Source: an uncultured bacterium (GTDB lineage Bacteria; Myxococcota_A; UBA9160; SMWR01). Taken from it: DNA of 35,591 nt. The translations under genes were made by a program, and so were the position numbers. The stretch spans positions 1 to 35,591 of the forward strand of contig CALDCK010000081.1 of the NCBI GenBank assembly GCA_937937315.1. The letters run 5' to 3'. This document shows, one piece after another, positions 1-35,591 of the stretch. The notes beneath the pieces are model-generated. The model was not told the origin of the DNA. It saw only the letters and a list, made by a program, of their open reading frames with translations, and did no database searches. Numbering within the stretch: position 1 is the first letter of the stretch; every line of letters begins with the position of its first letter.

Positions 1-77
1 GGCTCCCGGAAACCGAGCCCGGGGCGGGGGAGAATTCTACCGCAGCCGCTTGGAGGATTCCCGCGCCGCGGCGCCGC

Positions 78-1150
78 TCAGCGTCCCTTCGTGAGCCGGC
101 CCACGTCGATGAATCGCCGGATCTTGCCCTTGCTCGCCATCGGCGTGCCGTGGGCGTCCCAGAACTCGATGCGGTTGCCGGTGCCGGCCTGGACGTTCGC
201 GATCATGTCACTCACGACCACGAGTCCGCGGGGCTCCGGCACCTCGTCCCAGCCGGGGAACCACACGCCGGTCACGCGCTCGTCCTCGCTCCAGCGGTGG
301 TTGTGCCAGATGATCCTCCACAGCTCGCCCTTCTGGTCGTAGGCGAAGGAATAGAGCGGAGCCAGGCTCTGCTTGTCGAGGTAGATGTCCTTGTGGTCGT
401 AGGGGTGATCGGCGTTCTTCGGCTTCATCCGGATGACGAAGGCGTCGCGCAGCTCCCAGCGGTCGTCGGCGAAGGAGAGGCCATAGGGGCCGAAGTTGTG
501 GTCCTTCTCGTAGGGGTAGCCCTTCTGGGTCGTGTTCATCGGCGCGATGATCCGCTTCTCGCCGAGGCAGGTCCACTCGTACTGCGGGACGATGCCATTG
601 AAGGAGCGCAGGTCGTCCATGCTGAAGTCGGTGCCCGTTCTCGATGCGGTGAGAGAGGCGCAGGACCTGCCTCGTGCCTTCGTAGTAGAGGGGGAGCTGC
701 TCGCCGCGGTCCCAGTAGGAGTAGAAGAAGTGGGCGTGACCGTCCCCACCGGGGGCCTGGAAGTTCCACATGAGCTTCACGCCGGCCTGGGGATCGCCCT
801 CGCAGTCGATCTCGTCGAGGGGGAAGGGGCGTCCCGTGATCCAGCCCTCGAGGCTGTTGTCGGGCCCGATCCTCGCCTTGCCCCGGAAGCGCTCGGTCAT
901 CTCCTTGAACTGGTCGTTCGGCGAGTAGTCGAAGTCCGCCGGCCCGATGGCGAGCTGCATCCCCTCTTAGAAGAAGAAGTCGCGGTTGTCCCAGAACTGC
1001 TCGGGCAGGAAGGGCTGGAGCCTGTCGATCTGGTCGAAGCCGAGGACGTCGCCCTCTTCGAAGGCGGGCACCGCACCTCCCGCGTCTTCGGGCGGCGGGG
1101 CAGGTGAGCGCCAGGAGCAGACAGGCCACCAGGGATCGCGTCGGGATCAT
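78..1150 (-). pseudogene. DUF1329 family outer-membrane-lipoprotein-sorting-like protein, broken by two frame changes and a stop
   Basis: The three minus-strand frames together read as one DUF1329 protein (LolA/LolB-like fold, usually about 400-450 aa, secreted). A signal peptide begins at the ATG at 1150 (MIPTRSLVACLLLALTCPA). The mature N-terminus continues in another frame (FEEGDVLGFDQIDRLQPFLP), so the frame changes near 1090-1110, in a C-rich run. That frame then meets a TAA at 967-969 inside the family motif RDFFF*EGM, and carries on as MQLAIGPADFDYSP. A second frame change lies near 640-680, after YYEGT. The C-terminal half is intact to the TGA at 78-80 (SFNGIVPQYEWTCLGEKR and onwards). 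Three separate lesions favour a decayed gene; indel errors in the assembly could explain the two frame changes but less easily the stop. The role of DUF1329 proteins is unclear; they often sit near lipid or xenobiotic degradation genes, as here. Confidence 0.75.
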
Positions 1151-1230
1151 CGAAGCTCTCCTCGAACAGGGCTGTGGGTTTCGGGGGGCGCGTCGGTTGC
1201 GCGCCGGGCCCCGGTCCGGACGACGATATT

Positions 1231-1260
1231 CTGACATGGTACTTGTCAATATGTCATACT
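1231..1260 (+). promoter_or_regulatory. Promoter/operator upstream of the GST gene with inverted repeat TGACAT-N13-ATGTCA
   Basis: The two arms TGACAT (1232-1237) and ATGTCA (1251-1256) form an exact inverted repeat. A third half-site, TTGTCA, lies between them at 1243-1248. The stretch is AT-rich against its surroundings and sits in the 150-nt divergent gap between the DUF1329 remnant and the GST gene. A possible sigma-70 promoter overlaps it: CTGACA (1231-1236), 18-nt spacer, CATACT (1255-1260). The layout suggests a TetR-type repressor site; the TetR gene at 2033-2611 is an obvious but unproven candidate. Confidence 0.5.
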
Positions 1261-1300
1261 CGTCGCCGCCCACGTGTCGACCCGATGAAGGAGACCCCGC

Positions 1301-1984
1301 TTGATCGACCTCTATACCGCGCCGACCCCGAACGGCTGGAAGGCCTCGGTCACCCTCGAGGAGCTCGAGCTCCCCTACGAGACCCATGCGGTGAACCTCT
1401 CGAAAGACGAGCAGAAGGAAGAGGCCTTCCTTCGCATCAATCCCAACGGGCGCATTCCCGCCATCATCGATCGAGACGCCGGCGGCCTGGTGGTCTTCGA
1501 GTCTGGCGCAGTGATGATCTACCTGGCGGAGAAGGCGGGCCGGCTGCTTCCGTCCTCGGGCCCGGATCGCGCGCGGGTCCTCTCGTGGCTCATGTTCCAG
1601 ATGGGCGGAGTCGGCCCGATGATGGGACAGGCGAACGTCTTCTTCCGCTACTTCCCTGAGAAGCTCCAGCCCGCGATCGATCGCTACCAGAACGAGTCGC
1701 GCCGCCTGTTCGAGGTGCTCGATCGACGTCTCGGCGAGAGCGAGTGGCTCGCCGACGAGTTCTCGATCGCCGACATCGCCAACTGGTGCTGGGCTCGCAC
1801 CTACAAGTGGTCCGGCGTTCCGGTGGACGGTCTCGACAATCTGAAGCGCTGGCGCGATGCGATACGCCAGCGGCCCGCCTGTGAGCGCGGCGTGCAGGTG
1901 CCCGTCGTCATGCCGAACGTGGCGGACGATCCGGCCGCCGCCGAGGCCTTCGCCGAGAACGCGCGCAAGAACCTCCAGACCTGA
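1301..1984 (+). CDS. Glutathione S-transferase, nu class (YfcG/YghU-like)
   Basis: Cytosolic GST of 227 aa. The N-terminus has the nu-class thioredoxin-fold motif TAPTPNGWK, where the Thr and Asn that replace the usual Tyr/Ser contact glutathione in YfcG-type enzymes. A second signature ([13 protein letters not shown]) carries the cis-Pro of the glutathione site, and the [14 protein letters not shown] stretch matches the ES motif. An all-helical C-terminal domain follows. Nu-class members reduce organic peroxides and disulfides using two glutathiones. The start is TTG at 1301 with AAGGAG at 1288-1293; the ATG at 1285 is in another frame. It probably serves redox or electrophile detoxification; neighbouring TetR and MaoC genes suggest lipid or xenobiotic stress. 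Family is secure, substrate is not. Confidence 0.9.
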
Positions 1985-1985
1985 A

Positions 1986-2004
1986 GCCCGCCGATCCGGC
2001 GGGC
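1986..2004. terminator. Hairpin between convergent GST and TetR genes
   Basis: A perfect 8-bp GC stem (GCCCGCCG / CGGCGGGC) with a 3-nt loop lies two bases after the GST stop codon and before the end of the convergent TetR gene. There is no T tract, so it is a weak or factor-assisted terminator candidate serving both directions. Confidence 0.5.
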
Positions 2005-2032
2005 GGTGGGGGAGGGGCGCTTCGTCCCGTCG

Positions 2033-2611
2033 TCAGGAGCGCAGCAGGGCCAGGAGAGCGACGCGAACCGTCTCGGCGGCGCGCTCGCGACCCAGACCCT
2101 GCTCGCTGCGAAGTCGGCTCCAGGCCTCGTAGGACGTTACGAGCTCCACGGCTTGCTGCATCGGGGCCGGGAGCGACTCGATTTCGGTGAGGGCGTGCCG
2201 AAGGTTCGCCCGCAGCTCCCGCACCGTCTCGGCGTGGGTCTGCTGCAGGAAGGAGGAGCGCCAGCGCTGGATCTCCCCGGAGCGCATGAAGGGGGTCATC
2301 CGCTCGAAGGCATTCGCGCGCTGCTGCACGAGCGCCCGCACCCGCTCCTCGAGACCCCCCTCGGCGGCTGGATCCTCGAGCAGCGGCCGGACCAGCCTTC
2401 GCACCCGGGTGTGGATCTCGGCGTGGAGCGAGTCCATGTCTTCGAAGTGCCGGAACACCGTCCGCAGGCCGACGCCCGCGCGGCTCGCCACCTGCTCCCC
2501 CGTCGGCAGGAGCTCGCCCTCCGCGATGAGCTCGAGCAACGCCTCGACGATGGCCTGGCGGTTGCGCCGGCTGCGCTCGACACGCCCATCGGTTTCGGCT
2601 CTGACAGGCAC
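2033..2611 (-). CDS. TetR/AcrR family transcriptional regulator
   Basis: A 192-aa one-component repressor. The N-terminal helix-turn-helix covers about residues 14-60 (RQAIVEALLELIAEGELLPTG, then VASRAGVGLRTVFRHF, the recognition helix ending in the family's typical YxHF-like FRHF). The C-terminal ligand and dimer domain is variable and gives no clue to the ligand. The start is GTG at 2611; a purine-rich GGAGGAG lies about 13 nt upstream, which is far. It is convergent with the GST gene and lies 141 nt downstream of the MaoC gene on the same strand. It may control these genes through the TGACAT inverted repeat at 1232-1256, but that link is inference. Confidence 0.88.
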   Translation of the reverse strand: MPVRAETDGRVERSRRNRQAIVEALLELIAEGELLPTGEQVASRAGVGLRTVFRHFEDMDSLHAEIHTRVRRLVRPLLEDPAAEGGLEERVRALVQQRANAFERMTPFMRSGEIQRWRSSFLQQTHAETVRELRANLRHALTEIESLPAPMQQAVELVTSYEAWSRLRSEQGLGRERAAETVRVALLALLRS

Positions 2612-2752
2612 GATTGGCCGCGATCTCCTCCACCGCGAGCCACGGGGCCAGGTCGTCGTACGGAAGCGGTGGGCGTAGCGATGTTGGCATACGGCACGGT
2701 CCCTGTCATGAGTTTCGGGCAGGAGGCGCGGCCGCAGCGAGGAGGCGACCGC

Positions 2753-3235
2753 TCAGTCTGCGTAGATGAGTCGGGTGAGCGACTCGGCGACGCAGGCGGG
2801 CTTCGACTCTCCGTCGATCTCGATCGTCACGACCTGCTTGAGCTGGAGCGTGTTCGGCGCCTTCTGCTCCACCGAGGCGAGGGATCGGCGAGCACGCACC
2901 TTCGCATCCACCTTCACCGGAGAGGGGAAGCGCACCTTGTCGAGGCCGTAATTGACGCCCATCACGAGACCCTCGTAGGCGGTCGGATCGACCGGCGGGA
3001 TCTTGGAGCCGAGGTGGGGCAGCAGGGACAGGGTCAGGAAGCCGTGGGCGATCGTCACCTTGTAGGGCGAGAGCTTCGCCGCCTTCTCCGGATCGATGTG
3101 GATGAACTGGTGATCCAGAGTGGTGTCGGCGAAATCGTTGATCCGCGACTGGTCGATCTGGAGCCACTCGCCCACGCCCTCCTCGCTGCCGACGTGCTTC
3201 TGGAACCGCTCGAACGCATCCTGTGCCTTGCCCAT
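2753..3235 (-). CDS. MaoC-like (R)-specific enoyl-CoA hydratase, single hot-dog domain
   Basis: 160 aa, the usual size for a single-domain MaoC dehydratase. The hydratase-2 motif is present: DHQFIHIDPEKA around residue 41, with catalytic Asp and His, followed by TIAHGFLTLSLLPHL. Such enzymes hydrate trans-2-enoyl-CoA to (R)-3-hydroxyacyl-CoA and act as dimers in the cytosol. ATG start with GAGGAG upstream. It is divergent from the IF-1 gene. A second, longer hydratase-2 lies at 15800-16654, so the organism has at least two; this one may serve a particular acyl or aromatic acyl-CoA pathway. Confidence 0.88.
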   Translation of the reverse strand: MGKAQDAFERFQKHVGSEEGVGEWLQIDQSRINDFADTTLDHQFIHIDPEKAAKLSPYKVTIAHGFLTLSLLPHLGSKIPPVDPTAYEGLVMGVNYGLDKVRFPSPVKVDAKVRARRSLASVEQKAPNTLQLKQVVTIEIDGESKPACVAESLTRLIYAD

Positions 3236-3269
3236 TGGGGTCTCCTCTGGTTGATCGTTGCCCCGATTC

Positions 3270-3317
3270 TACTGGGCCGCGAGGCGACCGCGATACTGGG
3301 CCGCGAGGCGACCGCGA
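3270..3317. repeat. Perfect 24-bp tandem duplication upstream of IF-1
   Basis: The 24-nt unit beginning TACTGGGCCGCGAGG occurs twice head to tail, at 3270-3293 and 3294-3317, without mismatch. It lies in the 186-nt gap between the divergent MaoC and IF-1 genes. It may duplicate a regulatory site or be a slippage product; two copies are too few for a CRISPR or satellite. Confidence 0.8.
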
Positions 3318-3421
3318 CCGCTCCACGGCATCCGCCGGGGCTCGATCGCCGCGGCGTCGATGCAGTCGGCGCGGGAAGCGGCTAAGCTGCGCCGGTCCCG
3401 CGGGGGCTGCGAGGAGAGGGT

Positions 3422-3664
3422 TTGGCGCGAGACGATCTCATTCAGGCGACCGGAACCGTGGAGAGAATCCTCGGCGGAGGTCGCTACCAGATCACGCTCG
3501 AAAGCGGACAGACCGTCACGGCCCAGCTCTCGGGTCGCATGCGGCGCTTCCGCATCCGGGTGATCCCTGGGGACCGGGTCCAGGTCGGCCTCTCGCCCTA
3601 CGATCCCACCCACGGCTTCATCACCTTCCGGCTCCGGGAAGGGCAGGCGCCGCCGGGCGGCTGA
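3422..3664 (+). CDS. infA: Translation initiation factor IF-1
   Basis: An 80-aa S1/OB-fold protein matching IF-1 over its length: GTVERILGGGRYQITLESG, then the signature SGRMRRFRIRVIPGDRVQVGLSPYD, which fits the canonical SGKMR...I.PGDRV.VELSPYD. The C-terminus is about eight residues longer than the usual 72 aa and ends in a Gly/Pro tail instead of a basic YR-K end. IF-1 binds the 30S A site with IF-2 and IF-3 during initiation. The start is TTG at 3422, preceded by a GAGGAGAGG ribosome site. The next gene, a formyl-THF enzyme, starts 14 nt after the stop, so the two are probably co-transcribed. Another infA may exist elsewhere, which this window cannot show. Confidence 0.92.
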   Translation: MARDDLIQATGTVERILGGGRYQITLESGQTVTAQLSGRMRRFRIRVIPGDRVQVGLSPYDPTHGFITFRLREGQAPPGG

Positions 3665-3678
3665 GCGCGGGATCGGCC

Positions 3679-4602
3679 TTGGGCCTGCGAATCGCGCTCT
3701 TCGGGCAGGCGCCCTTCGGCCGCGACAGTCTGGTGCGCCTGCTCGACGCGGGCCACGAGGTGGTGGGCGTCTACACCCCTCCCGAGGGGCGGCGCCCGGA
3801 CCCGCTGGCCGAGGAGGCGGAGACCCGCGGGCTGCCGCTCTTCCGCCACCGGCGCTTCCGCCGAGGCGGCGCAGCGATCCCGGAGCTCGTGCAGGAGCAC
3901 ACCCGCCTCGGCGCGGAGCTCAACGTCCTGGCCTTCGTGACGGCGATCCTCCCCCCGGAGATCGTCGACGAACCGGCCCACGGCTCCCTCTGCTTCCACC
4001 CCTCGCTGCTCCCGCGCTTTCGCGGCGGCAACGCTCTGGCCTGGCAGATCCTGCTCGGGGCCGAGACCTCCGGGGTGACGGTCTTCCGGCCCGATGCGGG
4101 CGTCGACACGGGGCCGATCGTGGTGCAGAAGGGTCCCGTCGCGATCGGCCCGACCGACACGGCCGCCACTCTCTACTTCGAGAAGCTCTACCCCCTGGGC
4201 CTCGATGCGATCGCCGAGGCCGTTGCCGCCGTGGCCGATGGCAGCGCCCGCTACGCCGCCCAGGACGAGAGCCGGGCCAGTCATCAGGGGCTCGTCGACG
4301 ACGACACCGCCCGCATCGACTGGCAGAAGGATGCCAGGACCCTCGATCGCTGGGTGCGGGGCTGTGACCCTCAGCCCGGCGCCTGGGCGCTCCGGGGCGA
4401 CGAGCGGATCCGGCTCTTCGACGGGCGCTTCGAGGGTGCGGTCTCCGGGGGCGCTCCGGGCGAGGTGGTGGGGATCCGAGAGGGCCGCGTCGAGCTCGCA
4501 GCGCTGGGTGGGCGGATCTCGGTGGGGCGGGTCCGGATCGGCGAGGGGCCGAAGCAGGCCGCCGCAGACTCCCCGCTCGCCACGGGAGAGCGCCTGGACT
4601 GA
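3679..4602 (+). CDS. Stand-alone 10-formyltetrahydrofolate hydrolase/formyltransferase (ALDH1L1 N-terminal domain type)
   Basis: 307 aa. It reads along the N-terminal hydrolase domain of 10-formyl-THF dehydrogenase (ALDH1L1): [36 protein letters not shown], and the catalytic segment [16 protein letters not shown] with His107, then [10 protein letters not shown] with Asp143. These fall one residue from the His106/Asp142 pair of the animal enzyme. The C-terminal OB-like formyltransferase domain follows ([24 protein letters not shown]). The carrier and aldehyde dehydrogenase domains of ALDH1L1 are absent; the protein ends where that domain ends. It could hydrolyse 10-formyl-THF or formylate an unknown acceptor. 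It is less like canonical Fmt, so use as Met-tRNA formyltransferase is possible but not favoured. TTG start, weak RBS, probably coupled to IF-1. Confidence 0.85.
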
Positions 4603-4643
4603 GGAGGGCCGCGTTCCCCGCGGGTCGCCCCTTCGCGGACCCT

Positions 4644-4662
4644 CCCCACGGCTCCGCCGGGG
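4644..4662 (+). terminator. Bulged GC hairpin after the formyl-THF gene
   Basis: CCCC-A-CGGC pairs with GCCG-GGG around a TCC loop: seven to eight GC pairs with one bulged A, immediately before the fusA -35 box. There is no T run. It would separate the IF-1 transcript from the EF-G transcript. Confidence 0.4.
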
Positions 4663-4667
4663 CTCGC

Positions 4668-4695
4668 TTGAAAAGGCCCTTGCCTGCCCTAAACT
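4668..4695 (+). promoter_or_regulatory. Sigma-70 promoter for EF-G
   Basis: TTGAAA (4668-4673), a 16-nt spacer and TAAACT (4690-4695) is the best sigma-70 match I found in the window and stands in an AT-richer patch directly upstream of fusA. Confidence 0.6.
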
Positions 4696-4909
4696 TCGTG
4701 ACCCTGCCTGCCGACGGGTAGGCCCGCGGGACCGCAGCTTGGGTTCCGGGTCCGCCCAATACCCCGTGCACCCCAGAATCAGCGTGCGGCCCAGCAGAAG
4801 GCATCCCGAAGGTCGGGGCCGCTGCGGGGCAGGGCGAGGTCTGCATCCGTCGCCCGCGCATCGCGCCGCTCCCCATCGCATCCCGTCCCCCAACGCAGAG
4901 GCAACGCCC

Positions 4910-6997
4910 ATGCTCGATATGTCGAAGATCCGCAACATCGGCATCAGTGCACACATCGACTCCGGGAAGACGACGCTCACCGAGCGGGTCCTTTTCTACA
5001 CCCAGCGCATCCATCGGATCCATGAGGTGCGGGGCAAGGACGAAGTGGGCGCCACCATGGACTTCATGGAACTCGAGCGCGAGCGCGGCATCACCATCGC
5101 GTCGGCGGCTACCTACTGCGAGTGGGACGGCCACCACGTCAACATCATCGACACCCCCGGCCACGTCGACTTCACGATCGAGGTCGAGCGATCGCTGCGC
5201 GTGCTCGATGGCGCAGTCCTCGTCCTCTGCGGTGTCGCTGGCGTGCAGTCCCAGTCGATGACAGTGGACCGTCAGATGCGGCGCTACAAGGTTCCGCGCC
5301 TCGCCTTCATCAACAAGCTCGACCGCTCGGGGGCGAACCCGCAGAAGGTCTGCCAGCAGCTGCGGGAGAAGCTGAAGCACAACGCGGTGCTGATGCAGAT
5401 CCCCATCGGGCTCGAGAACGCCCACGAGGGCGTGATCGACCTGATCACGATGAAGGCCCTCTACTTCGACGGCAGCAGCGGCGAGGAGATCCGCATCGTC
5501 GAGGTGCCGGAGGAGCTGCGACACGAGGCCGAGGCTGCACGAGAGACGATGCTCGACGAAGTGTCGCTCTTCTCCGATGAGCTGACCGAGGCGATCCTCG
5601 AGGAGAAGGTGACCGAGGACCTGGTCCGCGAGGCCGTTCGCCGGGGCACGATCTCCCAGGAGCTGACGCCGGTGTTCCTCGGCTCCGCCTACAAGAACAA
5701 GGGCGTCCAGCCCCTCCTCGACGCCATCACCCGATATCTGCCGAGTCCGTTGGAGGTGGAGAACACGGGCGTCGACCTGTCGAACAACGAGGCACCCATC
5801 ACCCTGGCCTCGGATCCGAACAAGCCGCTGATCGCCCTGGCCTTCAAGCTCGAGGACGGGCGCTACGGCCAGCTCACCTACCTGCGCGTCTACCAGGGCC
5901 GGCTGGCGAAGGGCACTTCGATCATCAATCAGCGCACGAAGAAGCGGCACAAGGTGGGGCGGCTCGGCCGCATGCACGCGGACCAGATGCAAGAGATCGA
6001 CGAGGCGTTCGCGGGCGACATCGTTGCGATGTTCGGCATCGACTGCGCGTCGGGTGACACCTTCACCGACGAGTCGGTGCAGATCGCGATGAGCTCGATG
6101 CACGTCCCGGCGCCGGTCATCTCCCTCTCGATCAAGCCCAGCGACAACAAGGCCCACGACAACATGGGCAAGGCGCTCGGTCGCTTCGTCCGCGAAGATC
6201 CGACCTTCCATGCGGGCGTCGATCCGGAGAGCGGCGAGACCGTGATCTCGGGCATGGGCGAGCTCCACCTCGACGTCTACGTCGAGCGGATGAAGCGCGA
6301 GTACAACGTCGTGGTCGAGACCGGGGCGCCCCAGGTCGCCTACCGCGAGGCGATCTCGCAGCGGGCCGAGTTCAACACCACGCACAAGAAGCAGACCGGC
6401 GGGTCCGGGCAGTTTGGACGGGTCGAGGGCTACGTCGAGCCCCTCGACGACGGCGAATTCGAGTTCGTGAACGAAGTTCGCGGCGGGGCCATCCCCACCG
6501 AGTACATTCCCTCGGTCGAGAAGGGCATCCGGAACTCCCTCGACAAGGGGCGGCTCATCGGCTTCCCCATCACGGGGATCCGGGTCGTGCTCACGGACGG
6601 TCAGTCTCACACCGTCGACTCGTCGGACATGGCGTTCCAGGCCGCGGGGCGCAAGGCCTTCCGCGACGTCTACCCGAAGGCGAAGCCCGTCGTGCTCGAG
6701 CCGGTGATGAAGCTCGAGGTCGAGAGCCCGGTCGAGTTCCAGGGCGCCGTGCTGAAGACGGTGATGCAGCGCCGCGGAACCGTCGTCGGCACCACCGAGG
6801 AGGACGGCTTCTGCCGCCTCGAGGCCGAGGTGCCGCTCGCGGAGATGTTCGGCTACGCCACCGACCTGCGTTCCTGTACCCAGGGAAAGGCGGAGTTCAC
6901 GATGGAGTTCGCTCGTTACGTACGAGTGCCCGCCGACGTGCGGTCCGAACTCGTGAAGAAGTACGGGCCGAATAGCGCACAGGACGACGACGAGTAG
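4910..6997 (+). CDS. fusA: Elongation factor G, spd/mitochondrial EFG1 subtype
   Basis: 695-aa translational GTPase. G1 is AHIDSGKTT (residues 14-22), G2 RGIT (59-62), G3 DTPGH (81-85), G4 NKLD (135-138); domains II-V follow, including the domain IV loop [13 protein letters not shown] and the domain V region. Several positions match the mitochondrial EFG1 and spirochaete-planctomycete-deltaproteobacterial (spd) EFG1 group over the common bacterial [18 protein letters not shown] instead of [35 protein letters not shown], and [21 protein letters not shown]1 of this group translocates, while a separate EFG2 recycles ribosomes; I expect an EFG2 gene elsewhere. The ATG at 4910 has GAGG upstream at suitable spacing. 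It stands alone, not in an rpsL-rpsG-tuf operon, with its own promoter, and a P-loop ATPase gene 40 nt downstream. Confidence 0.95.
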
Positions 6998-7037
6998 GCC
7001 CGAAGACGCAGCGGGAGCGCACCCGCAGGAGGATACC

Positions 7038-7730
7038 TTGTATCGGAAGTTCCTGAACGCCCGAAGCCCCTTGCGACTGCTCGAGAAGGGCCTCCATGGG
7101 GGGCTCGGCGCTGGCAATCTCGGAGTCATCCTCGCCGGCCACGGGGTCGGCAAGACCTCGTTCCTGGTCGGCGTGGCGCTGGACGAGCTGCTTCGCTCGG
7201 GCCGTGTGCTGCACGTATCGCTCTCGCACCCGGTCGCACACGTGCGCGCCCACTACGACACGGTCTTCGAAGAGCTCGCTGCCTCGACGCACCTGGAGGA
7301 CGAGGGGCTCATCCACGCCGAGATCGACCGGCGTCGCAGCATCCGGGTCTACCCGCCCGATTCCCTGAGCATCGACAAGCTTCGGGACGCTGTGAAGCTC
7401 GAGATGGAGGCGGGCGCGAAGCCCTCCCTGGTGATCATCGAGGGCTTCGACTTCGCCGCGCTGCCGCGTACCGACGTCGAGGCGCTGAAGTCGCTGGCCC
7501 AGGAGCTCGACGCCGAGATGTGGCTCGAGGCGGCGAGCGACCGGGAGCGGGAGATCGGGGTGCCCGCGAGCATCGACGCCATGGGGGCGCTCGTGAGCGT
7601 GGTCCTGGCCCTCGAGCCCGGCAACAAGGGCGCGGTGCGGCTGCGGGCCCTCAAGGACCACGACAACCCGGACGTCAAGGACCTGCACGTCGCCCTCGAT
7701 CCGCGCACGCTGCTGCTGGTCCGGAACTGA
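7038..7730 (+). CDS. RecA/KaiC-like P-loop ATPase of unknown function
   Basis: 230 aa. It has a Walker A motif GHGVGKTS at residues 34-41 preceded by a hydrophobic strand (NLGVILA), and a Walker B-like strand SLVIIEGFDF with Glu in place of the usual Asp. The spacing resembles the RecA/KaiC/RadA group. There is no second ATPase domain, zinc finger or membrane segment. TTG start at 7038 with a strong AGGAGG at 7027-7032. It follows EF-G by 40 nt with no visible terminator, so it is probably co-transcribed with it. A role in translation or ribosome maintenance is suggested only by that position. I do not recognise a named family. Confidence 0.75.
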   Translation: MYRKFLNARSPLRLLEKGLHGGLGAGNLGVILAGHGVGKTSFLVGVALDELLRSGRVLHVSLSHPVAHVRAHYDTVFEELAASTHLEDEGLIHAEIDRRRSIRVYPPDSLSIDKLRDAVKLEMEAGAKPSLVIIEGFDFAALPRTDVEALKSLAQELDAEMWLEAASDREREIGVPASIDAMGALVSVVLALEPGNKGAVRLRALKDHDNPDVKDLHVALDPRTLLLVRN

Positions 7731-7750
7731 GCTCGGGACCGGCGCGGATC

Positions 7751-8266
7751 TCAGCGCTGGAACTCCGCGAGCATCTCCCGGTAGTGGGCGCGGAGTGAGT
7801 TCACCTCGGCGCGCGTGAAGCCGAGCTCCTCGCCGATCGCAGCGATCTCCGAGCTCTCGGCGCCCGAGATGGTCCCGTCCGCGGCGGCGACGGCGTAGAG
7901 GCATTCGACGAGCTTCGCCCGCTGCTCCTTCGTCGAGATGTTGCGGAACTCGCGGGTCACCACGTAGTTCTCGGTGCCCCCGAGAAGCCGGGCCTGGGTC
8001 ACGGCGATCTGCACGACCAGTGCGGCTTCGGCCTCGGAGAGGGAGGCCACGGTCTTCGCGCGAAGCTCCATCTCTGCGGTCTCGGTCGTATCGATGTCCA
8101 GGTCGGCATGGGCGATGCGGGCCAGCACGTAGGCGAAGGCCGCCAGGTACTTCGCCTCGCCCGGGTCGAGCCGGTCGAGCTGCGCCGCGATGCGGCGCAC
8201 GGTATCGGTATCGCCCTCGGCCTTCGTCTTCGACGGGCCAACTCCCAGGAAGCGCAGTAACGACAA
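7751..8266 (-). CDS. TerB-like (tellurite resistance) helical protein
   Basis: About 171 aa, mostly alpha helical. It shows the TerB pattern twice: YLAAFAYVLARIAHADLDID and LVECLYAVAAADGTISGAESSEI, each a helix ending in an acidic D-D/E loop that in TerB can bind metal. The TTG at 8266 (leading to SLLRFLGVG) is preceded by GAGGAGGG at good distance; the ATG at 8290 is an alternative with a poorer ribosome site. TerB domains occur both in tellurite-resistance clusters and alone as putative stress sensors. There are no other ter genes here, so tellurite resistance should not be assumed. It is convergent with the ATPase gene (20-nt gap) and divergent from the ECF sigma gene. Confidence 0.75.
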   Translation of the reverse strand: MSLLRFLGVGPSKTKAEGDTDTVRRIAAQLDRLDPGEAKYLAAFAYVLARIAHADLDIDTTETAEMELRAKTVASLSEAEAALVVQIAVTQARLLGGTENYVVTREFRNISTKEQRAKLVECLYAVAAADGTISGAESSEIAAIGEELGFTRAEVNSLRAHYREMLAEFQR

Positions 8267-8320
8267 GGGTCCCTCCTCGGCCCGTTCCATTCTAGGCGAG
8301 CTTCGGGTAGGGTCGCCCGC

Positions 8321-8977
8321 GTGGCGACCGAGCGCGAGCGAGGCAGCAGCGCCCCGGATGAGGCTGTGCCCCAGCGAGGGGGCGGCGCCCCGCACGAGCT
8401 GGCGCTGCTCGAGCGGCTGCGCGCGGGGGACGAAGCGGCCTACGAGGCGCTCGTTCGGACCCACGGTCCGCGTCTCCTGGCCGTGGCGAGGCGCTTCCTC
8501 CGCTCGGAGGAGGATGCCCGAGACGCCGTCCAGGACGCATTCCTGTCGGCCTTTCGTGCGGTCGATGCCTTCCAGGGGGGTGCGCGACTCTCGACCTGGC
8601 TGCACCGGATCGTGGTGAACGCTGCGTTGATGAAGCTCCGGACGCGTCGGCGCAAGCCCGAGCAGCCCATCGAGGAGCTGCTGCCTTCCTTCCTCGAGGA
8701 TGGTCACATGGCGGCGCCCGCCTCACCCTGGCGGAGCGAGGAGATGGATCCCGTCGAGCGGCGCGAGCTCTCCAGGCTCCTCTCCGAGGCGATCGAGGCC
8801 CTCCCCGAGTCCTACCGTAACGTTCTGCTGCTCCGGGACATCGAAGATCTCGATACCGAGGAGACCGCGCGAGCGATGGGGATCAGCCCGGGTGCCGTAA
8901 AGACGCGGCTGCATCGGGCGCGCCAGGCGCTGCGAGGGCTCCTGGAGCCGCACCTGCGCGAGGCCGAGCCGGAATGA
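8321..8977 (+). CDS. ECF RNA polymerase sigma factor (RpoE-like)
   Basis: 218 aa. Region 2 is at about residues 30-110 (YEALVRTHGPRLLAVARRFL, DARDAVQDAFLSAFRAVDAF, LSTWLHRIVVNAALMKLR). Region 4 is near residues 150-205 (LPESYRNVLLLRDIEDLDTEE, then GISPGAVKTRLHRARQALR). Regions 1.1 and 3 are absent, as expected of an extracytoplasmic-function factor. The linker LLPSFLEDGH and the short C-terminal tail resemble RpoE-like groups partnered with zinc-binding anti-sigma factors, which fits the overlapping downstream gene. The GTG at 8321 lacks an obvious ribosome site, and the first 25 residues are low complexity, so the true start may be downstream. Confidence 0.92.
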   Translation: MATERERGSSAPDEAVPQRGGGAPHELALLERLRAGDEAAYEALVRTHGPRLLAVARRFLRSEEDARDAVQDAFLSAFRAVDAFQGGARLSTWLHRIVVNAALMKLRTRRRKPEQPIEELLPSFLEDGHMAAPASPWRSEEMDPVERRELSRLLSEAIEALPESYRNVLLLRDIEDLDTEETARAMGISPGAVKTRLHRARQALRGLLEPHLREAEPE

Positions 8978-9234
8978 CCTGCCGCGAATTCCTGGACTTC
9001 CTGATGGACTACCTGGAAGGCGAGCTCCCGCGGGGCGAGTCCGAGACCTTCGAGACGCACATGCGGGACTGCCCTCCCTGCGTCACCTACCTCGACACCT
9101 ACCGGGAGACGGTGAGGCTCGGCAAGGAGCTCCTGTGTCCCGCGGACGACTCGATTCCGGAGGAGGTGCCCGCGGGCCTCGTCGAGGCGATCCTCGCGGC
9201 CCGAAGCGCGGGGGATCAGTCTCCCGAGAAGTAG
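8974..9234 (+). CDS. Small zinc-finger (ZAS/zf-HC2) anti-sigma factor
   Basis: 86 aa, overlapping the sigma gene by an ATGA. It carries Cys3 near the N-terminus and the HMRDCPPC element (H-x3-C-x2-C) that defines the zinc-binding anti-sigma fold. No transmembrane helix follows, so it is soluble and could sense redox or metal state directly through the zinc thiolates, as RsrA/ChrR-type proteins do. Its last 19 nt overlap the end of the convergent glutamate dehydrogenase gene. The target regulon cannot be read from this window. Confidence 0.88.
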   Translation: MTCREFLDFLMDYLEGELPRGESETFETHMRDCPPCVTYLDTYRETVRLGKELLCPADDSIPEEVPAGLVEAILAARSAGDQSPEK

Positions 9235-10505
9235 TCGCGGGTTCCCTCGGCCTCGATCGCCTCGCCGATCCGCCGCAGGGCCATGGCGTAGGCGGCGTCT
9301 CGAATCGACACCTTCTCGGTCTGGTGGAGGTGCCAGAGCCCGTCGAATGCCCGGGTCAGGACCCTCTCCAGCCGCTCGCGCACCTCTTCGAGGGTCCAGG
9401 CGTAGCCCTGCCGGTTCTGGGACCACTCGAAGTAGCTCACCGTCACGCCCCCGGCGTTGGTGAGCACGTCGGGCAGCACCGTGATGTGACGCTCGCGCAT
9501 CTGGGAGTCGGCCTCCGCCGTGATCGGTCCGTTCGCGACCTCCGCGATCAGGGGCGCGCGGATCCGTCCGGCGTTCTCCGTCGTGATGACTCCCTCGAGA
9601 GCTGCCGGCACGAGCAGGTCGACTTCGAGCTCGAGGAGCTCCTCGTTCGAGATCTTGCGATGCTCGACGACTTCGCACACCGATCCCGTGCAGTACACGC
9701 CCTCGACCTTCCCGGCGGACTGCTTGTGCTCCCAGAGGCTCTCGATGTCGAAGCCCTCGTCGGCATAGACGCCGCCCTTCGAGTCCGAGACGGCGACGAT
9801 GCGGTAGCCGGCTTCTTGGAGGAGCCGCGCGACGTGGTAGCCCGCGTTTCCGAACCCCTGCACCGCGACGCGCGTGTTCTCCGGCTCGAGCCCCACCCGC
9901 CGGGCGTACTCCTGGATGACGACGAAGGCGCCGCGGCCCGTCGCCTCGTCGCGCCCCAGGCTTCCGCCCAGGAGGATCGGCTTCCCCGTGATGACGGCGG
10001 GCGTCTTCTTGCGATGGATCGCCTCGTACTCGTCCGCCATCCAGCCCATGATGCGGGCGTTGGTGTAGACGTCCGGGGCGGGGATGTCCGTGTCGGGGCC
10101 CACGAAGTCGGCCATGGCGCGCATGTAGGCGCGCGAGAGGCGCTCGAGCTCCAACCGTGAGAGTCCCTTCGGGTCGACGGCGACGCCGCCCTTGCCGCCG
10201 CCGTAGGGCAGGCCGACGACTGCGCACTTGATCGTCATCCAGAGCGCCAGCGCCATCACCTCTTCGCGCGTCACATCGGGGTGAAAGCGGATTCCGCCCT
10301 TCGTCGGCCCGAGGGCGTCGTTGTAGCGGCAGCGGTAGGCGACGAAGTGCCGGGTCGAGCCGTCGTCCATGCGGACCGCGAGGTCCGCCGTGAGGAGGGC
10401 GCCCGGCTGTCGCAGGGCGTCCACCGTCTCCGGGGCTACACCTGCGTCCAGGCCGATCCGCTCCACCCGCGTCACCGCATCTTCGAACACGTTCCGATCG
10501 CTCAT
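9216..10505 (-). CDS. Glutamate dehydrogenase (Glu/Leu/Phe/Val dehydrogenase family)
   Basis: 429 aa, the length of hexameric NAD-type GDH. Substrate and catalytic residues are in place: GPTKGGIRFHP, LPYGGGKGGVAVDP with the catalytic Lys, and DIPAPDVYT with the catalytic Asp. The Rossmann motif is VAVQGFGNAGYHVA. It interconverts glutamate with 2-oxoglutarate and ammonia. The ATG at 10505 has GGAGAAG upstream; the longer in-frame extension to 10553 is not needed. It starts 14 nt after the stop of the flavin reductase gene, so it is likely the last gene of the DUF3047-ArsS-TVP38-reductase operon. NAD versus NADP preference is not decided. Confidence 0.93.
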   Translation of the reverse strand: MSDRNVFEDAVTRVERIGLDAGVAPETVDALRQPGALLTADLAVRMDDGSTRHFVAYRCRYNDALGPTKGGIRFHPDVTREEVMALALWMTIKCAVVGLPYGGGKGGVAVDPKGLSRLELERLSRAYMRAMADFVGPDTDIPAPDVYTNARIMGWMADEYEAIHRKKTPAVITGKPILLGGSLGRDEATGRGAFVVIQEYARRVGLEPENTRVAVQGFGNAGYHVARLLQEAGYRIVAVSDSKGGVYADEGFDIESLWEHKQSAGKVEGVYCTGSVCEVVEHRKISNEELLELEVDLLVPAALEGVITTENAGRIRAPLIAEVANGPITAEADSQMRERHITVLPDVLTNAGGVTVSYFEWSQNRQGYAWTLEEVRERLERVLTRAFDGLWHLHQTEKVSIRDAAYAMALRRIGEAIEAEGTRDYFSGD

Positions 10506-10519
10506 GGGTCTTCTCCGGT

Positions 10520-12049
10520 CTAGCGTCGCCAGGACATCCAGCGCCCCAGCCACTTCGCCAGACCCGGCGACAGGCGCGAGCGCGTGTAGAGCCCGGCGGC
10601 GCGCTTCAGGCCCTCGGCCTGGGTGGGGTAGGGATGAATGGTGTTTCCGATCGCGCCGAGTCCCACGCCGTTGCTGATGGCGAGGGCGAGCTCGCCCAGG
10701 ATCTCACCGGCGTGGGCCGCGACGATCGTACCACCGACGATGCGGTCGCTTCCCTTCTTGACGTGGATCTTGACGAAGCCCTCTTCCTCGCCGTCGGTCA
10801 CGGCGCGGTTCACCTCGGCGAGGGGCACGCAGAAGGTGTCGATCTCGATCCCCGCCGACTTCGCGTCGCGCTCGTACATCCCGACGTGGGCGACCTCCGG
10901 GTCGGTGTAGGTGCACCAGGGCATGACGAGGGAGGAGAGCTTTCGCGTGCGAAGGAAGAGCGCGTTCTGCACGACGATCTTCGCGGCGGCATCTGCCGCG
11001 TGGGTGAACTTCCAGCTCATACAGACGTCGCCCGCGGCGTAGATGCGCGGGTTCGTGGTCTGGAGGTAGTCGTTCACGTGGACGCCACGGCGCGTGTCGA
11101 AGTCCACCCCGACCCGCTCGAGGCCGAGATCCTCCACATTCGGGGTGCGCCCGACTGCCACGAGGATCCGGTCGACGGGCACCTCTCCCCCCCGCTGCGT
11201 GGGGTCCGAGAAGTGGATGACCCGCTCCTCTCCCCGGGTCGAGACGCGTTCGATCCGGCATTCGTCGACGACGCGAATGCCCTCCTCCCGGAACCGGTCG
11301 GCGACGACGGCGGCGGCATCCTCGTCCTCCCGGGGCAGGAGGTGGGCGTCGCTGTGGAGCACGACGACCTCGGATCCGAGGCGCCGGAAGGCCTGGGCCA
11401 GCTCGCAGCCGATCGGGCCGGCGCCGATCACGCCTAGCCGCCGCGGTCGCTCGGTCAGGTTGAAGATCGTCTCGTTCGTCAGGGCGCCGGCCTCGGCCAG
11501 ACCCTCGATGGGCAGGGTGCCGGCACGCGCACCGGTGGCGATCACCGCCTTCGCGAAGCGCAGCCGCGCGCCGCCGACCTCCACCACATCGCGGTCGGCG
11601 AAGCGGGCGTCTCCCAGGAAGACGTCGGCGCCGAGCTCGTCGCGGTAGCGGACCGCCGAATCCTCGTCACTGATCCGCGCCCGGATCCATCGCATCCGCT
11701 CCATCGCGGCGCCGAAGTCCACCTCGGCGTCCGGCGCCAGGGCCAGACCGAGCTCGTCCCGGGCGCGGCGGGCTTCGGCCACCATGCGTGAGGCGCGGAT
11801 CACCCCCTTCGAGGGCACGCAGCCCACGTTCAGGCAGTCGCCCCCGAGGTAGTGGCGCTCGATCAGCGCCACCTTTGCGCCCAGTCCCGCCGCGATTGCC
11901 GCCGTGATGAGGCCGGCCGAGCCCGCGCCGATCACCACCAGGTTGTAGCGCTCTGCAGGCTCCGGGTTGCGCCACTCCAGCGGGTGGACGTTCGCCAGGA
12001 GCTTTCGGTTGTGGTCGTCGTTGGGCTCGACGGGAGGGAGGTCGGACAT
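10520..12049 (-). CDS. MerA-like FAD-dependent pyridine nucleotide-disulfide oxidoreductase
   Basis: 509 aa. The FAD-binding motif VVIGAGSAG is at residues 38-46, and the redox disulfide GGDCLNVGCVPSK holds Cys72 and Cys77. A second dinucleotide fold (RLGVIGAGPIGCELAQAF) and the C-terminal dimer domain with HPYPTQAEG follow. It resembles proteins labelled mercuric reductase, but the N-terminal heavy-metal domain and the C-terminal Cys pair needed to deliver Hg(II) are absent (the protein ends LGRWMSWRR). Mercury reduction is therefore unlikely. Reductases of this type are often next to, or fused with, TVP38/TMEM64 membrane proteins, as here. ATG at 12049 with GGAGGA upstream. Substrate unknown; arsenic or sulfur redox chemistry is suggested by the ArsS neighbour. 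Confidence 0.88.
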   Translation of the reverse strand: MSDLPPVEPNDDHNRKLLANVHPLEWRNPEPAERYNLVVIGAGSAGLITAAIAAGLGAKVALIERHYLGGDCLNVGCVPSKGVIRASRMVAEARRARDELGLALAPDAEVDFGAAMERMRWIRARISDEDSAVRYRDELGADVFLGDARFADRDVVEVGGARLRFAKAVIATGARAGTLPIEGLAEAGALTNETIFNLTERPRRLGVIGAGPIGCELAQAFRRLGSEVVVLHSDAHLLPREDEDAAAVVADRFREEGIRVVDECRIERVSTRGEERVIHFSDPTQRGGEVPVDRILVAVGRTPNVEDLGLERVGVDFDTRRGVHVNDYLQTTNPRIYAAGDVCMSWKFTHAADAAAKIVVQNALFLRTRKLSSLVMPWCTYTDPEVAHVGMYERDAKSAGIEIDTFCVPLAEVNRAVTDGEEEGFVKIHVKKGSDRIVGGTIVAAHAGEILGELALAISNGVGLGAIGNTIHPYPTQAEGLKRAAGLYTRSRLSPGLAKWLGRWMSWRR

Positions 12050-12098
12050 GGACTGGGATCCTCCAGGCACCGGGTTCGGACTCGCCGCGTGGCGGATC

Positions 12099-12818
12099 CT
12101 ACTCCCCGGTCGCCTCGGCCAGGGCGCGGCGTGCGATGCGCGTCACGAGAGTGGTCACCGCGATCGTCGCCACCAGGCCCACGACCAGCAGGGCGGTGGA
12201 GCCGGAGCCCCCCGAGGTGGAGCTCCCGGAGGCCAGCGTCGCGACGTCTCCCGCGACCTTTCCGGAGTAGACGTAGAGCAGCGTCCCCGGCAGCATGCCG
12301 ACGCTGGCGAGGGCGTAGTCGCCGAAGCGCACCCGGGTCAGGCCGAGGGCGTAGTTGAGAAGATTGAAGGGAAAGACCGGGGAGAGGCGCAGCAGCAGCA
12401 CGATCTTTCGCCCCTGCTCTCCCACCGCGCGATCGATCGCGCTGAAGCGATCGTTGCCGGCCAGGCGGTGCTCCACCGCTCCCCGCGCCAGGTATCTCGA
12501 GACGAGGAAGGCCAGGGAGGAGCCCAGGGTGGCCGCCACGAAGACGTAGGCGGTCCCGGCCTGGATGCCGAAGATCGCACCCGCCGCCAGGGTGAGGAGC
12601 GAGGCGGGTACGAAGGCGACGACCGCCAGGGAGTAGGCCACGACGAAGACCGCCGGCCCCCAGAAGCCGAGCCCATCCACCCAGGCTGCGAAGGTCGGGA
12701 TGTAGCCCCCGGCGAGGCGTCCGAGGACGATCAGGCCGACGACCACGGCGAGGCCACCGGCGATCTTCGCCAGGGGAAGGCCGCCTGCGGCGCCGTCTGC
12801 GGGCTCGGTCGTGGTCAA
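12099..12818 (-). CDS. TVP38/TMEM64 (VTT/DedA-like) membrane protein
   Basis: 239 aa integral membrane protein. An N-terminal helix (IAGGLAVVVGLIVLGRLAGG) is followed by the VTT-domain core: FVPASLLTLAAGAIFG with re-entrant character, then SRYLARGAVE, and the conserved LLLRLSPVFPFNLLNYALGLT with FGDYALASVGMLPGTLLYVY. A last helix is near residue 210. VTT proteins are related to lipid scramblases/flippases and DedA transporters. The start is TTG at 12818 with GAGGAG upstream. It lies 64 nt after ArsS and about 50 nt before the flavin reductase, a grouping seen in other bacteria. It may move a substrate or product of the neighbouring enzymes across the inner membrane; that is inference. Confidence 0.9.
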   Translation of the reverse strand: MTTTEPADGAAGGLPLAKIAGGLAVVVGLIVLGRLAGGYIPTFAAWVDGLGFWGPAVFVVAYSLAVVAFVPASLLTLAAGAIFGIQAGTAYVFVAATLGSSLAFLVSRYLARGAVEHRLAGNDRFSAIDRAVGEQGRKIVLLLRLSPVFPFNLLNYALGLTRVRFGDYALASVGMLPGTLLYVYSGKVAGDVATLASGSSTSGGSGSTALLVVGLVATIAVTTLVTRIARRALAEATGE

Positions 12819-12882
12819 GGCTCACTCCTCGTCTCGCAGGATCCGATGCCGGGGACCCGGGAGGGTTTCGCGGGTCGGGCTC

Positions 12883-13845
12883 CTAGGCCAGTGCGCCGCC
12901 GCAGCTCGAGCCACTGCCGGCCGTGCAGCCGAAGCAGTGCCGATCCGTCGCGATTCCGGCGCCGCGAAGCTCCGACAGCGCCCCGATCTCCCAGATGCTG
13001 CGCTCTCCGTCGACCGGCGGAAGCTCCAGCATCTGATTGAAGTCGCAGTCGTAGAGGGCGCCGTCGTGGCCGACCGAAACCATGTGGCGGCACATGAGTC
13101 CGGGCACCGTGTCGACGTTGAAGTGATTCACCAGCAGCGAGAGATAGGCGGCATCACGCCCCTCGCGCTGGAGGGCGTTGGCGAAGCGCTTGATGGGCAT
13201 ATTGGTGATGGTCACCAGACGGTCGAACTCGATCGCGAAGAGCTCGCGTAGCTCGCTCCGGTAGGTGGCTTCGAGCTCGGCCTGGTCCGGCGGGAGGGTC
13301 GGGCCCAGGGGGTTGAAGACGAGGTCGAGCTCGAGTCCCCGGCCGCCGCCGTAACCGAGTCCATTGAGCTTGCGTAGAGCATCGATGCTGCGGGCGAATA
13401 CGTCGCGGCCGCGCTGCTGCTCGACGTTCTCCTTCGTGTAGCAGGGAAGGGACGCGACGACCTTCACCTTCTCCGCGGCCAGGAACTCGGCGGTGTCTTC
13501 CTGCCCCGGTTGGAAGAGGACGGTCAGGTTGCAGCGGTCGATCACCTGACGTCCGAGGGAGCGGGCGCCGCGCACCAGGTTCCGGAACTGCGCGTTCAGC
13601 TCCGGGGCTCCGCCGGTGAGGTCGAGGGTCCGGGTCTCCGGGCTGCCGGCGAGGAGGTCGATGACGCGGCCTGCGGTGGCCTCGTCCATCATCTCGGTTC
13701 GCAGGGGTCCCGCCTCGACGTGACAGTGGTGGCAGGCGAGATCGCAGCGCTTGCCGACGTTCACCTGCAGCGTCGAGACCCCGGTCCGGGAGAGCGCTCC
13801 GGCCCCGCGCTCGACGAGGGTCCGCTGGAAGTCGGGGGACGTCAT
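12883..13845 (-). CDS. arsS: Arsenosugar biosynthesis radical SAM protein ArsS-like (DUF3641, rSAM/Cys-rich)
   Basis: 320 aa. The radical SAM cluster motif CDLACHHC (Cys34, Cys38, Cys41) is followed by the TIM-barrel elements LDLTGGAPELN and KVKVVASLPCY. The DUF3641 C-terminal domain has GLMCRHMVSVG, LYDCDFNQML and the terminal HCFGCTAGSGSSCGG. This matches the ArsS/rSAM_SeCys family; in ArsS the enzyme forms the arsenic-carbon bond of dimethylarsinoyl ribosides. Some relatives carry selenocysteine in the last motif; here every position is a normal TGC Cys codon. ATG at 13845 overlaps the stop of the DUF3047 gene (ATGA). No arsM methyltransferase is in the window, so an arsenosugar role needs a partner elsewhere. 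Confidence 0.88.
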   Translation of the reverse strand: MTSPDFQRTLVERGAGALSRTGVSTLQVNVGKRCDLACHHCHVEAGPLRTEMMDEATAGRVIDLLAGSPETRTLDLTGGAPELNAQFRNLVRGARSLGRQVIDRCNLTVLFQPGQEDTAEFLAAEKVKVVASLPCYTKENVEQQRGRDVFARSIDALRKLNGLGYGGGRGLELDLVFNPLGPTLPPDQAELEATYRSELRELFAIEFDRLVTITNMPIKRFANALQREGRDAAYLSLLVNHFNVDTVPGLMCRHMVSVGHDGALYDCDFNQMLELPPVDGERSIWEIGALSELRGAGIATDRHCFGCTAGSGSSCGGALA

Positions 13846-14618
13846 GCGGCCTCCGCCGCCGTGAGCCGGAAGTCCCGATACTCGGCCACCGCGTGCTGAC
13901 AGGTGTCGTCCGCGTCGGTCATGATGCCGATCCCCCGGGCACCCGGCGGGCTGCGGTCGAAGGCGCGGGTATAGAAGGCGACGAGGTCCACGGCCTCGCT
14001 ACGCCACCCGTCTCCGGGTCCGCGCGCGAGGGCGATCATCCGGGACTCCCCCGCGTAGGGGTTCGGCCAGAGCGATCCGGGCGCGATGCGGCTGGTCCAC
14101 ACGAAGGTGAGTGCGCTGCCCGGAAGTCGCGTCCCGAAGAGCCCCAGAGCGATGGAGCGGCGCATGCGCTGGTAGAGGGAGGCCCTCTCGGGCTCGAACT
14201 CGAACATCACCGTCACCCGCGCTGCGAAGTCGTCGCCTTCCCGGATGCGTTCGTCGGCGACGTCGAGGGGCGCCACGACCCGCCAGCGCCAGCGCAGCAC
14301 CGGAGTGCGGGAGAGGTCGACCGCCTCGAGGGGCAGCACGAGTGCCGAGGCTCCGCAGCGCGCTTCCGCCCGGGTGCCGGCGTCCAGGCCGCCGATCGGC
14401 GTGTAGCGCGTGGGGCGCTTCACCCCGCGGAAGGTCAGGGGCTCCCAGGCGTCGTTCCCCGGCGCCGGGAGGCGGATCGGAGCCACCTCCGGGCCCTCAC
14501 CCGGCGAAGTGGCGCCGGCGGAGAGGGGCGGTGCGTAGAGCGCAACTGTCGCCAGGGCTGCGGCCGATAGGGGAAGGACGCAGGACGCGAGGGCCGCGAG
14601 CCGTGAGACGTCGCCCAC
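13842..14618 (-). CDS. DUF3047 family exported protein
   Basis: 258 aa with an N-terminal signal-like segment (LAALASCVLPLSAAALATVAL). The mature part shows the DUF3047 pattern: LRWRWRVVAPLDVADERIREGDDFAARVTVMFEF, then SALTFVWTSRIAPGSLWPNPYA, then GIGIMTDADDTCQHAVAEYRDF at the end. These proteins are predicted periplasmic beta-sandwich, carbohydrate-binding-like folds with no known function. The GTG at 14618 has no strong ribosome site. It heads the minus-strand run and is translationally coupled to ArsS by an ATGA overlap, which suggests a shared role. Confidence 0.8.
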   Translation of the reverse strand: MGDVSRLAALASCVLPLSAAALATVALYAPPLSAGATSPGEGPEVAPIRLPAPGNDAWEPLTFRGVKRPTRYTPIGGLDAGTRAEARCGASALVLPLEAVDLSRTPVLRWRWRVVAPLDVADERIREGDDFAARVTVMFEFEPERASLYQRMRRSIALGLFGTRLPGSALTFVWTSRIAPGSLWPNPYAGESRMIALARGPGDGWRSEAVDLVAFYTRAFDRSPPGARGIGIMTDADDTCQHAVAEYRDFRLTAAEAA

Positions 14619-14669
14619 GGGTGGAACCTGCCACCGCCGGGCGCCCGACGCAATGCTGGGGGCCGTCCC

Positions 14670-14693
14670 GGCCCCGGGACATCACCCGGGGCC
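14670..14693. promoter_or_regulatory. Perfect 9-bp inverted repeat in the DUF3047/SDR divergent region
   Basis: GGCCCCGGG and CCCGGGGCC are exact reverse complements separated by ACATCA. It overlaps the spacer and -35 zone of a possible promoter with TATGAT at 14698-14703 that would read toward the SDR gene. This geometry fits an operator for a dimeric regulator, or a hairpin at the 5' side of the divergent transcript. Confidence 0.55.
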
Positions 14694-14697
14694 ACGC

Positions 14698-14703
14698 TAT
14701 GAT
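14698..14703 (+). promoter_or_regulatory. Candidate -10 box (TATGAT) for the SDR-MaoC operon
   Basis: TATGAT is one mismatch from the sigma-70 consensus in a very GC-rich setting. The best -35 (GGGACA, 14676-14681) is poor and lies within the inverted repeat at 14670-14693, so an activator or repressor there would matter. It implies a leader of about 165 nt before the ATG at 14876. Confidence 0.4.
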
Positions 14704-14705
14704 GC

Positions 14706-14733
14706 CGCCCGGCCGCCGCCGGGCGGCCGGGCG
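14706..14733 (+). promoter_or_regulatory. 12-bp GC hairpin at the predicted transcript start of the SDR operon
   Basis: CGCCCGGCCGCC-type arm at 14706-14717 pairs fully with 14722-14733 around a 4-nt loop (12 bp, all GC). If the TATGAT box is used, this would form the very 5' end of the mRNA, where it could stabilise the transcript or affect promoter escape. No T tract follows, so it is not a classical terminator. Confidence 0.5.
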
Positions 14734-14875
14734 CCCCCGCCTTCGGGATCCCTCGAGGTCCCGCGGAGCGACGCCCGCAGAGCCTCAGCCATTCGCCGGC
14801 GTATCTCCCCGACGAGCCGTCGGGTGCCCCGTCGGCCCGCACGGACGGCGCAATGCCGTTCTCGAAGGAGCCCCC

Positions 14876-15790
14876 ATGAGTGACATCCGCTTCGACGGCC
14901 GCGTCGCCGTCATCACCGGTGCCGGCGGCGGCCTCGGCAAGACCTACGCCCTCGACATGGCCGCGCGCGGTGCCAGCATCGTCGTGAACGATCTGGGCGG
15001 CGCCTCCGACGGAACCGGTGGCGGCAGCAGCATGGCGGATCAGACCGTCGAGGAGATCGGCGCGGCAGGCGGGAAGGCCGTCGCCAACTACGACTCGGTG
15101 GCGACCCCTGAGGGCGGCAAGGCCATCATCCAGACGGCTCTCGACAACTTCGGCAAGGTCGACATCCTGATCAACAACGCGGGCATCCTGCGCGACAAGA
15201 GCTTCCTCAAGCTCGAGCCCGAGAATCTCGAGGCCGTCATCGACGTCCACCTCAAGGGCGCGTTCTTCGTCACGCAGCCGGCCTTTGCCTCGATGAAGGA
15301 CAACGGCTACGGGCGGATCGTGATGGCGTCCTCCGGCGCTGGCATCTTCGGCAACTTCGGCCAGACCAACTACGGTGCGGCGAAGATGGGTCTCGTCGGG
15401 CTCATGAACGTGCTGGCCGTCGAGGGTGGGAAGTACGGCATCAAGGTCAACACCATCGCGCCGATCGCGAAGACGCGACTCACCGAGCAGCTCCTCGGAG
15501 GCCTCGCGGACGCCCTGGACCCGAGCTTCGTGACCCCCCTCGTCACCTACCTGGCCTCCGAGAAGTGCGAGCTGAGTCACGAGATCTTCGACGTCGGCGG
15601 AGGGCGCTATGCCCGTGTGTTCGTCGGAATGGCCCCGGGCTGGGTGGCGCCCGGTGGCAAGGTGCCGAAGGCGGAGGAAATCCTGGATCACATCGACGTG
15701 ATCCGGGCGCAGGAGGGCTACACCGTGCCCGATAGCATCGCCGACGAGACGAAGGCGGTCGTCGAGGCGCTGAAGGCCGCGCAGGCCTGA
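14876..15790 (+). CDS. MFE-2-type (R)-3-hydroxyacyl-CoA dehydrogenase (SDR)
   Basis: 304 aa SDR. The cofactor motif is TGAGGGLGKTYAL, with NNAG at INNAGILRDKSF, and the catalytic Tyr and Lys in NYGAAKMGLVGL. The combination VVNDLGG, GKAVANYDSV, NNAGILRDKSF and YGRIVMASS..GIFGNFGQ closely follows the dehydrogenase domain of eukaryotic peroxisomal multifunctional enzyme 2 (HSD17B4). The C-terminal 50 residues are an extension beyond the SDR core. It oxidises (R)-3-hydroxyacyl-CoA with NAD+. The partner hydratase-2 is the next gene, 9 nt away, so the eukaryotic fusion is present here as two genes. ATG at 14876 with AAGGAG upstream. Confidence 0.92.
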   Translation: MSDIRFDGRVAVITGAGGGLGKTYALDMAARGASIVVNDLGGASDGTGGGSSMADQTVEEIGAAGGKAVANYDSVATPEGGKAIIQTALDNFGKVDILINNAGILRDKSFLKLEPENLEAVIDVHLKGAFFVTQPAFASMKDNGYGRIVMASSGAGIFGNFGQTNYGAAKMGLVGLMNVLAVEGGKYGIKVNTIAPIAKTRLTEQLLGGLADALDPSFVTPLVTYLASEKCELSHEIFDVGGGRYARVFVGMAPGWVAPGGKVPKAEEILDHIDVIRAQEGYTVPDSIADETKAVVEALKAAQA

Positions 15791-15799
15791 GGAGGGACC

Positions 15800-16654
15800 A
15801 TGCCCATCGATCCGAGCAAGGCCCGCGGAGCGACCCTCCCGGAGTCGGAGACCTCATACACGAAGGACCAGGTGATCCTCTATCACCTCGGCGTGGGCGC
15901 CGGTGTGCCGCCCACCGACGCCGGAGAGCTGGAGTACACCTACGAGAAGAGTCTCAAGGTGCTCCCCAGCTTCGCCGTGATTCCGGCCTTCGGCTCGATG
16001 GGCGGGATCGGAAGCATCCCGGGGCTGGAGTTCAACCTGGCGATGCTGCTCCACGGTGAGCAGGAGGTGATCCTCCACAAGCCGCTTCCGCCGGAGCAGA
16101 AGCTAACGACCTCCGCCCACATCCCCGAGATCTACGACAAGGGGAAGGCCGCACTCGTCATCCTGGAGTCGACGGCCCGCGACGAGGCGGGCGATCCGCT
16201 GTTCACGAATCGCTTCTCGCTCTTCATCCGGGGCGAGGGGGGATTCGGCGGCGATTCCGGACCGAAGGCGGGGAATGCCGCGCCCGACCGGGCGCCCGAC
16301 GGAGTGGTCGAGTCGAAGACGCTGCCCCAGCAGGCCCTGATCTACCGCTTGTCGGGAGACAAGAACCCCCTCCACGCCGACCCGGAGTTCGCGAAGATGG
16401 CGGGCTTCGATCGCCCCATCATCCACGGGCTCTGCTCCTACGGGGTGGTGTGCAAGGCGGTCGTGGACGAGGTCCTCGGCGGTGACGTGACGCGAGTCGA
16501 GCGCTACCAGGCCCGGTTCGCGGGGGTGGGCTTCCCGGGAGAGACCTACCAGACCTCCTTCTGGAAGGAAGGGGAGAAGGTGCTGATCCAGGCGAAGAGC
16601 GTCGAGCGCGACGCGCCGATCATCACCAACGCCGCCATCACCCTGCGCAGCTGA
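15800..16654 (+). CDS. MFE-2-type enoyl-CoA hydratase 2, double hot-dog MaoC
   Basis: 284 aa, the size of the two-hot-dog hydratase 2 of MFE-2. The inactive N-terminal repeat (about residues 10-130) includes VIPAFGSMGGIGSIPG. The C-terminal repeat has the catalytic motif YRLSGDKNPLHADPEFAKMAG followed by FDRPIIHGLCSYG, with Asp and His in place. It hydrates trans-2-enoyl-CoA to (R)-3-hydroxyacyl-CoA, which the upstream SDR then oxidises, giving the two middle steps of an R-specific beta-oxidation, often for branched or steroid side chains. ATG at 15800 with GGAGGG just upstream. It ends 7 nt before the end of the convergent transporter operon. Confidence 0.93.
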   Translation: MPIDPSKARGATLPESETSYTKDQVILYHLGVGAGVPPTDAGELEYTYEKSLKVLPSFAVIPAFGSMGGIGSIPGLEFNLAMLLHGEQEVILHKPLPPEQKLTTSAHIPEIYDKGKAALVILESTARDEAGDPLFTNRFSLFIRGEGGFGGDSGPKAGNAAPDRAPDGVVESKTLPQQALIYRLSGDKNPLHADPEFAKMAGFDRPIIHGLCSYGVVCKAVVDEVLGGDVTRVERYQARFAGVGFPGETYQTSFWKEGEKVLIQAKSVERDAPIITNAAITLRS

Positions 16655-16661
16655 GCGCGGC

Positions 16662-18215
16662 TCAGTCCGATTCTTCTCGAACGAGTGAGAGGAGTCGCCG
16701 GGCCGCCTCGCCCGGCGACTCGCCCTCGCCGTCCACGAGCAGGTTCATGCGTCGCATCGTCGGCGCGTCGATGGCGCCGTCCAGCTCTCGCAGCGCCGTC
16801 GCCACCTCGGGCTGCTCCCGGAGCAGGCGGGGCCCGACCAGCACGATCGCATCGTAGGGCGGGATCACGCCGAGATCGTCCTCCAGCACGGCCAGGTCGA
16901 AGGCGGCGATCCTTCCGTCGGTGGAGAAGGCGCTGATCACGTCCACCTCTCCGTTCACGAGCGCACCGTACATGAGCGCCGGGTCCATGCTGCGCTCGGC
17001 ACCAAAGGCGAGGCCGTAGCGGCGCTCGAGGGCGCGCCACTCCTCGCGCTGGAAGAACTCGTAGTCGCCACCGATCTCGAGCCCCGTGGCCTTCCGGGCG
17101 AGGTCGGAGATGCGGCGCAGGGAGAGCGCCCGGGCATGCTCGGGGCGCATCGCCAGGGCGTAGGTGTTCTCGAAGCCGAGAGCGGCCGCGAGGGTCACGC
17201 CGTGCTCGGCCTCCAGGTATCGCCCCACCTCTCCCAGGACCTCCTGGCGCCGAGGCGGAAGACCCGGGCGCTTCATGATCGTGGCCCAGATCGTTCCCGA
17301 GTAGTCCACGTAGACGTCGATGTCGTCGTTTGCGAGGGCGTCGAAGGCGACGGTGGAGCCGAGGGAGGGAACGGCGCGGGTCGTCGCGCCGGTTCGGTCC
17401 TCGATCTGCCGCCCCAGCAGGTCTGCCAGGATGTACTGCTCGGTGAAGGTCTTCGAGCCGATGCGCACGATCGGCCCGGTGCGCTGCCACGGAAGAGCGA
17501 AGGTCGCGGCGGCATAGCCGAAGAGCAGCGCCAATCCCAGAGCGGCGCCGGCGGTCAGCGCGCGCCGGCGCTCCCGGACACCCACCTCGAGGGCGCGGAT
17601 CACGCCGTCGAGGACCAGGGCCAGTCCGGCGGCGGCGACGCAGCCCACCAGTACCGCCGTGTCGTTGCGGGTCGCGAGCCCGCTGAAGATGAAGTTGCCG
17701 AGGCTCGTCGCACCGATCGGCGTCGAGAGCGTCGCGGTGCCCACCACCCAGACGGTCGCCGTGCGCACGCCGGCGACGATGACCGGCGCGCCGAGGGGGA
17801 GCTCGACGCGGAGCAGCCGCTGGCCATCGGTCATTCCCACGCCGCGCGCTGCCTCCACCAGTGCCGGGTCCACGCTGCGAATTCCCTCGACGGTGTTGCG
17901 CAGCATCGGGAGCAGGCTGTAGAGCGAGAGCGCGATCAGGGCCGGCGCGTAGCCGATACTGCGCAGGTCGACGCCGAAGCGTGCGGTCAGGGCGCCCAGC
18001 GCCCCCAGTGCGGGGACCATGATCGCCAGCAGGGCGAGGCTGGGAACGGTCTGAATCACGCTGGCGACCCCGAGGATTCCGGGCTCGAGCCGAGGGCGTC
18101 GTGTGATCCAGATGCCGAGGGGGATGCTCACCCAGGCACCGATGGCGAGGGCTGCGAGGGAGAGCTGGAGGTGCGCGGTCAGGTAGCCGGGAAGGAGCTC
18201 GAGCTGCTCGCTCAT
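16662..18215 (-). CDS. Quaternary-amine-type ABC transporter: permease fused to substrate-binding protein (OpuCB-OpuCC / EgtU architecture)
   Basis: 517 aa. Residues 1-235 are a ProW/OpuCB permease with about six membrane helices and the EAA-like loop LVEAARGVGMTDGQRLLRVELPLGAP. From about residue 240 an extracytoplasmic binding domain begins (IVRIGSKTFTEQYILADLLG), with VPSLGSTVAFDALANDDIDVYVDYSGT and GALVNGEVDVISAFSTDGRI, both typical of the OpuCC/OsmF/ProX set. The same fused layout is used by betaine/choline systems and by the ergothioneine importer EgtU, so the ligand is undecided. ATG at 18215 overlaps the ATPase stop (ATGA). With the ATPase it forms a complete two-gene importer. Confidence 0.9.
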   Translation of the reverse strand: MSEQLELLPGYLTAHLQLSLAALAIGAWVSIPLGIWITRRPRLEPGILGVASVIQTVPSLALLAIMVPALGALGALTARFGVDLRSIGYAPALIALSLYSLLPMLRNTVEGIRSVDPALVEAARGVGMTDGQRLLRVELPLGAPVIVAGVRTATVWVVGTATLSTPIGATSLGNFIFSGLATRNDTAVLVGCVAAAGLALVLDGVIRALEVGVRERRRALTAGAALGLALLFGYAAATFALPWQRTGPIVRIGSKTFTEQYILADLLGRQIEDRTGATTRAVPSLGSTVAFDALANDDIDVYVDYSGTIWATIMKRPGLPPRRQEVLGEVGRYLEAEHGVTLAAALGFENTYALAMRPEHARALSLRRISDLARKATGLEIGGDYEFFQREEWRALERRYGLAFGAERSMDPALMYGALVNGEVDVISAFSTDGRIAAFDLAVLEDDLGVIPPYDAIVLVGPRLLREQPEVATALRELDGAIDAPTMRRMNLLVDGEGESPGEAARRLLSLVREESD

Positions 18216-18976
18216 TCGCTACCGGCTCCGAGGGCGCGGGCCGCCGCCGCACGTCGCAGGGGGGTCTGCAAGAGCTCGGCCACGTAGTCGTTCGCCGGCT
18301 CTTCCACCAGCTCCGCCGGGGTGCCGACCTGGGCCAGGCGCCCCGCCTGAAGGACGGCGATGCGGTCGCCCAGGATCATCGCCTCCACGACGTCGTGGGT
18401 CACGAAGAGCGCCGTCAGCCCGAGCTCCGCGCGGATGCGGCGAAACGACCCCTGGAGACGGTCGCGAATCAGCGGGTCGAGGGCGCCGAAGGGCTCGTCG
18501 AGGAGCATCACATCGGGCTCGGCGGCCAGGGCGCGGGCGAGCCCCACCCGCTGCTGCTGCCCACCCGACAGAGCGGTGGGCAGGCGATCGTGGAACTCCG
18601 ACGCCGGGAGCTCCACGAGCTCGAGCAGCGTCTCCACCCGTCGCCGGATGCGGCCCTCGTCCCAACCGAGGAGCGAAGGGGTGATCGCCACGTTCTCCGC
18701 GACGGTCATGTGGGGGAAGAGCCCGATCTCCTGGAAGCAGTAGCCGATGTTCCGCCGCAGCAGGGGACCCGAGGTATCCCGCGTATCCCTTCCGGCGATC
18801 CGGACGCGACCCGACGTCGGCTCGATCAACCGGTTCACCATCTTCAGCGTCGTGGTCTTGCCGCTTCCGGATCCACCGAGCAGGACGAGGAGCTCGCCCT
18901 GGGCGATGGAGAGGGAGAGGTTCTCGACCACCGCGTCGGTGTCATAGCGCTTCGTCAGCGACTCGATCTCGATCAC
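18212..18976 (-). CDS. ABC transporter ATP-binding protein, ProV/OpuCA-like without CBS domains
   Basis: 254 aa. Walker A is GGSGSGKTT, Q-loop YCFQEIGLFPHMTV, ABC signature LSGGQQQR, Walker B VMLLDEPFGALDP, and switch His in FVTHDVVEA. The region NRLIEPTSGRV and the PHMTVAEN loop are as in ProV/OpuCA. The C-terminal CBS pair that senses ionic strength in OpuA/OpuC is missing, so this form may not be osmotically gated, which fits other substrates as well. The GTG at 18976 overlaps the stop of the glycosyltransferase gene (GTGA). It pairs with the fused permease-binding protein that overlaps its 3' end. Confidence 0.92.
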   Translation of the reverse strand: MIEIESLTKRYDTDAVVENLSLSIAQGELLVLLGGSGSGKTTTLKMVNRLIEPTSGRVRIAGRDTRDTSGPLLRRNIGYCFQEIGLFPHMTVAENVAITPSLLGWDEGRIRRRVETLLELVELPASEFHDRLPTALSGGQQQRVGLARALAAEPDVMLLDEPFGALDPLIRDRLQGSFRRIRAELGLTALFVTHDVVEAMILGDRIAVLQAGRLAQVGTPAELVEEPANDYVAELLQTPLRRAAAARALGAGSE

Positions 18977-19755
18977 TGGCGGTCCATGAGCCAGAGCTTC
19001 GCGTAGCGCAGGCGCACGTAGTGGGCGGCCAGATAGGCCAGCAGAAGTCCGCGCCAGCCGTCCAGGAAGCCGCGTCGCCACACGTAGAAGTCGAAGAAAC
19101 GCAGGGGAGGGCGCAGTACCAGGTCCAGCAGGCGGGCCCGTCGCCCATCTGCGTGGAGCTCTCCGGCCATGATGCTGCTGTAGCGATCGATCGTGGCGAG
19201 GTGGTCCTCGAAGGTCCGGTAGGGATCGTGTCGGAGCTCTCCCGTGAGGTCGCAGACGTCGCCGGAGAGCTCCACCCGGTCGTGAGGGTCGCGCCCGCCC
19301 CAGCGACCGCGTCTTCGATCGAAGAGCCGGAGCTTGCGGTCGGGATACCAGGTGCCATGCCGGATCCAGCGCCCCAGATACGAAGAGACGCGAGGCACGG
19401 AGAATCCGGCGGCGTCCTCGAAATGTCGATCGCGCGCGGCGGCGATCTGCTCCGCCAGCTCCGGCGACACGCGCTCGTCGGCGTCGATGCAGAACACCCA
19501 GTCGTGTTCCGCTGCGCGGATCGCGAACTCCTTCTGGGCCACGTGGCCCGGCCAGTCCCGCTCGATCACCCGCGCACCGGCGGCTGCCGCGACCTCCCGG
19601 GTGCGGTCGTTGGAGTGGGAATCCACGACCAGCATCTCGTCGCACCAGTCGAGCGAGGCGAGGCAGTCCGGGAGGCGATCCTCCTCGTCACGCGTGACGA
19701 TGCACGCGCTGATGCGCGTTCGATCCGCCGTGGGCCCGTCGGCCGCGGAGCGCAC
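18973..19755 (-). CDS. Family 2 glycosyltransferase, WaaE/KdtX-like (LPS core)
   Basis: 260 aa GT-A glycosyltransferase. N-terminal ISACIVTRDEEDRLPDCLASL, then DEMLVVDSHSNDRT and the metal-binding DAD/DADE element in FCIDADERVSPEL. The C-terminal part (SSYLGRWIRHGTWYPDRKLRLF, then DPHDRVEL and EDHLATIDRYSSIMAGE) matches the WaaE-like lipopolysaccharide core beta-1,4-glucosyltransferase group. A hydrophobic amphipathic tail near residue 235 may bind the inner membrane. The GTG at 19755 sits 4 nt after the stop of the 164-aa gene. It is locked by overlaps into an operon with the ABC importer, an unusual setting; LPS or another surface glycolipid is the likely acceptor. Confidence 0.87.
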   Translation of the reverse strand: MRSAADGPTADRTRISACIVTRDEEDRLPDCLASLDWCDEMLVVDSHSNDRTREVAAAAGARVIERDWPGHVAQKEFAIRAAEHDWVFCIDADERVSPELAEQIAAARDRHFEDAAGFSVPRVSSYLGRWIRHGTWYPDRKLRLFDRRRGRWGGRDPHDRVELSGDVCDLTGELRHDPYRTFEDHLATIDRYSSIMAGELHADGRRARLLDLVLRPPLRFFDFYVWRRGFLDGWRGLLLAYLAAHYVRLRYAKLWLMDRQ

Positions 19756-19759
19756 GGGG

Positions 19760-20254
19760 TCAGTCCGTCCCCGCGCCCCCGCCCGACAGGCGTGCCTCGA
19801 GCGCCGGCCAATCCACCACCTGCTGGGCCGCGAAGGCCCGCAGCAGCAGATCCCGATCCTCGTCGTCGTCGGTGGCCAGGAACTCGTCGACGGCCTTCTC
19901 GAGCACCTCCGGTGCCGGCTCTGCGGGCGCGTCGTCCTCGAGGGTCCCGTCCTCGTGGGCGAGGCCGACGCCATCGAGCCAGGCGGTCAGCAGGTCCTTG
20001 CGGCACTCGAGGAAGTAGACGGCGAGGAGCTCGTCGGCCACCGGGTTCGCGATCACCCGGGCGAGGGAGCGTCGCACCGCTTCGGCGCGCTTCTCGAAGG
20101 GCTGGCGGCGCATGTAGACCGGCCGTGCCTTGATCGAGATGGCCGCAGCGTCCACCGCCTGGCGGAACATCCCCGGTGACTCCTTCGATAGGCGCCGCAT
20201 CATCGTGACGGCGCGTTCGGGCTTCATGGCGCCGAAGACCTGGTACGAGCGCAT
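19760..20254 (-). CDS. Conserved-looking protein of unknown function, 164 aa
   Basis: I do not recognise this family. The N-terminus (MRSYQVFGAMKPERAVTMMR) resembles neither a signal peptide nor a membrane anchor, and the protein appears cytosolic and helical. It has a basic first half (MMRRLSKESPGMFRQAV, SIKARPVYMRRQP) and a very acidic middle (HEDGTLEDDAPAEPAPEV, ATDDDEDRD). The ATG at 20254 has GGGAGGTGG just upstream, so it is well expressed from its own site. It lies 46 nt after heme A synthase and 4 nt before the glycosyltransferase, heading the coupled four-gene set with the transporter. Codon use is like the neighbours. Confidence 0.7.
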   Translation of the reverse strand: MRSYQVFGAMKPERAVTMMRRLSKESPGMFRQAVDAAAISIKARPVYMRRQPFEKRAEAVRRSLARVIANPVADELLAVYFLECRKDLLTAWLDGVGLAHEDGTLEDDAPAEPAPEVLEKAVDEFLATDDDEDRDLLLRAFAAQQVVDWPALEARLSGGGAGTD

Positions 20255-20300
20255 TCCACCTCCCTTGCGCTTCTAGCATCGCGCGCCGGAGCGGCCCGCG

Positions 20301-21245
20301 CTAGGAGGGCTCGTGGGTCGATCTCGCGCCCCGGGGACGGGGTTCGCGGCGCCAGGCGGCTTCGGTCGCGGCGCCGAGGGTCAGGACGAGGGCCGTGGCC
20401 AGGGCCGAGTGCAGCCCCGTCACCTCTACCGGAATTCCGAACAGGACGTTGGCGATGCCGACGCCCATCTGCGCGAAGACCAGCACGGCCGCGAGGGTGG
20501 TGGCGGGCCGCACCGCGGACTCGGAGCGACCGAAGAAGGCCGTCGCGGCAATGGCGCCGACCACGAGCACGGCATTCCAGCGGTGGAGCAGGTGGAGACC
20601 CACCGTCCCGCGCCAGGTGGGGAACCACACGCCGCCGTTGCACGCGGGCCACTCCGGGCAGGTGAGTCCGGCGAAGCGCGATGAGACGAGCCCACCGAGC
20701 ACGAGCTGTGCGAGGAGCAGCACGCCCGCGACTCCGAGCCAGACGCGCAGGCGCGCCGGAGCGCGAGGGCCCTCGGACACCTCGTCGCCGCGTCGCAGCG
20801 AGAGAGCAATGAACAGGAGGGACAGGGCGAAGGCGTTCCCCGTGATCAGGTGGGAGGTAACGCTCCAGGCCGCCAGCAGCTGCCAGACGGTGAGGGCGCC
20901 CAGGAGGACCTGAAGGGCGAGCAGTGCGCCGGCGAGCAGCACGAGGCGTCGGGATCCGGGAGACGTGTCGTGGCGTCGCAGTGCGATCGTCGCCAGTGCG
21001 ACGAAGCCGAGGGAGATGGCGCCGGCCAGCACGCGGTGGGACCATTCGAAGCCGACCTTGAGGTTCATCTCCGGAACGAAGCGACCGAAGCAGAGCGGCC
21101 AGTCGGGACAGGCGAGACCGGCTTCGTGTGCGCGTACCAGGGCACCCAGCACGATCAGGCAGAACGTCGGCACCAGCAGGGCGACGAAGGCCGTCGCCAG
21201 GGCCCTCGCTCCGCTGCCGGCTGCTCCGGAAGGATGGGTATTCAC
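20301..21245 (-). CDS. ctaA: Heme A synthase (CtaA/COX15)
   Basis: 314 aa, about eight membrane helices. It has the family landmarks: LVRAHEAGLACPDWPLCFG with a conserved Cys and His, FEWSHRVLAG with a heme-ligand His, WSVTSHLITGN, LTCPEWPACNG with the second-half Cys, LHLLHRWNAVL and TGLHSALATAL. The two halves repeat the HEAGL/CPDWP pattern, as in COX15. It converts heme O to heme A for aa3-type oxidases, so the organism respires oxygen. The GTG at 21245 has GGAGAG upstream. No ctaB or oxidase genes are adjacent. It is the first gene of a five-gene minus-strand run. Confidence 0.93.
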   Translation of the reverse strand: MNTHPSGAAGSGARALATAFVALLVPTFCLIVLGALVRAHEAGLACPDWPLCFGRFVPEMNLKVGFEWSHRVLAGAISLGFVALATIALRRHDTSPGSRRLVLLAGALLALQVLLGALTVWQLLAAWSVTSHLITGNAFALSLLFIALSLRRGDEVSEGPRAPARLRVWLGVAGVLLLAQLVLGGLVSSRFAGLTCPEWPACNGGVWFPTWRGTVGLHLLHRWNAVLVVGAIAATAFFGRSESAVRPATTLAAVLVFAQMGVGIANVLFGIPVEVTGLHSALATALVLTLGAATEAAWRREPRPRGARSTHEPS

Positions 21246-21335
21246 GGACGCTCTCCGCGGGTGGAGGGTGGCAGACCCTACGCCATGACCCCCGATGCGA
21301 CAACGAGAGGGCTCGGGGATCGTGGTGGCGCCCCC

Positions 21336-21364
21336 TTCAGATTTGGCCCGGTTTCGACGATACT
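21336..21364 (+). promoter_or_regulatory. Promoter placing the next start codon at the 5' end of the transcript
   Basis: TTCAGA (21336-21341), a 17-nt spacer and GATACT (21359-21364). The GTG start of the following gene is at 21371, where transcription would begin, so the message may be leaderless. The G run between is too close to act as a normal ribosome site. Confidence 0.4.
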
Positions 21365-21370
21365 GGGGGG

Positions 21371-21793
21371 GTGTCGGAACTGCCCCTCGATCGCTTCGTC
21401 CTCGATGATCCGCGCCGGCTGCGCGAGCTCCTGGCGCGCGCACGGGGCCTCGCTTCGCAGCATTCGCTGACCTCGGTTCTCGTCGGCATCGCGGGCTTCG
21501 AAGGGGATCCGGTCTTCAGCGAGGTCGTCGACTTCGTGGAGAGTGCACTGCGGGTGGACGACTCGGTCTTTCGCATGACCCGCGACCGCGTGGTCCTGCT
21601 GCTCACCGACGTGGACGAGGCGGGCGCGCGGCACGTGATCGGGCGCATCCTCGACGACTTCCGCGAGCACTTCCCCGGGCCGGTGGATCCCACCCTCTCC
21701 CTGGGATTCTTCGAGGTCTCGGAGCGATCCGGCGAGGTCACCGCCAAGGACGTGCTTCCCGGGCTCTTCACGGTGGCGCTTCCCTGCCACTGA
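21371..21793 (+). CDS. Small GGDEF-like (degenerate nucleotidyl cyclase fold) protein
   Basis: 140 aa. The middle reads like the core of a GGDEF domain: VDDSVFRMTRDRVVLLLTDVDEAGARHVIGRILDDF, where a diguanylate cyclase would have R.GGDEF.VLLP.t....A..v..ri. Here the GGDEF loop is TRDRV and the upstream metal Asp is not evident, so cyclase activity is unlikely. No receiver, PAS or membrane segment is attached. It may bind a nucleotide or act as a scaffold. GTG start at 21371, divergent from ctaA and convergent with the TIGR01777 gene (6-nt gap). Family call is moderate. Confidence 0.6.
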   Translation: MSELPLDRFVLDDPRRLRELLARARGLASQHSLTSVLVGIAGFEGDPVFSEVVDFVESALRVDDSVFRMTRDRVVLLLTDVDEAGARHVIGRILDDFREHFPGPVDPTLSLGFFEVSERSGEVTAKDVLPGLFTVALPCH

Positions 21794-21799
21794 TCGCCG

Positions 21800-22714
21800 T
21801 CAGGCGAGCTCGGCGCGAAGCGCGTCCTCCAGGGTGGATCGCGAGAAGGCGAAGCCCCGGTCGAGTGCGGCGCGAGGCACCACGCGCCGGCTTCCCAGCA
21901 GCTCCTCGGAGAGCTCGCCAAGCGCGAGCCGGAGGACCGGGGACGGGACCGGAAGCAGCGCCGGCCGGCGGAGCGCCGAGGCGAGGCAGCGGGTGAGCGC
22001 AGCGTTGGTAACGGGCTCTGGCGCCGTGGCGTTGATCGGACCCCGGTAGCGCGGGTCGTTCAGGGCGGCGAGGACGAGGGCGACCAGGTCGTCGATGTGG
22101 ATCCACGGGAACCACTGGCGCCCGTCCCCCAGCCGGCCTCCGAGTCCGAGGGCGAAGGGGCGCCGCAGGGCGGCGAGGGCGCCGCCTTCTCGCGCCAGGA
22201 CGACCCCGATCCGGAGGCTCACCGTGCGCACTCCGGCGGCCTCGGCGGCGGTCGCCGCCGCCTCCCAATCGACGCAGACCCGAGCCAGGAAGCCGCTCCC
22301 CGGCGCCGCCGACTCCTCGAGCACCTCGTCGCCCCGCGAGCCGTAGTAGCCGACCGCCGAGGCGCACAGGAAGACGGCGGGACGCCGGCTCTCCGGCAGC
22401 TCCGAAAGCCCCTGGGCGATCGAGCGGGTGCTCTCGATCCGGCTCTCGCGAATGCGCTCACGGCGACGGGCGGTGAGGCGCCCCCCGAAGATCGGCTCCC
22501 CCGCCAGGTGTACGATGGCCCGGGCTCCCTCGAGGGCCTCGCGGCCGACGCTGCGCCCGTCCCAGGAGAGGACCTCTCCGTCCCCGGCGACCTTCGCGTC
22601 GGGTCGTCGCGAGAGCGCCCGGACCGCCCAGCCCTCCCGGGCGAGGGCGGGCAGGAGCCGACCGCCCACGAGCCCGGTGGCGCCGGTGACCAGGACGATG
22701 GGCGGGGTGCTCAA
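21800..22714 (-). CDS. TIGR01777 family NAD(P)-dependent epimerase-like protein (YfcH/SulA-type)
   Basis: 304 aa extended-SDR. N-terminal VLVTGATGLVGGRLLPAL is the dinucleotide motif. The family signatures follow: HLAGEPIFGGRLTARRRERI, CASAVGYYGSRGDEVLEE with the YG/Y site, VCVDWEAAA, LRIGVVLAREGGAL, and WFPWIHIDDLVAL. The C-terminal DUF1731 region (LGELSEELLGSRRVVP) is present. TIGR01777 proteins are widespread, sometimes called cell-division inhibitor or nucleoside-diphosphate-sugar epimerase; the true reaction is not known. The TTG start at 22714 overlaps the stop of the aminotransferase gene (TTGA). Confidence 0.9.
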   Translation of the reverse strand: MSTPPIVLVTGATGLVGGRLLPALAREGWAVRALSRRPDAKVAGDGEVLSWDGRSVGREALEGARAIVHLAGEPIFGGRLTARRRERIRESRIESTRSIAQGLSELPESRRPAVFLCASAVGYYGSRGDEVLEESAAPGSGFLARVCVDWEAAATAAEAAGVRTVSLRIGVVLAREGGALAALRRPFALGLGGRLGDGRQWFPWIHIDDLVALVLAALNDPRYRGPINATAPEPVTNAALTRCLASALRRPALLPVPSPVLRLALGELSEELLGSRRVVPRAALDRGFAFSRSTLEDALRAELA

Positions 22715-23529
22715 GTGCGGTGCCCCCGGGTCTCGGCGGCGAGGGCGTCACTCAGGCGGCGGATCCAGGGGTGGTCGGCGCCTCCTACGGGCCGGCCGTC
22801 GAGGCTTGCCAGGGGGCGCACTCCCCGGACCGCATTGGTGCAGACGATCGCCCGCGCGCTCCGCAGATCTCGCGCCGAGAGATCCCGCTCCAGGAGCTCG
22901 GGGACGCGTTCCATCAGTACCTCCAGGGCCACGCCTCCCACGGCGCCGCGCTCGAGGGGCGGCGTCCGCGGGCGATCGTCACTGCCCACGACGATCACGT
23001 TGCTCCGCGATCCTTCGACGAGCCGACCCCTCCGATCGAAGAGCAGGGCCTCGTCGGCCCCCGCCTCCCGGGCCGCGTCCGAGGCCAGCGCGTGGAGCAG
23101 TCGGTTGGTGAGCTTGTGTCCGCCGACGAGGATCGGCCCCTCGTGGACGATCGGTGCCGTGATGGCGCTCCAGCTCGTTGCGTTCTCACCGAGCGCCCTC
23201 GGGACTCCGACCACCCGGACGCCGCCATCGGCATCGCGACTCAGCTGGACGCGAACGATCCCCTCGCCGGCGGGAAATGCTGCGCGGGCCAGGTCCTGGA
23301 GCGCGCGTTGGGCCGCTGCCGGATCGAAGCGTCCGAGGTGGAGGGCCCGGGCACCGCGCTGGAGCCGCCGGAGATGATGTGACTCGAAACGCGCCGTGCC
23401 GCCCGCGATGCGAACACTCGTGTAGCAGCCGCGGCCCTCGGCGAAGGCCGAGTCGTCGACGCGCAGCGCGGGCTCTGCACGCGCGCGGACGTGCCCGTCG
23501 ATCCAGCAGAGCGCGGACGGGTCTCTCAC
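22711..23529 (-). CDS. Class IV PLP-dependent aminotransferase (IlvE / D-amino-acid transaminase / PabC-like)
   Basis: 272 aa fold-type IV enzyme. The early strand FAEGRGCYTSVRI matches the D.g..yG.G.fEt.r pattern. The Schiff-base Lys is in LVGGHKLTNRLLHALA. The EALLFDRRGRLVEGSRSNVIVV segment is the family's E....G...E...sN.f motif, and IVCTNAVRGVRPLASLDG is the late T....gv..v. motif. PabC (4-amino-4-deoxychorismate lyase), D-amino-acid and branched-chain transaminases share these, and the length of 272 aa favours PabC-like over IlvE. GTG at 23529. It lies 16 nt after citrate synthase and overlaps the epimerase gene. Confidence 0.85.
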   Translation of the reverse strand: MRDPSALCWIDGHVRARAEPALRVDDSAFAEGRGCYTSVRIAGGTARFESHHLRRLQRGARALHLGRFDPAAAQRALQDLARAAFPAGEGIVRVQLSRDADGGVRVVGVPRALGENATSWSAITAPIVHEGPILVGGHKLTNRLLHALASDAAREAGADEALLFDRRGRLVEGSRSNVIVVGSDDRPRTPPLERGAVGGVALEVLMERVPELLERDLSARDLRSARAIVCTNAVRGVRPLASLDGRPVGGADHPWIRRLSDALAAETRGHRT

Positions 23530-23545
23530 CTTCGTCGAACGGTCC

Positions 23546-24835
23546 TCAGCGCCGCTGATCGAGAGGGACGTAGTGGTTGACCTGCTTGCCGGTGTAGATC
23601 TGCCGCGGCCGGCCGATCTTGAAGTCCGGGTCCTCGTGCAGCTCCATCCACTGGGCGATCCAGCCGGGCAGGCGGCCAGTTGCGAACATGGCGGTGAACA
23701 TGTTCGCGGGCGTCCCGATCGCGTTGTAGATCACGCCCGAGTAGAAGTCGACGTTGGGGTAGAGCTTCCGCTCGACGAAGTAGTCGTCCTTGAGGGCGAT
23801 CTCCTCGAGCTCGACGGCGATCTCGAGCAGCTTCGTGCGGACGCCGAGATTCTCGAGGACGTCGAAGCAGGCCTTCTTGATGATCTTCATGCGCGGATCG
23901 AAGTTCTTGTAGACGCGGTGCCCGAAGCCCATCAGGCGATCCGTGGTGTCGGCCTTCTTCGCCCGCTCGACGAACTCCCGAGCCGTGATGCCTTCGTCGC
24001 GGATCTCCTCGAGCATCTCGATCACCTTCTGGTTGGCGCCGCCGTGGCTCGGCCCCCAGAGCGCGCTGATCCCCGACGAGACGGCCGAGAAGAGGTTCAC
24101 CATCGAAGAGCCGACGAGGCGGACCGTGCTCGTCGAGCAGTTCTGCTCGTGGTCGGCGTGGAGGATCAGCAGCAGATCCACCGCCTTCTCGACGACCGGG
24201 TCCAGCTCGAACTTCTCACAGGGGTTCGAGAACATCATCTGCAGGAAGTTGGCCACGTAGGACTGATCGTTCTGCGGGTACATGAAGGGCTGGCCGATCG
24301 AGTGCTTGTAGGCGTATGCGGCCATCGTGATCATCTTCGCGATCAGGCGGTGGACCGAGATCTCGATCTGGCGCGGATCCCGCGGGTCGAGGGAATCCGG
24401 GTAGAAGGCGGAGAGGGCGCCGACCGCGGCGGAGCAGGCCGCCATCGGGTGCGCGTCCTTCGGCAGCGCTCCGAAGAAGCGCTTGAAGTCCTCGTGCAGC
24501 ATCGTGTGGGACGTGATCGAGCCGGCGAAGGAGTCGAACTCGCTTCCGCTCGGGAGCTGGCCATAGATCAGCAGATAGGCGACCTCGAGGAAGCTGCTGT
24601 GCTCGGCGAGCTCCTCGATCGGGATGCCCCGGTAGCGCAGGATGCCCTTCTCGCCGTCGATGAAGGTGATCGCGCTGCGGCAGGCGCCGGAATTCGCGAA
24701 GCCGGGGTCGAGGGTGATGATCCCGGTCTCGGACCGGAGTTTTCGGATGTCGATGGCGCGTTCGCCTTCGGATCCTTCGACGACGGGGAGCTCGATCGAC
24801 TGACCGTCGACGACGAGGGTGGCCATATCCGCCAT
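23546..24835 (-). CDS. gltA: Citrate synthase (type II, GltA-like)
   Basis: 429 aa, equal in size to hexameric E. coli-type GltA. The three catalytic residues are visible: His in WGPSHGGANQ, His in MGFGHRVYKNFDPRM, and Asp in YPNVDFYSG. N-terminal LDPGFANSGACRSAITFIDG and RYRGIPIEELAE are the type II signature; the C-terminus ends GRPRQIYTGKQVNHYVPLDQR. It condenses acetyl-CoA and oxaloacetate. ATG at 24835 (reading MADMATL) has AAGGAG at ideal distance; the next Met is three codons on. A TAGAAT -10 box lies about 100 nt upstream. Downstream genes follow closely and may be read through. Confidence 0.97.
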   Translation of the reverse strand: MADMATLVVDGQSIELPVVEGSEGERAIDIRKLRSETGIITLDPGFANSGACRSAITFIDGEKGILRYRGIPIEELAEHSSFLEVAYLLIYGQLPSGSEFDSFAGSITSHTMLHEDFKRFFGALPKDAHPMAACSAAVGALSAFYPDSLDPRDPRQIEISVHRLIAKMITMAAYAYKHSIGQPFMYPQNDQSYVANFLQMMFSNPCEKFELDPVVEKAVDLLLILHADHEQNCSTSTVRLVGSSMVNLFSAVSSGISALWGPSHGGANQKVIEMLEEIRDEGITAREFVERAKKADTTDRLMGFGHRVYKNFDPRMKIIKKACFDVLENLGVRTKLLEIAVELEEIALKDDYFVERKLYPNVDFYSGVIYNAIGTPANMFTAMFATGRLPGWIAQWMELHEDPDFKIGRPRQIYTGKQVNHYVPLDQRR

Positions 24836-24930
24836 GGGGGGCTCCTTTTCATCGGGAGCTCTCGCGGGGAGACCTCCGGTGCTGCAAGGGGTCTGGTCTG
24901 GGTCCGAGGCATCGGAACCGGAGCGGGCGA

Positions 24931-24960
24931 ATTCTAGCGGATAGGCGCCTCCGACGACAG
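24931..24960 (-). promoter_or_regulatory. Candidate gltA promoter
   Basis: On the minus strand TAGAAT (24931-24936) is preceded 18 nt upstream by CTGTCG (24955-24960). The -10 is good, the -35 poor. It gives a leader of about 90 nt for citrate synthase. Confidence 0.35.
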
Positions 24961-25006
24961 GACCCGAGCAATCCCGGAGAGTTGCGCGATCTTCATGCAC
25001 ACGCTG

Positions 25007-25027
25007 CGACGACGCGGTGCGTCGTCG
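25007..25027. promoter_or_regulatory. 9-bp inverted repeat between gltA and the 201-aa gene
   Basis: CGACGACGC and GCGTCGTCG are perfect complements with a GGT loop. It lies in the 258-nt divergent gap, about 70 nt before the ATG at 25094. It could be an operator for the divergent pair or a hairpin in the leader of the 201-aa gene. Confidence 0.4.
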
Positions 25028-25093
25028 GGCGGCTTTCCTCGCGGGGTACATCGCGGGTACCCTCCGTCGGGCCCCCGGGGCTGGAGGACCACC

Positions 25094-25699
25094 ATGACCG
25101 GAGCCGCCCAGGAGCTCGTCGCCCGCGTCACCGATCCCACGCCGGATCCGTCTCGGATCGGCGCCTACCTCGACGGGCTCGCCCACGAAGAGCGGGTCGA
25201 GGCGGTGCGCTCCCTCGGACGAGCGGAGCAGCGGCGCCTCTACGCCGCCGTCGACGGCTTCCGTCCCGTCGCCCTCGAGGACCTCGTCCCCCCGTCGGTG
25301 GCCGACTTCACTCCCGTGCGTCATCACGGCCGCAACACCCTGCCGGCCTTCACCCACTTCGAGAAGCGCTTCTGCCGGCCCCGCGGCGCCGACCCACGCA
25401 AGCCCGAGAGCCTCTACGGCTTCAACTTCCAGGCGCTCTCTCCCCTGACGGGTCCCGGCTACTTCGTCGCGGTGCCCTCGCCGGGACGACCCGAGGTCTG
25501 GGTGGACTATCGACGCGTCCCCCCCGAGCACCCGGAGGGCTGGCCGGAGATCCGCCCGAACGAGCGCGGACTCTCGCGTTTCGTCTACGGCTTCATGGTG
25601 GACACGCTGCGAGGAGTCTCCGAGCACGTCAGCATCGGCTCCGCCGCCCGCAACGGCAGGGATCTGGGCAGCTGGTTCGTCCTCTGCCGCCAGGACTGA
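25094..25699 (+). CDS. Protein of unknown function, 201 aa
   Basis: I do not recognise a named family. It appears cytosolic: no signal peptide or membrane helix. The N-terminal 60 residues are helical (YLDGLAHEERVEAVRSLGRAE), followed by a beta-rich part with well-formed blocks: HHGRNTLPAFTHFEKRFCRP, YGFNFQALSPLTGPGYFVAV and FVYGFMVDTLRGVSEHVSIG. The blocks HFEKRF and LTGPGYF look conserved in character (aromatic and Gly/Pro rich). The ATG at 25094 follows GGAGGA at 25083-25088. The next gene, an SDR, starts 7 nt downstream, so the two are probably one operon; a small-molecule-binding role beside the dehydrogenase is possible. Confidence 0.72.
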   Translation: MTGAAQELVARVTDPTPDPSRIGAYLDGLAHEERVEAVRSLGRAEQRRLYAAVDGFRPVALEDLVPPSVADFTPVRHHGRNTLPAFTHFEKRFCRPRGADPRKPESLYGFNFQALSPLTGPGYFVAVPSPGRPEVWVDYRRVPPEHPEGWPEIRPNERGLSRFVYGFMVDTLRGVSEHVSIGSAARNGRDLGSWFVLCRQD

Positions 25700-25706
25700 G
25701 ACGTCG

Positions 25707-26489
25707 GTGGATGCCCCCGGGCTCTTCGACCTGAGCGGTCGCACGGCGCTGGTCACTGGTGGCGGACGCGGCATCGGTCGCCACATCGCGCTGGGTCTGG
25801 CCGAGGCGGGCGCCGACGTGATCCTGGCATCGCGCAAGGTGAAGAACTGCCGTGAGACCGCGGAGCGGATCGAGTCCCTGGGGCGGCGAGCCTGGGCCTT
25901 CGCCGCAGATCTCTCCCGCGAGGCGGACGCCCTCGATCTGGCCGAGCAGGCGATCGACGCGGCGGGTCGGGTCGACGTCCTGGTGAACAACGCCGGCGTG
26001 ATCTGGGGGGCCCCGACCCTCGAGTACCCGATGGACGGCTGGGATCGGGTCTTCGACGTGAACGTCCGCAACCTCTTCCTGCTCTCGCAGCGGCTGGCGC
26101 GCCACATGGCGGAGAGGGGAGGCGGTTCGATCGTCCACATCTCCTCGATCTCGGGCTCTCGGGGATCGTCCGAGGAGAAGGAGCCGGCGATCGCCTACGC
26201 GGCGGCGAAGGGTGCGGTGGATGCGCTCACCCGGGACATGGCGGTGAAGCTCGCGCCCCGGGGCATCCGGGTGAATGCCATCGCACCGGGAGCCTTCGAC
26301 ACCTCGATGATGGATTACGTGCGCAAGGACGAGGACGCGCTGCGGCGCTTCCTCGATCAGATCCCGATGAAGCGCGCCGGAGGCGAGGATGACGTGAAGG
26401 GCGTCGCCGTGTTCCTCGCGAGCGCTGCGTCGGCCTATGTCACGGGCCACGTGCTCGTGGTGGATGGGGGCTGGCTGGTCGGGGGCTAG
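25707..26489 (+). CDS. Short-chain dehydrogenase/reductase (FabG / gluconate 5-dehydrogenase-like)
   Basis: 260 aa classical SDR. Cofactor motif TGGGRGIGRHIA with ASRK after beta-2 (the Arg suggests NADP preference), NNAG at LVNNAGVIWGAP, catalytic Ser in ISSISGS and Tyr/Lys in AYAAAKGAVDA. The C-terminus VTGHVLVVDGGWLVGG is typical. The insert GSRGSSEEKEPAIAY lies before the catalytic Tyr and is a few residues longer than in FabG. GTG at 25707; the nearby ATG at 25711 is out of frame. The gene probably belongs with the 201-aa gene upstream. The substrate cannot be read from the sequence. Confidence 0.92.
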   Translation: MDAPGLFDLSGRTALVTGGGRGIGRHIALGLAEAGADVILASRKVKNCRETAERIESLGRRAWAFAADLSREADALDLAEQAIDAAGRVDVLVNNAGVIWGAPTLEYPMDGWDRVFDVNVRNLFLLSQRLARHMAERGGGSIVHISSISGSRGSSEEKEPAIAYAAAKGAVDALTRDMAVKLAPRGIRVNAIAPGAFDTSMMDYVRKDEDALRRFLDQIPMKRAGGEDDVKGVAVFLASAASAYVTGHVLVVDGGWLVGG

Positions 26490-26612
26490 ACGCCGCCTTC
26501 GGCGAGCGAGCCGCCGGCGCGATCGGACGGACTGGCCACGAGCCCGTTCAGTGGGGCTGGGCGCCGGAAAATCCGGACGGGTTGGCCGCCGGCACGTTCG
26601 GACGGGCTAGCC
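26490..26612. repeat. Degenerate GC-rich repeats and hairpins between convergent genes
   Basis: Three diverged copies of a unit of about 26 nt (shape CCGCCGGC..G.TCGGACGG.CT.GCC) lie at about 26511-26537, 26561-26587 and 26586-26612; the last runs into the end of the SUI1 gene. A 5-bp hairpin CGCCG-CCTT-CGGCG directly follows the SDR stop (26491-26504), and CCGGA-AAA-TCCGG sits inside the second copy. The stretch likely acts as a two-way terminator and is a candidate REP-like element. Confidence 0.5.
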
Positions 26613-26963
26613 GCCGGCGCGCTTGACCGTGTAGCCGCGCTCTTCGAGGGCCTCCACGACCGTGTCGCGATGATCGCCCTGGATCTCGATCACACCGTCC
26701 TTCGCGGCCCCGCCGCTTCCGCATCGGCGCTTCAGCTCACCGGCCAGCTCGCGGAGCGCATCGCTGGCCAGGGGGAGCCCCGAGATCGTCGTGACGGTCT
26801 TGCCGCGCCGGCCCTTCACCTCGCGGCGAACCCGGGCGATTCCGTCGCCGCGCGCAGCGCGGGGGTTGGCTCGGCACACGCAGCGATCGGCCGGATGTCC
26901 GCAGTGGGGACACACCCGACCGTGCTGGCTCGAGTAGACGAGGCGGTCCGGTCGGCGGCTCAT
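26607..26963 (-). CDS. yciH: SUI1/eIF1-family translation factor (YciH-like)
   Basis: 118 aa. The C-terminal SUI1 domain has GKTVTTISGLPLASDALRELAGELKRRCGSGGAAKDG and IEIQGDHRDTVVEALEERG, the same order as in bacterial YciH and eukaryotic eIF1. The N-terminus has a Cys/His knuckle (VCPHCGHPADRCVC) as in many YciH proteins, a likely zinc site. YciH-type proteins bind the small subunit and check start selection under stress. ATG at 26963 overlaps the stop of the DsbA-like gene (ATGA). With IF-1 at 3422 it is the second initiation-related gene in this window, but not linked in transcription. The last codons overlap a repeat copy. Confidence 0.9.
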   Translation of the reverse strand: MSRRPDRLVYSSQHGRVCPHCGHPADRCVCRANPRAARGDGIARVRREVKGRRGKTVTTISGLPLASDALRELAGELKRRCGSGGAAKDGVIEIQGDHRDTVVEALEERGYTVKRAGG

Positions 26964-27580
26964 CCGATTCCGGCCCGCTCGCGTTCCTTGCGCGCGTAAC
27001 GTCCGAGGATCGAGAGCATCGTCTCGTCGGATTGGATGCCGCCGAAGGGCCACGCTCCCAGCATGAAGTTGGGCACGCCCGTGACCTCCTGGGCGTGCGC
27101 TTGTCGCGTTCGCTCTTCGAGGCGCTCGAGGCCCTCGGTCAGGGCTTCCTCCGTCGGCTCGAGTCCGAGCTCGGCGGCGAGGCCCCGGGTCGTGCCGGCT
27201 TCGAGGAGGCGCCCCTCTTCGTAGACCGCCGTGAAGACCCGTTCGCGCCAGGTTGCCTCGCGGAGTGACGGCACGGTCAGCGCCACCGCGTGGGCGGTGC
27301 GCGAATCCTGCCAGGTCGTGGGAATCCGCATCGGCACCGACAGCTCCCACGACACGCGCTCGACGTTCTCGCGGCGGGTGGAGTCCATCTCCGCGCCACG
27401 GCGCCAGCCGGTGATGGCAGTGAGGTCCAGGGGTGACCAGGAGAGTGCGATCCCCAGCGCCTCGATGGGCTCACGCAGCCGCTCCATCGCCCGGTGGGCC
27501 ACGTAGCAGAGGCTCGATGCGAAATCGTAGTCGACACGGACGCTCAGGGGGGCGTCGGGCTGGGCCGCGGTGGCACTCAC
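26960..27580 (-). CDS. DsbA / 2-hydroxychromene-2-carboxylate isomerase-like thioredoxin-fold protein
   Basis: 206 aa. Beta strand and first helix VDYDFASSLCYVAHRAMERL stand where DsbA has F.D..CPWCy; only one Cys remains and the CxxC pair is lost. A helical insertion follows, then the cis-Pro segment EVTGVPNFMLGAWPFGGIQSDE, typical of the DsbA/HCCA-isomerase/FrnE group (there usually GVPtF...g.f.l.GaQ). It appears to be cytosolic: no signal peptide with the GTG at 27580. It may be a glutathione-dependent isomerase or single-Cys reductase. The GTG overlaps the stop of the CoA-binding gene (GTGA), and its stop overlaps the SUI1 start, so the three are tightly coupled. Confidence 0.85.
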   Translation of the reverse strand: MSATAAQPDAPLSVRVDYDFASSLCYVAHRAMERLREPIEALGIALSWSPLDLTAITGWRRGAEMDSTRRENVERVSWELSVPMRIPTTWQDSRTAHAVALTVPSLREATWRERVFTAVYEEGRLLEAGTTRGLAAELGLEPTEEALTEGLERLEERTRQAHAQEVTGVPNFMLGAWPFGGIQSDETMLSILGRYARKERERAGIG

Positions 27581-28008
27581 GCGGTGCTCCCTCCAAGCAG
27601 GCGCCGATGCTCCACCATCAGGCAGCGGTCCTGGACGACGTCGATACCAGCGGCGCAGAGCCGAGCGGCCGACGCGTCGCCGCGGATCCCGAGCTGAAGC
27701 CACACGGCGCGCGGTCGGTGGGGGAGGGCCAGGATCTCGTCGATGTGGTCGGGCAGGTGGTGGGGGGCCCGGAACACGTTCAAGAGGTCGAAGGGGGTGT
27801 CGATTGCAGCGAGCCGGTCCGCCACGGCCTCGCCCAGCACCCGCTCGAGCTTCGGATTCACCGGAAGGATGCGATAGCCGGCGCCCTGCATGTAGCGCGG
27901 GACCTCATGGGCGTCGTCGCGTTCGCCCGCCTTGATTCCCAGGACGGCGATCACACGGGCCTGCTCGAGCAGCTCGCGGATCGCGTCGTCGTCTTCGAGC
28001 AGGGCCAT
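27577..28008 (-). CDS. CoA-binding domain protein (YccU-like)
   Basis: 143 aa, one CoA_binding_2 Rossmann domain. The nucleotide motif region is RVIAVLGIKAGERDDAHEVPRYMQ, followed by GYRILPVNPKLERVLGEA, LLNVFRAPHHLPDHIDEIL, and AVWLQLGIRGDASAARLCAAGIDVV with the final CLMVEHRRL, matching YccU-type proteins throughout. Members bind CoA or acyl-CoA; the cellular role is not settled. ATG at 28008 follows GAGGAGG. It is divergent from the M16 peptidase (23-47 nt gap depending on start). Confidence 0.92.
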   Translation of the reverse strand: MALLEDDDAIRELLEQARVIAVLGIKAGERDDAHEVPRYMQGAGYRILPVNPKLERVLGEAVADRLAAIDTPFDLLNVFRAPHHLPDHIDEILALPHRPRAVWLQLGIRGDASAARLCAAGIDVVQDRCLMVEHRRLLGGSTA

Positions 28009-28018
28009 GGAAGCCTCC

Positions 28019-28045
28019 TCGACACCTTCCGATGCGGTCGATACT
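28019..28045 (+). promoter_or_regulatory. Weak promoter candidate for the M16 pair
   Basis: TCGACA (28019-28024), a short 15-nt spacer and GATACT (28040-28045). If used, transcription begins near 28052 and the ATG at 28056, not that at 28032, would be the start codon, with almost no leader. Confidence 0.3.
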
Positions 28046-29390
28046 GTACCGCGCCATGTGCAGACGCCGCCTTTGGACGGCCCTCGTTTCGATTCAGCTC
28101 CTGGTGGTGTCTTCGGCGGCGGCGATCGAGGATCCGGCGGAGAACGTCCGGATCGAGACCCTCGAAAACGGGCTCGTGGTCCTCATGCTAGAAGACCACA
28201 CGACGCCCGTGGTCTCGTTCCAGATGTGGGCGAAGGTCGGTTCCCGCGACGAGTCGGCCTACACCGGACTCGCGCATCTCTTCGAGCACATGATGTTCAA
28301 AGGCTCGAAGAACCTGGAGCCCGAGGCCCACGCGCGGCTGGTCAATGCACGCGGAGGCACCCTCAACGCATTCACGAGCCGGGACTTCACGGTGTACTTC
28401 GAGGACGTGACCGCCGAGTCGCTGCCGCTGATCATCGACCTCGAGTTCGAGCGGGTCGCCAACCTGAACATCGACGAGGAGACCCTCGCCAGTGAGAGGA
28501 AGGTAGTGCTCGAAGAGCGCCGGATGCGCACCGAGGACCAGCCCATGGGTCGCGCCTACGAGGCGCTGCTCGCGACGGTCTGGCAGGCGCATCCCTACCG
28601 CTGGCCGGTGATCGGCTGGAGGAGCGACATCGAGAAGGCGACGGTCGAGGTCTGTCGCCGCTTCTTCGACGCCTACTACTCGCCGAACAACCTGGTGATT
28701 GCGATCGTGGGGGCCTTCGACGCGGACGAGACGATGGATCACGTCCGGCGCACGATGGGGACCCTGCCGCCGGCGTCGGAGATTCCGCGCAACCCCACCG
28801 AGGAGCCCGAGCAGAGCGGAGAGCGCCGGGCCGTGGTGCACTTCGACGTGCGGGGTCCGATCCTCGCCGCCGGTTGGCATGCTCCCGCCACCGGCCACCC
28901 GGATGGCAGCGCGCTGGACGTGCTGAGCCAGGTGCTCTCCGGGGGGCGGTCGAGTCGGCTCTACCGGAGCCTCGTCTACGACGCCCGTCAGGCGCTCTCG
29001 GCCGACGGCGGCTACTGGGAGCTCGAAGACGCGGGCGTCTTCCTGGCGATCGCCAGTGTGCGCCCGGACTCCACGATCGAGCGGGTCGAGGAGCTCTTCT
29101 TCGCCGAGATCGATCGGCTGAAGGAGGAGCCCGTCAGCGAGGAGGAGCTCGAGAAGGCGAAGCGTCAGATCGAGGTCGCGCTGGTGAACGGGCTTTCGAC
29201 GAACCACGCCGTCGCCCAGCGCATCGCCCGCGACTACGCCACCTTCGGCCGCATCCGGCCGCTCTCCGAGCTCCTCGAGCAGATCCAGGCCGTGAGCGCC
29301 GAGGACGTGCAGCGAGTGGCCCGGGCCTATCTCCGACCGGAGCAGCGCAGCGTGATCCACGTGGTGTCGCCTCCCGAGGCAACCGAGTGA
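28032..29390 (+). CDS. M16 family zinc metallopeptidase, catalytic subunit, exported
   Basis: 452 aa (444 if the ATG at 28056 is used). A signal peptide is present (RRRLWTALVSIQLLVVSSAAA). The inverted zinc motif HLFEH lies in YTGLAHLFEHMMFKGS, with the downstream Glu in VLEERRM as third ligand. The second M16 domain begins about residue 250 and has the usual GRSSRLYRSL segment. Bacterial M16 pairs of this kind degrade peptides in the periplasm. The next gene overlaps by GTGA and encodes a partner without the zinc motif. No strong ribosome site at either Met; the overlap of promoter and first Met favours 28056. Confidence 0.93.
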   Translation: MRSILYRAMCRRRLWTALVSIQLLVVSSAAAIEDPAENVRIETLENGLVVLMLEDHTTPVVSFQMWAKVGSRDESAYTGLAHLFEHMMFKGSKNLEPEAHARLVNARGGTLNAFTSRDFTVYFEDVTAESLPLIIDLEFERVANLNIDEETLASERKVVLEERRMRTEDQPMGRAYEALLATVWQAHPYRWPVIGWRSDIEKATVEVCRRFFDAYYSPNNLVIAIVGAFDADETMDHVRRTMGTLPPASEIPRNPTEEPEQSGERRAVVHFDVRGPILAAGWHAPATGHPDGSALDVLSQVLSGGRSSRLYRSLVYDARQALSADGGYWELEDAGVFLAIASVRPDSTIERVEELFFAEIDRLKEEPVSEEELEKAKRQIEVALVNGLSTNHAVAQRIARDYATFGRIRPLSELLEQIQAVSAEDVQRVARAYLRPEQRSVIHVVSPPEATE

Positions 29391-30838
29391 TCGGGGCGAA
29401 GATCTGCAGTGTCGTCGTCGTGGCGTGGGTCGGGCTGCTGCTCAGCCTCGTCGGGGTCGGCGGCTGCGCCTTCCCGGCTCCGCAGCGACCGGCCTGGGAG
29501 CTGCCGCCGCCGCCGCCGCCGGAGAATCCGGTCGTGCAGCCGGGGCGGCTGCATCGGGCGGAGCTCGAGAACGGCCTTCAGGTGATCGTCCTGGAGGATC
29601 CCCGCCTGCCCCGGGTCTCCTTCGGCCTGACCCTGCGCCGCGGCGAGGCGATCCTGCCGCCGTCCGAGGCGGGGCGCGCCTTCTTCACCGCGGAGCTGCT
29701 TCGCCGCGGTGCCGGCGAGCGCGACGCACCCGCCTTTGCCGCCGCGGTCGATCGCCTCGGCGCCTCCGCGGGCGCCGCTGCGGGCTGGGACACGATCGGC
29801 GTCAGCGCCTCGGGCCTGTCTCGCGACCTCGACTTCCTGGTCGAGATCCTGGCGGACATGGTGCTCCGGCCGCGCTTCGATCCGGCCGAGGCGGATCGGA
29901 CCCGCAGCGAGATCCTCCAGTCCCTGGAGCGGGCGAAGGACGATCCGGCCACGCTCCAGCGCTGGTACGGCGCCCGGGCGCTCTACGAAGGCCACCGCTT
30001 CGGCCTTCCGATGTCGGGCTCGCCGGAGACGGTCGCGGCCCTGGACGCGAAGGCCGCCCGAGAGTTCCACGCCCGCGTCTTCCTGCCGAACGACGCAATC
30101 CTGTCCGTGTCCGGCGACGTCGACGCCGAGGAGGTCCTCGGGACGCTCCGCCGGGTCTTCGGGGGCTGGGAGCGAGGGGAGACCGTCCCCTACGGTGCTC
30201 CGCCTCCGCCGCGGGTTCCGGAGGCGCAGAAGCTCGTCATCGTGGATCGCCCGGACCTGGTGCAGACGCGCATCTTCGTCGGCCACGAGGGGATCGAGCG
30301 GACCGCGGAGGATCGCGTCGCCGCCCAGCTGCTGAACTCCGTCGTAGGCGGAAGCGGTTTCTCCTCGCGGCTGATGGAGAGCCTGCGCACCGAGACCGGC
30401 CTCACCTACAGCGTCCACTCGGGATTCTCGATGCGGCGCGCGCCCGGGCCCTTTGGCGTCTCGACCTTCACCGCCGTCGCCAACGCGGGCATCGCCCTCG
30501 AGGCCGTGATTGCGGAGCTCCAGCGCGGTCGCGAGGAGCCGCCCGGTGAGGACGAGCTTTCCTGGGCCCGGACCCTGGCTGCGGGACGCTTCTCGATGGC
30601 CCTCGAGACCTCGGGAGCCGTCATGGCCGCACTGGTGGACCTGGACGTCTACGGGCTTCCGCGAGATTCCCTCGACACCTATCGCAGCCGCGTTCGGGCG
30701 GCGACTGCCGCCGACGTCTCCGAGGCTGCGCGCAGGCGTCTGCACCCCGAGCGTCTCGCGATCGTTCTCGTGGGACCGGCGGAGGCGCTGGTGCCACAGC
30801 TCGAGGCGTTCGGGCCGATCGAGATCGTCACGCCCTGA
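29387..30838 (+). CDS. M16 family peptidase partner subunit, predicted lipoprotein, zinc motif lost
   Basis: 483 aa. The N-terminus has a hydrophobic signal ending in VGVGGC, a plausible lipobox with Cys as lipid site, and then a proline run (ELPPPPPPENP) as a linker. The M16 fold follows, but where HxxEH should be, the sequence reads GRAFFTAELLRRG, so it cannot bind catalytic zinc. It keeps the late motif GGSGFSSRLMESLRTETGLTYSV, the glycine-rich and R-Y substrate grip of non-catalytic M16 partners (as in mitochondrial alpha-MPP and bacterial PqqF-like pairs). The GTG at 29387 overlaps the first subunit's stop. Together they would form a heterodimer tethered to a membrane. Confidence 0.9.
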   Translation: MIGAKICSVVVVAWVGLLLSLVGVGGCAFPAPQRPAWELPPPPPPENPVVQPGRLHRAELENGLQVIVLEDPRLPRVSFGLTLRRGEAILPPSEAGRAFFTAELLRRGAGERDAPAFAAAVDRLGASAGAAAGWDTIGVSASGLSRDLDFLVEILADMVLRPRFDPAEADRTRSEILQSLERAKDDPATLQRWYGARALYEGHRFGLPMSGSPETVAALDAKAAREFHARVFLPNDAILSVSGDVDAEEVLGTLRRVFGGWERGETVPYGAPPPPRVPEAQKLVIVDRPDLVQTRIFVGHEGIERTAEDRVAAQLLNSVVGGSGFSSRLMESLRTETGLTYSVHSGFSMRRAPGPFGVSTFTAVANAGIALEAVIAELQRGREEPPGEDELSWARTLAAGRFSMALETSGAVMAALVDLDVYGLPRDSLDTYRSRVRAATAADVSEAARRRLHPERLAIVLVGPAEALVPQLEAFGPIEIVTP

Positions 30839-30845
30839 GCCGCGA

Positions 30846-32051
30846 TCATCCCTCGCGGCGGGGTTCGCCGGCGTGGTTGGTGACGCTGCGCACGGCGGTG
30901 TCCACCGGCCCTGCGGCCTCGAGGTCGTGGGCGCCCGAAACGCCAAGCTCTCGGATGCGCCGCGCCTGGGGCAGGACGCGCGTCTCGAAGGACCCGACGG
31001 TCGCGTTGAATTGGCGCACCGAGCGGTCGAGGGAGCTGCCGAGTTGGCCGAGGTGCTCGACCAGCACGCCGAGGCGTTCGTCCATCTGCGTGGCGATTGC
31101 CAGCACCTGGCGCGTGTTCTCCGTCAGCCGCTGGTCGCGCCAGCCCTGGGCGACTGCCGCGAGCAGGGCGTAGAGGGTCGCCGGCGTCGCGATCACCACG
31201 CCCCGAGCGAGGGCATCGGCCACCAGGCCCTGCTCGGACTCGACCGCAGTGGCGAGGAAGCCCTCGTGGGGCAGGAAGAGCACTACGAACTCCGGTGCGC
31301 GCTCGAGTCGTTCGGCGTAGCCCCGGGAGGCCAGGGCATCGACGTGGCGGCGAAGCTGCCGGGCGTGGCGGCGGGCGGCTGCGCCTCGGGACTCCTCGCT
31401 GTCGGCGTTGGCGGCGTCGACATGGGCATCGAGGGGTGCCTTCGCGTCGATGGCGATCTCGCGTCCGGAGGGGAGATGGACCACCAGATCGGGGCGCACC
31501 GTCGAGGTTCCCGAGCCCAGGGACACCTGCTCCGAGAAGTCGCAGTACCCGCTCAGACCCGCGAGCTCCACGGTGCGTCGCAGGCTGAGCTCTCCCCAGC
31601 GACCGCGGGCCCCGGGCGTGCGCAGGGCGCCGGCCAGCTCCGTCGTCTGGTGGGCGAGCTCGCGGAGCTGCTGGCCCAGGCGTCCGGTCTCGACCGCCCG
31701 GGTGCGGTCGAGCTCCCGGGCATCGGTCCGATAGCCCTCGATCGCCTCCTGGAGGGGCGCCACCAGGTCCTCGATGGCCTTGTGCCGCCCTCCGAGATCG
31801 ACGGAGGAGCTCTCCTGGAGCGCCCGGAACTTCTCCGAGGCCAGGGTCAGGAAGCTCTCGTTGTTGAGGCGCAACGCTTCGGCGGCCAGGGCCTGGAAGG
31901 CCGCCTGGGAGTGTCCGCGGCGCCGCCCGACGACGAAGGCTCCGAGAGCGCCCAGGAGGGTCACGGTGAGGACGAAACCAAGCAGGGCGAGCGCCGCGGT
32001 CGGTGTGAGGAGCGACGAGCCGTCGCGGATCCAGGTTTCGATGGCTTGCAA
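30846..32051 (-). CDS. rmuC: RmuC family DNA recombination protein
   Basis: 401 aa. An N-terminal membrane helix (ALALLGFVLTVTLLGALGAFVVG) is followed by a long coiled-coil (about residues 45-150) and the RmuC nuclease-like domain: LRTPGARGRWGELSLRRTVELAG, VRPDLVVHLPSGREIAIDAKAPLDA with the D...K catalytic-like set, FVVLFLPHEGFLATA and VIATPATLYALLAAVAQGWR. RmuC limits inversion at short repeats and DNA end processing. The TTG at 32051 has AGGAGGG at good distance; the in-frame extension to 32135 is low complexity. It is convergent with the M16 pair (7-nt gap). Confidence 0.93.
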   Translation of the reverse strand: MQAIETWIRDGSSLLTPTAALALLGFVLTVTLLGALGAFVVGRRRGHSQAAFQALAAEALRLNNESFLTLASEKFRALQESSSVDLGGRHKAIEDLVAPLQEAIEGYRTDARELDRTRAVETGRLGQQLRELAHQTTELAGALRTPGARGRWGELSLRRTVELAGLSGYCDFSEQVSLGSGTSTVRPDLVVHLPSGREIAIDAKAPLDAHVDAANADSEESRGAAARRHARQLRRHVDALASRGYAERLERAPEFVVLFLPHEGFLATAVESEQGLVADALARGVVIATPATLYALLAAVAQGWRDQRLTENTRQVLAIATQMDERLGVLVEHLGQLGSSLDRSVRQFNATVGSFETRVLPQARRIRELGVSGAHDLEAAGPVDTAVRSVTNHAGEPRREG

Positions 32052-32422
32052 GCGGGACCCTCCTGAGGAAATCCTCGAGGCCGATTCACACTCAGATCCG
32101 CGGACAGACCCGGACCCAGACCCTGAACCCCTCAACCCCTTGAACCCGGATCGGATGCCCGCCCCGGAGCGCCCGAGGGCGGGGGGACCCGCGGGCAGGG
32201 GGGACTCCGGGTGGGGGACTCGAGGCAGCGCGAGGGCTGGGGTGCCGCCCGCCGCACTGCGATTGAATGGAAGCTATCGGCCAGGGGTGTGACGGATCCG
32301 GTCATGCGGTCGTCGGTCCCGTGGAGCCCCCTCAAGTCGCGGCCAGGGGCGGACGAATCGATCACGTAGCGTCCGACCGGTCGGTCGGGTAGGTTTGCCC
32401 CCTCGCCCCAACCGGAAGCCGC
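32052..32422. promoter_or_regulatory. Gap between divergent rmuC and tetR: opposite-strand G-tracts and inverted repeats
   Basis: No gene is seen in these 371 nt. Four C-tracts at 32121-32147 make a G-rich motif on the minus strand (loops of 4-6 nt), and six G-tracts at 32177-32217 make one on the plus strand; both fit the G-quadruplex pattern. TGAC (32290-32293) and GTCA (32301-32304) flank GGATCC and form an imperfect inverted repeat. The CCGACCGGTCGG palindrome (32373-32384) is listed separately. I see no convincing -35/-10 pair. Confidence 0.55.
32373..32384. promoter_or_regulatory. 12-bp palindrome CCGACCGGTCGG, likely TetR operator
   Basis: A perfect 12-bp palindrome lies 38 nt before the ATG of the TetR gene, with a further GTCGG half copy on its right. 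Palindromes of this size and place are typical autoregulatory TetR sites and would also control the co-transcribed di-iron protein. Confidence 0.6.
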
Positions 32423-33067
32423 ATGCACGCTTCTCCCAGCTCCCGCGACAAGATCTGTGAAGTCGCCGAGGCGTTGTTTGCCCGTCGCGGTTACGCCGGC
32501 GTCGGACTGCGCGAGGTGGCCGACGCGGCGGGTCTCGGCAAGTCGTCTCTCTTCCACCACTTCCGGAGCAAGGCCCAGCTCTACTGCGAGGTCCTCGACC
32601 GGGTGCTGCGCCGCATGCGGGAGCGCCTCGACCCGGTGATCCGGGCGCCGCTGCCCGCTCCCGAGCGCCTCGAGCGCTGGATCGAGGGCCTGGTCGACGG
32701 CCTGGCGGAGCACCCCACCACGTCGCGGCTGCTGCTGCGGGCGCTCTTCGAGGAGGAGGAGTTCATCCAGGCGCCGCCGCCCGAGCTCGCCCGCGCCGAG
32801 CAGACCCTCGCCGGGATGATCGGGGACGTCCAGAAGATCCTCGAGGAGGGCGTGACCAGCGGCGCCTTCCGCCCCGTCTCCGTCCCGCACACCGTCCAGA
32901 GCCTGATCGGCGCGAGTGTCTACCACTTCGCCTCCGCTGAGATTGGCGAGGGCGTCCTGGGCGGACCGCTCTTCGGTGCCGAGGCCGTTTCGCGTCAGCG
33001 CACCGAGCTGACCTCACTCTTCCGTCACGGACTGATCGCGCGCCCCGATCCCGTGGACGATCTCTAG
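32423..33067 (+). CDS. TetR/AcrR family transcriptional regulator
   Basis: 214 aa. N-terminal HTH: RDKICEVAEALFARRGYAGVG, LREVADAAGLGKSSLFHHFRSK, the last part being the recognition helix. The C-terminal domain (VDGLAEHPTTSRLLLRALFEEE and so on) resembles TetR C-terminal groups with helical ligand pockets, often fatty acid or acyl-CoA related, but no ligand can be named. ATG at 32423 has only a weak purine stretch. The palindrome 38 nt upstream suggests autoregulation. Its TAG stop is part of the ribosome site (TAGGAGG) of the following di-iron gene, so the two are one operon. Confidence 0.92.
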   Translation: MHASPSSRDKICEVAEALFARRGYAGVGLREVADAAGLGKSSLFHHFRSKAQLYCEVLDRVLRRMRERLDPVIRAPLPAPERLERWIEGLVDGLAEHPTTSRLLLRALFEEEEFIQAPPPELARAEQTLAGMIGDVQKILEEGVTSGAFRPVSVPHTVQSLIGASVYHFASAEIGEGVLGGPLFGAEAVSRQRTELTSLFRHGLIARPDPVDDL

Positions 33068-33078
33068 GAGGACCTTTC

Positions 33079-34152
33079 GTGGAGAAGCTCATTCAGGAAC
33101 ACCGCAAGCGGTTCGGTGAATTCGAGGTGATCGATTTCGTGGACGAGGAGGCGGCGGCACGCTTGCGCGGGCACCTCGACGTCGAAGTGCCCCTCGAGCT
33201 GCACTGGACCTGGAACTACGGCTCCGAGGTACAGGAGCTCCGCAATCTCTACGAGAAGGGGAAGGTCAACCAGTGGAACGCGGAGACCGACCTCGACTGG
33301 TCGATCCCCATGTCGAAGGACGAGTGGGTGGTGTCGCCCGAGGCGTCGATGCTCGCGCAGATCACCAAGCTGATGGGCAAGGACGAGGCCACCCAGAAGG
33401 CCGCCGCCTTCGACGAGATCAACTACGTGCTCTCCCAGCTGCTCCACGGCGAGCAGGCCGCCCTCCAGCTCTGCGGTCAGCTGACGAACGTCTGCACGAA
33501 GATGGACGAGAAGTGGTACTCGGCGAGCCAGGTGATCGACGAAGCCCGCCACATCGAGGCCTTCGCAAAGCTCCTCGAACGAAAGATGGGGACGATCTAT
33601 CCGATCGGCGCCACGCTGAAGACGCTCCTCGACATCCTGCTCGAGGCGGAGACCGCCCAGAAGAAGACCCTCGGGATGCAGACCCTCTTCGAGGGCATGG
33701 CCGTGGGTATCATGGACATGCTCCGCTCCGAGTGCCGCAACCCGCTCTTGACCGAGACCCTGCGTCGGGTCGAGCAGGACGAGGCCCGCCACGCCGCCTT
33801 TGGTGTCCTGATGATGCGGCGGGTCGTGCGCGAGGCCGAGCCCGAGCAGAAGCACGAGATGGAGGACTGGGCGTTCAGCATCCTCGAGGCGTTGAACGCG
33901 AATCAGCAGCTCGACATGCTGCACCTCCTCGGGCCGAAGTACGGGATCGACCCGGAGCAGACCGCGCGGACGTTCGTCTCACTGCCGAACTTCGCCGAGC
34001 TGAACAGCATGGCCTACATGCACACGGTCGTTCCGAACCTGCGGAAGCTCGGTCTCATCACCGAGCGCACCGAGGATCGCTGGAGGGCGGTGGGCATGAT
34101 GGTCGACAGCCCGGCAGGCGTGAAGGGCACGCCGCTGCCCCTCGTCGGTTGA
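33079..34152 (+). CDS. Ferritin-like non-heme di-iron oxygenase/desaturase-type protein
   Basis: 357 aa, all helical and soluble. The carboxylate-bridged di-iron set can be read: Glu125 in LLHGEQAAL, Glu155 and His158 in DEARHIEAF, Glu205 (or Glu189) in a later helix, and Glu235 and His238 in QDEARHAAFG. Two ExxH motifs about 80 residues apart are the mark of the R2/AurF/acyl-desaturase superfamily. The N-terminal block LYEKGKVNQWNAETDLDW occurs in related bacterial di-iron proteins. No radical-site Tyr can be assigned. It is more likely an oxygenase or N-oxygenase than a ribonucleotide reductase subunit. GTG at 33079 with AGGAGG. It is controlled with, and probably by, the TetR gene. Confidence 0.85.
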   Translation: MEKLIQEHRKRFGEFEVIDFVDEEAAARLRGHLDVEVPLELHWTWNYGSEVQELRNLYEKGKVNQWNAETDLDWSIPMSKDEWVVSPEASMLAQITKLMGKDEATQKAAAFDEINYVLSQLLHGEQAALQLCGQLTNVCTKMDEKWYSASQVIDEARHIEAFAKLLERKMGTIYPIGATLKTLLDILLEAETAQKKTLGMQTLFEGMAVGIMDMLRSECRNPLLTETLRRVEQDEARHAAFGVLMMRRVVREAEPEQKHEMEDWAFSILEALNANQQLDMLHLLGPKYGIDPEQTARTFVSLPNFAELNSMAYMHTVVPNLRKLGLITERTEDRWRAVGMMVDSPAGVKGTPLPLVG

Positions 34153-34171
34153 GGGCGGCGGTCTCCGTCGG

Positions 34172-35206
34172 TCAGCGCGCCGCGCCACCCTGCAGTCGGG
34201 GCGCGCGGCGCCCACGGCCGCGCTTCTCGGGCCTTTCTTCGTAGCGCTGGAGGGCGCCCTTCAGCTCGGACAGAACGTCGTCGCGTAGCGCCGCGGGCTC
34301 GAGTACCTCGGCGCCGGAGCCGAAGGAGAGGATCCAGGTCCGGAGCTCTGCCGTGCCGCCGACCTCCATCGTGAGCAGGAGCCTGCCCCCGGGGCGCGGC
34401 GTGAGCCGTTGACTCGGATGCCAGGTGCGCTCTTCGACGTAGCTGGCCCAGCGCTTCTCGAAGAGGATGCGCACGGCGGTGGCGGGCTCGGAGATCACCC
34501 CGAAGGACGAGCCGATGTAGGCGTCGAAGTCGAAGTCGGGGTCGCGGGTGAAGCGCTCCGGCGTGGCCTCGATGCGCCGGATGCGATCGACCGCGAACGT
34601 GCGGATCTCCTCGGAGTGGTGGTCGAGGCCGACCACGTAGAGTCCTCCGGCCCGGTACCAGACGCGGTAGGGGTCGAGCTCCCGCGTGGTGACGGCGCCG
34701 CTCCGTCCGGTCCGGTAACGGATTCGCACCGTTCGACGCCCCAGGACCGCATCGTTGAGGGTCTGAATCGTCTCGCGCAGATGGGCGTAGTTCTTGTGCG
34801 GCCCCGGCAGCACGCGGAACGCCTCGCCGAGTCGGCCGAGGTAGTCAGAGAGCTCGGGTGAGAGTCCGGCGCGGATCTTCGCGATCGCCGATCCGATCGA
34901 GTCGTGGAATACCGTGCCCTCGAGCGCGCGAAGGAGGTCCTCGCCGAAGGCGAGGGCCAGGATCTCGTCGGAGGTGAAGGGCACGTCGCCCAGCTGGAAG
35001 CTGTCGAGGAAGCGGTAGTAGACGCGGCCGTCGCGCTTCTCGCTCACCACCGGGAAGCCCGCGAGCATGAGCGCGTCCAGGTCTCGATAGACCGTGCGTC
35101 GAACACAGCCGAGCTCTTCGGCGAGTGCGTCGAGGGAGATCCCGAAGCGGCTCTTCGCGAGTCGCTGGATCATCTGCCACTGACGCGCGAGCTGGTCTCC
35201 GCGCAC
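34172..35206 (-). CDS. WYL-domain transcriptional regulator (DeoR-like HTH)
   Basis: 344 aa from the GTG at 35206. The N-terminal HTH_11 reads QMIQRLAKSRFGISLDALAEELG and CVRRTVYRDLDALMLAGFPV. The WYL domain is about residues 150-235 (RRTVRIRYRTGRSG, ELDPYRVWYRAGGLYVVGLD, FAVDRIRRIEAT), followed by the WCX C-terminal domain (ILFEKRWASYVEERTWHPSQ). WYL regulators often sense nucleic acids or nucleotides and control DNA-damage or defence genes. The in-frame stretch up to 35377 is Ala/Pro/Thr-rich and probably not translated. It is convergent with the di-iron gene (19-nt gap). Confidence 0.9.
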   Translation of the reverse strand: MRGDQLARQWQMIQRLAKSRFGISLDALAEELGCVRRTVYRDLDALMLAGFPVVSEKRDGRVYYRFLDSFQLGDVPFTSDEILALAFGEDLLRALEGTVFHDSIGSAIAKIRAGLSPELSDYLGRLGEAFRVLPGPHKNYAHLRETIQTLNDAVLGRRTVRIRYRTGRSGAVTTRELDPYRVWYRAGGLYVVGLDHHSEEIRTFAVDRIRRIEATPERFTRDPDFDFDAYIGSSFGVISEPATAVRILFEKRWASYVEERTWHPSQRLTPRPGGRLLLTMEVGGTAELRTWILSFGSGAEVLEPAALRDDVLSELKGALQRYEERPEKRGRGRRAPRLQGGAAR

Positions 35207-35553
35207 GGAAGTGACGTTAGCGGCTTCGCTCGCCTGCGGCTCGCTGCGCGCGCCTGTCCGGGCGGCTTCGCCGCCCTGCGGCGCTTGCGCGGTCGGGGTG
35301 GGTGCTTCGTTCGCTTCCGGCAGGCCGGCGCGCTTCGAGGCGGGGTTCGTGCTCGTCGCGGCGGGGGGCGGGCGCACAGTCGGGGGCGTGGCGTTGGGCG
35401 CTACGGCATGGGGTGCCTATGTGGGCAGCGCACGTGTCGGGCGGCGCGTGACTCGCTTCGCTCGTACGCTTGCGTGCGGCGCGTGACTCGCTTTGCTCGT
35501 ACGCTGCTCGGTCACTGGGGCCGTTCGGAGGGATGGAGCCCGAGCGAGGTCGA
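35207..35553. other. Non-coding stretch with direct repeats
   Basis: No gene is seen here beyond low-complexity open frames. The first half holds several loose copies of a CGCTTCGCTCG/CTGCGGC-rich element. The second half holds the 30-nt direct repeat listed separately. No promoter for the WYL gene stands out. Confidence 0.5.
35441..35505. repeat. Two copies of a 30-bp direct repeat
   Basis: The unit starting GCGGCGCGTGACTCGCTT is found at 35441-35470 and again at 35476-35505, with one C/T difference and a 5-nt spacer. Shorter related pieces occur about 200 nt upstream. Two copies only, so not a CRISPR array; it may be a dispersed intergenic repeat of this genome. Confidence 0.7.
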
Positions 35554-35591
35554 TCAGTCCGTGAAGAAGCGGGCGAGGTCTTCCTGGCGCG
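35554..35591 (-). CDS. C-terminal end of a further gene cut by the window edge
   Basis: On the minus strand the last 38 nt give RQEDLARFFTD followed by a TGA at 35554-35556. The codon use is like the other genes (GC-rich third positions), and the acidic/aromatic end reads like a true terminus. Too little is present for a family call. Confidence 0.35.
   Translation of the reverse strand, partial: RQEDLARFFTD

Follow-up and report, generated by a model that had tools for sequence, protein, structure and literature searches.

A putative LPS-core glycosyltransferase gene and a betaine-type importer packed behind ctaA and a conserved small gene in an uncultured bacterium

The window, the whole stretch of 35,591 nucleotides that was analyzed, is contig C81 of a metagenome-assembled genome (G000; 4.26 Mb in 486 contigs, 84.5% complete). 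The genes and features under study are listed in Table 1. As reported in the initial annotation and confirmed here by reading the junctions from the sequence, the TGA stop codon of u164 is followed after 4 nt by the GTG start of the glycosyltransferase gene, the glycosyltransferase and ATPase genes share a GTGA overlap, and the ATPase gene and the gene for the permease-binding protein fusion share an ATGA overlap. Codon-usage gene calling returned the identical four genes at identical coordinates. The ctaA gene ends 46 nt upstream of u164 on the same strand, and no sigma-70 promoter-like or terminator-like sites were found within 16400-21500, which is a weak test in GC-rich DNA. The glycosyltransferase and importer genes point the same way and are joined by 4-nt overlaps, which makes it probable that they share a transcript starting upstream of ctaA or of u164. 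The same four genes, with both 4-nt overlaps, lie inside a 377-kb contig of another genome (G004), and a third genome (G012) has u164, the glycosyltransferase gene and the start of the ATPase gene before its contig ends, with the 4-nt overlap between the latter two kept. Since these two genomes carry the same order (G012 up to its contig end), the row is not an artifact of a single assembled genome.

Table 1. Features at the locus and the matches on which their names are based
Feature	Positions	Strand	Remarks
Permease + substrate-binding fusion, OpuF-type	16662..18215	-	BPD_transp_1 at residues 31-214 (80 bits), OpuAC at residues 250-508 (172 bits)
ABC ATPase, ProV-like, of a betaine importer	18212..18976	-	PF00005, 131 bits
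GT2 glycosyltransferase, LPS-core (WaaE-like) type	18973..19755	-	PF00535, 69 bits; GTG start; IDADER motif
u164, 164-aa ORF	19760..20254	-	also found by codon-usage gene calling; without named family; anchor of the locus
GGAGG, Shine-Dalgarno-like	20259..20263	-	just before the ATG of u164; read from sequence
CtaA/COX15 heme A synthase	20301..21245	-	PF02628, 153 bits; upstream of u164; start codon uncertain
SDR	14876-15790	+	with MaoC, converges on the slot and marks its far edge
MaoC	15800-16654	+	with SDR, converges on the slot and marks its far edge

Of 90 searched genomes of the class, which is UBA9160 in the GTDB scheme, 87 encode u164, in single copy apart from G041 with its additional partial copy; outside the class, weak and mostly partial matches were present in 16 of 287 phylum genomes (best E 8e-13). 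The 72 named u164 loci belong mostly to metagenome-assembled genomes labelled Myxococcota, Myxococcales, Deltaproteobacteria or Proteobacteria, including the isolates UBA9160 and UBA4427; Geobacter, Spirochaeta and Gemmatimonadota occur as labels of single loci. On the strand of u164, CtaA is encoded no more than 3 kb upstream in 46 of these loci and no more than 300 nt upstream in 38; downstream, an SDR or MaoC relative in convergent orientation is found within 3 kb in 33. Within the same distance downstream, the glycosyltransferase is found in five loci and the importer in two, never both; the downstream sequence exceeds 1 kb in 66 of the 72 loci, that of G012 ends soon after the glycosyltransferase gene, and G004 is not among them.

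Several observations concern the surroundings and relatives of u164. In the window, positions 21371-21793 encode a 140-residue protein of cluster c2 with no Pfam match at E 1e-5, and 57 of the 72 named loci have a c2 relative on the opposite strand no more than 3 kb upstream of u164. At two loci of family f7 (L133:6001-8334 and L132:1093-3231), the CtaA protein encoded upstream of u164 carries a fused domain resembling type II NADH dehydrogenase (COX15-CtaA + Pyr_redox_2 + NDH2_C). In three distant carriers (L248, L249 and L251), u164 follows genes that resemble those for glutamine synthetase and aldehyde dehydrogenase, named by Pfam in L248 and by eye from similar starts in L249 and L251. Weak relatives occur in other Myxococcota as part of a 923-residue frame (L299:2610-5381) or as small proteins (L302:4535-5089 and L305:4430-4978, the latter adjoining a TPR gene).

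For the u164 protein of the window, neither Pfam nor NCBIfam gave a match at E 0.01 or below, the best Pfam score being 15.1 bits against a cut-off of 27. Among 38 members scanned, the best Pfam and NCBIfam matches (E 0.0025 and 0.0091) were each limited to one member; the alignment of these proteins has 38 rows, with the G017 protein present twice (L050 and L118). TilS, the most widespread weak match, was found in 5 of the 38 proteins at a best E of 0.023 and was rejected, as was aminopeptidase N, whose best E of 0.049 in a PDB profile search we took as chance. An AF2 model of u164 is all-helical with a mean pLDDT of 93. A Foldseek search of this model against the PDB returned 29 rows, of which even the best (E 3.1) fell short of the E 0.001 threshold, and a VIA-align comparison with 133 Foldseek chains gave a best Z of 3.9 over 62 residues.

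The stretch between u164 and the convergent SDR/MaoC pair, which we call the slot, was compared across 17 family genomes. Both the glycosyltransferase and the importer occupy it in G000 and G004, and in G012 it holds the glycosyltransferase gene and the ATPase start at the contig end. The glycosyltransferase is alone in G003 and G011, lies at a contig end in G008, and is fused to an LpxL domain in G001; the importer is present with no glycosyltransferase in G007 and G009; neither is present in seven genomes (G002, G005, G006, G010, G014, G015 and G016), and the slot of G013 gave no clear call. In a quick tree of up to 14 joined proteins (LG+G4), G000, G003, G009, G004 and G012 group together with an SH-aLRT value of 100, and within this group the slot of G003 has no importer (a distant one is encoded elsewhere) and that of G009 no glycosyltransferase. 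The first reading of the row as locked in an operon does not survive this comparison, since among the 16 other family members the order is kept in one (G004), not kept in 12 and not callable in three (G008, G012 and G013). Its statement that these genes are not a standard set holds, the full row being present in 2 of 97 genomes with one further row cut by a contig end. A literature search for betaine and glycosyltransferase in the same operon gave no match, and we do not claim the row as undescribed. Because the glycosyltransferase and the importer are kept or lost separately in relatives, the row resembles a shared position more than a new joint machine. The conserved backbone near the slot also includes a gene for an ArsS-type radical SAM protein (12883-13845 of the window; TIGR04167, 413 bits against a cut-off of 300).

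In Pfam and NCBIfam, only generic GT2 models match the glycosyltransferase (Glycos_transf_2, 69 bits), no WaaE model is among the matches, and the PDB matches are remote only, so that its identity is decided by genomic context. SpoT adjoins the gene in 16 of 20 fetched homolog neighborhoods, and a GT4 gene flanks it on the other side in 13 of these 16, typically with a heptose-7-phosphate kinase and an MsbA-like gene nearby. The heptose kinase of the window genome passes TIGR02198 (360 against a cut-off of 345), and the LPS locus of G044 encodes a heptosyltransferase II above the TIGR02195 cut-off. In G001, the slot glycosyltransferase is fused to a Lip_A_acyltrans domain (PF03279, 175 bits; L100:8111-9859). 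At the window genome's own LPS locus, domain scans identified the heptose kinase, SpoT, GT4 and the ABC domains; the genes that we take to be Gmk, RpoZ, YicC and MsbA were named by eye. Given these neighborhoods, the most likely reaction of the glycosyltransferase is transfer of a hexose to the inner core of LPS.

In a tree of 35 glycosyltransferases, for which 34 of the 69 genomes matching at E 1e-15 supplied the proteins, all seven slot proteins fall with those of G017 and G044 in one clade (clade I, 100/100), and most of the proteins outside this clade are linked to SpoT. The clade I genes of G017 and G044 adjoin a GT4 gene of one cluster, in G044 together with a Kdo/WaaP kinase gene. The window genome's own LPS locus (G000:C181) consists of the heptose kinase gene, then spoT, a gap of 50 nt, the GT4 gene and the MsbA-like gene, with no GT2 gene between spoT and the GT4 gene. 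A GT2 gene is likewise missing beside spoT in G003, G004, G011, G012, G017 and G044, the region is cut by a contig end in G008, and G001 has one GT2 gene at its LPS locus and another in the slot, which counts against the reading preferred below. A GT4 gene lies next to spoT or a SpoT-linked GT2 gene in 8 of 9 genomes with the GT2 gene and 0 of 4 without it (p 0.007, kinship ignored; counts made by eye, with 6 of 19 genomes left out because of contig-end cuts or unfetched loci). The missing GT2 gene at the window genome's own LPS locus suggests displacement, and since the SpoT sides of most clade I genomes have no GT2 gene, the clade I enzyme most likely takes the place of the one from the LPS locus.

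The importer genes form a compact unit, as a relative of the ATPase adjoins a fused permease in 39 of 42 genomes and, where neighborhoods were fetched, this unit has different neighbors in other families. The ATPase scores 283 bits against TIGR01186, below the cut-off of 326.6. For the binding domain, the closest solved sequence is that of Archaeoglobus fulgidus ProX (AfProX, 1sw1; 171 bits). The window protein keeps Lys255, Thr308, Tyr352, Glu386, Arg390 and Tyr454 and has Phe430 in the place of ProX Tyr190; most of the ProX site numbers were placed by alignment to 1sw1. The aromatic cage and the carboxylate-binding residues of subcluster F-III (Lys, Thr, Arg, three Tyr and, in the window, one Phe) are thus present. 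The importer tree and alignment contain 34 proteins from the 42 genomes with a fused importer, 33 of them complete and one partial (importers are cut at contig ends in G008 and G059, of which only G008 is in the tree). The Lys, Thr, Arg and three Tyr of the site are identical in all 33 complete proteins, among which the Tyr190 place holds Phe or Tyr and the Glu145 place deviates in three. The most likely predicted substrates, which would enter via the fused binding domain, are glycine betaine, proline betaine or DMSP-like osmolytes. In three family f5 genomes (L149:9260-9826, L150:9362-9955 and L157:8978-9580), the importer ATPase gene shares a 4-nt overlap with a gene of one cluster, which Pfam identifies as ChaC in L149; this gene is another partner coupled to the same importer.

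The part names given in the initial annotation, an LPS-type glycosyltransferase and a quaternary-amine importer, mostly stand, and the common purpose drawn from their tight coupling does not, as each of the two is found in the slot alone and they are unlinked outside the family. Its proposal that a glycolipid is decorated with the imported amine found no evidence, because the importer has a binding site of the ordinary betaine-binding type. Based on the above gene order, homology, site residues and distribution, we consider it quite probable that an LPS-core glycosyltransferase and a betaine importer are packed behind ctaA and u164 with no joint function needed.

A different reading is that the import of osmolytes is co-regulated with glycosylation of the LPS core as a single envelope response to salt, either in the lineage that includes G000, G004 and G012 or, at an earlier time, throughout the family. 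The tight overlaps, which are conserved in two genera, speak for such an operon, as does the positive co-occurrence across genomes, with the glycosyltransferase present in 37 of 42 importer genomes and 32 of 55 genomes without the importer (p 0.0014, kinship ignored). In addition, an AU test on the importer tree, the backbone of which is unresolved, did not reject a single origin of the slot importers (p-AU 0.246), and the four-gene row may therefore be ancestral, having lost parts; in that case too, each part could be dispensed with on its own. However, G003 and G009, which group with the three genomes of this lineage, each have one part without the other in the slot, and co-occurrence within the family is not significant (p 0.62). 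Although 37 genomes contain both the fused importer and the glycosyltransferase, the two share a contig only in G000 and G004, and in the 35 such genomes outside the family they are never on one contig. Also outside the family, the importer and u164 never share a contig, and the glycosyltransferase and u164 do so only in G017, 1.6 Mb apart (tables compared by eye). A kin-aware co-occurrence test on 47 genomes had no power, as it yielded 5 pairs when starred branches were used and 13 with all branches. We consider a functional operon unlikely, and view with still more doubt a version in which the inner-core glycosyltransferase gene moved onto the transcript of a betaine/DMSP importer, so that core structure would be tuned with osmolyte uptake and u164 might be a sensing or gating switch.

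The frequent position of CtaA upstream of u164 would fit an accessory role of u164 in the assembly of CtaA or heme-copper oxidase, with the other genes of the row as bystanders. This proposal, to which we give a small probability, has to account for seven class genomes that contain u164 but no CtaA match at E 1e-15, for loci without ctaA in which u164 still adjoins c2 and SDR/MaoC, and for family f12, where u164 is in a different gene context. Finally, the importer could take up ergothioneine and the row serve oxidative defense, given that EgtU is also a permease fused to a binding domain and that EgtUC is among the PDB matches at about 126 bits. AfProX scores higher, and according to PMC9732360, EgtU and ProX are told apart by three residues, which in EgtU are Gly244, Phe293 and Tyr337 (SpEgtU numbering). 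At these places, the window protein has Phe257, Tyr305 and Phe348, all of ProX type, and Phe, Tyr and Phe are found in 33 of 33 complete proteins, the window included. On these residues we rejected ergothioneine as the substrate, and the oxidative-defense reading of the row is very improbable.

In the preferred reading, in which the four genes share a position, u164 is a core gene of the class, often behind ctaA, and the slot between it and SDR/MaoC has a content that changes from one family member to another. In the window lineage, this slot holds a probable inner-core LPS glycosyltransferase gene, which may have left the SpoT-GT4-MsbA locus or taken over from the gene there, together with a two-gene OpuF-type importer. 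The locus illustrates that overlap-coupled rows in uncultured bacteria can mislead, since the parts are ordinary and are gained and lost separately in relatives. The useful by-product and most interesting leftover of the analysis is u164, which is nearly universal in its class and unrecognized by the family libraries used.

For the glycosyltransferase, the nearest named function would be that of WaaE, described in PMC5372535 as the heptose I beta-1,4-glucosyltransferase. Both are single-domain GT2 proteins with an aspartate motif and both have homologs in an LPS heptose/core locus, but the neighbors here are SpoT, GT4 and an MsbA-like gene, whereas the order in Aeromonas is waaF-waaE-wahF-waaA. 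The importer resembles OpuF, a fused form with betaine or DMSP as substrates according to PMC8060640, in combining an ATPase gene with a permease fused to a binding domain that has an aromatic cage. It differs in that OpuF is from Bacillus and the window importer is from a Myxococcota-type assembled genome, and in that the window site is AfProX-like with Phe in place of Tyr190. In comparison with EgtU, the fused architecture is the same, but the window importer lacks all three residues given as diagnostic in PMC9732360. With AfProX, it shares Lys13, Phe15, Tyr63, Thr66, Phe107, Tyr111, Glu145, Arg149 and Tyr214, and it differs from this protein in the change of Tyr190 to Phe and in the fusion of its binding domain to the permease.
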